DNA from: Bryum argenteum
Taxonomy: Eukaryota; Streptophyta; Bryopsida; Bryales; Bryaceae
Reading direction: 5' to 3'
DNA length: 64,000 bases
Assembly (NCBI GenBank): GCA_037043015.1
Contig: CM073324.1
Coordinates: forward strand, 6,655,013 to 6,719,012
In this document: in pieces, positions 1 through 64,000 of the stretch
Layout: the number at the start of each line of letters is the position of its first letter
Numbering within the stretch: position 1 is the stretch's first letter
Position numbers and translations under genes: made by a program
Notes under the pieces: model-generated
What the model was told of the DNA's origin: nothing
Seen by the model: the letters and a program-made list of their open reading frames with translations, nothing else
The model's database searches: none

Positions 1-99
1 TTCCAAAAAACCAAGCCTCATGTTTAATGAAAATAGAAGTATAAAAGTAAAGAATTAAACATATATGCACAAAGAACTAAAGGTGATGCACTTCATTAC

Positions 100-771
100 C
101 CAGCCGTTGAGAGCCTTCTCACCCCCTGGCCAACCTTTCGACCAATCATCAAGCTTGTCGGCTGATTTCTTTCCTACTTTCTTAATCTCAGCCTGCGCTT
201 GTGCCGCAACCTGCAAAGCGAGAATCCATCCGTGATCATCAAAACAATTATAATTTATGCCTTGGATACTGCCGGAATACTTCAGGATTCATGTACGATA
301 TTAGCCATCTGCATTTCCTGCAGGAGCATTTTCAACTTGCGCTACAATAGATGCCGCCTACGAGCAGCCCATGGACCGCTCAGCACTGACACATTGACGA
401 GATTAGGATGCTCGAAAACTTAAAGTTGGTCATAAAGAGTTCCAGCACTCAAAATGGCGTACCTGAGAGACGGAGCGTGAGCTTGACTTGTTGCCACCTC
501 CATCGTTTTGCTTGGTGACCTTCAAAGGCCTGATAGGTGTCACAGTTGCAGAAATTCTAATGCTCTTGGACAAGCTAGGATTTGGACGAAATCTACGTGG
601 TTCCACAGTTAAGCTGTACTTTCTACCCATCTCTCCGGCAACGATGGCATCTCGACCAGTGCTCAAACACCTGGTAGAAGACATCGCTCTTGGATGCATC
701 ATTTTTCTCTGATTCGTGGGAAATCGATATTTAGGGGAAGAAACAACGGCCAAGCAGGTGCTTCCATCCAT
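100..771 (-). CDS. Probable plastid-targeted protein, first two exons (3' part outside window)
   Basis: Exon 1 is 771..463 (103 codons from ATG at 771) and ends CAG before GTACGC. Exon 2 is 210..100 (37 codons), opens after TTTGCAG and ends before GTAATG, and both junctions are phase 0. The gene therefore continues past the left edge. The N-terminal ~100 residues are rich in Ser, Arg, Pro and Lys with few acids, as in chloroplast transit peptides, although the initial MDGST is not classical. Exon 2 encodes an Ala/Gln/Lys-rich start followed by KLDDWSKGWPGGEKALNGW. I do not recognise the family. Gene structure is supported by two matched splice sites and an open frame; the plastid location is inferred from composition only. 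Confidence 0.5.
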
Positions 772-2829
772 GATAAATTGGTTTCTCTACTTCTTAGGAA
801 CTGCGAATTATGAAAATCTCTCTATGGAGAAGATGCTTGCGTTGACCTGCAAATCCACAGCATGAAGTACATAAGATGAAGTAAGGCAGTACAAGATAGC
901 GCCAAATTACAAGTAGAACTTCAGGATGAAAGGATTTTACTACATAGAGAGGTGCCAGATTGATATGATTTAAATATCGGCTGGTTACAAAGATGTGTGA
1001 GGTGAAAAGATAATCATGCCTACGCGAAAAATACTATCTCTGTGGTGCTCCGGAGCAGTCAGGTGTTCTAGAGCATAGTCTGAGATACATTTACACGCCA
1101 CTTTCTGCTTGCGTGGCCTAGAAGTAGTACTCCGCATGGTTTCAAGGTGATGTGAGATTCGAATGATAGTGACAACAAAGACACGTTACCTGGAGAAGAA
1201 TCCACCGACCATTTTCCCACATAGTATACTCTGCTCACCTAACAACAATCAATCTCAACCGAGGTACTACATTTTTTTCTGAGAAACGATGCAGCATTGC
1301 TTCCGCTCGAACCCTAATTTACAGCTACAATCAATTACAACGCAGTCTCTAAACTAATCAATTAGGTCTATGAAGTCGCCAAGAACGAGAATTCACAATT
1401 GTTGGATGCAACCTCCACCGGTAATAAAGTACTGAAGTCCAGGTTTAAGCTTGGAATCCTCACGATTGGTATTTGATATTGGATCAAGTTCAAAGATCAG
1501 CCATTTTGCTCCAACAGTCAATCCTCTCACTTCAGTACCGTCCACTTGACAGCGATAATTACTGTCTTACAATGAAACTCAATCTCAAACGCGAAAGCAA
1601 GTTTCACCCATTAATCTCGAAAATCCATAAACCCCCCATACTATCAATCCGCTATTACTCAATTGCAACCACCGTATCCGCATTCCAACCAGCCGAATAC
1701 TGAATCAACCGATCAACGAAGTCAACCAATACACAATCAACAATGTAGAAACGTAAAATTCAATAAAAACTCAAACACGCAAGGGAGAAAAGCTTCTCAA
1801 GCAAAAGCTCCTCAAATCAATCTATCACTCAAATGTGCAAGTATTGCTCTTATCATATCCAGCCAAATATTTAATCGACCGATCTTTGAATTCTATCAAT
1901 GCACACTTAAAGTAAAAGCTCAAAGAAATAGGACGAAAGCTTCTCGTATCGACAAAGCAAAAAGCCTTGAATCAATCTCTCTCGCAGGAGCTCGGAAGAG
2001 CACCACAATTGGCGTTCAATACTCAAATGCAATGAAAGATAATCTGGAAGTCGACGTCCGCACCTTGCAACCAGAATTCATGGAGTCGCGCAATCCTGAG
2101 CCGTTTTGAAAGCCGCAAAGAGCAATTTATACTCGAAATGCCTCGACCAAGAGCTGAAAATGTTCGGAAGAATCAAATTTCGCAACAATCCGATGTACCG
2201 GACTAGTGATGGAGCTTCTAGTCCCGGAAGAGTGAAGGCCAGGAAGAGTGTAGCGGGAGCAATGTGAGGACCAGGAAAAATAGTGAGTTACGAATGTGGT
2301 GGTCCGTTTACTACCGATGTGGCGGTTTCCTATTTGTTGTTAACCGTTTTAGCTGAGTCAGCGGCCATATCACCTTCTGTGTCCTATTAATCCCGTTCTC
2401 ACTTTCTGGCCGTTGGATCGTCGGATGAACGGACGGTTCTTTAGCATTCACGGGTAATGAACATCCAGTAAGGTACTTAACTTTTACTTTTTGGATGTGT
2501 TCCTTTTAAAGGCCGTCTTAAATTTAGACAAGTGTCGAGGTGAAGTTTCAAAAAGTAAAGTAGTGAAGTAAAAAATAGGTGACAAGATTGTGGGTACATG
2601 GGCATCCTTCAAGTAAATGATGACATTGTCATTGTGTCACTCTAAATTATTATTACTTATACTATATATACACTTGATAATAGGTAGGATATTATAAAAG
2701 AGAATTATACTACGTTGGTTAGAAACAAAACACAATAAGTCCAAGTTTCTCAAATGATTGAAATAACTATCATAGTGTAAATTACATCAAACAAAATGAA
2801 TAGTGTAGAATATTATTGTAAAATAGCCT
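772..2829. other. Intergenic region, no supported gene
   Basis: This holds the promoter and 5' leader of the minus-strand gene at 771. Short open frames around 1473-2109 have low-complexity Asn/Gln/Ser composition, no recognisable domain and no splice context, so I do not call them. Confidence 0.4.
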
Positions 2830-3085
2830 CTACCACCATAGTCCACTCAAATGTGGTGGGGGGTTCTTGGACCTTGTTGTATGGGTACCTCAAAGCCCTT
2901 TGGAGTGATACCATGTCGGGTATCTCTGGGGCACTAGTGGCTACTTAGGGACTAGCATAGTGTTCACCACAAGAGGGGTTAGTAGTCCTGCCATTGGTGT
3001 GATGACCTCTAGGCATACATCCAAGGACAGATCAAACGAACACTCTATTCACGTTTGCCTCTAAATAGGTTGGAGTTTCTACTTT
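2830..3085 (+). mobile_element. SINE, 5'-truncated copy (subfamily A)
   Basis: This matches the body of the full-length SINE at 25111..25458, including the 'gacctct...gatcaaacgaa' segment and the 'ttggagtttct' 3' end. It lacks the tRNA-like head with the A and B boxes. A TTAA-flanked element begins about 15 bp downstream. Confidence 0.7.
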
Positions 3086-3101
3086 TTCTTTTTTCTTTTA
3101 A

Positions 3102-3528
3102 CCCCTAAACGCCCAAGGGGGGGTAAAGCTCCTAACAATTGGTAATAATGTTGATTTTTTCAAAACTGCGTAAAAACCAATAAAAGATGAAAATGGAAAA
3201 TCCAACCGTAGGATCTTCTTTGGAGCATGGCAATTAGTATGACCTCTAAGTTGCATGCCATTTGGAGGTATGGATTTCAAGATCCATGCAAAAAAGGGGT
3301 GAAGATCACACCACCAAAATTTTCATGAAAAATCTCTTTCGCCCACTCTCACAAATTGAGGATCAAGGTTTTTGCTATTTATCCAAGGAGGGAGTAGAGT
3401 AAACCCACCGAGGAGTTGAGCAAAAAAAACGGCGGATGAAAAATCGATGGGATGAAAGTGGGGTTGTGCACCAAAGACGGAGCCTTACATCCAAAATGTC
3501 GAAAAACGACACCGTGGGCACTTAAGGG
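3102..3528. mobile_element. TTAA-flanked terminal-inverted-repeat element, 427 bp
   Basis: The left end reads CCCCTAAACGCCCAAGG and is preceded by TTAA (3098-3101). The right end, reverse-complemented, reads CCCTTAAGTGCCCACGG and is followed by TTAA (3529-3532). An interrupted palindrome, TGTCG-AAAAA-CGACA, lies about 20 bp inside the right end (3498-3512). There is no coding capacity. It is one of three paired-end copies in the window, with 18724..20260 and 24080..24339. TTAA duplication with CCC/GGG ends is characteristic of piggyBac-type elements; that superfamily assignment is inference. Confidence 0.65.
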
Positions 3529-3588
3529 TTAAATACCCTCTCATGGTCGTGCCATGTTGTTTTAAAGTAAAAGCTACACATGAGTATT

Positions 3589-3598
3589 GTATATATAA
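3589..3598 (+). promoter_or_regulatory. Possible TATA box for the nonapeptide-repeat ORF
   Basis: The string TGTATATATA lies about 230 bp before the first ATG of the 3823 ORF. Placement is compatible with a ~200-nt leader, but AT-rich surroundings make chance matches likely. Confidence 0.25.
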
Positions 3599-3822
3599 CT
3601 CATTATTACCAGTTCTTATAAACTACTTGGATTTGTGGGTTGTGTAGTTACTGAGAGCATGTTATCTGCTTGCAATAAATAAAGTAAAAGACTTATTATG
3701 TACATTTCTAATATGAAATCTTTGTCTTGGTAATCAAAATATTACATGAAAAAAAGAAAAAAGAGTATAGGTTTACGACCAACGTATATAAAGAACCAAT
3801 TTTACCCCTAATTTTATACACT

Positions 3823-5262
3823 ATGACCACGAATAATTTTCCGATGGATTATGATACTTCAAACCATATACCCGAACCTTGGGATGAACATACTTGCAAA
3901 AGATGTATATCATGGGATGATATACTTCAATTTTGGCCAACATCAAGACATCCAACCATGAAAAAAAGATCGGAGGCAAACTTGAACTTTTGTACCCATG
4001 ATGCATATAAGGAGGAATTGAGTCGTATGTACAGAGCTCTTCATAAAGACATTGATCCTACATCAGAGAAAGCGTATATAATACCATATTGGTTATGTGC
4101 AATGGTTTACGCGAAAGTATTTTTGAACAAAAAAATCGACTGGAAGCTTACGAGCAAACACCACAACTATGACAAAATTGTCCAAAATTACACCGATGAT
4201 TCTCTCCATGAAGTGCTTCCCATGCACGTTGAGGATGAAATGCTTCCCGTGCGTGGTAAGGATGAAGTGATTCCGGCGCGTGTTAGGGATGAAATGCTTC
4301 CTGTGCGTGGTAAGGATGAAGTGATTCCGGCGCGTGTTAGGGATGAAATGCTTCCCGTGCGTGGTAAGGATGAAGTGATTCCGGCGCGTGTTAGGGATGA
4401 AGTGATTCCGGCGCGTGTTAGGGATGAAGTGATTCCGGCACGTGTTAGGGATGAAGTGATTCCGGCGCGTGTTAGGGATGAAGTGATTCCGGCGCATGTT
4501 AGGGATAAAATGCTTCCCTCGAGTATTATGGATGAAACGCTTCCTGCACAGGTTATGGATGAAATGCTTCTTGCACGTCTTAAGGATGAAATGCTTTGTG
4601 CGCGTGTTAAGGATGAAATCTTTCCGGAGTGTGTTCCATCTAGAATGCTTCTCGTATATGCTACGGATGAAAATCCTTTGCAAGAAGAATGTCGAGCCAG
4701 GATCGAGTTCGGCAAGAGAAAAATGTCCATTCAACCTACCCTTGATGATGATGATAAACCGAGAGGACTTGCATGGATGCAACACTCGGACCTAAGACCA
4801 AACACCTACAATGACAAGGGAGAACCCCCAAATTCCGACGATAAGTCGAATATTGGACTTTCATCCCAATCCTTGGTTGATGGTAGCAATTCATTTGCAG
4901 ATATCCAACATGCATCTACAATGGAAGAACTTGAAGCTTTAGATCTTCAAATTGAAGCTCTTAAAGAAAGCTTGAGAGAATTTCAAAAGAAAAGAAATGC
5001 TTCTATATTTGAGAGGAACGAATATATCCAACATCATGAGGAGGACATGAAGAGATATGAAGCTGAATTATTAAAATATAGTAGAAGCATTACATATCTA
5101 GACAATCAAATTCCATTAACAAAAAAGCATGTAGAAAACCTCAAAGATTTTTGTGACAAAACAATTTTAGGTATTAATCGGTTAAGTACGGATTTTTTAA
5201 GTACATCAAATGAAAGTAGATATAGGGGTGTAGAAATTCGTGAAGTATTTGAATGCATTTAA
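3823..5262 (+). CDS. Unrecognised protein with nonapeptide repeat array and C-terminal coiled coil
   Basis: The frame is open for 479 codons from ATG at 3823. The same frame is open further upstream without an ATG, so 3823 is the first possible AUG start. Residues 1-128 have several Trp, Tyr and His and a CKRCISWDDILQFW motif. Residues 129-281 are 17 tandem 9-residue units of consensus D-E-x-[IL]-P-x-R-x-[RK]. Residues about 360-465 form a predicted coiled coil rich in Glu, Lys and Leu. The architecture faintly recalls plant mobile-domain proteins associated with transposable elements, but I see no decisive motif. It is intronless and sits next to a SINE and a TTAA element, so it may be transposon-derived. 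The same repeat is also open on the opposite strand, a side effect of the 27-bp period. Whether it is expressed is unknown. Confidence 0.5.
   Translation: MTTNNFPMDYDTSNHIPEPWDEHTCKRCISWDDILQFWPTSRHPTMKKRSEANLNFCTHDAYKEELSRMYRALHKDIDPTSEKAYIIPYWLCAMVYAKVFLNKKIDWKLTSKHHNYDKIVQNYTDDSLHEVLPMHVEDEMLPVRGKDEVIPARVRDEMLPVRGKDEVIPARVRDEMLPVRGKDEVIPARVRDEVIPARVRDEVIPARVRDEVIPARVRDEVIPAHVRDKMLPSSIMDETLPAQVMDEMLLARLKDEMLCARVKDEIFPECVPSRMLLVYATDENPLQEECRARIEFGKRKMSIQPTLDDDDKPRGLAWMQHSDLRPNTYNDKGEPPNSDDKSNIGLSSQSLVDGSNSFADIQHASTMEELEALDLQIEALKESLREFQKKRNASIFERNEYIQHHEEDMKRYEAELLKYSRSITYLDNQIPLTKKHVENLKDFCDKTILGINRLSTDFLSTSNESRYRGVEIREVFECI
4207..4665 (+). repeat. 27-bp coding minisatellite, 17 units
   Basis: The period of 27 bp keeps the reading frame. 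Units 2-7 alternate between DEMLPVRGK and DEVIPARVR types, units 7-10 are nearly pure DEVIPARVR, and the units after 4504 are strongly diverged. The pattern indicates recent expansion at the 5' side of an older array. Confidence 0.95.
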
Positions 5263-7959
5263 TTAGCTCTTTATTTTATGCAATTAGATTGGTCATGTAT
5301 AATGTGATTCTAAATAAAGTACCCAAATTATACCTCAACCAATATCTCCATCTAGAATGTGCCAATATCTCAAAATTAAAAATTCTTTGGCCCTCTTAAT
5401 GTAAAGTCACACTTAGGAGAATCTCCAAGTGTCAAGAGAATGCAGAAATGCCACGAGGTGGCACTCAAACGATTGTGCAACTTAAGATTAACAATCAGAA
5501 CCGATCTAGCGTATTGATTTTGTTAAATTGAGACTTTTGAAAATCTCATTTTAAATGCAAGGAGGTTTTATGATGAGTTTTTTGGGTCTTGGAGAACACT
5601 TTGAAAAAAGTTATGTGGGACTTTAAATGTAATCAAGTTATTGCTCCACAAGACTCTTAGACCGAGAATGTTTCTTTATCATTAAATAATTTGTCCAATG
5701 GTTTGTCCTAAGTGCTCAACAAAATTCTACTTCTTTAATGCTCTTTGGCGGTCCTTGAACACCTAGGAAGCTATCTTTCTGCCTCAAGTAAGACTTATAC
5801 AACTTTGACATCTCTACTTCATAGTTTCTGTTCAACATTCAAAGTTGAACTTCTCATTTACATTCGATGCAATCATTTGCTTGCGATTTCATCACATACT
5901 CTGGTCGATTAAGTTCAACATATATGACATCAGGTGGTAAAAAACATACTAACACGATATTCATTATATTGGGAAAATTCCATGATTTTGAGAAAATGCA
6001 GTTTAGCTCGAGACGAGCTAAACTGTACCAGCAAATAGGGAGATTGAAAATCTCCCAAAATAACGAATATCGAGTTTACTACTCAATCGTCCATGTATCA
6101 ATTAGAAGAGAGGGCGGACACACTAATCGACTATGGCAAATGCATCATGAACACTACCTCCAAGGTCCCTATCTCGCCAATGCTAGGGCCATGTACAACA
6201 TCTCAAACACTGTTTCCTACTTCCAAAGATTCTACTATGCCAACCCTTTGTATAACCTCCCGAGTGTCGCTCCCTACTTATAGACCATGAGATTCTACCA
6301 CGACAACCCCATGTTGGCACTCCAAGCGCCGTCTTCAGGGATTGTAATGCCTATGATAGATGACATACTGTCAGATTCCGACATAATGAAAATTAGCTCT
6401 TGTAATGTTGTGGAAAGTATTATTGCATATTTCACAATGAAATGTATGGAATTAGCCAAAGTCTCTCATTTTCATGTAATTCTTATACAACAATATTTCA
6501 AGTCTTGAAACTCTAAAAATAAAGTGTCAGAGATGAATTTGAAAGTAAGTTATGTAGATATCAATTTGACATTCTTGTAATAGACTAACTGGAGGTCATA
6601 TGGAAAGAACACTCTTTTTAATACAAGGGTGTTTTGAGATGAAGGTGAACAACATTATGGTTGATAATTCAAGGCTTAAAATCACACATGCTTTAGTCTA
6701 AATAAGAGCCTTACATTCGTAAAACTACCTTAGAAATTGCAAAGGATAAAGAGTTCTAAACCATACCCCTTGCACTAAAAAGAATGCCATAACTTCCTCA
6801 CGTAAGATTCTTATCACAATCAAACAAGATCCAAATTGAATTTCAACCCAAAAAAAGAAGTCGAAATGTATGAAAGAGATATAGCTCCTCCATAACCATG
6901 TATTTTTTCAAAGAGGATCATCATCTCCTTATCATCATCTCTCCAATAAAGCAGGGTATCAATGCACAGACAGAGTCATCAATCAGCTGAAACAAAACCG
7001 GGTATCAATGTCGGCATCCTCACCTGGTCCGTAGTCAACCGACTCAAAACCGGGCATCAATTCCGAATGCAAATACAGGGTATTAGCGGGTATCTACCGC
7101 GGCATCGTACAGTGAATGTGCCCGTTCATCCAGCGAGCAGGCACCCAGGCCGCGAACATGCAGGAACGGCAACAACTGAACTGAGGGCCCTGGAAGGGAG
7201 GGACTATTCTGATCACTCATGAGGTGATGATCACTCGTGAGGAATCCGGGATTTCCGGGATCTATTCATCAGATTAGTGATCCCTTGTGCCGGGCAGGCC
7301 AGGCCATGGCGAGTTCATTGGCGACACTGCGATCCCACATGGCCAGGCTATGACGGAGCGGGCCGCCCTCTGACGCCTTCAAGCTACCGCCACCCACTGA
7401 CACACACCGCCTTGGAATCTCGTTCCTGCCCAGTTGGCCCTCCCTAACCAGCCATAGCCGTTATCCCACACCCACCCCTACCATCCCCTCCTCTCCCCCT
7501 TCGGAATTCAATCCGTTGATGACGGGCTTGCTTGCGCTTGTTCGATTCATGCATCAACCGTACTTACCCCTCATTCTCTTATGAAAAAAATTTCGTTTCG
7601 TATTCATGGGTTGCATTCGGGTTAGGTTAGACTGGACCAGGCTGAGGATGGTGAGATTATTGCCCGGTGGTGGTGGTTGTGTCTGCATTTGGTGTTAGGT
7701 TAGAATGACAAGGCTGCATCCGCCTTATTCGCAATGAAGTTGCTGGCGATGATATTGCTGCTTCAATCACAATCAGGCTATGGAACAGTGTTGATGCGGA
7801 TGGACAAGCATCTTAGTCGGTCTGACTGGTGAGTAGCGTGCACTTTTAATTCGTTTTCTTGCGTTTGCGATTGATATTCAAAGTCAAGTAAAAGTGAGTC
7901 GAATTAGGGTTACCGTCTCAGTCTAGCAGTTCAAACCGTCGCTTTAGAACTCAAGTGTA
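5263..7959. other. Intergenic region without supported gene
   Basis: Two overlapping frames at 5867-6508 look like a decayed coding segment but have no recognisable motif. A stretch near 6600-6660 resembles dispersed repeat family B. From about 7000 the sequence becomes GC-richer and forms the distal upstream region of the GT61 gene. Confidence 0.4.
5999..6025. repeat. Perfect 12-bp inverted repeat with 3-nt loop
   Basis: CAGTTTAGCTCG is followed by AGA and then by its exact reverse complement. The structure would form a hairpin; no function is evident. Confidence 0.85.
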
Positions 7960-8640
7960 CCATGTTACTAGCTTTCAAATCGCTCTGCAAGAGGACGCCA
8001 CTCTGCATTGGTTCGCAGCTTAAACCCTTCTTTTCTTGTAATACTGCATGTACTCTAGCTAGTGAGTGTGTTGGATTCTGGTCTCCGTCTTGTTAGGAGC
8101 GCGCAGAAATCGCACTGTTTTGTGTCTGAGCCCCAGAACCTCATCTTTGAATGTCTCGAGGTACACAATATGTATGGCTTGAAAGGAAGCCACAAGCTTT
8201 CCTCCTTTCAGTAGTCATACCCTAGTCATGCAGGCGAAGCGAGTTCGGTAGAGGCTGGTTGGGAGCACGCAGAAAGCGCAGCTCCCTTGTTCTTCAAGTA
8301 GAACCGTTTTGTATCTGAGCCCGTTAATTTCATCTTTGAATGTTTTGTATGGCTCATAAATCGCTCTGCAAGAGGAAGCCATACTACATTAGTTCGCAGC
8401 CTCCTTTTAGTGGTGTGCATACCCTATCAACGGTAGAATCTGGTCTCCTTGTTGTCGGAAGCACGTTCAAATTCGAGCTCCCTTGTTTTCAAGCTCTTTC
8501 GTACCTTCATTCTCTCTGAGCCCCAGAATTTGCTAAGGTACAGCTTTCGAAGAAAGCCCGAATACATTCGTTCGCAGCTTAAACCTTTTCGTCTTTCGGT
8601 AGTGCATTCCCTAGTCTTGAAATCTCGCTTTTACGCAGAA
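7960..8640 (+). repeat. Degenerate ~185-bp tandem repeat upstream of GT61 gene
   Basis: Landmarks recur at about 7985, 8175, 8348 and 8550: 'ttcgcagc', 'cataccctag' or 'cattccctag', 'gtctgagccc' and 'tcatctttgaatgt'. About 3.5 diverged copies are visible, ending about 70 bp before the GT61 start codon. They cover the likely promoter and 5' leader. Confidence 0.7.
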
Positions 8641-8713
8641 ATCCGAATTCATGAGGAGAGCACTTGATTGTTGCTGACAGGTTGTGATATAAGTAAGGAA
8701 GCGAGAGCAATGA

Positions 8714-11266
8714 ATGGAGCATACGATACAGGCGGAGGGGCAGCAAGGTAACAAGAAAAGGGCCAATGTAGTAGTGGCAATGGACAGACTGGAGAGGCCA
8801 AGAGTCTCCTCTCCGTTACCACGAACGTCATCGCCGTTACCCCGAATCTCCTCACCAAGACCTCGAGCGTCGTCTCCGTTCTCCCATCGGCCACCACGGC
8901 GAGTGCTCGACAGGTCCAACACACGCCCTCGCAAGCTCCGTTCCCGACGAGCACTCATTCTCGGCCCACTCTTCTGCCTGGCCGCTCTTTATCCGGCACT
9001 CTGGTTCCTGTCCCTGCCTCCGCCGCTCCATTACATCCCGAGCTCTTCGCTTTGTACTGATCAGGAAAGCTCGTACGAAGTCAGCGAGCATTATGTCTGC
9101 ACTGAAGCTTGTGGCAAGATCTGCTTCCCCCGTGTCCACGGCATGTGCGTCTCGCAAAAGCAAGTCACTGTCTGTGATGACCGCCCCTACTTTTCAAAGG
9201 ACATTACCACTGCTGGTGGTGGTCTTCCCGAAATGCTGAGGCTCATTACTGATGTGCCGCGAGGGAAAGTTCGTGTCAAGCGTGGAATTTGCCCTGGCTG
9301 GGACTCTAGACTGCACCAACCCGCTCCTGACTCAGGTACTGCTCGGAGCATCCTCGGAATTGTAAAAGACTTACTATTGTTGATGCCATGGTTTTAGAGT
9401 TTTATAGTTCGGATTCTGATATGGGAGTGTGCTTGGCAGGGCAATGGATTCGGGGCTTGCAGATGGTGGCAGACTTGACGTTGATGCCGGATGGACCGAG
9501 AGTTGGTCCGAATCCGCATCATGAAGCTGAGAAGTTGATTCCAGCCATTCTATTCTCCCATCTTTACGGTCTGAATAACTCCACTTTGTATTGGTTCGCG
9601 AATAAGGAGCCAAAAACAATCTCCCCGTGGTCGTTGGGGTTGATTGAAGTCTTTCAGAAATCCATGAAGGTGGAGTTTCTGGATGTTCCTGCTTCTGATG
9701 AGCCTCAAATCTGCTTCGAAGACGCTGTCTTATTTTCAGGTATTGCATTCAACCTCACTATCTTCTAGGAGAGCTATAACCTTTTCAGATATTAAAATTG
9801 TAAGGAGCATCTGAATGAAGTGAAATAGTGTAGTTTCGATTGGTGAGGCCGCTTGGGTTTGGGCGACCTATCTTTTTGCACTTGGTCAACTGAGTGGTTT
9901 CCACAAACTATTAATCAATGGCAGTATCTTATATAACAAATTCTTTTTGACCGTACGATATGACCGTAAGCTAATTGGCTGATGCTTGTGCTCCAGGGCT
10001 TACGAATGGAGGCTACATGCCAGGACTCGAAGCAAACGACTGGCTACGAGAAAAAGTGTTGGGATATTGTAACATACCGATGATGGAAGCATCAAGACCA
10101 GTCGAAGATGTGGTTGTCTTGGAGCGACTGAACTCCTCAAGGTAGATCCCGCTTCCATACATTCCATACAATTCTTATCTCCATAAAACCGCCCTAACAA
10201 CCTCCCATTTCTCATACTCAGGTCCATAGCAAACATGGAAGAGGTCATATACACATTACAGAAAGAGCTTCTGGTCGTCCCCAAGGTCGTCACAAGCGGA
10301 GTCGGCGATTTCTGTGACCAGGTACACAACATGACTCAAACCTATATCTTCAATTTCAGGTTCCATAATGCAGAGCTAGATCAACTACATGTCACTTAGA
10401 TCACTTTCCTTACAACAATCGCTGTTAAAGAATAAAGGTAACCTGCTCAATAATGACTCAAATTTCAGCATGGGAAATCTGTAGTGGAAGCAATTTTTGT
10501 GCATGGGCAAAGTAAGTGGAAGGAAAGACCCAAGTGAAATCATCCTTTTTAGACTCTTCGACAATTTGATATTGATATTTTTGAGACTGGACTCCTGCAA
10601 CTTTCTACAATGGTACCCTGTAATGTTCACCGTTCACTGTGACGACATGGAAAATTGGACTTCGAAGCTATCATGAGCCATTATTGGTACCACTTTGCAC
10701 TCTGCCTTAGTCTAGTTCTCAGAGGGTTGTTATGTTTTGTGCAGGTTAAAGTGATAGCCACAGCCGATGTAGCAGTAACCCCCCACGGATCCCACAACAT
10801 AAACTTCCTGTTTGCACGAAGATACTCAACAGTCCTCGAAGCTTTCCCATTACTGTACTACATCGATTGGTTCGGGAACTACGTGCACGCAGCGAGGATC
10901 AACCACTACGAGCTTTACGGGACATGGTTAGCAGAGCAAGGCAGCATGCCATTCATGATGCGAGTGTACGCCAATCTTTACGGATGGAAAAAATGCTTCC
11001 ACACACGAGGGTGCATGAACTACGCCAAGAGCCAAGACGTGGCTATCAATATAGGCCAGTTGGAGCGCGTGTTGAAGCACCTGACTTCCAGTTGTCGAGT
11101 GGCTGTGGACCAGTCTTGTCTTACGCAAATTGCGCAGGAGATTGGAAGCTGGAAGAACCGTGACCACAACGCGAAATTTGATCGCCTTGTGTTGCCCCGG
11201 TTGCGGAAACAGCATGGCTTGGGTGATGATGAAGATGACGACTCCCTTGGAGCTGCTTCTATTTGA
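8714..11266 (+). CDS. Glycosyltransferase family 61 (DUF563) type II membrane protein
   Basis: The five exons are 8714..9335, 9440..9739, 9997..10141, 10222..10321 and 10745..11266, giving 562 aa with phases 1, 1, 2 and 0 that all match. All introns are GT-AG. Residues 1-79 are a basic cytosolic tail with four tandem SSPxPRx units (32-55). Residues 80-101 are a single membrane anchor, and the rest should be lumenal, probably Golgi. A GT61-type core includes the motif TPHGSHNINFLF (401-412) followed by STVLEAFP; in this family the equivalent HG segment lies in the nucleotide-sugar site. The C-terminus ends in an acidic DDEDDD stretch. GT61 members transfer xylose, arabinose or GlcNAc to glycans; donor and acceptor cannot be assigned here. 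Exon 1 to exon 2 is the least certain junction. Confidence 0.85.
10446..10520 (+). repeat. Dispersed repeat family C, copy in GT61 intron 4
   Basis: This segment is shared with 20578..20645, 22140..22240 (inverted) and 22515..22610. The shared core runs 'ctcaataatg.ctcaaattt' to 'gcaatttttgtgcat'. It lies wholly within the 423-bp fourth intron. Confidence 0.7.
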
Positions 11267-14200
11267 GTCGAGAGTTTGTAACTCTGTTGGGGACCATGTG
11301 AGTATCTTGTCTGCAGCGAATGTTGGAGCGCTGTGGATGAATGATCGATGAGTGCTGCGCTTTTTCAGCTTCACTGTCTTAAGGTGTGTGGTTTCATTCG
11401 ATCTAAAAACCTCTCGTTGTCCTTTATTGAGCACTTCACCCTTGTAGTCCAGTGGCCTAAAACGACCTCCGAACGATCCTTTCTGAAATCAATGTGCAGA
11501 TTTTCGAAAGAACTTGATTTTCACAATCTTAACTGTAGGATCTTGTTGAGTGTACTTACCAAGTTTCATCAATTTTGGATGGTGTGACTTTGTGGTGTAT
11601 AAAAACTACATGCCTAGTCCAGGAATTGGCTTTGCTTTCTGGTGGGATCATCAATTAATTGTACAACAAGATGTCCTGTAGTTGGCTTTTGGGTCCAGGA
11701 TCAGTAATATTGAATGTCTGGCCTATGTAGTGGTGCATTGCAGGACTCAGATGTGAATAAAGGCCAGGTTTGGAAATTAGGTGATCTCAATGTGCGCATT
11801 CAACGAGGTAAGCTTCGCCCTTTTACGGCCTTTTATGCCCTTTTATGCAAGGCTTGATTCATCATTGTAAATTGTTACTGAAATTTTCTCTTCTGTATTG
11901 CTCTGTGGCAGGATTTAGAGGTTAGCCCAAGAATGGCTGCTGTATACGAACACGATGAACTCAAATTTTTCGACATTCAGAATTAGGAGTGTTCTTGTTG
12001 TACCATTGCTCTCATTCACAAATTTGTTTAGAGAATCTGACTCTGTGGGGTCTCAAGGTGATGTATTGATCAATTTTTTGATGTTGAAGAAGCATTTTCC
12101 ACATGAGAGTTGTTCTGCTGTTTTGAAATCCAAGTTTTTGCCTCTAGATTAAACTAGTATGATGATGGAGGCTCTTGCTTTTAATTGAACATCGATTCAG
12201 ATTTCGGGATTTGGATTTGCGAGAAGGTATTGTGGTGCTCTCGTAATAATTGTTCCAGAGTTCCACAATCAGATCACTTTTCTTAAAATTGAAAGATTTG
12301 TTAGATATGTTCATAATTACTACTCTTATGTAAATATGTTTTCGCTTCATCTTGTTTACATAAGAGTACTTCTTCACCGAGAGGCACTTGTCGTTGTGAT
12401 TTGCACATATCATGATAATGAGAATATAGAGATGCGTTTGATAGTCACCCCTACTTCTGCATTGTGTGGTAGGGGTGGACATGGTGGGAGTAAGGGCAAA
12501 GGGTGACAGAGAGAGGGGTTGAGATATTGAGGTTTAGTTTCTCATTTTTTATTTTTCAGAAAATATCATAATTTTGTTTACTATGATATGAGTTAGTTTC
12601 CATACAAGTGGTTGCTAGTGAATATCATGATTTCTGGTGAAATATCATGATATTCTGGAGGTTGTCGGACACACTCCACACTCCTTATGTAAGCATCATT
12701 TAGGAGATTCAATAATAGGATCTCAAAATTAACGTTATTTTCTACTCCCACATCAAATTTGAACCGTTGATTTTTCTTCATTTGTGAAATTATAGTGGTT
12801 AAATCTGATTGAGATTATCTCTTGTGAGACCTCCAAAACCCGTTTTGAGTTTCAACGAAAGTTAGGGGTTAATATCTAGTACCCAACCCATTTCGAACCC
12901 CTAAAAATTTGTTGAAAATTGGGTAAGTTCAAGTGGTAACAAGGTAAGGGATGTTTGCTATCGAAGGTTGTTAATTCTTGAAGGCTCAAGGGGGTAGCAA
13001 TCTTCATGAATTTTTTGTAGTCACTTAATAAATTTTCAATTTTTTTCAAAAAGGATTCGTAAAATTCACTACACACATTGTGAGATTCCATGTATGTGAT
13101 GAAACTTGGGTTTCAGAGAAGATATTTGAGCAATGGACTTCAAGCAAGCACTACAATCACATACTTTGCTCGAATTTGCACCTTTTTTTCAAAATTCATA
13201 AGTGAAATCGGTTACGTACCAAACATTAATGTGGCATGCAATCACATGAGGTACGCAAACAATGTTTAGCTTGGACTTAAATAAAATATGAATATAAGGA
13301 GTTGGGCAATGTCATCCAATCGGACTCGACTTTTAGAATGAGATTGGTTTAATGGATATGTAAATTACATATGAAGCTGAACTTGCAAAAATTTAGAAAC
13401 AAAATTTGTTGTTGTTTTTTTCTTTTTATAAGTCTACCAAGAACAGTTTTAAACAAGATTCTATGGTTGAATTTCTTGAAACAAATTCCAGTAAAACCTT
13501 ATTCATGGATTTCAGATATGGCCATCTAGGAGGTAATTGTAGAGCTTCTCCTTTAGGGGTTAATCAATAGATGATAGTCTATAAAAAGAACTTGTCTACA
13601 AGAATTGATCATAATTAAGTTGTAATTTTTACTAATGGATTCAAGTCAATAGGCATGTCTCAATTCATTAATGTGTATTTGTTTACTTTATTGCAATGAG
13701 ACTCTTAAAATGCTGCAACTAAATCAACATCAACTCCTAAAGCCGAATCAACCATTTTATGGTCGATCATGAATTTTGAGAAGTTGGACGTGGCTATAAA
13801 AAGACTTTTGTTGGTTTATTTTTTACTTTCTAGAAGTTTGGTGAGTTGCAAACTTCAGCCAATATACAAGACCTCGTTTGGATTCATAGATTGTTCAAAA
13901 TAAGCTTTTAAATACAAACAGGGCAAAGTTTCCTTAGTGTTAGAAAACTTACTATTTTGTGAAACTAATGTGTTCCTTGCAGGTTATAGGTGGTGTCTCC
14001 TAGGAAATTTAACTGTATTGATCTGATGTAGGGATTAAGGTCTTCATATTTTATTTGTAGCAATTCTTTTTAAAGGTTAATTAATGCATATTTTAAAACA
14101 CATTTATCTCTTTCTTTAAACCTCTTGGGTCTTTAGGGGTTAAGGTCAACATGCCTTCAACTGTTCATTATTATGAAAGATTTGGAGAACAGAGCATTGT

Positions 14201-14452
14201 GTTGTTTACATATGCTAAAGGTGAACACTTGCATGGAAAAAAACATGAGCAACGTTTTTGGGATAAGGACCATCAAGTAGACCATGTGTTTTGATCAATG
14301 CCCAAAAATAGTTTTGCATCAACTTCGATTATTATGAATTCACAAATGGTGGAGATCCAATGGTTGAAATTTTACTTGGTATTTGTAATAGTAATGAAAG
14401 GCCGGTTGACACTACATTAGAGAACTCCATCCTTCACTCAAGAATCCCATTT
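11267..14452. other. Spacer with TTAA-element remnants, no gene seen
   Basis: The GT61 3' region is followed by AT-rich DNA. Right-end signatures GGGGTTAA of the TTAA family occur at 12863, 13554 and 14133. The stretch 12700-12870 is related, in inverted orientation, to the interior of the element at 24080..24339, sharing the 'ttgaaccgttgat' and 'cttcatttgtgaaatt' segments. No convincing exon was found. Confidence 0.4.
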
Positions 14453-14590
14453 TCAACCAATCACATTTCAAGAGCCTCAATTCCAACCAACTACATTTCA
14501 AGAGCCTTAAATCTAACCAACTACATTTCAAGAGCCTCAAATCTAACCAACTACATTTCAAGAGCCTCAATTCCATCCAATCACATTTGA
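14453..14590 (+). repeat. 30-bp minisatellite, about 4.5 copies
   Basis: A unit around 'ccaactacatttcaagagcc' repeats every 30 bp with few changes. It stays open in one frame but has no other coding support. Confidence 0.95.
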
Positions 14591-14799
14591 GATTTATTTT
14601 TTTTCTTCTTCATTCCTCATTCAACCGAATCGTTTCTCATTCAACCACACTTGGATTCAATTTGGTTTGTTGCATCCGGTTCCAATTTAAATCTTGTTTT
14701 TGTGATAAAAACCTTAATTCTGTCCAAGATATGGGGAAGTCATGGCATTGATTTTTGTGTAAGGGGCCTAGGTTTTGACATTAATTCTTTTGTAAATTT

Positions 14800-15130
14800 T
14801 TTAGCAGTTTTTACCGTTGCAACTTACAAGGTCATTATATGGGCCAAAAAAAATTTCTCATGGTTTGTTTTTGTTGAGGGGTGTTATTAAGATGAAGGTA
14901 AACATCTTGGTAGTTGGCGATTATTTCATTGTAATAACTATTGGTAGCATTTTCACTTCAAAGTGATAATGTTGAGGTTTTATGTTATTTTTAGAGTATT
15001 AATTTGTTACGATCTCACAATCTATGAGGCCTGAAGACTCAAAATATGACCCACGTGTCTATGACAAGATTGTATGGTTGACATTTGGATAACTTACCTT
15101 TGTTTCTATTTATATCACTTAATTTCGGAA
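14800..15130 (+). repeat. Dispersed repeat family B, copy 1
   Basis: It shares an ordered series of landmarks with 21170..21480 and, inverted, with 19270..19640. These are 'gatgaaggtaaac', 'ttggtag', 'cacttcaaagtg', 'gatctcacaatctatgag' and 'gtatggttgac'. No termini could be fixed. Confidence 0.65.
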
Positions 15131-15169
15131 TGTGTTTATTTTGCTACAAATGAGTTGAACCATTCAGGT

Positions 15170-15960
15170 TAAATACTTGCAAACATCTCGGGTTTCAGCT
15201 CTTATGTAAAGTGTCCTTGTTTGCAAAACCGTCCCTATTCATGTCCCTATTCATCACTTGCAAACATCTCAAGCTCCAACTCTTGGCTTGGCTTGTAACT
15301 TGGCTTGTAATAAACACAAACGCTTATGCGCAATATGAGGTTCCAACTCTCAAGTAAAATAGTTCCTATTCATTACTTGCAACCATTTGCAGATTCAAAC
15401 TTTTGGCTTGTGATAGATAGGGTTCCTATTTATCACTCACAAACATCTCAAGTACGGAATTATACTATTTGCATGTATGGCCATATGCGATTTGAGGGGT
15501 GGGCAAACACGATTCGTAGACCGTGGATTTAGAACGGATGTAGGGTTCCAAATTGGGTAACGTTGTTTTTGTAGCCAAGACCTAGTTGGCCCGTTTGCAC
15601 GCACCGTTCGACCATCTTTTTGCATCTATGCAAGGCTCGCCTCGACGCACCGGCTTGTGCAGAAGGACAAGGCAGGACGAACAAACTCAACACACCGGCT
15701 TGTGCAGAAGGACAAGGCAGGACGAACAAACTCAACACACCTAAATGTCACCTACATGAATTTCCGCACCCCAAATGCTGCCATGCAAATAGTATTCCAT
15801 ACTGAAGCTCCAACTCTTGGCTTGACTACAACAAACAGCTAGCTTAGATTCCAACTTTTGCAACATCTAAGGTTCCACTCTCATGTAAAAGAATACCATT
15901 TGTAAACATATGAGGTTCCAACTCTTTGGCTTGTAGTAGATAGGGACGCATTCCCATACA
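15170..15960 (+). repeat. Degenerate ~60-bp minisatellite region
   Basis: Variants of 'gcaaacatctcaagctccaa', 'ctcttggcttg' and 'gtccctattcatcac' recur from 15180 to 15930 with irregular spacing. A younger, perfect 45-bp duplication lies at 15651..15740. Confidence 0.65.
15651..15740 (+). repeat. Perfect 45-bp tandem duplication
   Basis: The unit beginning 'cggcttgtgcagaaggacaa' occurs at 15651 and again at 15696 without visible change. Confidence 0.95.
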
Positions 15961-16265
15961 AGGACAAGATGCACCGACCTCAGTGCACAGAAGACACCTT
16001 TCCAGATAGCAAGTACAAGTACGACACAAATGACAAAAAGCTCTCGAACTTGCATAAATCTGTAGAAGAAGAAAACTGTGAAGTGATACAAACTTATGGT
16101 ACATTCTCACAATCTCCACTTGCCTGTCACCGCCTGCACAGCCTGGCCCACATGGCCGCACATGCGAGTAGCCAGTACCTGATCACCGCCATAATAACAA
16201 CTTACACTGCATATCATTGTCACTTTGCACTGACACCATATGTCCCTCGATCTTTACAATAGAAC

Positions 16266-17111
16266 TTAGCTTGCGTTGATCGCTTCACTTGGAGCTTTCA
16301 GGCGCAGCATTCGTCTACAAAATTGCATAATCGCATTCTTCTTCTTCGGCTTCGACGGAGGAGATTTCGGAGGTCGACAAGCCTGACAGAATGCAACTTC
16401 CACGCCAGGATTTCCCTGCACTATGATCCCCAGGCTTCGGCCACACGAGTCGCAGTTGAGCGTCTTCGGTACCCCACAGACTGTGTCGGTGTAAGCACGA
16501 GCCATCTGGAGGACTGCGTCTTGATGAGCTCCACCTTCTCGCATGGAAATCGCTTTCTTCAACAATGGAGCTGCTTTCTGGGTCCACATTCGATGTGATG
16601 GTGGTTCCGACGGTTCGAACGAGGTCACACTTCTGGAGCCGCGGCCTTTCAATTTGCTTGGATGATGATGATGATGGTTCCATGCAAGAGTAGTGTCTGA
16701 TCGATTTGCGACTGATGGGCCTGGGTAGTAGTTCCATCGATCCAAGCTCGGTCGGGCTGGAGTTAGATCAGTGGCGAGACCGGTCCATCGTTCGCTCTGG
16801 GAACCGGAAACGCGAAGCGACTGTACCTTTCTGAGTGCTTCCGCCCACTGCGCTTGCCATGTCAGTCTCTGCGTGTCGTCCATTCCTTCCGGTGGCTCCG
16901 GCATGGTCGTGGTCGAGTCGTCTTCGGGATCGGGAGAGGCGGGTCTTGGTACCTGCTGCTGGCGAGGAATTACTCGTATGTTTGATGCTGATGTCACCCT
17001 TCGATGTTGCGGCTGAACGTCTGCTGTTTTCTTGGTGGTGGTGTTGTCCTCGCCATGGCTTGGTAATAGCTTGTGGAGTCGCTCCTCAGACAGTCTCGAG
17101 TATCGAGACAT
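16266..17111 (-). CDS. Unrecognised 281-aa protein with C-terminal CxxC...CxxC motif
   Basis: The open frame extends upstream of 17111, but the ATG at 17111 (MSRYSRLSEERLHKL) gives the best start; an in-frame ATG also exists at 17153, and a CAG acceptor-like site precedes the extended frame near 17202. Residues about 20-150 are low-complexity, rich in Thr, Pro, Asp, Gln and Ser, with a short helical stretch of QAQWAEALRKVQ type. A five-His run is present. Residues about 180-205 (MWTQKAAPLLKKAISMREGG) look helical. Cysteines 220, 223, 242 and 245 form a C-x2-C-x18-C-x2-C knuckle compatible with zinc binding. The tail is a Lys/Arg/Pro-rich basic stretch that could be a nuclear signal. The family is not recognised; the function is unknown. 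Confidence 0.6.
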   Translation of the reverse strand: MSRYSRLSEERLHKLLPSHGEDNTTTKKTADVQPQHRRVTSASNIRVIPRQQQVPRPASPDPEDDSTTTMPEPPEGMDDTQRLTWQAQWAEALRKVQSLRVSGSQSERWTGLATDLTPARPSLDRWNYYPGPSVANRSDTTLAWNHHHHHPSKLKGRGSRSVTSFEPSEPPSHRMWTQKAAPLLKKAISMREGGAHQDAVLQMARAYTDTVCGVPKTLNCDSCGRSLGIIVQGNPGVEVAFCQACRPPKSPPSKPKKKNAIMQFCRRMLRLKAPSEAINAS

Positions 17112-17209
17112 TGCTGCTGTTGCACTTTCATAAGTATCTTTGCACAACCACATACATAACCGCGAATCTACCAACACTAGACTCGGATGGAGAGCCAATT
17201 CTGAAGAGT

Positions 17210-17610
17210 CACAGGTGGTGAATCAAAGACGACGATGTGCGCAACATAGACAACTATAGTACGTTCATCTGTTGAATCGTATATACCTATTTCCTTGCCC
17301 TTATCCATGAAGAGATCACTGAAACAATCGTGAAGCCATACCTTTCTCGGAGAAGAAGTTGGACACCGTGAATCGAAAACTGCGATTACTTGTGCTCCAT
17401 TCTGCTCACTGCTTGTTCAAGTAACCACAATTCAGAGTCGCCGGCGGTGATTCAAAGACGAGGAAAGAGAGAGACACACACATATATGTTCGATCATCAC
17501 TTCGCCAGCTAGTTGTAGGTCTAACTCCACAAGTCCAGATCCACATCGACGACCTTGCAATCGCTCATAATCAACAGAAGCAATCGTAAAGCCATACCTT
17601 CCACACCGGC
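17210..17610. repeat. Direct duplication, ~235-bp period, upstream of the CxxC gene
   Basis: Two landmarks occur twice in the same order. 'ggtgaatcaaagacgacgat' (about 17217) matches 'ggtgattcaaagacgaggaa' (about 17447), and 'caatcgtgaagccatacctt' (about 17325) matches 'caatcgtaaagccatacctt' (about 17581). On the minus strand each copy contains an AAGGTATGG string resembling a splice donor, so it may include duplicated 5' leader sequence. Confidence 0.7.
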
Positions 17611-18419
17611 GAGTCAAGACAGGAACTCCATCCTAGCTTCAGAGAGAGCCAGTGCTTCACTGCTTAAACATGATTCTTATCGAACTGGCCATTCTCCGCC
17701 ATGCCCACCTAATGCTAATCGACGCATCATGTTCTCAGTTCAAAGATGCCGGAACGCCGAACGTCCTCAATGACTGCGCCACCCAATATTCTAATACCTC
17801 GAAAACGTACCAGGTCAATATCACATTCAATGAGTTACACAGTGAATACAAAACAAACTGATGATGGAATCATGCTAGAAACTCTCAACTGCAAAATCGA
17901 ATCAACTCGTGTGCTCCTCTTTCATCAAATCTTTCCACATACTCTTTTGCAATGTTCGTTCATCGATCTGTCCAGAGCTGTCTGATGGAGAGGAAGAGGC
18001 CTGACATCATGATCATTTGAGGACCGGACTGATGAGAACCGCCGGGTATGTGTGGTGATTGAATGCACAGTCCTCTCCCTGTCTTTATTGCCCATTCTCT
18101 TTTTCTTTAATTACTGTGCATGTCCATAGACCCGTTACCACCCAGTAAATATTCAACGGTGACTATCAATGGCTGTTGCCCCCTGGGAGCTACAGGATTT
18201 GAAATATTATTGCAGAAATTATTTGGTGGGTGTCAGAATGGTATTGTCAACAAGGACGATTGAAGTAACCCCTAGTGAGTGGAGGTCCAAATCGAGTCGA
18301 TTGGACTTTGGTCAGCCTCTGACTTACTATTTTGAAACCTTTTGCAGGTTGTGGAGTTTTTTCATAGCTTTCAGAGAAGTCGTCTGATGCTCCAAAATTC
18401 TTCATTCTTTAGGAGATAT

Positions 18420-18719
18420 CCCCGTCAAAATTTGCGGGCACTATTTCAAATTTGCCCAAAACTGCAGTATATGCTCATTAATTCTCAAAATTTGCTCAAA
18501 ATTGATTAAACCGCAGAAAGTTCAAAAACTCACCAAAAATCGTGATTTTACTTTTTTTTTGAGTTCTCTTTTTATCGCATGTATAAAAGGTAATGAGACA
18601 TGATCTCAATGTTTGGATTTTCAATCCAATATTTATTTTACATGCCCTTTTAATTGTTGAAATTGGGACCTTTGTATTCAAATTTCAGCATATCTTGATG
18701 TGAAATATCACGCATTTAT
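18420..18719 (+). repeat. Long dispersed repeat interrupted by a TTAA element (paralog at 42820)
   Basis: This is collinear with 42820..43135: 'ttgcccaaa.ctgca.tatat', 'gcatgtataaaagg', 'gacatgatctcaa' against their counterparts, and 'tttgtatt.aatttcaacat'. The alignment resumes at 20265 ('ttatatgggtcttatgaggg') against 43137 ('ttataggtcttatgaagg'). The stretch between is therefore an insertion. Confidence 0.7.
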
Positions 18720-18723
18720 TTGA

Positions 18724-20260
18724 CCCCTAAAAATCCAAGCGTTTCCTCGACCTCAAAAACCAAAAACTGCCATTTTTCACCTTCGTTGAGAGATGGGGGA
18801 ATGGAGAATTTTTTTTTTTGTGGTTTTAGACTTTGAACCGTAAGATCTTGTACGTAACCTGTATACAAAGGACTGGTCAAAAATTCAACCGTTGAATGTT
18901 TGTCATTTGTGAGATTGTAACAATCAAAGTTTGTCTAACACTTTCTTTTGCCGCTGCTTGAGAGGCATTGTCTAAATGGTGCCAAGGGCAACTTGATGAT
19001 TGTTACTCCAAACATTTTTCCGTCATTTTTTTCATGTAGGTAATCAAGTTGGTTACGCTTATGCAAAATTTTAGAGACCAATTCCACTTTTTGAACTTAA
19101 TGTAAATTATTTTATGAAAGAAGGTCTGGAAACAACAATATAGTAAAACAAGCACCACATATGATATATTTAGGTTTGAGAAAAGTTTGGACGGTGAGTA
19201 GGTGCATTTATGAGTATGTGAATTTTGGAAAAACTCATTTTCAAAAAACTCATCTTCAAAAACTCAATTTCAAAAAAAGTGATATAGATGAAAATAAAGA
19301 TAAGCTATTCAAATCTCAACCATACAAACTTGTAATAGACTTGTAGTAGATCATGTGGACCAAAACTTGACTCATGGGATCTCATAGATTGCGAGATCAT
19401 AACATATTAGTGCGCAAAACAGGCTACAAAATACCATCATTTCCACTTTGAAGTGAAAATACTACCAACATGAAATTTGCAATCAAAAAATCAGCAACTA
19501 GAAAGTTGTTCATCTTCATCTCAAAGACACTCTTGTACCAAAAATATGTATAAAAAAAAAAAATCTTGGCTCAAATAGTAGCCTTGTAGTCGTGAAAAAT
19601 GCCAAAAATTTTACAAAGGAAAAATAGTCCAAAACTAGACCCCTCACACTCAAATCCATGCCTTTTCTTCAATATATCCTCGATTGGGTCAAGGTTTCTA
19701 TCACTAAAAATAGACTATAATTGGAATCCATCCCAAAAAATAAAGTCAAAATCTAACAGTGGATGAATGAGATCTAGCTCTTCAAAAATCATTCATTTTT
19801 TCACTTTTTTCATCGTGGAAACATCATTGCAAAGCCAATACCTAAGTTATCTAGATCAAAAAACTTCCAACTACAAAGTTGTTGGGATGCATCTAAATAT
19901 CAAACTTGTGGAAAAAAAATCATGAAAAACTATTTTAGATTTCACATAATTGGCTTGCAATGGTAAAACATGCCAAATGTTTGAAAACCCAAAAACAAAA
20001 GCTGCCTTCACTAAAATCCATGCCATTTATTCATACTTTATTTTATGAGTCTGCAATTTTTACCACATAAACTAGATTTGATTTGTGACCTGACACAAGT
20101 GATTTCGTCAAAACCGGAGTTTGGAGGAAGAACTTATGGCTCTTCAAAGTTTCTGCCCTTCATCCAAAATGTCGTTTTTCGACACTAGGGACGTTTAGGG
20201 GTTAAAATGAGTTGTCCGAAATCTCAAAAAACGGAATCGGTTTTCTTGGATTTCTAGGGG
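18724..20260. mobile_element. TTAA-flanked inverted-repeat element, ~1.54 kb, no transposase
   Basis: The left end CCCCTAAAAATCCAAG is preceded by TTGA. The right end, reverse-complemented, is CCCCTAGAAATCCAAG and is followed by TTAA. The paralogous locus at 43.13 kb appears to be an empty site. A family signature TGTCG-TTTTT-CGACA followed by 'gtttaggggttaa' sits at 20170-20204, which suggests a second, nested end of the same family. The interior includes an inverted copy of repeat family B and no long open frame. Confidence 0.6.
19270..19640 (-). repeat. Dispersed repeat family B, copy 2 (inverted)
   Basis: The reverse complement carries the same ordered landmarks as 14800..15130, including 'cacttcaaagtgga', 'gatctcgcaatctatgag' and 'gtatggttgag'. 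It lies inside the TTAA element at 18724..20260. Confidence 0.65.
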
Positions 20261-20577
20261 TTAATTTATATGGGTCTTATGAGGGTATAAATTACATAGA
20301 CATATTCCTTAATCAGTTGTACTTTCACAGAGCTTGGATTCAAAACTTAAGGTCATCAAGAAAAATGGGTGGCAGGAAGCCCAAATGATGGTTTTACTGT
20401 AACCAATCACATAATTTTGTTTCGAAGATGGTGGTGACCAAATTGCCAGAGAACACCAATCATTCAGAAAATTTTAATTAGCTAACTTCTGAGTAACATG
20501 CCAAGTGGCTAAGGACAAATAACAAATGCTTTCATTTACTTAAACTAACTTACGCTTAATTTCATTTCAGTAAGAGA

Positions 20578-20645
20578 GTGCTCAATAATGGCTCAAATTT
20601 TGTGTAAGCAATTTTTGTGCATAGGGAAAGTATATGGATTGTATG
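20578..20645 (+). repeat. Dispersed repeat family C, copy 2
   Basis: It matches the copy in GT61 intron 4 at 'tgctcaataatggctcaaat' and 'gcaatttttgtgcat'. Confidence 0.65.
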
Positions 20646-20942
20646 TTTGCTTGAAGTTCAGATCATCAATGATGGGACTGGGCAATGGTTCGTGGCAGCT
20701 ACCAAGGAGGCACCCTACGATCCGTGGGGACCTCCCAAGGCCGTTTTTGATAATTTTGAATTCAAATTTGAGGTCTACGACCCCAAGTTACCCCAGGTAG
20801 CCTACTCCTTGGCATTTAATGTCTATACATCAAAAAATTAGGGGGCTCATTACCCCTCCTCCATCCTCCTTGGTAGCTGCTACAAACGCTTACCGAGTGG
20901 GACTACTAGTTTCTTTGGGGTGTATACTATAATTTTAGTTCT

Positions 20943-21085
20943 TACCTAGGTACTAATGCTTCGAAAATATCCAACATCATATTCTCCATAGCGCTATGAG
21001 GTGCCTCTACAACAAGATCCGAAAACCCCTTACGATATGTTGGTGGACTATGTTGGTAAGCACCATGCCAACATGGAGATTGAAA
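20943..21085 (-). mobile_element. SINE fragment
   Basis: The reverse complement matches the central SINE body, from 'catgttggcatggtgcttac' through 'aggcacctcat' to 'cattagtacctagg'. Head and tail are missing. Confidence 0.6.
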
Positions 21086-21169
21086 CTTGATTCTAGATGT
21101 TTTGAAAAAAAGGCGTAGGTTTGAGTGCAAGTTAGAGGTGTAGTTTTGGACAGCTTTTCCTTTGTGAAT

Positions 21170-21480
21170 ATTCTTTGGTAGTTTTCACCATTGCAAGGCT
21201 ACTATAGGAGCCAATGAATTTTTTTCAACACAAATGTATTATTTAGATGAAGGGGAACAACGTTCTAGTTGGTGATTTTTTATTGCAACTAGTTTGTTGG
21301 TAGAAATTCTACTCTTAAGTGAAAATTCAAAGTTTGTTTTTCGTACTAATATGTTCGATCTCCAAATCTATGAGGGGTCATTACTTAAAATTTGGTCCAC
21401 ATGATTTGCAATAAGTCTACTATAAGTTTGTATGGTTGAGATATGAATAAGTTACCTTCAATTTCATCTAAATTTTTTTT
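21170..21480 (+). repeat. Dispersed repeat family B, copy 3
   Basis: It is collinear with 14800..15130: 'ttcaccattgcaaggctact', 'gatgaaggggaacaac', 'gatctccaaatctatgag' and 'gtatggttgagatatgaat'. Confidence 0.65.
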
Positions 21481-21697
21481 TCTTCCTTAAAATGTGTTTC
21501 TTGGTCAATAATAGGCAAGGACGTTTAGGGGTGAAGAAGAGGAAAATTTTGACTTGTCTACATGTGCGTAACAAAAGGTGGGTGTAGGAGGAATTGCAAA
21601 ACCTCTTACATTTGGGTGTGTGAAGGATGTTTAAGGTATTACAAGTATTTTTTAAAAATAAATAGACATTATTATTTGCTAAAACAAAGTCTTCGAA

Positions 21698-22058
21698 AGA
21701 GCTTAATATTGTCCCCAGCCCAGTGCTCCAGGCCAAGCCCTTGAGCTGCTCGGGCGAGCGTTTATACCTCACCCCACGCCGGAAGGCAACGCGCACAAAA
21801 AGGCCACTCACCAATCACACATTCTGACAAGTGGTCATAATAGAAATTATTTTCTGCCAATAAAATCTTTGCCATGTGTCACTCTCCCATTGATTATTGG
21901 GGATGCTAAAATGTGAGTGAAAGCACAACATAACTTTGAGTTATGGTGTGCTAGAATTTAGGATACCTCAACCCTCTTGGCCGGGTTTCAAGGATAGTGT
22001 CTGGGTCGGGGTTCCTCACACCCGGAACAAGGCTCCACTCTCCGGGTTGGGCATGCTC
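21698..22058. mobile_element. MITE, Tourist/PIF-Harbinger-like, degenerate left end
   Basis: It is related along its length to the MITE at 43694..44140, sharing 'caccaatcaca', 'gtgagtgaa.gcac', 'ggtgtgctagaat', 'ctcttggccggg' and the terminal 'gggttgggcatgctc'. The right end is followed by TAA (22059-22061). The left end is decayed, so the start is approximate. Confidence 0.65.
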
Positions 22059-22139
22059 TAAGTGAACATACAAAAGTCACACTCCAAACACAAATATAAA
22101 CTTACAAATGATTGCACTTGTCAAAAATGATTAGTCCAC

Positions 22140-22240
22140 TTACAGCTAATTTTGCCCATGCACAAAAATTACTACCAATGCTGTAATAACATCCCTGTAG
22201 ATTTTTTGTGCTGAAATTTGCGCCATTATTGGCCACCTTA
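22140..22240 (-). repeat. Dispersed repeat family C, copy 3 (inverted)
   Basis: The reverse complement reads 'caataatggcgcaaatttca' and then 'tttttgtgcatgggcaaa', as in the other copies. Confidence 0.6.
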
Positions 22241-22514
22241 CTAGAACTTGACTTTACCTGTTGTAATGTTTCCAGACAGAATGAAATTTTGAGGATTAGT
22301 CATAATTAAAATTTCAAGTACAAATTAAAGCTAATGCATTTAATGGGGATGGAGAGCATCCCCTCAAGATTGAATGATTGCATTTGAATCATAAGTGATC
22401 AACACAGTTAATGCCCTCAACTGGAGCTCATAACCGCTCATCTCCTTGGGGAAGCATACTATTTATATATAGAAAATTTGAGGAAAAATTAAAATAATAA
22501 GGAGGGAGGTAATA

Positions 22515-22610
22515 TGGTGAATTGCTCAATGATGGCGCAAGTTTGAGTGTGAAAAATCTCTTTTGTAGTGAGCAATTTGTGTGCATGAACAAAGTATAGA
22601 GCAATCCTCG
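22515..22610 (+). repeat. Dispersed repeat family C, copy 4
   Basis: It contains 'ttgctcaatgatggcgcaag' and 'gcaatttgtgtgcatgaaca'. Together with the inverted copy at 22140 it could form a long imperfect hairpin. Confidence 0.6.
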
Positions 22611-23286
22611 CTCAGGTGGGGATTGCAAGAATAATCCCAAGAGTGTGGATAGTTAGGCCTAGAATTCAGGGTTGTCTTATCAAAAAATATCCCTGTTTGT
22701 TTGTCAAACACAATTTAGATGAGATGTACATCTAAAACGTCTTCAATGTATCAAATGTACAGAAATTTCGTTTGGTCAAATAACACTTCTAGGATCGCGA
22801 GAATAATCCCACCCTTGAGGATGGCAAGGTGTGACTAGCAAAGAGGGGTGATGATCCTCGGGAATTTCTATGTATACTATTTTTCACACGCTAATGAATC
22901 TCATCCACTTCCGACAATAAAATCCATACAATGATTATGTAGTTTTCCTTGTTGGAAATGATTAGTGAAAAATAGTCTAATTTGAAAATGAATGGTGTTG
23001 TTTGTAGCACGTGTTTACATAGGTAGAAGATTGTACCAATTAAAATCATCATCTTTGCACTTTTTCACGGTTTTTTTACAATTTTTTTGAAGTTGGACTT
23101 GTAGGTGTCTCAAAATGGTGCACCTTAGAGTGATCAGTATAATTACATTGATGATCAAACTTTAAAGCTATCATGTACCTCTAAGGTCATTGAGTCTTGC
23201 GAGTCATTGCTAGACTTTGTTGCAGCTTTAAGCTGTACACCTTGACCCCCAAAAGGTTCTTGATGCAAAATTACCTAAATTCTCAT

Positions 23287-23654
23287 ATAGATAGAAAGAT
23301 AGATAGAAACTCCGGTCCCTTTCCAAGGGGCCGGCGTGAATGAAGTGTCCGTTCGTAATGCTAATATCCCGATGGCCACCGGACAAGGGGAAATTGAAAC
23401 AATACTACTTCCCCCTCTCGAGGGTGGACACTATAACTACGCTAGTTTCTAGCCTAGTTACTAATGCCTTGGAGATACTTGACATAGTATCCCCCCAAAG
23501 GGCTTTGAGGTACCCATACAACAAGGTCCAAGGACCCCCCACAATAGTTGGGTGGACTATAGTGGTGAGCACCATGCCGGCATGGAGAATAGAACCCACG
23601 ACCTCCTCATTGGGGGCCTAAGCCCTAACCACCAAGCCAAGGCTTGTGGTGCCT
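23287..23654 (-). mobile_element. Full-length tRNA-derived SINE (subfamily B) with target-site duplication
   Basis: Read on the minus strand, the head carries an A-box-like TGGCTTGGTGGT and, about 30 nt later, a B-box-like GGTTCTATTCT, as in RNA polymerase III promoters of tRNA-derived SINEs. The 3' end is a TATC-type simple repeat. The insertion is bounded by the direct repeat TAAATTCTCA (23276-23285 and 23655-23664), a retroposition target-site duplication. No coding capacity is expected; RNA polymerase III would transcribe it and a LINE would mobilise it. Confidence 0.85.
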
Positions 23655-24079
23655 TAAATTCTCAAATATAACCTTCTTCTACTTCAAGACCAATAAAACT
23701 CGATCCAAAAGATGTTTAGAAAGTTCAAGGTAGGATGTTGGATTTAAATTGACATTCTACTCGCTCTGAAAATTTAAACCGATAATTCCTCTTCATTTTT
23801 GAGATTGAAACAATATATGTTGTCTGGATTTTTTTCTTACAGAAACCCTCAAAAAATATTTTGGATTTTAAGGATTTTTTCCGCCACGTGTTGAAAATCA
23901 ACACAAAGGATAACAAGCAACATCTTTGAAGGGCCATAGCTTCTTCATTTAGAGTCCATTTTGGATGAAATTATGTGGGTTGCGTCGTGAATCAAGTCTA
24001 GTTTGTGCAAAAGTAAAAATTGCACACTCATATAATGTGCCATGTCTAATAGGGCTTCATTCAAAGTCTTTATTATTAA

Positions 24080-24339
24080 CCCCAAACTTTTCTTAAAACC
24101 CGAAACGGGTTTTGGAGGTTCCCGCAGGAGAAAAACTCAACCAACTTTGACCATTATAATCTCACAAATGACGAAGAATGAACGGTTCAAATTTGGTATG
24201 TGAGAAAAAGGTCAAGTGAACTTTGAGATCTTACGGTTGAATCTCTAAAATAATGCTTGGATTGAGATGTTTTGAGCTTGATCTGAAGGGAGGTCAAATT
24301 TTGTGACTTAGACCATTTTGCAACAAGGAAATTTAGGGG
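24080..24339. mobile_element. TTAA-flanked inverted-repeat element, 260 bp
   Basis: The left end CCCCAAACTTTTCTT is preceded by TTAA (24076-24079). The reverse-complemented right end CCCCTAAATTTCCTT is followed by TTAA (24340-24343). The interior contains 'ctcacaaatgacgaagaatg' and 'gatcttacggttgaa', motifs that recur inverted at 12700-12870 and 18830-18930. Confidence 0.7.
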
Positions 24340-25110
24340 TTAAATTGTATAATTTGAAAGTAAGATATTTGGCTACTGACAAGTGATAATGAATACGCAT
24401 GAATTAGAAGGCAGATGAGTAGATCACCCCCCACACTTGCAAATTGTAATCCCCAGTCTGGCCCATATTTTTTGGATGCAGGCACTCTCCAGAAATTTAT
24501 AGGATTCTTGGGTTTCACAATCAATCATAAGCTCATGATTAAGGAGAGGCAACTATAATTAGGGATGTTTTACATGGGGAGTCAAGGTTGACAAATCTCC
24601 GAGCCAATTTATTCACATTTTGAGCCCATGGGCCACTTGGAGAATACGTTGAAGAAGTAATAAAGTGTTGCCAATACCCCATGCGTAGAGCCCTTGGGGC
24701 TGATTTGTAATAGGAAAAACAAGGCCATGGGGCCAATTCGTATTATTAACTACATTCTATGTTTCTGAGTTTGTTCATATTAAAATATTTTAGTGAAATG
24801 ATGATTCTGTATTGAAATTAAGCGACGGTCTCTAGGCCATGAATTGGCCTTCATTCTTGTATCTTCCAACTTTTGGAACACGGGCCGCGTTTAAACTTGT
24901 TTCCCACTTATTATTATACATTTTCAGAAAATTGGCCTTTAACTCCCCATGTAAAGCCCCTCAGGCTAAATTCGAGAGTTGAACCAATTACAAGAGAGGA
25001 TTTGGCCATGAATTGGCCCCATCAATGGCTTGGCCCCTCGTGCAAAGCAGCCCTTAACCGACCATCAAAGAATTTTAAAATGTGTTTTGGAGTTTAGGGG
25101 TGAGGGTTAT

Positions 25111-25458
25111 TGAGGCACCAAAAGCCTTGGCTTGGTGGTTAGGGCTCATGGTCTCATTAAGGAGGTTGTGGGTTTTACTCCCCATGCCAACATGGTGCCT
25201 ACCACCATAGTCCATCCAATTATGGTAAAAGGTTCTTGAATCTTGTTGTACGAGTATCTCGAAGCCCTTTGGGAATGGGGGGGTACCATGTCGGATATCT
25301 CTAAGGCACTAGCACCTAGGTAGGAAGTAATGTAGTGTTTACCCCAAGAGGGGTTAGAAGTCTCGTCATTGGTGTAATGACCTCTATATATCCGAATATA
25401 GATCAAACGAATACTCTATTCACGCGACCTGTAAATATGTTGGAGTTTCTCTTCTTCT
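25111..25458 (+). mobile_element. Full-length tRNA-derived SINE (subfamily A) with target-site duplication
   Basis: The A-box-like TGGCTTGGTGGT (25128-25139) and B-box-like GGTTTTACTCC (25171-25181) lie in the head. The body ends in 'ttggagtttct' and a CTT-type tail. The direct repeat TGAGGGTTAT flanks it (25101-25110 and 25459-25468). The 3' half differs from subfamily B. Confidence 0.85.
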
Positions 25459-26480
25459 TGAGGGTTATCGTTCCCAATCTAATTTAATTGAAATAAACTT
25501 TCTAGACAAATAAAAAACATCATGTAATTTAGGAACTTGTATTTTGTCGCATGATGAGTTTTGAAATCAACCATATTTGTAATTTTGTTTGTATTCGACT
25601 TCTAAAGGCCTAGGGGTTTGGAGAGAAACTTAGATATGTTATAAATTATGCATTTTGTGACTATAATTATGAAATTTTGCTTAAGAGACAATATAAAATT
25701 CCTAATGCTTGAATTAGATAAATATGGTTCAACATTTTTATATAATATTTTCAAATAATATAAATTTTATTTTTTATAATTTATTTTGTGATTGTAATGA
25801 AGATTCCGTCATATAATTCAATCTCTATCACATTCCACAAGTTTGAGCAATTTGGGTTTACCTAGATTTGAAATGAAAATTCACAAAATTTTATGCTTGT
25901 TTAAGAATTTTCACACGTGCCTACAACCTCAATTTCGTTAAAAGGGCACTATGCCATCTGCCACTTTGTCACACCACATCTTACATTTGTGTTCATACAG
26001 AGTGGTGTATTCTGTGAAATCACAATTTTTTTGTAATATCACTTCCTTATATACGTTGTCAATCATTTTTTCTAATATCACCTTCAAATTCTGTTATATC
26101 ACATGGTTTTTGAAGTACAGTTGAGAAATTTCAGAAGTGCCATTTTACCATAATAATGCCTAGTTTAATAACAAAATAGGGGTTGATACTAAAAAAACGT
26201 GTCATTTTGCAAACATATTGAATATTTCTCAACTTGGGTTCAAAAAATATGCCTTTCAAATGGCACATTTCCGTATGCGACCAAAAATGACATATCATGG
26301 CTTTAGCAACATGACACAAAGAATACCGCCATTTTACCAAAATTGACGTTAGGCCAAAAATTTGATCAAAGACATGATTACCACATCTTACCAGATCTAC
26401 TCATACTCACATAAACAACACAAATGTGATCAAACTTCAATCTTCATCATTATTCCGCAATGTATAATGTCATAGTAATC

Positions 26481-26851
26481 AAGGCACCACAAGCCTTGGC
26501 TTGGTGGTTGGCCTCATGGCCCCCAATGAGGAGGTCGTGGGTTCCACTCCCCTTGCTGGCGTGGTGCTCACCACTATAGTCCACCCAACTATTGTGAGGG
26601 GTCCTTGGACCTTGTTGTATACGTACCTCAAAGTCCTTTGGGGAATACTATGTCAAGTATGATCTTCAAAGCACTAGTAACTAGCTAGAAACTAGAGTAG
26701 TGTTTCTAGTTTATAGTATCCACCCTTCAAGGGGGAAGTAATATTATCCAAATTTTTCCTTGTCTAGTGGGCATCAGAATATTAGCATTACAAACGGACA
26801 CTTCATTCACGTCGGCCCCTTAAAAAGGGAACTGGAGTTTCTATCTATCTA
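26481..26851 (+). mobile_element. tRNA-derived SINE (subfamily B) joined to the BRF1 pseudogene
   Basis: A box at 26497-26508 and B box at 26540-26550 (GGTTCCACTCC). The tail is 'ctatctatctat', directly followed by BRF1-homologous sequence. I see no target-site duplication, so the right junction may be a rearrangement breakpoint. Confidence 0.8.
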
Positions 26852-28625
26852 TGAGCTCAATTTCTTCTTAGCAAGCATCCCACCAGCGACCTCAGTTGCA
26901 CTTGTTCATCCAGTCTCTTTCTCTTTGATCACCTTCTTCACTTCGATCTGATATCACATTCACCGACTCCATTGCAGCTGCTTTTAGCTCCTTGAGTCTC
27001 CAAGTACTCCTTATTCATTGATCGTCTTCAACCTCACTTCCTTTTCGTTGTGTAGATAGCCTACCACTTCCTCATCATCAACTTCCGAGAGAGTTCCTTC
27101 ATCATCTGCTACTCCTTGCATCGCATCATCACAGCTGACATCGATCAATGCTGTAATGGGGTTCTCTGTAGCTTCGGCAACCATTGAATCTTCATCTTTC
27201 TCAGCTGCAGCCTTCTTTTGAGCTTCGACTAAAGCAGGCGGATGAGACATGCCTCCAGAGACTTTGACGAACTCGTTATAGCAAGCACGGCAAAGACCAT
27301 GTGCATAATGTTGAGCTCTTTATGTTCACAAAGATTTGAGTTTGTTGAGATTCAATTAAGAGTACGGATATTACGATTTCCTAGCTTGGCTTTGGAATTG
27401 AACTCCTCCAGCAGTTAAGTGATTGGAATCCGTTTGCTGAAATTCAACGAGCCGTCCCCTGAGAGTAGCTTCATTCACCGACGTGCACCACGCTGGTGAT
27501 TTCAGATTTCGATCACTCAAAAACCATGAATATGTGCAGCAATGAATAGCGCAGCTCCAGTAACACCGCGCGCTCGGCCGTCTTCGATCCTGTCTGCATC
27601 TAATTAATCTCGTTTCGTTCTCGCAATTAGTGTCAATGCGGAATCTGCAACTGTGTGCATCTTGGTATCAAATTGGAGCTGATCAGCGATTCGGTAAATG
27701 AACTAGCTCGGATCAATCAATAGGCCGCCGCGCCATCATACCCTGCTGCTCGAGACGTTGACAAAGAAAAAACTGCGCCGAAAACGTGATAGTTCAACTG
27801 GAGAGAGTCTGAGAAGTCTATGAGCATGTAAGGCTTGTTCTCTTGACGTCGAGACGAGTTGCAGCTACTTGTGGCAATCGTCTCCCTTGGTCTCCCTTGG
27901 TGCGTCTCCCTTGGGTGTAGTCTACTTTATATGAATGTGTAAAATCAATGCGCATCTTCAATTACTGTTGTTCGCGGTTGAATTGAGAGTTGCTCGGCAA
28001 TTAGGTTGAGTTTCTGCTTGCCTTTGTTATGGGCCTTTTCGTATGGATTCGAGCAAAGTACGTGCTATCCTTGATTGTGCGTGGTACTACTTGTTTTTGT
28101 TATGGGTCTTCTTTGTATTTATTTGTGCTAAATGCGTGGTATCCTTGATCCTTGATTGTGCGTGGTAGGATATGAAATTTCCATGTGCTTGCGATGATCC
28201 GGTAGGATATGAAATTTCCATGTGCTTGCGATGATCCGGTAGGATATGAAATTAAATTTCCATGTGCTTGCAATGATCCATTTGTTGCTTTAGAATGTGA
28301 ATCTAATGGTGTCGTCTCTCTCTGCGACTTGATCCTTTGGGGCAGTAGCTGCACCACACCATTGCTCCTGCACCCCAAACCTTAAATCTTGACCTAAGGA
28401 TGTTTTTTGATGCACACATGAGTATAGGACATGATGTAAGGGGATTCCCAAGTAGGGGATCAAACTTGCTACCACATAGAAGCAACTATGAGAAGTTTAA
28501 GAATAGCTCTATTCCTTAACTCTATTCCTTATTACCCCGCCAATGGACCTTCAACTTTATTCTTTAGTTATTGATTGTGATTAATATTGTAAGTCGTAGA
28601 TTATTTATATGTGCCAAGTGACACT
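26852..28625 (-). pseudogene. Inverted degenerate copy of BRF1 (TFIIIB subunit)
   Basis: The reverse complement aligns from start to end with the intact gene at 59143..61567, including the zinc-ribbon start (ATG at 28362), both cyclin-fold segments, the acidic linker and the conserved GYLHN..EVRLKTI segment. The frame is destroyed by many small indels and stops. Homology stops near the intact gene's codon for MLASKKLNSS, where the SINE tail begins. Upstream of the ATG, similarity continues for about 250 bp into the inferred 5' leader intron of the intact gene ('gtcacttggca', 'agtagttgcttct'). This points to DNA-level duplication and not an mRNA retrocopy. A 37-bp repeat has expanded inside it at 28164..28280. 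Confidence 0.9.
28164..28280 (+). repeat. 37-bp tandem triplication inside BRF1 pseudogene
   Basis: The unit 'ggtaggatatgaaatttcca' plus 17 bp occurs at 28164, 28201 and 28238; the third copy has a 5-bp insertion. The intact gene lacks this expansion. Confidence 0.9.
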
Positions 28626-29403
28626 ATAGAGTAAACGTTTGTGATGTCATTGTGACTCTGAACACTATAAAGCTAAAGCATGAAATAGATTAGAGTAAGG
28701 ATTATATTATTCTTATTTTTGAATTTTGAATTTTTTTCTGAAGCAAAAATATGCAAACCATGTAGAATCTAAACCCGCAATAAAATCTCAAAATGTACAT
28801 CAGTATCAAAGTTGTTATTTTTATTGCTTCTTTGTGATACAAGGTTGGAAATCTAACAATGATAAACCTAAAATAGAATTAAAACTCCTTAAAAAAAAAA
28901 CTACCTTCTAAAAAGAGGCTGAGGAGGGAAGGCTGTCCGCGTTCCCTAAGTGCCCCGTGTTCCCTTCGCGAGCGCCTTCCAACATCGACGGCTCAGATCC
29001 CCAGTAGGATGGACGGTTGAGATGGACCGAGACGAACTCGTTTCTCAGACCTGAGGGACGAGGGAGGGCGCGGTGAAGGAGAAACTGGGTTTTCTTATTT
29101 TTTCTTTAAGAAGTTTAATGAAGGAGGGAGGGAGGGAGGGAATGCTCATCACGGATGCCGCATCACTCTCTCTCAATTCGCCGTTCTTCAACAAGCAGTA
29201 ACTCATTCAAATCCAAAAGCCGCGCCAAAATTCCACGCCCCAATTCGAAATAGCGAGTAGCCAGCCGCTCCTTCGCTCCCCTCGCTCTCACTCACCCCGC
29301 CAACACAACCCACCTTCTCCTTCTCCCCTTAGCCCCGCCGATTTCCCATCACTCTCCGCAATTGGGTTCCGCGATTGTTGAACTTTCCGCCAGGGTTCGA
29401 ACG
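28626..29403. other. Spacer and probable promoter of the SWI2/SNF2 gene
   Basis: AT-rich DNA changes at about 28920 to GC-richer sequence with a (GGGA)n tract near 29120-29140, typical of a promoter and leader. No TATA box is obvious. Confidence 0.4.
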
Positions 29404-29463
29404 ATGGGCTACTCCAAGAATTCCCGTTTCCAGGTGAACTACCTCCCTTCATTCTTTGATTGA
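29404..29463 (+). promoter_or_regulatory. Possible upstream ORF in the SWI2/SNF2 leader
   Basis: ATG at 29404 opens a 19-codon frame (MGYSKNSRFQ...) that ends in TGA at 29461. Alternatively, CAG|GTGAAC after codon 10 could be a splice donor of a leader exon. Either way it lies before the main ATG at 29675. Confidence 0.4.
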
Positions 29464-29674
29464 TCCAATAATCCGAGTTTCTGTGGGTTTGTGCAATTTG
29501 CAGAGACAGTGTCGTGTTCTTCATTGCTGTATCGACCTATTTTGTGAGAGAGTTTGATCGTTTGCAAACATTCAGAGGTTTTTGTGAGTTGCGCAATTTG
29601 GGGGTGCTTACAGTGTCGTCGTGTGCTTTTGTTTCAGTGTCGACCTATTTTGTGATTTTGTGAGAGTTTGGTCG

Positions 29675-32600
29675 ATGATGGGGGACGACGGGCAAGAGAT
29701 GGAGGTGAAGACAGGAGGAGGAGTAGGACTTGTGAATGGAAACGTCGAGCATTGTGACATGGACATTGATCATGTGGAAGAAGAAGAAGAGGAAGAAGAA
29801 GAAGAGCCTGCGTTTAGCCTGATGGCCACTCAGCTGCAGGACATGAAGGTTCTGCTCAGCACTCTGTCGATGCTGTCTCGAAGCGTGCAAGTCCCGAATC
29901 GGCTCTTTGAGAAAGTCGCCTCGATTGCGTTGCGTAGTGACGACGACTCTGAAGCTCAACATCACAAGGTTTGTTGCACCAGCTCAGTTCTCCGAAGATA
30001 CACAATCACTGAAATGCATTTTTGTGCATGCTCTGTGTTTTGATTTTCCGTTGTCTGCTCTGTTGTTCATGGTCAGCTGGTTCGCATGGACCAAGAAGCC
30101 ATGAAGGTTGTCGTTTGTCCAGTGTACTTTTGGCTTGTTTCTGCTGATACATTATTGGCATATACTTTTTCAGTCGAATGAATTATTTCTAAGAGTCCGT
30201 AAATCTCTGGTATTTTAGGGGTTTTTCTTTCGATTTTATTGAGAAAGTCTATGATACATATATTTCTTCAGAGACCTGCTCCACCACAGCAGAGCGCTTG
30301 AAAATTTATGTTTGACCCTGTGCCATGAGTGCGATCCCTGCGTTTTGAGAAAACGAATAGGGTAGTTTTGAAGAAGCCATCAATCGGCTTTGAACTGAGT
30401 GGATGGTTCATTTACAAAGTTGACTTTTGAAAGTTATTAGTTGATCGATATGAATGTGCTATGAGTCAATATGTGTTGATGTAATTTCTTCTCTTTTTTG
30501 AATACACCTGCGGAAGCGGCCACATCGAGTTTTGGAATGTAAGAAGAGATTCGATTGATCTGAAATCGTGCCTGGGCTTCCTCATACAGACTGAATCCTC
30601 AATTGAACTTGAAAATGGAACCGCTTTGGAAGCTCCTCTTGACGAATCCGCAACCGTACAATCCGAAGTCCCTCAGACCGTGCAGGAGAATGGCGATACT
30701 CGGAAAGCTCACGGCACTGACTTGGAAGTGGAAGGGCCAACTTCAGAAGACCGAACACTAGGGAATGAAAGCACCAGCCCATCTGAGCCTCCCGTTCTGA
30801 ACAAGGAAGTGCAGAGCACCGGGCAGGATGTTGAAAGATCAGATCCGGTACCAGAAGCAGCTTACGTTCCAGGTCAGTTGCTGGCTGAGCTTGACGAGGC
30901 CGTGCAAAAGCCCAGGTTCATGACATCTGCTGAGCTTCGAAAGGAGGAGAAGTCTCGCATGGACTGTAAGCTCTCATCCCGGATTCGGGAGATCAAAGAC
31001 TTGCCTGCATTCTCAGAAGAGAAAGTCCGACAGCTCAATCTCATCGAGCAATACTCGTTAGACCTTCTCAGCTTGCAAAAGAAGGTGAGAGCTGAAGTGG
31101 TGCAGGAGTTGCGGTTGAAGGAGCTTTGCGTTGCCCCAGATTCCCGAATCTACGACTGGGGCCTTATGCGAATCAGACGCAGTGGAACATCCTATCTGGG
31201 CTACGGGGAACATGCCATGGCGCCAGAAGCAGATGAGCGGCTGAGGAGGAAACGAGAAGCAGAGAGACAGAGAAGGCTGGAGGAAGAGGAGAGGACAAGG
31301 GAGAATACTCGCAAGCGGAAGTTTTTCAACGAGCTACTGAACATGTCACGAGAGTGTCAGCTACAAACGCAAGCTGCGATCAAACGGAGGAAGCAACGGA
31401 ACGACGGAATGCAGGCATGGCATGGAAAACAAAGGCAGAGAGCGACGAGAGCTGAGAAGCTTCGTTTCCAGGCGCTGAAATCTGATGACCAGGAGGCTTA
31501 CATGCGGATGGTGGAAGAGAGCAAGAACGAGCGCCTCACCACACTACTTTCACGAACTGATGACCTCCTGCAAAGATTGGGTGCAATGGTACAAAAACAA
31601 AAGGATGCCGAGCCTGAGGACGCATTTATTTTGAAGAAAGACAAGCCCCTGCGAGGCCACCCGAAGGATGATGCTTCAGCACCCGAGGCGGGTGCCAAGA
31701 AGCGGGATCTTCTTGAGGGGCAGCGCCAATACAACTCCGCGGTGCATTCCATCGAGGAGAAAGTGACGGTGCAACCGAGAATGCTTCAAGGCGGCCAGCT
31801 GCGAGAGTACCAGATCGAGGGGCTCCAGTGGATGCTCTCCTTGTATAACAATAACCTGAATGGGATCTTGGCAGATGAAATGGGGTTGGGGAAAACCATT
31901 CAAACAATTGCGCTTCTGGCCTACCTGCTTGAGAATAAAGGTGTTGTTGGGCCTCATATTATTATCGCTCCCAAGGCTGTGTTGCCTAACTGGGCTCATG
32001 AACTGGCTCACTGGGCGCCTACGATTGCTACCGTGTTATACGATGGCCGTGCCGAGGAGCGGCGACTGCTACGTGAAGAGTATAGCGGTGAGGGCAAGTT
32101 CCACGTCCTCGTCACTCACTATGATCTTATCATGCGTGACAAAGCCTTCTTGAAGAAAATCAAGTGGAATTACATGATTGTCGACGAAGGTAAGCAACCT
32201 TTTCTCCATTCCTATGGTCTTATCCGTTACCTACATTGGTATGACTTGTCATTATTGTTACATGTTTTTATGAATCTTGTTCAAAATATACTCTTCTACA
32301 ACGAGCATCCATGTTCAAAGTATTCACCATGTGTAGAAAGTTTTAGCCTTCCATAACATTCAGTGAAGTAGAAGATTCACCTCGTTTTAGAAAACGTAGC
32401 CATGTGGGTTATAGCTGCCTTCACTCGAATATGGGGTTCATTACTTACAATATTATTAGATTTTGCACGTTATGTCTTACATCATGTGGAATCATAAATC
32501 GATCTTGGAATGTTTTAGCTTCTAATACTCGAAATTGCTCTCAAGTGAAGATTAGACACTTGACAGGATTCAAATGCTCGGTACTGTGATAAATGTACAC

Positions 32601-34972
32601 AAGATTCATATTTCATTCTTTGTTATTCATGCTGAATGCAGGTCACCGGCTCAAGAACCACGACTGCATGTTGTCACGAACGCTCACATCGGGGTACCAC
32701 ATAAGGCGAAGGCTGCTATTGACGGGAACGCCGATTCAGAACAGTTTGCAAGAGCTTTGGTCGCTGCTTAATTTCCTGCTGCCGGCCATTTTCAATTCCA
32801 GTGAGAATTTCGAGGACTGGTTCAACGCGCCCTTCACAGACCGGTCCGACGTTTCCCTTACAGAAGAAGAGCAGCTTCTCGTCATCCGGCGGCTGCACCA
32901 AGTCATCCGCCCGTTCTTGCTCCGTCGGAAGAAGGCCGAGGTGGAGAAGTTCCTCCCTGGCAAGACGCAAGTCATCCTTAAGTGCGACATGTCCGCATGG
33001 CAGCGGCTCTATTACAAACAGATCATGGAGTGGGGTCGAGTCGGGTTGGATATCGGCACTGGCAAGTCTCGAGGCTTGTTGAACACCGCCATGCAGCTCC
33101 GGAAATGCTGCAACCATCCTTACCTCTTCTTGGAGGGCCGTGACTACGACCCCGCCAATCGTGACGAGCTCATCCGTTCCTCAGGCAAGCAGCAGTGCAT
33201 CTTTCTTTTCAAATCACTACACTAACGATGGTATATTGGCATCAAATGTTAACCTACTCTGAATGGTCAAACGATAACATGACTTTTTTATTATCTTTTG
33301 CTGACTATGCTTCACAAAGGTATTCTTACTTCACATGTATGAGTATCTTTGTTGTATGGTATAGATATTCACCTTGTGTAAAAATGACAATCCTCCTAAA
33401 CAGTCAGCATGTGTAATATTCGACAAGAGTTAGCATGGGTGACATTCCACAATAGCTAGCATGGGTAACAGTCGGTGAAGGTTAGCTTGAGCAACATTCG
33501 ATCAAAAGTAGAATGAGTAACAATACATAAGTCGTTTTTGTGCACAACATACCAACAGATTGATTGTAACTTACTTAATCTGATCTCGTTTCACATATTT
33601 GTGTAACGAATCCTACTTTGAGTGGAATGTAATGTGGGGAAATCAGGCCTCCTAACGAATGTTTGGTGCAGGTAAGTTTGAGCTTCTAGACCGGCTGCTG
33701 CCCAAGTTGGCGAAAACAGGACACCGAGTGCTGCTGTTTTCCCAGATGACAAGGTTGATGGACATTCTGGAGGATTACTTAGAGCTACACGGGTTCAAGT
33801 TCCTACGCTTAGACGGGACAACAAAGACAGAAGAGCGAGGGACGCTTCTCTCAAAGTTCAATGCACCTGATTCACCATACTTCATGTTCTTGCTGTCCAC
33901 TCGAGCTGGCGGGCTAGGTCTCAACCTGCAAACTGCCGACACTGTCATTCTCTTCGACAGTGACTGGAATCCGCAAATGGACCAGCAGGCGGAGGATCGA
34001 GCTCACAGAATTGGCCAAAAGAAGGAGGTTCGTGTGTTCGTGCTCGTGAGCGTGGGTTCCATAGAAGAGGAGATTCTGGAGCGAGCCAAGTCTAAAATGG
34101 GAATCGACGCCAAGGTAATACAAGCTGGACTGTTCAACACAACATCGACCGCGCAAGAGCGTAGGGAAATGCTGGAGGAGATTATGAAGCGTGGCTCAGA
34201 CGTGATTGGCACTGATGTGCCGAGCGAGCGCGAGATCAATCGCTTGTCCGCCCGTGGCGATGACGAGTTCGAAATCTTCGAGGAGATGGACGAGGAGAGA
34301 AGGCAGAAGGAAGAGTATCGGTCACGGTTACTGGAAGAGCATGAAGTTCCAGAGTGGGTGTTCTTAAACGACCCCAAGGGAGAAGAAGGTGATGACAATC
34401 CAAAACAGCCCGTGACAGGCAAGCGAGTCCGGAAGGAAGTCATGTACACAGACGTTTTAAGCGACTCTCAATGGATGAAAGCAATTGAGGATGGCGAGGA
34501 TGTGGGTGCTGCTGTGAAGGTGCAGCTCACCAAGCGGTCCAAACGAAGGGAGCTTCAGCAGCAGGCTGCTCTTGAGCAAGAAGTTGCTGAGATGCTGGAA
34601 GACGAGGAACCCTTAGACGATGACGAGGAAGAAGAAGAACCCATGACTAGAGTGACCACCACCACCACCACTACGAACAGGATTGAAGATTCCTTTGAAG
34701 CCAAAACAACAGACACTCGCACCCGCATTGTCTTCAAGCGAAAACAACAACTGATTGATGAGCAGTCTGCTGCTCAAGTCAAGGAGAGCAGTGAGAAACG
34801 GTATCGTTTCGTGCTCCGAGCTGAGGAGAAAGGTGCAGCTAACTGGAAGGGCCTGCAACGCAAGCGATCTAGACATGGAGCAGTCATTGCTGAAGAAGAA
34901 TCACCACCTGCTACTCACCCCAAAGACCATGTCACCGAGGACGACACCGAAGAGGACGATGAGAGCATGTAG
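29675..34972 (+). CDS. MINU: SWI2/SNF2 chromatin-remodelling ATPase, MINU/CHR12-CHR23 type
   Basis: Exons 29675..29968, 30590..32189, 32642..33184 and 33672..34972 give 1245 aa with matching phases 0, 1 and 1. Residues 1-98 hold an acidic Glu run and the [20 protein letters not shown] segment also seen near the start of Arabidopsis CHR12. An HSA-type, Arg/Glu-rich helical region spans about 311-430 and carries [18 protein letters not shown]. The ATPase has the DEMGLGKT P-loop (527-534), DEGH box (630-633, across intron 2) and [13 protein letters not shown]. The second lobe includes [14 protein letters not shown] and [12 protein letters not shown] (about 917-928). SnAC-like sequence and an acidic, Thr-rich tail follow. 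There is no bromodomain, as in MINU proteins. The protein should act in the nucleus as the motor of a SWI/SNF-class complex. Intron 3 starts with GC. Confidence 0.93.
30077..30106 (+). other. Possible 30-nt in-frame micro-exon in intron 1
   Basis: A strong pyrimidine tract and CAG precede 30 nt encoding [10 protein letters not shown], followed by GTTGTC. Length and phase 0 would add 10 residues without a frame change. It could equally be unused; I left it out of the gene model. Confidence 0.3.
33185..33671 (+). other. GC-AG intron 3 of the SWI2/SNF2 gene
   Basis: The exon must end TCA-G to join GT-AAG-TTT and give the conserved [10 protein letters not shown]. The intron therefore begins GCAAGC after CAG and ends GCAG. 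No in-frame GT donor nearby keeps this conserved sequence. GC-AG introns are a small minority in plants and usually have otherwise strong donor contexts, as here. Confidence 0.85.
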
Positions 34973-36015
34973 CTGACAATTTTCAAGAGGACCCTGTGAT
35001 TTTGTACATTAACGTGCTATTGCACAAACAGAAACTGCAACTCAGCATTTCCATTAATTTGTGAGGTACCTGAATACTGGTAGCCTTTCTTTCTTCCTCA
35101 CTCACGCACTCTCGCACTTTCGCAGGAACTTGATTTCCATATCTCAAGCTTAGTACATTCTTTTATCCCCATTTGCTTATTGTGGCAATATTTGCGATGG
35201 GGTCTCGCAGGACTTTGTCATGAAACAGAGTTTTTGGACCAAATTGCCGTTGATTTGAAATAATGGCCGTTTTTTGGACTTTGATCTTAGTATGAATGCT
35301 ACATATGTTTCTTGAAGCCAGATTGGGTTCGGTGTTTTGAGTATTTGAGGGATGTAAATAGATACGATAGTGTTGGGAATCATGTGTAAGCTTTCAACGA
35401 TGCAGTTCTCTCCTACTTGGACTTGTTCCATGAAGTGGTGTATGGTTGTTAGGCAACACACTAGTATCATGTCTTTTATATTTATTTTGGTCAAAGCAAG
35501 GAGGGTGTTTCATTGATTGTTATACAAGAACATTTCAAATAACTTTGCATAATTTAAAGATGTATTGCATGCTTGTTAGCGAAATAATCTCCATGTTTGT
35601 GACAAGATATACAATGACAACTTTCTAGCTTTATGCACTATTCTCCATAACTCTTAGCTTTGAAAGTTGCAAATTTATTGTGCATTATCTGTATAATATT
35701 TTCAGTCCAAATGTATTGTGCATCAATTACAAACAAATGTATTGTGCATCAATTACAAACTCTATGTAATGTATAGTTTGACTTGTTGAAAGTGTTGGTT
35801 GTGTTGGTTGAAAGTGAAGTTTTTTAGTCATGTCAAACTTTTGTAAATTGTGTAGGGTAGATACACTCATCTCTAGCTAGGAAGAAGTGAATAAGGTATA
35901 GACATCCAAGGTCAATGTATAGAGTCACTTATATTTGCCAATGGGGATGTAATGTTGTATCCTTCTTCAAAAGTTGTCAAAATTTATGTGGATCCTTCAT
36001 AAGTTGTTTAGGGCT
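34973..36015. other. 3' region and spacer, no gene seen
   Basis: It contains the terminator region of the remodeller and AT-rich spacer. A 26-bp direct duplication ('aaatgtattgtgcatcaatt' plus 6 bp) occurs at about 35708-35760. Confidence 0.5.
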
Positions 36016-36306
36016 ACTTTATACTTGGGGCCGGATTAAGGGCCGGCCCGAAATCTTCAAATTTTGACCAACAGGATGGCTCGATTCTTTCAAGTGGGGC
36101 CCAAGGGCTTTTTACTAGGGCCTGACCAGAACTTCACCTCATCCTATGTGACATCCTATGTGGCACAATTTTGGCGCCAAAATGTTTGGGCCTTAGTGGT
36201 GCAATTGGGACAAGGTTTACCCCATCCCGAACTCCCCAAGTTGGGCCTGAACTCTAGTCGTTCACTCCGGCCTGCTCTTCGGCCAGCCCCAGCCTCTGTA
36301 TAAAGT
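36016..36306. mobile_element. Degenerate MITE candidate, 291 bp
   Basis: The ends ACTTTATAC...GGGGCCGG (36016-36034) and, reverse-complemented from the right, ACTTTATACAGAGGCTGGGG are similar, and the similarity continues through a 'GGCCGGCCCGAA'-type block. It has no long frame, and the target-site duplication is unclear. Confidence 0.5.
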
Positions 36307-36419
36307 GGGCCTAAGTTGATAATGTGATGGGCAGTTAGAAGTGACTCCAAATATATGAATGTAGTAAAGGCTTACTTTCTCAAGTAAAAGATTTGGATCA
36401 AATATGGTGCAATTAACAC

Positions 36420-36625
36420 AATTCTTCACCCCCAAAGGCCCAAGAAAGCCAAAATGGCTTTTTGCTCTTTTGGGCATCTTAGTTGAAAGGTCAGCTTTTG
36501 GCCTTTAGGGCTATAATTTCTCGAGGGTGTGGGGAAATACACAAGGTTTATGTGGTAAAAATTGTAAGATTACATCCTAAAGAAAACGTGTTTTATAGAT
36601 TTTTATAGTTTCAAGGCCCAACCAA
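36420..36625 (+). repeat. Dispersed repeat family F, copy 1
   Basis: It is collinear with 39238..39445, sharing 'gggcatctta', 'gggc.ataattt', 'gaaatacac.aaggt.tatg' and 'caag.cccaa'. The left border resembles TTAA-family ends (CCCCCAAAGG here, TTAACCCTTAATG at 39244). Confidence 0.55.
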
Positions 36626-37639
36626 AAAGGGAGTGCGGGCTGCTTACCTGGCCAATATGTAGGTAATGGGCCCATTCAAGAGAGAAGGTATCATGCCCCA
36701 TAATATTTCAATTTACATATATGTTTGGTTCCTTTTAAAATTCATTAAAATTTGGAATTTTATAGCTTTTCAAAAAAATCATCTCACAAGTCCAATTTCC
36801 ACAAAGGCAAAGTCTCACCATTCATTTTTGAAAAAAAAACATTTTTGATAGTATTGTTGCATTACAACCCCCCTTTGTATTTTAGACCCATTATAAGAAG
36901 GAAAAAAAATTGCGTGAAGGCTCTAAAATGAATGGGTGATACTACGATTTTGCGTGCACGTAGCCAAATTAGCTATCTATGGAAAAAATTATGTGCAAAA
37001 TGTTTGGGCTTACAAACACCAAGTCTTCCTTTGCACCAAACAGACTATGTCTTTTAGGCAAGGTCCAAAAAAACTTTTGCCTCACTTTGATTATTTCGAT
37101 CTCACTAATTGTGCGGATCCAACGGTTGAAATTTGACATAGTAATCATGAGTGTAGTTAGATTCAAGATCTTACAATTGAAAATAATTAAAAATAGTAAA
37201 AAAAATCAACCATACCTCAATCTCCACAAGGGGGTCAAAAATAGTCATTTTTAGTTCTTGAGGTTCTAAAAGGGCTTGGGCCATTGGTTTTTAATAATAT
37301 CCAATTATTTTTTATTCTTGTCTCTCTTCATCTCAAGTGTAACTTCTTGCTCATATCCATTGGAGACATGCTAAGATTCTAAAATCATCTATTGTATATT
37401 CCTCTAACTTATAAATGTCTCAATATTTCATATATTTCAAAGTGGCAAAGTCATTGGAGAGTGGCAAAGTCTTTGGAGGGTGGCAAAGGGAAAATATACA
37501 AAGTATGAAGCTCGTTGAACCAATTTCATTCATAAAATATGAATTTATCTTGATTTAGTTATGAATATTGAAGTGGAGACCATAGGTGTACCTAAAACTC
37601 ATATGTATAAATATTTACCATAAGCACATCTATATTACA

Positions 37640-38802
37640 ATACATGAGGCTTTGTCTCACACGACGGTTCCGCGCTGGTATCCGTCGTGGAGACTTGCTT
37701 GTCAAAGGTCCGATTTACGCAAGTGACGAGACGAATGGTTTTTGTACCGCAAGCTTCCATCCTTTGAATCCGGCTATGGATGCTATCCGCCAGTTCATGG
37801 AGGCTTTTGCACATACACAGGAGAAACTCTTGCAGCGATGTAAGGTAACCGATGGATTCGGGAATCTTTACACGCTTCTCGCAATGGGTCGAGGAGAGCA
37901 CTTGAAGCTTAAACAAGCGTCCCAGGGAATCCGGGAGCTCTGTAATGGACTCGCATTTATTTCAATTTGAGGTTGACAAGATTTAAGCAACCTTGAAAAA
38001 TGCCCCGACTTAGGTACAACACGAACTGTCTTGAAGTGAAGTGATAATTTTCAGTGCACAACAAACAATCCTCAAATTTCGGAATCATCTGTAAACTAGA
38101 TCAAGATACTAATCGTGGCAGAGGTTTTCTAGAGAATCTGTTATTCAAACCTGAAGATAATTAAACAAATGGTTCAAGAACATACCTCTTGTGGAAGTTT
38201 CGGTCATGCCATCATCTAATTTCCAGACATGTATAATACACTGTGCACCCTTTATTGTCACATTCTGGATTATCACATCCTCTGTAGTATCACGAAACCC
38301 TAGGGAACAGATGTGCACCGTTTAAAATTCCTTCCGAACTGTCACTATCACTTCCGATAGTGTCACAAGCACTTCCGTTCAAATGTGCTAATAAAGAAGC
38401 GCCGTCACTGTGTCTTAATTAGCCGACTCACATTGAATGTAGTGCTTCCTCTTACATTTCTAAACACTTCCATAATATCACACTTACAATTAATTCTTTA
38501 CAATCATATATCGAAATTAACACTAGAGACCTCTTCACTATCACATGCATTTTGGTCACCCAAGGTGTGACAATAAAGGGTGCAGAGTGTATTACCAAGT
38601 GGGATGAAATTGGCTTGGATATTAAATGTCTTAATTGCACGTATTGCACTTCTTGAAGAACTTCATTCTCAGTGTTCTCCTGCACAACACACCTATCCAA
38701 TACAAGAAAATGCAAATGTGGCATCTTTGCAAATTTCTTAGCATCCAGGTTCAGATTTCTTGTAGAATTACCACCAGTAATGGCAAGACTCAATGTCCTC
38801 AC
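37640..38802 (-). pseudogene. NBS-LRR (NLR) gene relic: LRR-region exons split by a MITE
   Basis: Exon A runs 38802..38193 on the minus strand, minus the MITE at 38234..38594. It encodes VRTLSLAITGG and LDAKKFAKMPHLHFLVLDRC, the type of sequence at the NB-ARC/LRR border of plant NLRs. Removing the MITE restores an open frame up to a CAAGAG|GTATGT donor. Exon B begins at 37939 after ATTACAG in matching phase and reads ELPDSLGRLFKLQVL, then KIPESIGYLTSLQEF and KSLHELADSI, classic leucine-rich repeats. No TIR, CC, kinase or NB-ARC segment precedes it within reach, so it is a truncated relic. Family assignment from the LRR pattern is good; the N-terminal class is unknown. Confidence 0.7.
38234..38594. 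mobile_element. MITE with 29-bp terminal inverted repeats, inserted in NLR exon
   Basis: Left TIR 38234-38262 begins TAATACACTGTGCACCC. The right TIR 38566-38594 is its reverse complement with one mismatch. Element length is 361 bp with no coding capacity and repeated 'tatcac' and 'cacttcc' motifs inside. Excising it while leaving one TA restores the NLR reading frame, which suggests TA target duplication as in Tc1/mariner-type MITEs. Confidence 0.85.
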
Positions 38803-39237
38803 CTTGTGAGAATTGTGAACCACATGAACAATAATTGTAAAAATGATTAGGATAAAAACGTATATCCATTAAGTTAAGCCTATTATTGGACCAAACAAAC
38901 CACCTCCTTTGACAAAGTTATGATCAAGCTCAAATATCATCAATTATTTATAGCCTTCATTGCCTTGCTCTCCCTTTAATGACTACCTGCTTCTCTCGAA
39001 TGGCTTTGCAATTTTTACCATACAAAGTGATTTTGGACCAAGCCAAGGGGTATTCCAACAAATGGTCTCTGAATAAAGAAGTTATCACTTTCTAGAGTTT
39101 TCACTTATCATACAAAACATCATTTTTGGCATTCACCACATTCTGGGGTTAAGTATGGCACCTTAGGGTACCCCGGGAGAACATATAGGTAGAATATCAC
39201 GGTTTCAAGGTTTCAAGCTCCCGAAAACACGAGGACC

Positions 39238-39445
39238 TTTAGATTTTAACCCTTAATGCTCCTTTGAAGCCACTACAACTTTTTGCAGTATTGGGCATCT
39301 TATTGAGGGATCCAGTTTTAATAATTTGGGCCATAATTTGGTGTGAGTGTAGAAATACATGCAAGGTGTATGTAGTAAAATTTGCAAAGTCAAATTCCAA
39401 TTTATAAATCTCCTCGAGCAATTCTAAGGTTGCAAGCCCAAATAA
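39238..39445 (+). repeat. Dispersed repeat family F, copy 2
   Basis: It is collinear with 36420..36625. It starts at TTAACCCTTAATG, similar to the TTAA-element terminus; the opposite end was not identified. Confidence 0.55.
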
Positions 39446-40005
39446 GGCAGTTTAAATCTATTATTTTCTGGAGATTTTTGGAGGATATGTTCATGACCTT
39501 GCTATAAACTCGATATGTATTTTTTAATATTTTTTGTATCAACTTATTTGAAGTTTATGAATGTTTTATAGCTTTAGGCAATCCAAGTTGAACGTGCTCA
39601 ACAGCACGGGTCCCACTAGTTGAATTTCAAAGCTTTAGTGTACCTCTTCTTTGAATGTCACTCCTGAGCGGTTCGATGCTATGTAGTATTTTGAGCCTCC
39701 TACCTTACATCAAACTTTCTTAGAATCAGCAGCCACCAAGTACTATCCTATTGAGGTTCATGATTGTATTTCTCTCAATTGATTGAAGACATTAATTAAA
39801 ATCTCCTCAGACAAATAATTAATACTTGCACTTCATTTTTTTAATACTTTCTTTCTTCTTGAGTTTTAAATTTGGAACTTTAAAAAAAGGAAAAAAAAAG
39901 GAAAAAAGAGTGTTGGTAGGACCCTACGTTCTCATAGGAATATTTCTTTTTGGTAAATGCCATCTCTTCATCACTATTTGAAGGATTCACGAGAAACAAA
40001 CAAAC

Positions 40006-40006
<1 letters not shown>

Positions 40007-40053
<47 letters not shown>
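40007..40053 (+). repeat. Poly(A) tract, 47 bp
   Basis: An uninterrupted A run is followed by (GAA)n. Its length is prone to sequencing error. Confidence 0.95.
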
Positions 40054-40055
<2 letters not shown>

Positions 40056-40704
40056 AGAAGAAGTGTGTAGACATATTCGTGACTCATAGGAGAACAAGAA
40101 GAGCCTCACTTCAAATTCATTTTCAAAAATGGTTATTCTAGCCCTCAAAACATTGATCTCCCTTTCCACAACAAATGAAAGATAACTTTCTTTCAACCTT
40201 TGAACATTATGATCTTAAAAACTAAGAAAAATTTGAGTCTAAGATTTGGTATACATGATCTTGTACAAGTTGAGTACCAAATACTATGGTTCCATACTTC
40301 AAAATCCGTATTAGTTTAAAAAATCTCACTTTGCACTAAAAGAGGGCAATTTTGAGGGATCAAATTACCATGAAGTATGCCCCCGAGTAATTTGGGGATG
40401 CAAACCCATTTCTCAATTCAAAATTATCAAAAATAGTGTTTCGGGTGGTCTCCACGGATTCTAGGGTGCCTCCTTGGTAACTACCACAAACCATTGCTAG
40501 GGTAAAGCATGCAAATAGTGCCCTAAAACTTTAGGAGCTAAGATGCATTCAAAAACATAGTAATTTTCTTTTATCATAGAACTTTTTCAGAGGTGCAATA
40601 TAATTTTGAAGTTGCTCTTGAGAATCTTTTGGACCCAGAATCTTTTCAAATATTCCGAGAGAGTTTTGTTTGAGGGTAGGCAACATTCCCTAAGAGGAAT
40701 TGAC

Positions 40705-40730
40705 TTCTTCTTTCTTTCTTTCTTTCTTTC

Positions 40731-40779
<49 letters not shown>
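40705..40779 (+). repeat. (TTTC)n and poly(T) microsatellite
   Basis: About eight TTTC-like units grade into an uninterrupted T run. Confidence 0.95.
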
Positions 40780-41562
40780 CATGAAAATTTTCTGTGGCTC
40801 CCCTAAGCACGGCCCCTATCTTTATTCACTCCCCTGATTGGTGCACACCTAATAATAATGTGGCCAAAATTCCTATGGACCCCACTTTTGAAAGTAATCA
40901 TGCGTCCCTTGCTAATTAAACTGCTCGCTTATCCCCCAAATCATGGTAAGATGCTTTTTAGGGGGGGGGGGCAGGAAACAAAAAGAAAAAGTGAAAAAGT
41001 GAGAAATTGAAGTAGGAAAAGTACCAAAAGGGAGCTGCCCGTTGGGCTTGGTTTTTAAAAAATATCATAAGGATAACGTTAGAACAATCATTTGGGTATA
41101 GAGATGTGGAGAAAGTGAGGAATTTTCTTGTTTTGAGATAATTGAAAAAAAAAGGGGGGGGAATTTCATATAAGGGAACACTTTTGTAAAATATTTTCAA
41201 ACTGGGGAACAATCACAAAATATTTGCAAAGAGGGGAAAGAGAAATGTTTCATTGTTGCTTCAAGAGGAAGTAGAAGAAGTTGTGTACTAACTTTAATTT
41301 ATTGAGGTGTCAATCTTCTTCATATTAGCTTTAATTTGTTTACAAGTTCTAAGAAAATGAAACAAAAGAAGACAATCTTTGCAAATTTGTTCCCATCTTT
41401 GCAAATATTTTGCATTTGTTTCCTTGTTTAGAAATAATCTATAAAAGTGTTTCCTTTTATGAGAAATTCAGCAAAAGAAATTGTGGAGAAAAAGAGAATG
41501 GGAGTTTGTAGATTATCTACATGATGGGGTAGGTCTTTCACAAATCGATAGTGAAAGCTACG

Positions 41563-41668
41563 TGTTCAAAGAGTGTGATGTTCAAAGAGTGTGATGTTTT
41601 GTTCAAAGAGTGTGATGTTCAAAGAGTGTGATGTTTTGTTCAAAGAGTGTGATGTTCAAAGTTTCAAA
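41563..41668 (+). repeat. Compound 16/21-bp tandem repeat
   Basis: The unit 'gttcaaagagtgtgat' repeats about six times, alternating with the same unit plus 'gtttt', so the higher-order period is 37 bp. Confidence 0.9.
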
Positions 41669-41790
41669 GTTTTGAGGTTTTCCAAAAAGATGAGATAAGA
41701 TCTCTTTAGAGTCATTAACTTCAAATAATGATGCGTTTCAGTGGGAGTTGGATGGATGTCTGTGGCGGGTCGCTACCTTTAGTGGGTTTG

Positions 41791-42007
41791 GAGCATTTTC
41801 AACGAACTGGCCAAAGAGAGAAGACTCATAGAGGCAAATGTTATTTTCTTTTCGTAGCGGACTAGCTAAAGGATGTGCTACCTTTCGTGGCTCTAAACTC
41901 CGGATGTAGCCGCCGGGCACATCCTTGGTGTGAATTTAAACGGGTGCTACATTTAGCAACCCCTCCTTCCTAGCTACATACAGTTAGTCAGTCCATTGAA
42001 AATGCTC
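41791..42007. mobile_element. MITE with GAGCATTTTCAA termini, 217 bp
   Basis: The left end GAGCATTTTCAACGAACTG pairs with the reverse-complemented right end GAGCATTTTCAATGGACTG. Flanks are TTG and TTC, so a 3-bp target duplication is only suggested. A related end ('gttggagatgtcc') near 42130 may mark a larger or nested element related to 45203..45713. Confidence 0.7.
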
Positions 42008-42819
42008 TTCGGGCCTTTCTATGGCAGGCGGCAAAAGGTGGCACCCTATTAAAAAGATAGTTCATTGGAAAAGGAAAATGGCCTTTGTCTAACTAAATAT
42101 AGCCAATCTAGTCTTGTCCTTCTTAGCATGTCTGTTGGAGATGTCCTTAACTCCTAAATTTTCTTGTTGTTTGTTGGGAGCTTTGAAACATCCAAACTAC
42201 GAATTTCTACATTTATGTATTCGGGAGGATGTGAATAAAATTATTTTCTTTTTTTGAGCTTCCAACAATAAGTTCTTGTACCTAAAACTATCTTTGATTA
42301 CTTTCCCAAAAATTGACCATTTGAGAGGTTCTAACATCCAAAGTTTGTCGCCCAAGTTTTTTTGAGCATTGTGGAGATTGTTTTTGAAACTTTTGGAGGT
42401 TGTCAGTTTAAAATTGGTAAACTTTTTAACTTGGTCACTTTAGGATTTCAGTATTGACTTAGTAGTAAACATATTTCAGAAAAATATTTTTACTTCTTAC
42501 ATTTTTAAGCTGCCCCGTCTCCGCTTGTAACGCAAGGATTGTCTCATGAGACTAAGAAAATTAGAATTGTACTTTGTAAATTCTACTATATACACTTTAC
42601 TCTATAATGAGTACCCAACAAAAAATTCAGGATACAATATTACTTTTAACACATTCATCTAGCCTACCTCAAATTGAAAATAACCACTTTAGGCTTCAAG
42701 GAAGTTTAGGGGTTAAGGCATCAAGTGTAATTGAGATGCATTTCTACTTGACTTTATCCATAATTGTTTTTACTAATCTTGTATCCAAAGCGAATCTCAA
42801 ACTTTCAAAACATTATTGG

Positions 42820-43140
42820 AACATGTTAAAATTTGCCCAAAGTTGCATTATATCCTCAGAAATAACCCAAATTTTAGGATATCCTCACATATTCTCAAAA
42901 TCAGCACAAAATCAATTCTAACGTAGAAACTTTTAATATTTGCCAAAAACTGAGAGTTTACTTTTTTTCAAAGCTCTATTTTTTAAGCATGTAGAAGAGA
43001 CACTAACTAAGGCATGATTTTACAGTTCAGATTCCCAATGCAAAAACTCTTCACATGCGTTCTTTTATTGTCAAACCAGCCTTTGTATTTGAATTTCAAC
43101 ATACCTCGATGTGAAAACTCAAGCTTTTCTTTAGAATTTA
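42820..43140 (+). repeat. Paralog of 18420..18719, carrying the apparent empty site
   Basis: It aligns with 18420-18719 and then directly with the sequence after 20264. The junction 'tctttagaatttat' corresponds to the TTAA target of the 18724..20260 element. Confidence 0.65.
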
Positions 43141-43693
43141 TAGGTCTTATGAAGGTAAAAATTATGTAGACATGTACATAACTCACTCCGAAACAAGCAT
43201 TTGAAGAAACCCATGTTGAATTTTCTTTTGAAATTGGTCACTTTAGCTCACGATGCCTATTGCAACAAGGCAGAATGAACTTTGTTTTTCAAGTTTGAAC
43301 GTTACGATCTCACGGATGGTGACGAATTTGAGTCTAAGATTTGGTATACATGTAAATGGACAAGTGAGCTACCAGATCTTACAATCGCATACTTCAAGAA
43401 CTTGTCAAAAATTGAAACTTTGCATCTTACACAAAAAGAGGACAAATTCGAGGGTTTTTGACAATTTTGAAACCACTCCTCTCTGAGGGTTAAGTTGTAG
43501 GAATTGATATTGCCTATCTTATCTAAGTCACTTCCTAGCATAATCAGGAAGAGTGCAGGGTCGGAAACGAGAGTAGTCACCTTGAGTATTGATTTGAGAG
43601 AATCAACTGGACAGTTATAATGGGACTGCGGGAGTACTAGACTGTAAGTGATTCTACAACACACAATTGGTTTACAACGCACAAGGTTTATAA

Positions 43694-44140
43694 GAGCATG
43701 CCTAGCCGGGCGGGCACCCCCTAGGCGTCGCTCAGAACCCCACCACAGGCCAACGAAAGACAAGCCAACGAAAGGCAGTGCACCAATCACATTTCTGTCA
43801 CACAGGCCAATTATAACTTAAACTATTTTCAGTCAATGAAATGAATTCCACGTGGCTCTCCTCCAATGGTTGAAAGGAACGCTACAGATTTGAGTGAAGG
43901 CACGGAATAACTTGGAATTACGGTGTGCTAGAATCAAGGTGTCAGGCTCCCAGAGCTTTCTCTGGACTACAGTGGTCATTTCCCCGCTTATGTTACTTCG
44001 TTTTCTCTAACCCCAGAATGGATCTTACCATGAGACTTCAACACTCTTGGCCAGGTTACAGGGATAGTGCGTGGGGTGGGACTCCTCACACTTGAAAACG
44101 GGCTCCGAGCTCCGGGGTACAAATTGGGTTGGGCATGCTC
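43694..44140. mobile_element. MITE, Tourist/PIF-Harbinger-like, 447 bp with TAA duplication
   Basis: Ends GAGCATGCC and GGCATGCTC are flanked by TAA on both sides (43691-43693 and 44141-44143). A 3-bp TWA duplication with this kind of terminus is typical of PIF/Harbinger MITEs. A diverged relative is at 21698..22058. Confidence 0.85.
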
Positions 44141-44418
44141 TAACATACTGGTAATCATATGTAGTAGTAAGTGTACAACATACTGTTCTCGTGTGTCTTA
44201 TGTTGCAAGCATCATGGTCACATCGATGTGAACATCATTGTTGTGAGCAACAGTGACGCCGAACTACCCATGGAAGTGTTTTCAGCGTGCACCTCCCCCC
44301 GCTGAAGTATCACGTTTCTTTCCGTATTTGAATTCTAACTTCTTTCATGGTTATGACAACAATATGAGTTTTGTAGATTGGGTTTGTTACTTTCTACCAA
44401 TCGATTAGGTTTTGAATA

Positions 44419-44849
44419 CCGTAACACCATAGCTGGTTCGTTCTCTGCCGAACGGATAATTATTTTTTTTGAAAAATAAGGTTCCTTTCTCGCAAATCGA
44501 ATTTTTAAAAATTCGTCTCTATTTATAAAGAAAAACAAATTTGGGGCTCAGAAGGGGGTTTATTTGTGGATGGAGCTTCATAATGACAAGACTAAGCAAG
44601 ACTTGAAATCAGTAGATTTGGCAGCTACATCAGTGGGGTCAGCGCATAGTTTCGTCATTTACCCATTTTTGGAGGGCGGCAGAATAAGTCCACAATCCTC
44701 CATAATCATTATACTCTATTTTCTCAATTTTCAGTTTATATATTGAGATTAATTTTCCTGAAATTCGTTCTTGAAAGCATAGAATTTTCGTTTTTTTTCG
44801 TTTGTTATTTTTGGAATTATTTAAGAACAAACCAGCTATGGTGTTACGG
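44419..44849. mobile_element. MITE with 26-bp terminal inverted repeats and TA duplication
   Basis: The left end CCGTAACACCATAGCTGGTT matches the reverse-complemented right end over 26 bp with one mismatch. TA flanks both sides (44417-44418 and 44850-44851). This is consistent with a Tc1/mariner-type non-autonomous element. No coding capacity. Confidence 0.85.
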
Positions 44850-45202
44850 TACACTACACAAGAGTTTTTGATTAGTGTTACGAATGTTAATTATTGCAGA
44901 TGGAAATCGTAAATGTCATGTTACAAGAGTATTCTTTGAGATACGCAACTAAAAGTGAGAGCATGGAAGTTTCCTTGAAAAGGCGAAGGATTCATTGGAA
45001 TTGGTGCAATTAGTGGATCAAGAAAAAACAACGAGCGTTGATTGCAAGGGCAGCAAAAAGTGTTGAGCACTGATTTAAAAGTGTTGGGAAATAGTGTGAT
45101 GTTTGACTTTTGGTAAATGACACAAATCAACAAGCTCTTGTGTAGTGAAAAGGTGTGTAGTTTCTACAGAGTGAAAGTGACTTATTTCATCAGGTGGAAA
45201 AA

Positions 45203-45713
45203 GGGCATTCTCAATGGACTAACCACACAGGAGGAGTTGCTAAAGGTTGCATCCCTTTGAGTTCATACCCTTTTCCAATGGACGAGCTAAGAGCATTCCC
45301 AATGGACGAGCTAAGAGTATTCCCAATGGACTTGCTAAACAGATCCACTAGATGTAGCCAAGGAGGAGCAGTTGATAATTTTAACACCTCTTTAAATCCA
45401 CACCCTTTTCCAATGCTAGATGACCTTGCTATACTTTCATCCACACTTTAACAAAAATTCAAAAGTACTTTCTATTAAAAAAAAATTGGGATTTTCCAGA
45501 AGGCAAATGAACTCTTCACGAGTCAGATTAAATATACAAATTGTTTGAGTGAGTGTATGATGGGTAGCAAGGCTCTGGCTTAAATGATATCTTTGACGGG
45601 TCTAGAGTTTTCTCGAGCTCGCTAAAGCCAGCAGCTCGTTAGGAAAGGAAAATGATGTTTGTCTTGCTAAATATAGATGATATTCTCTTTAGCCAATCCG
45701 TTGGGGAATGCCC
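45203..45713. mobile_element. MITE-like element, 511 bp, with internal 25-bp tandem repeat
   Basis: The left end GGGCATTCTCAATGGACT pairs with the reverse-complemented right end GGGCATTCCCCAACGGATT. About three 25-bp units ('caatggacgagctaagag') lie at 45271-45340. The units resemble the terminus itself, so the array may have grown from a TIR. Target duplication is unclear. Confidence 0.65.
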
Positions 45714-46119
45714 TAAATGACCTTGCTATATTTTGTCTTCTACCTCACCATGACAAAAATTCAAAAGTTTTGAAATTTTCCAAGCGGCATAAATGTCTCA
45801 AAGGTCAAGTTAACTTGAAGTAAACAACAGGTGGAGTTAAATGGGTAGCCAGGGGTGTGACGGGCCCCTACTTCTCAGGGGTAGAGAGCATTTTTTTGGC
45901 ATATATTACTTTCAATTACCTTTTGCAGTATGACTATCTAGATTTTACATCTGATCCTAGAATATTTTTAAAAAATTATTGAAGTTAAAGTTGTATGTTT
46001 TTGTAAGTGTGAACTACTTTTGGGGGATCAACTCTCCTAAATCTTTACTTGTAACACCTTAATAGTTTAGACATGTATGGATTTACACTGAAGGGTGCAC
46101 TTTCGAGCCACCCAAATAT

Positions 46120-46490
46120 CATAATATTTTACCCAAAATCAAGATATTAGCAATATCACAATATTTGTGACCATTTGTTCAACGACCCTTCATCTTCATT
46201 GAAAAAACAAAAGAAAATCATGATATTCCCAAAATCATGATTTTTCATGAGGAATTAAATTATTTACAAAACTACAATATTGTCGTTGACCATGCATTTG
46301 GCAACCCTTCAATCTCATAACAAAGAACATCATGGTATTCCCAAAAATCATGATCTTTCATGAGAAATTGATATATTCCCAAAATTGCAATTTTCACTAA
46401 TGAATAACCGTTTGGCAACCCATCATTATCATGATAACGAAAATCATGATATTCCCAAATTCATGATTTTACATGGAAAATGAAAATGGA
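46120..46490 (+). repeat. Degenerate ~110-bp tandem repeat, AT-rich
   Basis: 'aaaatcatgatattcccaaa' followed by 'tcatgattttTcatg'-like sequence recurs near 46220, 46330 and 46440, separated by 'ggcaaccc' landmarks. Confidence 0.6.
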
Positions 46491-47910
46491 GGTCTCGACG
46501 TCAAATTATTAGCTCTTGCCGCTCATTCTTCACCCTTCTGTGCCATTCACCCTTTGTATTTACTTAAATATAGTTGAAGTTACTAGAATCACTGAAATTA
46601 TACTTAAAATTACTAAAAGCTTATGATTGAAATTATTTAAAATGGAGGTCATGTAAATATCATGATATTTCATCATTGGATTGCAAAACTACCCTTCATC
46701 TTCTCAATATCATGAAATGTGAAAAATCACATAATGAGTAAATATGAAGGTCGTCTAAACATCACGACATTTTTATTGGATTGCCAAACTCAGCCTAATA
46801 AGTTCCTTAAAACGCAATAAAAGTTTGAGAGCATGGTCATCTCACAACATTTCTAAGTGTCTTTTAAACATAAGAAGAGAAAATAGAACAAATAACTCCC
46901 ATCATTGTAGAACATCTATAATTCATTATTATTAACATGAAATCTTTTGCAGGCAACCTCAATATCCCACAATTAATTTAAAATTCGATTATGTCAAAAA
47001 GAAGCGTAAAATATTCTATTACCAATCTAAGTCAAATTCAACAACATTCATGGAAATCACCAAGGAATTCTAGGGTCTATGCCCCAAACCCACTTTTCTG
47101 AACCCTAAACCTCCCCAAACGTCTATAGGCCAAAATCAACTTCTCATTCAAAGTCTCATAAGTGTATTTCAAAGTCATTCATTCATTCAACCGTCAAGCA
47201 TACAATCTTGTAATAGACTTATTGTGCGTCAAATCAAGAAATCATGAGACTACATTGCGCGCCCAAAGATTTCCAACGCCATTCGAACCCAAACTTCAGT
47301 GAAAATAACACGACCTCAACTCCCATACAACAAACACAAAGCATGATTGTAAACCCCCAAAAGAAGAAGCTCCACACTTCCAGACAACCATATCTAAAAT
47401 CCATGAACAAACTTACATTGAATCTCCTTTTGGAAACTCAACCGTAAGACCTTGCTTAAAACTATCTATTCACTCCACCCACCAATATTCTATCAAACTC
47501 CACCTCACAGATCTTAAATTACATTGGCTCAAAGTTTCAAGTTTTTGCAAAAACAACATATCTTTTGTGGCCGATTTCGCCTTAAGAGAAAGTGAATTGT
47601 CAATACACAACACAACAAACTTGGTCCGAAAGACGACAAGCAAGAAGCTGCAAAAGGAGAATCATCCTGGTCTCCACATTAGGGTACGACACAAAATACA
47701 AGAATCCAGGAACACCCACCAAGTGCTGCAGCAGCAGCAGCAGCATCAAATCCTCCTACCACATGTGCTGCAATTCAAATTTTCCCATCAAATCCCCAGT
47801 TCACACTGCCATAAAATGCCCTTTTCTAAAATGCATGCACACAACACAAAAGGGGCTTTGGGGAGTTTCAATGTATGTGCATGCATGCTCATTATCTCAC
47901 TATTTGCAGC
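46491..47910. other. AT-rich spacer, no supported gene
   Basis: It contains a short (CAG)n run near 47728-47745 and open frames with Thr/Gln/Lys-rich, low-complexity translations. No domain or splice support was seen. Confidence 0.4.
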
Positions 47911-48195
47911 ATTGCATCTGGGCAAAAGAGCACGGTGACCGGTGCCCGTGGGGATCCTGCCAACCGTGGTCTTTTTGGCAGCCGACCTCACCATTGCATC
48001 TGGGCACAAGAGTGTGGTGACCGGTGCCCGCGGGGATCCTGCCAACCGTGGTCTTTTTGGCAGCCGACCTCACCATTGCATCTGGGCAAAAGAGTGTGGT
48101 GACCGGTGCCCGGGGGGATCTTGCCAACCGTGGTCTTTTTGGCAGCCGACCTCACCATTGCATCTGGGCACAAGAGTGTGGTGACCGGTGCCCGT
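47911..48195 (+). repeat. 82-bp tandem repeat, about 3.5 copies
   Basis: Units begin 'attgcatctgggca' at 47911, 47993, 48075 and 48157 and are nearly identical. Each is GC-rich, in contrast to the flanks. The period is not a multiple of three, so coding use is unlikely. Confidence 0.95.
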
Positions 48196-48342
48196 GGGAT
48201 CTTGTGGAGTTGGTAAGCGGATTTGGGGTGTGACCACGTTAACCAGGAGTGGTCAGGAGTTTGTTTTGTGGTGAGCGGTAGTCCCATGACCGTGCCTACC
48301 AGGTGTGAGGAATGTGTTTCGTCAGCGGTTGGAATGTATAGG

Positions 48343-48450
48343 GGGAGGCCCTTTTGAGAGGGGCTCCCGTGATGGGACCCGACAAGGAGGGCCGGGAGGC
48401 CCGACGAGGAGGATCCTCCCATCACGGGAGCCCTCTCAAAAGGGCCTCCC
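48343..48450. repeat. Long near-perfect hairpin (about 34-bp stem, 39-nt loop)
   Basis: The left arm 48343-48377 ('gggaggcccttttgagag...') is the reverse complement of 48417-48450 with one extra base. The stem is long enough to be a small-RNA source if transcribed, or it may be part of a foldback element. Confidence 0.9.
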
Positions 48451-48603
48451 AGCATCTCCCCACGTGCGGCCGGATGAAAAACAAATTGGATGAAAAGTGA
48501 GTTCGCCCTCTTGGCGGAAACCCTACCGCGACACTCTTCTGTCACAAGATTTGTCGGAGTGCTCAGAAAGTCTGCCCGAAAAAGAAAAAGAAAACCAAAA
48601 CAA

Positions 48604-48664
48604 GCCTCACAGGGAGCCTCACAGGGATGCCTCACAGGGATGCCTCACAGGGATCCCTGTGAGG
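48604..48664. repeat. 13-14-bp repeats ending in a perfect 22-bp palindrome
   Basis: 'gcctcacagggat' or 'gcctcacaggga' repeats four times, and the last copy joins its inverse to form CCTCACAGGGA-TCCCTGTGAGG (48643-48664). Confidence 0.9.
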
Positions 48665-48779
48665 TTATGGGAGGGACCTCACGGGTGTGAGGCTCCCTCA
48701 AATTCTATTGCATCCTTGCCCGTGGGTTTTTACGTTCGTTTATTGTCCGAAGAATCATCCATATGCTTTTTCATTTGAG

Positions 48780-50842
48780 TTTTAAGATTTAAAGTAGAGA
48801 AGATTGGAAAGAAGTAATTTATTATATTGTGTAAGGTAGGTAGTTTGTGAGTTTGTGACTTTACGATATGAGGATTGTGGGTTGGATCGGGCTACGGGAG
48901 GTGTTGTTGGAAGTGTGTATTCTCGTAGGGGTTCGGACAATTATCGGATCAATGATTGGGTTTACAGATCCCGTGATATTTAATTTCAAAGTATTTATGG
49001 TTTCGAAAATTACGTGAAATTATGAAAGATGACCTAATTTAGATCAAGTATTTATAGAAGAGGAACTCAATAGCACGGGGATTACGTAGTTCGGCGCCCT
49101 AAAAAAAAATTTGAAAAATATAAACATAGGCGTGACAAAACTATGCGAGGGCAGAAGTGGAAATGATTTATGAGGGTTTTACATGTGTGAAAAAAGAAAT
49201 CATATTGAGGAAGATTTAATCTTATATTTTTCACAAAGCAAACTCTTGGTAATTATAAAGTTGATACTCGTAGACTAATTTAGTAGTAACAAGCATTTTA
49301 CACTCTTTCAGAACTAGCGTCGCGAACATCAACTTATAAACAAGATTGAACTTAAAGAAATACCAATATAGACCAAAAGTGAAGGGAATCCTTATACAAG
49401 ACTCATAATGACATCCAAAACGTGATAACAAGAAAGTGGTATTGATAACTAGAATAGTAGGTTCAAATGGTGTTGAAAAGAGCGAATAATATCAACTTTC
49501 AACTCTTTATATATACTAGGCTAGATGAAGCTTCGGACTAAAATCCTAGAAGCTGCCAAGAAGATTCCTTGATACTTTAGAAGCTTCCAAAATCCACGAA
49601 GGTGAAGCTACCGAAGTAACATTTTAGAAAGAACCATGAAAGCTTCGAAAGCTTGAGAGGCTTTCAGAATCTAGGTAAGTGAAGCGGAAGCTCCCGGGTC
49701 TAAGAAGTGGTGCTTTCCGAATTTAGAGAATCTTTATGGAAAATTGGTAGCTTCGAGAATCTAATAGAAATTTCTTGAAAGTAGTGGAAGGTTCTAAGAC
49801 CTATTTAGAAACTTAGATTCACAGATTACACTTACTAAACAAACCCTAGAAAATCCTTAACAAGCAAAGTAATCATGGTATGGATAAAGTCCTCTTATGG
49901 CACGTGTGTGACAATAAGGCATGTTTCATATTTTGGTTTTAGGAAGTAAGGGCCCTACACTATGAACAAAAAGCCATGATTAAGAGAATTATTTTTGTGG
50001 TCATGGCTCTTGGCGAAGAGTTGTGACTATAATAAATAAAAAATGGATTTACAAGTGGCTTGATCCCTTTGTAGTGTAAAGTGGATTTGAACTGGGACAA
50101 GTTCTAGCTCAATTTTTTGATATAAATCCTCATCGTTCTTACTTATATCCTCTTATTTTTCTTCCTTTGTCCTTGCATAGTTGAATTCTATCTAATCAAT
50201 GATTTTTGAGCCTCATGGTCTCCTTAAATGTGACCTCAAATGAGATAAGGACCGAGAGGAGTACGACTACATCATGAGAAAACAATGCAAGAAGGGGATA
50301 ATGTGTGCAAGCATTGCAAGACTATAGAGGTCTGGGTGTAGGATTACATATAATTGGAATTGAGGCAAGTTGTTATGCGTACCTTTGAGTGATAGGCTAA
50401 CAATGGTGGTAATGACTATTGTGTAGGGAATATACCAACTCGTTATACACCCAAGCAAATTTTCCCCATTCAAGATCAAGGATGTTATTTTGCGTAAGAC
50501 ACTCATAATGGTGCTTGCACAATTACAAAGACAATTTTTCATGATTACAAAAAAAACTAGATGAAAATGGGACAATAATCAGATGAATGTTTGAGCTCAA
50601 CAACGGGTTAAATACCCTGGTCTGACAATATCAAAAATTACACTTTTGCTTGTCGAGCTACCATCCCCAACTCTAGACTGTGATTTTCAGTATTGCCCAC
50701 CTCACGGTGCGTAGTCATGTACATAAAGCACTACACTAAAAATTATGTTTAGTGTAGCCACACTATACAATTAGGGTTCGCTATATTTTTTTACTTTTTA
50801 TGATTTTATTGAGCAAATTACTGCATGTAGTACTCGAAGGAA
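48780..50842. other. AT-rich spacer, no gene seen
   Basis: No exon-like segment or bounded repeat was recognised. Short 'gaagcttc'-like motifs cluster at 49500-49800. Confidence 0.4.
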
Positions 50843-51162
50843 GGCAAACTTGTGAACATAGTTAGAAAATTCTTTGATAAAAAGTAAAAATTTACTATAC
50901 CAATTAGTGCCCAAAACCGCCCAAAGTACCTAAATCTAACACCGTGCATAGAATTTTCAACATCCTGGTTGATATCGATCCACCTTGATGTTTGGGACGT
51001 TTGGCAAACTTATGAACATAGTTAGTAAATTCTTTGATAAAAAGTAAAAATTTACTATACCAATTAGTGCCTAGAACCGCCGAAAGTACCTAAATTTACC
51101 ACCGTGCATAGAATTTTCAACATCTTGGTTGATATCGTTCCACCTTGGTGTTTGGGACGTTG
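50843..51162 (+). repeat. 160-bp tandem duplication upstream of the ethylene receptor
   Basis: Copies start at 50843 and 51003 ('ggcaaacttgtgaacatag' and 'ggcaaacttatgaacatag') and differ at only about a dozen positions. The second copy ends where the GC-rich receptor promoter begins. Confidence 0.95.
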
Positions 51163-51597
51163 ACCGGAGGAGAGGAATCTGGGTAGGCGGTGGTACACGG
51201 GGTTAGGGTACGGGGGGGGGGGGGAAGGGGAGCGCCTCGGGGGTCAGTGCGAGCAAGGATTGAATGAATGGGATGCGGGATGCCTTTTCAATGGAATGGC
51301 TGTGACGCCGGGTTCGCCGATCAAGACTTGCCCTCCCTCCCCTTCCCTCCGTGGGACCAGCACCAGACCAGACTCCCCTGCTCCGCCATAGCCAGCCAGC
51401 CCAGCCCAGCTAGCTATACACCGCACTAGAACCGCTCCCTCGCCTCTTTCCCCTTTCAGCAAGCTTGTTTGCTTCTGACACACTCCCTGCTCCGCGGAGC
51501 ACTCGTTGCATATTTGCACGTTCCTCTCTCCTCTCCTCTCCTCTGCCTGCACCTGTCTGTCTCTGCCTAGGGTTCATTCATCACCAACCAGCCAGCA

Positions 51598-51645
51598 ATG
51601 GTTGATGCGGATTGTAGGTGCGCGCGCGGTCATGGCTTCGGTTGA
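51598..51645 (+). promoter_or_regulatory. Upstream ORF (15 codons) in the ethylene receptor leader
   Basis: ATG at 51598 opens MVDADCRCARGHGFG and stops at 51643-51645. It lies in GC-rich, pyrimidine-patched leader sequence about 1 kb before the main ATG, upstream of a candidate leader intron. Confidence 0.45.
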
Positions 51646-51705
51646 TTCTCCATCACGGCGCCACGCCCTCTTATCATGAGGGCACACGCTCTCGATCTGG
51701 CGCCG

Positions 51706-52623
51706 GTAAGTCACCAATTTTCTTGAATGTTGGATTCCGACCGCTTGTAGAGTGAAAGATGCTCTTTCGGTGGAGATCACCTGTTAAGGAGAGGTGATCG
51801 CCGGTAGTGGAATCTTTCAGTTGCGTGGATGTCTGACGCTAGTAGTAGGGAAGGTTGCGAGGTTGTGAGGAATGAGGATAACCTAGACTGCGAGGTTTGA
51901 ATTTGTTTTACGTTGCGGTACTTCAGCTAGGGAGAAGGTTACGTTGCGAAAGGGCGGTTAGGGAAGATGTTGTCAACGATGCTTTTTATATGGCGTGTTG
52001 GAGAGAGAAAGCTTGTTGGAATTGGTTTGCGGACGTTAGTGTAACTTGTAGATATTGAGTTCAACGTAAGTCCCGAATTTATTGACATCGGCTCGTAGGT
52101 TTTAAACTCTGTCTTAGACGTGCTGTGTTTCGGTCGTGAGGTATTCTTTAGTAGCATGTCGTGTTTCTATTTACATGTGATTATTTTTTTCTACTTATGG
52201 TTGTCGTCTGTTTATGATTAGATAGATACATTGTTGTAAGTCACGTTGCAATACACTCCCTAGGGCCAGTGTGTTTTGTCCGTTTAGATTCGGATTGACG
52301 TTTTCTTGATTTTCAGATTTTTAGTTTTTCTGTTGCTTTAGGCATCAGTGCTGGATGAAATAAACGAATGGCGCAGCTCATATTTTTGGTGACTATCGTG
52401 CAGGAGACGGAGTTGTTGCTGTTGCATTTGGCATGGAAGCATTCCGGAGCCTCTTTATTGTACATATGTTAAAGCAGAGAATGCGAATTTCAGTTGCTCA
52501 GTGTACCCGAGACAATGCTCACGCTTTGCCAACTTCCGCCCTTGTTTGACTCTTGAACAGTCCTTGTGATTGGTTTAGCAGTTGCAGTCTTGTGTAATCA
52601 CCGAGCGTGAGGAAATTTGGCAG
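51706..52623 (+). other. Candidate 5'-leader intron of the ethylene receptor
   Basis: CCG|GTAAGT is a strong donor at 51706. Acceptors are available at TTGGCAG (52623, 2 bp before ATG) or TTGCAG (52586). Composition drops from GC-rich to T-rich at the donor. Confidence 0.5.
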
Positions 52624-52625
52624 CG

Positions 52626-55600
52626 ATGGAGGTGTGCAACTGCGTAGAGCCGCAATGGCCACCAGACGACCTCCTCATGCGGTACCAGTATATATCCGAT
52701 TTTTTCATCGCATTGGCTTATTTCTCTATTCCCCTGGAGCTTATCTATTTCGTGAAGAAGTCATCTATCTTTCCATACCGGTGGGTCCTTGTTCAGTTCG
52801 GAGCCTTCATCGTGCTCTGTGGAGCAACGCATCTCATATCGCTCTGGACTTTTAGTAGCCATTCTCGAACAGTGGCTGTAGTTCTCACGACAGCGAAAGT
52901 TCTCACTGCTGTTGTTTCCTGTGCCACGGCCCTTATGCTTGTGCACATCATTCCGGACCTACTTAGTGTAAAGACGCGAGAGTTGTTCTTAAAGAAAAAG
53001 GCTGCGGAGCTTGATCGTGAGATGGGGTTGATACGCACTCAAGAGCTTACAGGTCGTCATGTTCGGATGTTGACTCACGAGATTCGAAGTACACTGGATC
53101 GGCACACAATATTGAACACGACTCTCATTGAGCTGGGCAAGACTCTTCAACTTGAAGACTGTACTCTGTGGATGCCAACTCTGGACGGTCAAGAGTTAGA
53201 ATTTAAAAATGCTCTTCGAGCTGATCCACTCAATGTTCGAGTTTCTATAACGCATCCTACTGTCAAGCAAGTGTTTAGTAGTCCCCGTGCAGTGATAATT
53301 TCTCCAAACAGCCCAGTTTGCGTTACTCGAATCCGATGTGGGAAGTACATGACTGGAGATGTGGTGGGAGTCCGAGTACCACTTCTTGACGATTTTACGA
53401 ACTACCACTATGACGCTGGGACTCGTCCCTATGCCTTGATGGTGTTGATGCTGCCTGCAGACAGTGCACGGAGGTGGCATGTCCATGAGTTGGAGCTCGT
53501 TGAAGTGGTAGCTGATCAGGTAACCGAAATACCATCAGCTCACTACCGCTTTAGTTTCACGGAGATACTACCTGATTGACCTCAATGCGTTTCAATAATT
53601 ATGCGAAGATGCTCGTTGTTGAATTTAGTTTGTGAAAAAAGTGTTCTTAGAATAGACAATACCAACTCATGAATGCAGGTTGCTGTGGCTCTATCGCACG
53701 CAACAATACTGGAGGAATCGATGCTTGCTCGAGATCTTTTGATGGAACAAAACGTAGCATTGGAACATGCTCGACAGGAAGCAGAAACAGCCATTAGAGC
53801 TCGCAACGACTTTCTTGCTGTCATGAACCATGAGATGCGCACTCCTATGCATGCAATCATTGCGCTTTCTTCTCTTTTGCAAGAGACCGATTTAACCACT
53901 GAGCAGCGGTCTATGGTGGAGACTGTACTGAAAAGTAGCAATCTCCTGGCCACGCTTATAAATGACGTGCTTGACCTTTCTCGGCTTGAGGATGGAAGTT
54001 TGGAACTTGACAGTCGCACGTTCAATCTTCCCGATGTTTTCAAAGAGGTAATTTTCGACGATGTCCTAGGTTCGATTGATTGATTGATTGCGAAGAGGTT
54101 TAAATAGGTTATCCACTTGCAGGTTGAAGTATTTCGCAGTTATCATGCTCGTTATTGTTGGGAGGTTTAAGTGAAGCATACGTTTGGGTGGTCAAACCTT
54201 GCACCTTAAACCGGTTGAAGGGGATGTTCTTTATATCTAGTTGTCCTTAAAAGCTTGTAATACTTACAGGATAGTCTTGGATTTTTTGCAAGTTGACACT
54301 AGAATCTGGAGGGGCGATTGTGGGTGGGCATTTTAGGATAGCTAGCGATCATGTCTGATGGAAGTCCAAAGTAGTCGTGAAATACTGCACTAGTAGTGAA
54401 GCCTATAATGAAACAGCTAGTTGCTGCCATGATGATACGTTATGTCCTTGACGAGCAATGACCTGACTGGTTCGACACGTCGCTTCTGCTTTTCCAGGTT
54501 CTGAACCTCGTCAAGCCAATAGCATCTGTGAAGAGGCTTCAAGTTAACTTGACGATGGGGCCTGATATTCCTGATACTGCAGTTGGAGATGATAAGCGGT
54601 TATTGCAGACTGCCCTAAATGTAGTTGGAAATGCCGTCAAGTTTACAAAGGAGGGTCATGTGAACGTTATTGTGGGCATGGAAAGACCCGAATACCCGCG
54701 TGACCCCCGTCAGCCAGATTTTCGACCCACAACTGGAGAGCATCACTTTTTTCTAAGAGTCCAGGTACTTCGCCTTCCTGGCCTGGTCTGTGACATTACC
54801 TTCCCAGCTACCTTCTCAGCCTCGAATCTTACCATCATATCAATGCACCTCCCAATCTGGAAATCTTTCAAACTTAATCTGAGATTAGTAACTAGTTCAT
54901 ACCACAGTAATTTCATCCTGATCCAGAATTTTATGGATCATGTCTAGACTCGTTTACCTTTTGAGCTGTTGGAAGACACCTTAATTCCAATTCAAAGGCT
55001 GCGTGGGATGTTCAGACATAGAAATTTTCTCTCTTCGCCTTACGGGATTAATAGGCAAATAGGTGAAATGGTTTCACATATGCCCAGGAAATTTCAGTTT
55101 TCATCTTTTATGAGGAATTCTTCTTTGACTTTATTTGACATCTTTAGAGCTTCCCAAATTGTTGCGTATCAATTTGGACTCATAAATGATGAAAGGATGC
55201 TGAGTTAGGAGAGACCTGTCTTTGACATCTTCACGAGTTGTACATGTGAAGCCTTCTTTCGAGCTCAGAAACGAGTTTTCAGGGTCTGGGAAACTCAATC
55301 TTATTATATTCTATTCGTGAAAAGATAGCCAGAAGAATGCGTATGTGTATACGTCCCTGCACAGCAAGACGAGCTTGGGACTTTTCAACTGGTTCGTAGT
55401 CTTGTACCTCGTTGACATGGTTGTCTCTTTTTCAGGTACGGGATACTGGTTTAGGTCTCAACCCTCAAGATATCCCTATGCTTTTCAACAAGTTCGTACA
55501 GGCTGATTCCACCACTACTAGGAATTATGGAGGGACAGGCCTCGGATTAGCTATCTGCAAAAGGTATTGTGCTCACTGTCGTTGTATGTGGAAAGTCTTG

Positions 55601-56519
55601 CTTTTATGCTTGTGAACTCTGAATGCACGTTCGCCAAAGCCATGCAATGTGACTGATTGTATGAACGGCCTTGATGGGTTGTAACTACACATCATTCTGA
55701 CAAGATTGGCGTGGTGGAACAGATTTGTTAACCTCATGGATGGTCATATATGGATCGATAGCGAAGGTGTTGGAAAAGGATCGATTGTTACTTTTATAGT
55801 AAAACTTAGTCGCCAAGCCGAATCGCCAAGCCACCATTCCATTCAGATTCCACCCACCTCTCAGTCAGGCGGCAGTCAATCTCGCATAGACTTTTCAGGT
55901 GTTAAAGTCTTAGTCACAGATGATAATGGGTGAGCTCCCACGCACTCTACCTTCTCCAGTCTTTGGTCATCTCCTCAGGATCTGTCATATTTTGTTGGAC
56001 TGCTCTCTCAGGAGGAGTTTATCCTCTGTACCCATAGCTGGGTGAACTTAGAGAAACTTTGGATGAACTGTACGCCAACCTCTTTCCTTGCATGTGTAAA
56101 CGACTAAAGCTAGATTCGTTTGGATTTTGAACAGCGTGAACAGAATGGTAACACGAGGATTGCTGATGCGATTAGGGTGTGAAGTGACGGTGGCTTCATC
56201 GGGAAGGGAATGTCTGCAGATAATTTTGCAACGAAACCAGCTCTTCAATGTGCTCCTGCTTGACGTGTGCATGCCAGATATGGATGGATACGAAGTAGCA
56301 ATTCAAATCCAGCAAAGATTAGGACGTCGTGACCGGCCTCTGCTTGTTGCTCTAACAGCCAACACCGATAGGCAGACTCACGACAAGTGTCTCCGCGTAG
56401 GAATGGACAAAGTGGTTACAAAGCCCGTGTCATTAGAAATGTTGCGGTCAGTGTTCACTGAGCTTCTGGGACGCGGCCCTGGATCTGACCATCATTCCAC
56501 CCCTAGATTATTACAGTAG
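52626..56519 (+). CDS. ETR1: Ethylene receptor, subfamily I, hybrid histidine kinase
   Basis: Exons 52626..53519, 53679..54047, 54498..54764, 55436..55563, 55723..55929 and 56135..56519 give 749 aa with all phases matching; Arabidopsis ETR1 is 738 aa. [11 protein letters not shown] is the correct start, with Cys4 and Cys6 for the dimer disulphide. Three membrane helices follow (about 23-43, 53-75, 87-115), with Cys65 and His69 at the copper/ethylene site. A GAF domain spans about 158-300. The kinase is complete: [10 protein letters not shown] with His349, N box [19 protein letters not shown], and GGTGLGLA. The receiver is intact: [18 protein letters not shown] with Asp665, and TKP with Lys718. 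The receptor should sit in the ER membrane and signal through CTR1-type kinases. The symbol reflects similarity and not a one-to-one orthology claim. Confidence 0.96.
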
Positions 56520-57026
56520 ATAGTTGTTGAGTCCGTTACACATTGTCCCTATCCTATCGAGAGAGGAGGCTGGAAGGGCAGTATGTAAGGCAAAACAGAG
56601 CAGAATTCTTTTGAGCAGGAAAGAAACAGCCTATTAGAAGAAGAATTGTAATAGTTTTGAACAACAGGTATACCACGGAGGTCGCGGGGGATGAATGACG
56701 ACGACGGTTGTTCTCTTATCAGATTGCTGCTGCACGACAATAGAGCTCGAGACAAGAAAGGGGTATGTACAGTACTCTATTCTCATTCAGTTTGCAGATG
56801 GCTCTACCTCGGTCGGGTTTCCTCTTTAGTCGTCCCGTAGTGATTGACAACTGAGATTAATAACGCAAATGCAGTGGCGCTTCACTTATGCAAGTGCCCT
56901 CCCCCCATGTGAATCTACTCCCTTATCAGAATTATATAGCATTTTGAACCATTTCCGAGCTCGTCTTTCGTGCGCATCCTTCGTTTGCCATGCACTGTTC
57001 GGCGTCTCCATCTTCTGCAGTGATCG

Positions 57027-57090
57027 ATGGCGTGCATAGCTTCTGCCATGGTGTCCCTCGACATGACTTCCGCTGGCTCCAATCTCTCAG
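57027..57090 (+). other. Possible orphan first exon of a plastid-targeted protein
   Basis: ATG at 57027 encodes MACIASAMVSLDMTSAGSNLS, a typical chloroplast transit start, and ends at TCTCAG|GTTTCC in phase 1. A TATA-like 'ttatatag' lies about 95 bp upstream. I could not find a convincing following exon before 58.4 kb, so it may be a remnant. Confidence 0.3.
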
Positions 57091-58346
57091 GTTTCCTTTC
57101 GTTCCACTTGAATTCATGAATTGACCAAAGTATATCAACAAGAGTATGCCCTTTTCTTACGGTTGATTGGGGTTGTGTTGAATGCTCAGCGGGTTTTTTG
57201 ATGCTGAATTGCAGTTTTTGAGCACGATGAACTTAACATTCAACATTGAGAAAGTTCCCAATGAGAGCTATCCAATGTTCACTTTGAAATTCTTCTTGAA
57301 TTCGCCTTAGTCTCAGCGACTTATGGGATTAGGAAATCTTCAGTTATTTTGATACTAGATGTGCCTGCGGACATATCCAATCTCTGCAATGTTACCCCTC
57401 TGACCTAAGTAATCGCACTCCTACCAGAGCAGTCAATATCACCTATTCTCCATTGTTTTACTTATATAAAAGCTTTTTTTCTCCAAAGACATCATGAGAA
57501 ACAAAGACGCCAAGTCTTCCCCTAATTATGTGCACTGTGGCCAGGAGACATAGACAATCAAATACGGTCAAAACACATAGATATGAGAAAGATGCTTCAT
57601 GTTCTGATACCCTCGGGAGATGCTCCAAGTATCAACTTCCAATACAGGTACAGTATGTGTGTGATTGCTTTCAGAATACAACTTTAGGAGTAGGTAGGAA
57701 TAATGTTCTATTTGAAACCATCAATCAGCTATTTGAACTTTATTTAGTGAATTCAGGAGTTCAGCCCATGTATTATCACGACACATGGCGATTTGAACAG
57801 TAGTGCCCAAAGGTGGCCAAAAGGTTCCATGCATGCGTATTGATAGCTGCAAACTTTCTAAAAATGGGTTGTATATCTTTCTGAAAATATTCTGGCTAAT
57901 CTCCATTCTTTATCAAATGAATGGGTACTGTTTTTGCATTTATGCATTCTTACTGAGGTGACGCCATAGCCATTGGAATATTTTGTAGAAAAGGTGAAGT
58001 GTGATAATTAGTAAACAATACTCTAGCACCTTGTTAGTACATTTGAGAAGAGCAGTAATGGCTATTTGTAGGACCATTTTTTTAGAGATAGAAGCATGGT
58101 GAGGGTTGAACTTAAAAAGAACAAGTTTGATGTTTTTTGCAGTAGACCTATATCTACAAAAATGAAAATATTCATATTAAACTCAATAAAACAATGCTAA
58201 GTAAAGCATTGTGGAACCTTTCATTTCCATATTACAATTTAAACTTTTCAAATGGGAAGGCACATATTCCACAGTATAGAATACAACCACTTCAATTTAT
58301 TAAAAAATTACCAAGGCATCGAATGTATGATAAGAAGGCAAGTTGC
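57091..58346. other. Spacer, no supported gene
   Basis: A 91-codon frame at 57528-57803 has no motif and weak context. AT content rises steadily toward the BRF1 promoter. Confidence 0.4.
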
Positions 58347-58447
58347 GGTAGTTGGTCCATTGGTCTACACATGTAAACCTTCTCGGTAGTTGGTCAATCT
58401 ATGTAAACCCTCTCGGTAGTTGGTGTATCCAAAAATCACTATATAAA
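58347..58447 (+). promoter_or_regulatory. Probable BRF1 core promoter with repeated element and TATA box
   Basis: 'ctcggtagttggt' or 'gcggtagttggt' occurs three times between 58347 and 58425. It is followed by TATATAAA at 58440-58447. About 25-30 bp later comes a pyrimidine-rich 'ccaatctctcactt', a plausible initiator. Confidence 0.5.
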
Positions 58448-58518
58448 CCCTTCTCGCTTCCCAATCTCTCACTTATTTTTATCTTCCATTGCTTTGTGCT
58501 TGGAGCTCACTTGTGCAG

Positions 58519-59137
58519 GTAGTTTGTTTCCCATTTTTTGTTCGTCTTGTCTTGTCTTGTCTTACTTACATAGTTTGTGATAATTGTTCATCCCTTACTA
58601 ATTAAAATATGCAACAACGATGTCATCTTTATTTATTCCATTCTGTTCCTCGGCTCATTATTCTACTTTACATAGAACTCTAATTGTTGTATTGTTCTCC
58701 GCTTCATGATTTGGTTTCAATCCTTTGCTTGTGTAAAGCGCTACATTAGATCGAGAGCAAGTGGTATCTTTTGACTACAAATTTCGAAAAGCTCCTTGCT
58801 TTTTGGTACTTTTCTTGTTCACATGGTTAATACAATATTCTGATCTAATTTACTTCATGCTTTTACTTCATATTTTCAAGAGTCACAACAACATGGGGCA
58901 AAATTTTACTTACTAGTGTCACTTGGCAGAGACAAATAGTAAATAACATCAAGTATCATTTATTAATCAACCGAACACCATAAAAGAGCTAGTCATAAAT
59001 TTCTAGTAGTTGCTTCTAACTAGCTTGAAGTTTCAAGTTCCATCCCTTGCCATGAAGTTTTAAAAAAAGACATGCCCCTTACTTATGTGCGCCCGAAAAG
59101 AATATACTAAAGTTGGGGTTTAGGGTTTGGGGTGCAG
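58519..59137 (+). other. Inferred 5'-leader intron of BRF1
   Basis: TGTGCAG|GTAGTT after a ~50-nt leader could join to GGGTGCAG|CAACAATGG. The BRF1 pseudogene retains the downstream part of this sequence. Confidence 0.45.
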
Positions 59138-59142
59138 CAACA

Positions 59143-61567
59143 ATGGTGTGGTGCAGCTACTGTACGAAGGATCAAGTTGCAGAGAGAGACGACACCATCG
59201 GATTCACGTGTTGCACGGAATGCGGGAGAGTGTTAGCTGATGACGCATTCTCCAATGAACTAACATTTACCAATACGGCGAATGGATCATCGCGACCAGA
59301 AGGAAGTTTCATACCTGGTAATGCACTATCAAGGATTCCACGCATTTCACACGGGAAGCAAGTTCTCAGTTTCCAATCGGACTCTCATGAAAAGACGCTC
59401 AACAAAGGCAAGCACGAACTCGAAGAAATTGCAGAGCGGCTCTTAATTCAACCACGAACGACAATAATCGAAGGCGCGCATCGATTTTACACGATGGCCG
59501 TAGAGCGGAACTTCACACGGGGGAGACGATTGCCACAAGTAGCTGCAGCTTGTCTCTACATCATTTGCCGCCAAGAGAACAAGCCGTATATGCTCATAGA
59601 CTTCTCAGACTCTATCGAGACGAACGTATACATCCTAGGCACCGTCTTTTTGCAGCTTTGCCAACTTCTTCGTCTCGAGCAGCACGCTATGATGGCGCGA
59701 CCTGTCGATCCGAGCTTGTTCATTCACCGATTCGCCGCCCGGCTCCACTTCGACACCAAGATGCACGCAGTGGCAAATACCGCGTTGAGACTTGTTGCTA
59801 GTATGAAACGAGATTGGATGCTGACAGGAAGACGACCGAGCGGTATTTGTGGGGCTGCTCTTTTCATTGCTGCACATATTCACGGCTTCGAGCGATCGAA
59901 ATCCGATATCTCAAGCGTGGTGCACATCAGTGAGTCTACTCTCAGACAACGGCTGGTTGAGTTTCAGCGAACAGATTCGAGCAACTTGACTGCTGAGGAG
60001 TTCAATTCACGAGCGAAGGAGATCGAAACATCCGCACATCTAATCGAAGGTATCACGAACACTTCTCAATTAACATGTGAGCATAAAGAAGCTCAACATC
60101 ATGCGCATGGTCTTTGCCGTGCTTGCTATGACGAGTTCGTCAAAGTCTCCGGAGGCATGTCTCATGGTGGCGCTCATCCACCTGCCTTCACCGAAGCTCA
60201 AAAGAAGGCTGCAGCCGAGAAACATGAAGATTCAACGGTTGCCGAAGATACAGAGAACCCCATTCCAGAATCCGAAGATCCAGAGAACCCCGTTACAGCA
60301 TCCGAAGAGACAGGGAACCCCATTACAGCATTGATCGATGTAAGCCGTGATGATGCGACACAAGGAGTAGCAGATGATGAAGGGACTCTTTCGGATATTG
60401 ATGATGAGGAAGTGGAAGGCTATTTACACAACGACGAGGAAGTGAGGTTGAAGACGATCATCTGGACAGAAATGAACAAGGAGTACTTGGAGATTCAAGA
60501 AGCAAAAGCAGCTGCTATGAACTTGGTGCCTGAAGAGGCAAGAGTGAAGAAGGTGATCAAGAGGAAGAGAGTGGAGGAACCAGTTGTTGCGGAAAGTGCA
60601 GCTGAGGCCGCTCGTGGGATGCTTGCAAGCAAGAAATTGAACTCCTCCAAATGGAACCATGGTGTTCTCGAAAACCTTTTCAATCAAGAGACGAAAGAGA
60701 AAGAGGAGGCATATGATCAAGGGTAAGCTGAACTTGGTGGGGTTTGGTGTTCTTTTTCTTCTTTCTTATGAATGATCATTCAGTGGTCGAAGAAATAAAT
60801 TGTTATGATAAGACATGATCACATCGACATTCAAGATATCAATTGTTACGAGAACGATCATCAACGTTAACGAAACCAATTGTTATCATGAAGACATTGT
60901 ATTTGGGGGGAAATTTATTTATGAAGCCTTTGGAATGATGGTCAAGGGTAAGTTGACTGAAGAGCTGCCTTATTAAGGTTCGGCAATCTTCTTCTTAATA
61001 TGGATAATCATCATTAGTGAGAGGCGATTCGGTATTACAAGTCATTGTTTTTGGTGACGACACTTTGGATTCTATAATTGTGAAGCGATTGAAGTACGAG
61101 TATTCGTCAAAAACTACATAATGAAAAAGATCAAGATTATTGATTTCTATATCTAAGTAATTGTGAAGACATTAATCCAAGAGATTCATTCACTTCAAAT
61201 GTGTGCTCTCAATGAGAGCTTTTTCAAGTATACAGTGCGCATGGTCCTTTGGTAAGATCTGTTTTTGTTTGTTTCTTATAATGTAGAAGTTTATAATAGT
61301 AGCAAAAGGAATTTACTTCCATTTGCTGTTAAGATGTTTAAAATTTGTGATGTACAATATGTGAGGAGTAGAACAAGTAAATAATTATGTAGTTGTGGTG
61401 TTTTATGCAGATGGAATAAAACTCAAGAGCAAAATGTGGAGAATGATATGCAAGTGGAGGTTGAGAAGGTTGACGAAGACGTTGGCGATGAAGAAGAGGA
61501 TGATGAGGAATTTGAAGGTCATACTACTGTGAACGATGAGGAGGAATACTATGATGAGTATGAATAA
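59143..61567 (+). CDS. BRF1: BRF1, TFIIB-related subunit of RNA polymerase III factor TFIIIB
   Basis: Two exons, 59143..60722 and 61411..61567, give 578 aa with a phase-2 junction (CAAGG|GTAAGC to GCAG|ATGG). Reading on without splicing stops at once and loses the acidic tail. Residues 4-27 form a zinc ribbon (Cys4, Cys7, Cys24, Cys27). Two cyclin folds follow (about 90-185 and 198-290), including RLPQVAAACLYIICR and RRPSGICGAALFIAA. A His/Cys-rich stretch lies near 315-335. The Brf1 homology segment DDEEVEGYLHNDEEVRLKTI that binds TBP is at about 420-440. The C-terminus is very acidic with EEEYYDEYE. The protein bridges TBP, B double prime and RNA polymerase III at tRNA and 5S genes in the nucleus. 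An inverted broken copy is at 26852..28625. Confidence 0.94.
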
Positions 61568-64000
61568 TTAGAATATGCAGGTTGATCACATGATAGAGTA
61601 TCATAGTTTGATATTCTTGTGTTTTAATTTGGATGAACAGTTCTTTGAGCAATCTGCATTGTACAGTTTTCTTATGCCAAATCACTGTATAGAAGCTTAT
61701 CACTGGAAACAAATTACATGGAAAGAGAAAGCCTACTTGAAACTTGAGAAATTGTGATTTGACTACGATATAAAAAAATTGGGCTTTATTGAGGTATCCG
61801 TTTAAACTGTTAACGGTTCATCTTTTAGTTGTCTGATTCATAAGTAGTTAGTTGGTGACATCTATAATGTAAGAGATGCATTTATCTAAGTATCAATCTT
61901 TATTATTCAATGATAAGAACTTCAATCAACTTACTAATCATAAATTTGTGGCCTAGCTTAAAAATTATAAATATATCTTTGAAAGAAAATTAAGTTTTGA
62001 GCAAAGAAAATAGGGCGCACAAGGGGGTTATTATCTTCAAAAAGTCATGACAGATTACCTCTAACAAAATATTTGAGTGCCCTCATAGAAAGAGAGCCAT
62101 TGCATGCCCTTGGAACATGATTTCCTCTCATGCACGCTCATCATCAACTCTCGTCCGTTATCCTACTAAACTTACTACTATCCTAATTTGAAATTCAAAA
62201 CTATGTATTTCATGATACCAAAGTATGAGTCTTCATTTGGTAAAAATTACTTTCCGTTATAACGCTTTGAAATGCCTCCATTCACAAAAAAACTATAAGG
62301 TTGAAAATATGATTATTCTCCACTAAAGGTGATTGAAATCCCAAGAAGTTTGAGATAGTTGGTACAAGTATTCATGTTTGAGTGGCACCTATAAGACATC
62401 TCAAAAAACATGCAAATTGTGAAGTTCCATCTTGGATTTAATTTCAACCCAAATTTCTAAAAATTGTGGAATAAGATAAAAATTGGTTACCATGATTTTT
62501 GTAAGTTTTACAGGTATGATCGGTTATCATTTTCTACCTTTATCCGTTGTATTATTTTGAAAGGTGATCTTTAAGTATTCTTTTGAGGTGAGTTGAGCAT
62601 GTTATAAGACAAATACCTCAATATGTTCTTCCACACTCAATAGTCACATGTTCTTTTTCATGACAATTCTTTATAAAAAGATGTGTTTTCATTTTGCCAT
62701 GATGTGCTGAGATTCTCAATCTTGGTGCTTGCACCTCTTATTCTCCAATCGTTGAATTTCATGCAAGTCAAGTTGTCAAATATGGCGTAGATTATTAGAC
62801 AAAGAGACAAATCTACACTAGTCCATCATATGTTTTATTTTCCGCAACGCTTTCATCTCATTGTGCCATCTAGACTATTTGTATCTTGAAAAATATGAAA
62901 ACTTCCTATCTGTTTAAAATTGATAATAGTCTTAGAATAAATTTCTTCGAGAATAGAACTTGGTTTGTAGTATGTCCTCTTTAATATCATATGAACCTAA
63001 GGTAGGAGAATCCAAAGGCGGCCCCCTCCCCGTAAGCGTGCATGCTAGATTCTTGCTCCTATGAGAATTTGATCACCTTATAATTACCTTAATGTATCCC
63101 ATGCATACATGGAGTACTGTGTCCGAATATAGATTAACCTGTATTGGTCACTTCCTAAAAATTTGGGTTATTATTGTAAGTGCTTTAAAATATTACAGAA
63201 ATAGGGAAACTTCATCTATTCTTCTTGTAATTCACTGAAAATTAATAAGGCACTCATTCCACCACTCCAAGTATAGTGGATTCCTTAAATTACGCAAAGG
63301 GGTGTTCATACCTTATCTTTCAACCCAAATGTCTTTACATGCAAGGGTGCATTCGCAAAGGATTTATGTAAGCCAGTTCTCAAGTTGTCCATGTAATGTT
63401 GATGTGGGGTACAATTTAATGCCTTCAAAATGATGTAAATGACAAATTTAGGTACTGTTGTAGAAAGCATCCTCAAAAGCTATTAGGGTTTTTTTATTAG
63501 GGTTTTTTTTCCACATATATGTATCACTAGCAATAGTAAGAGTGTTAGGACTACATTGATAACTCGCACTTTTGCTACCACCACATATATAATTCTATAA
63601 CTTTGTGCATATAGACCTTTCGCACATAGACCTTTGCTGTATTTCTGCTGTCAATGAAAGCACAAGAGTATCTATAACAAAATCAACATGCCCTGAAAAC
63701 TTGAATAATGGAGACCACACACCAATGACTTCAGAATAATAGATTCATGAATACAATGTCAAGTTCAGCCCCAGGCCGCACAATCCATTCAAGCTCGCAC
63801 ATGGACAAGAAAACCCTGCAACGAGCACTTCTATAGAAGAAATGTTAATCGAGATTCAGACTCGGTCACTGCACTATACATTAGCACTGTACAAAAACCT
63901 ACACCGCATGGAAGAGAAGCACCCTTTGACTTTGAATGCCTCCCTTCCATTGACAAGGTCACCAATTGATCATTCACACATAACAAGCTATTACAACAAA
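61568..64000. other. 3' spacer, no gene seen
   Basis: AT-rich DNA contains short open frames only. GC content rises after about 63760, which could be the 3' end of a minus-strand gene beyond the right edge; no coding frame supports that. Confidence 0.4.

Follow-up and report, generated by a model that had tools for sequence, protein, structure and literature searches.

The window analysed here, a stretch of 64 kb (C4:6655013-6719012), belongs to a genome of 258.8 Mb in 25 contigs. It carries genes for a BRF1-like factor, a SNF2 helicase and an ethylene receptor; the last has ETR1_N and GAF, HisKA and receiver exons. At 3727-5262 an open frame of 511 aa, for which Pfam gives no match, contains VRDEVIPA-type units repeated in tandem and in frame. 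Profile searches of the genome returned 28 NAC matches, often incomplete in the way expected of split exons, and 74 AP2 matches, 70 above the cut-off; the only named control genome in these searches is a bacterium, so the controls are largely uninformative on eukaryotes. This gene content fits a land plant, which is probably seedless. The TTAA-bordered units of the window and their derivatives are given below, where m427, m972, m927 and m260 denote MITE families and lineage F (or F) is a larger transposase-encoding element described further on.

3098..3101, no strand: left TTAA of m427
3102..3528, plus strand: m427 MITE, 427 bp
3529..3532, no strand: right TTAA of m427
12691..12872, minus strand: m260-like fragment, 78% identical to m260 (12691-12868), with TTAA at 12869
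14635..15151, minus strand: diverged m972-like fragment, 68%
18720..18723, no strand: left border tetranucleotide TTGA (TTAA decayed), edge of the m927 copy
18724..19270, plus strand: left part of an m927 MITE, beginning CCCCTAAAAATCCAAG; m927 1-541, 91%; collinear with the 3' end of lineage F
19257..20201, plus strand: nested m972 MITE, ending GGACGTTTAGGGG; m972 30-972, 96%; initial 29 bp absent
20202..20205, no strand: TTAA between m972 and m927 (insertion site), a single TTAA in intact m927 copies
20202..20260, plus strand: right part of the m927 MITE, ending TTTCTAGGGG; m927 869-927, 86%
20261..20264, no strand: right TTAA border of the m927 copy
21096..21531, minus strand: diverged m972-like copy, 72%, with the end CCCCTAAACGTCC; border decayed
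24076..24343 (element 24080..24339), plus strand: m260 element with flanking TTAA at both ends; m260 63-163 resembles lineage F, 73%
36429..37290, plus strand: old lineage-F derivative, internally deleted; F 1-139 and F 5304-5690, each 76%; borders TTCA/TTAA
39246..39498, plus strand: TTAACCCTTAA end at 39246, with F/m927-like sequence alongside (39281-39498)
42368..42716, plus strand: m927-like 3' part, 71%, with GGGG abutting TTAA at 42713

The three paired-end units reported in an earlier note on this DNA (3102..3528, 18724..20260 and 24080..24339) are all present, with TTAA at five of their six borders and TTGA to the left of 18724. They do not form the one common family that had been claimed for them; they fall into three separate MITE families. 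Nor is 18724..20260 the single element it was taken for, as its junction shows when set against intact m927 copies: in the latter (n = 6) one TTAA is followed by AATGAG, and in the window the right end of m972 is followed by TTAA and then AATGAG. The unit thus reads as an m927 copy with a 5'-truncated m972 inserted at the internal TTAA of m927. On its left side m927 542-868 and m972 1-29 are absent. Most likely, an m927 MITE already in place received an m972 MITE at its TTAA, and a subsequent deletion took about 327 bp of m927 together with the first 29 bp of m972. At the site matching 18720..18723, six of the seven other fetched m927 loci (L071, L072 and L074-L077) carry TTAA and L073 carries CTAG.

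Single ends listed in the earlier note could be placed in part: the one at 20194 is the end of m972, that at 12863 is the end of the m260-like copy, and those at 42709 and 39244 adjoin m927/F-like sequence; no family was assigned to the ends at 13554, 14133 and 43486. The lineage-F-type derivative at 36429..37290 was absent from that list. The window holds 10 occurrences of the motif pair TTAACCCC/GGGGTTAA, versus a mean of 1.72 and a maximum of 6 in 50 first-order Markov sequences. Enrichment of TTAACCC/GGGTTAA is less clear (14 versus a mean of 7.92 and a maximum of 14 in 50 such sequences). A tblastn search with 11 proteins found no transposase relic in the 64-kb window.

Throughout the genome the same ends are abundant, TTAACCCCTAAACG having 1597 + 1663 exact matches (3260) versus 2 + 1 for the reversed control. 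Families were compared copy against copy. For m427, the 40 best-scored matches of 481 candidates, window copy included, all span at least positions 1-424, and the other 39 are 97-99% identical. For m972 (972 bp), the best 40 of 9663 candidates include 39 further matches with 94-96% identity along some 950 bp, and the fetched copies are bounded by TTAA followed by CCCCTAAACGTCC on one side and by GGACGTTTAGGGG followed by TTAA on the other. For m927 (927 bp), at least 40 matches were scored (best 40 of 2872 candidates); six of the eight loci fetched are intact (L071, L072, L074-L077; 922-934 bp, TTAA at both ends), and the remaining two are the window copy (L070) and a copy with CTAG at both ends (L073). 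Thus m427, m972 and m927 are short, multicopy elements without a transposase, with paired ends and a duplicated target, as MITEs are. A fourth family, m260, has its 78% relative at 12691-12868 of the window. At L005:1504-2916 just one TTAA separates adjoining copies of m427 and m972, a back-to-back insertion. A short element bounded by TTAA, CCCTTAAACGTC and GACGTTTAAGGG, TTAA adjoins a lineage-D transposase at L081:848-1216 and is possibly a further MITE.

In the fetched loci, borders were read for 46 separate insertions, which belong to m427, m972, m927 or the 5.7-kb lineage F. TTAA stands on both sides in 39, ATAA on both sides in one and CTAG on both sides in one, and the borders are unequal in five, all of them m972. 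When loci fetched with a TTAA-containing pattern are set aside, the figures are TTAA/TTAA in 28 of 31, ATAA/ATAA in one, CTAG/CTAG in one and unequal borders in one. The count covers copies whose two ends lie no more than 4 bp short of those of the family and leaves out L031, L032, L044, the truncated m972 and the split m927 of the window, as well as the 7 of 30 pattern-fetched loci that have no m972 match (L019, L037, L040, L041, L045, L046 and L047). Elements reached from both ends were entered once, and L025 and L030 were entered as two. Because the odd tetranucleotides ATAA and CTAG match on both sides, the four bases derive from the target and are duplicated.

Filled and empty sites, a comparison that the earlier note had proposed, were aligned in 12 pairs from spanning matches, of which 8 (four insertions) are clear. 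The related empty sites carry one TTAA for the m427 copy L051, whose unoccupied site is found in L022 (a perfect match across 76 bp around the TTAA) and in L036, for L055, whose empty site lies within its own flank, and for L028, whose empty site is in L047. For the lineage-F copy on C8, ATAA in the filled site corresponds to ATAT in each of four related empty sites. In the other four pairs, the sites aligned with L058 and L038 lack a junction TTAA, the L075 alignment leaves an ambiguity of one base, and L005 realigns only with itself. At C2:1912897-1912944 two opposed lineage-F left ends overlap by exactly four bases, as if sharing one TTAA.

TTAA duplication together with CCC/GGG termini is the hallmark of the piggyBac superfamily, which is best known from animals. 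We searched the genome with the PF13843 (DDE_Tnp_1_7) profile. A transposase of this type flanked by the same ends, which the earlier note had suggested looking for, proved abundant: there are at least 116 matches (116 scored of 775 candidates), all 116 above the cut-off, with a best value of 7.4e-82; by hand count of these 116 scored, 93 have no internal stop and 23 have one. In four lineages (A, B, E and F) the transposase lies inside bounded elements of 5.2-6.4 kb with TTAA borders and CCC(C/T)T(A/C)AA-type ends. The A, B and E elements, each bounded from one copy via paired ends, measure 5191 bp (ends CCCTTAAACGCCC), 6391 bp (ends CCCCTAAAGATCCA) and 5278 bp (ends CCCCTCAAGGCCCATG). Lineages C and D were read on their 3' side only, so their elements are unbounded. 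Lineage F has four copies of about 5.7 kb that are 99.7-99.8% identical in differing flanks; they have the terminal repeat CCCCTAAAGGCCCA and are bounded by TTAA on C7, C4 and C2 and by ATAA on C8. TTAA plus the lineage-F left end, as a 26-base pattern, occurs 61 times in the genome.

The lineage-F protein matches piggyBat (9c0f) at 2.2e-28 and the transposase chain 6x67, which we take to be T. ni piggyBac, at 9.4e-25, with three Asp positions aligned. The catalytic residues D537, D628 and D745, as well as three cysteines (C845, C848 and C866), are invariant in an alignment of six proteins of the genome. The Cys-rich C-terminal region gives weak Pfam matches of B-box/HIT type, below the cut-off. 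The lineage-F frame reaches 916 aa only in the C2 copy; in three of the four copies it has 831 aa and ends before the Cys-rich tail. Local blastp identity between most lineages is about 28-42%, L012, L014 (B) and F being closer at 54-70%. The longest stop-free frames at the loci read (six) have 831-1002 aa, some reaching the edge of the fetched stretch, and others have 394-538 aa. In L010, L015, L016 and L017 several hundred residues stand ahead of the DDE domain; the N-terminal regions of L010, L016 and L017 have no Pfam match. GEVTREFVHAVTG (L015, L017) and WGTVVHEFYDP (L010) are similar N-terminal motifs that may be part of a small folded module.

A direct link between MITEs and coding elements was found for m927. 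Its positions 1-409 correspond to F 5695-5287 (72.7%, E 3e-56), starting at the exact F terminus, 509-555 match F 5174-5130 and 728-816 match F 201-114. These matches are collinear in order and orientation, like those of an internal-deletion derivative. Its opposite terminus (892-927) corresponds to lineage B 36-1 (83%). In m260, positions 63-163 correspond to F 5488-5588. Among the four dissected transposase elements, m927 and m260 are the only families with a related coding element; the interiors of m427 and m972 match none of the elements A, B, E and F, so for these two families we infer the transposase partner from the ends only. Their termini are similar to those of the transposase elements.

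Four of the six features that define the piggyBac superfamily are present in this genome: a DDE_Tnp_1_7 domain in an element with such ends, a DDD triad, TTAA duplication and CCC/GGG terminal inverted repeats. The other two are a Cys-rich C-terminal domain, of which the conserved cysteines and weak Pfam matches may be a sign, and seamless excision that restores TTAA. Judged by sequence, the TTAA elements are almost certainly MITEs of the piggyBac superfamily, presumably mobilised by transposase from larger elements of the genome. The transposase of the larger piggyBac elements would recognise CCC(C/T)TAAA-type inverted ends, excise the element and insert it at TTAA (rarely ATAA or CTAG), whereby four bases would be duplicated. 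The MITEs would thus move in trans by the piggyBac proteins of the genome; excision would be seamless, and movement may still be going on. The larger elements, some of them very recently copied, are probably what mobilises the MITEs. The earlier note had proposed a non-autonomous family moved by a piggyBac-like or unknown transposase, and the piggyBac part of that proposal is supported by the observed ends, by the four-base duplication and single-copy empty sites, by the bordered elements coding for DDE_Tnp_1_7 and by the collinearity of m927 with lineage F.

Three other origins were weighed. TTAA target duplication is also a trait of Sola3 and Kolobok, and a transposase of that kind might have moved m427 and m972, with only m927 and m260 belonging to piggyBac; in favour of such a division, the interiors of m427 and m972 show no resemblance to lineages A, B, E and F. 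However, their ends CCCCTAAACGTCC, CCCCTAAACGCCC and CCCTTAAGTGCCC resemble the lineage-A element ends CCCTTAAACGCCC, their borders and empty sites behave like those of the other families, and the dissection reached only four lineages among at least 116 PF13843 matches, so we consider this division improbable.

Since TTA and TAA are contained within TTAA, the MITEs with CCCCTAAA ends could in principle be Tourist-like PIF/Harbinger elements whose 3-bp duplication mimics TTAA, and Tourist MITEs are established in angiosperms (PMC10004981, available excerpt). This origin was rejected and is very unlikely indeed: the duplication comprises four bases and not 3-bp TTA/TAA, 41 of 46 insertions having the whole tetranucleotide on each side, the ATAA/ATAA and CTAG/CTAG pairs among them, and the element with which m927 is collinear codes for a piggyBac transposase. 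Still less credible, with hardly any chance of being right, is a motif that is an internal piece of larger LTR or Helitron elements with accidental TTAA pairing. The m972 copies L025 and L030 share sequence beside both ends and may sit in a larger repeat, but copies generally stop at their borders in mostly unrelated flanks, and empty sites were found; the flank comparison led us to reject this origin.

The elements of this genome and piggyBac (6x67) or piggyBat (9c0f) have in common DDE_Tnp_1_7, three catalytic Asp, TTAA duplication and CCC...GGG termini. They differ in size from the original piggyBac (5.2-6.4 kb versus about 2.5 kb), and the longest frames have 831-1002 aa (others 394-538 aa) versus 578-594 aa in the PDB chains. 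Further differences from piggyBac and piggyBat are the land-plant host and an extended N-terminal part that Pfam does not recognise. Genome engineering in animals relies heavily on piggyBac. A native plant piggyBac with very recent copies would be a source of plant-adapted transposases and a natural experiment in plant control of the superfamily, and its hosts would be a group in which inheritance could be weighed against horizontal acquisition.

The available excerpts of two papers on Daphnia describe mPok1 and mPok2 as piggyBac-derived MITEs of Pokey, which, unlike the elements here, targets rDNA plus other sites (PMC4912750, PMC3849761). Like the MITEs of this genome, they are short, non-autonomous and related to a larger element of the piggyBac superfamily; here, in contrast, several families are nested in one another in one plant genome. 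That piggyBac would be unexpected in land plants, as the earlier note held, is only partly correct: in accounts available in part, which give no detail, PiggyBac is already named among plant superfamilies (PMC10794571) and in an angiosperm MITE list (PMC10004981), and a table for C-fern gives 1230 PiggyBac copies covering 122,417 bp (PMC6890710). The superfamily label is common to those annotations and to our data, but the excerpts hold only labels or counts, whereas the transposase, ends, duplication and empty sites are demonstrated here. In the literature searched, with partial coverage, no dissected land-plant piggyBac element was found. The superfamily is known and the host group poorly documented; the novelty lies in how large and clear-cut the land-plant system is. 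We lean towards the view that a seedless land plant harbours a large, multi-lineage, still mobile native piggyBac system, with more than 100 transposase matches, thousands of MITE ends, near-identical recent copies, long N-terminal extensions and a target choice loosened to include ATAA and CTAG.

The largest contig seen, C1 (44.1 Mb), is conspicuously poor in piggyBac ends, transposase matches and the gene families examined. About 17% would be expected from its length; it holds 98 of 3260 TTAACCCCTAAACG ends (hand count), 5 of 116 scored PF13843 matches, 1 of 61 lineage-F ends, 0 of 28 NAC matches and 0 of 74 AP2 matches. C1 could be a sex chromosome.
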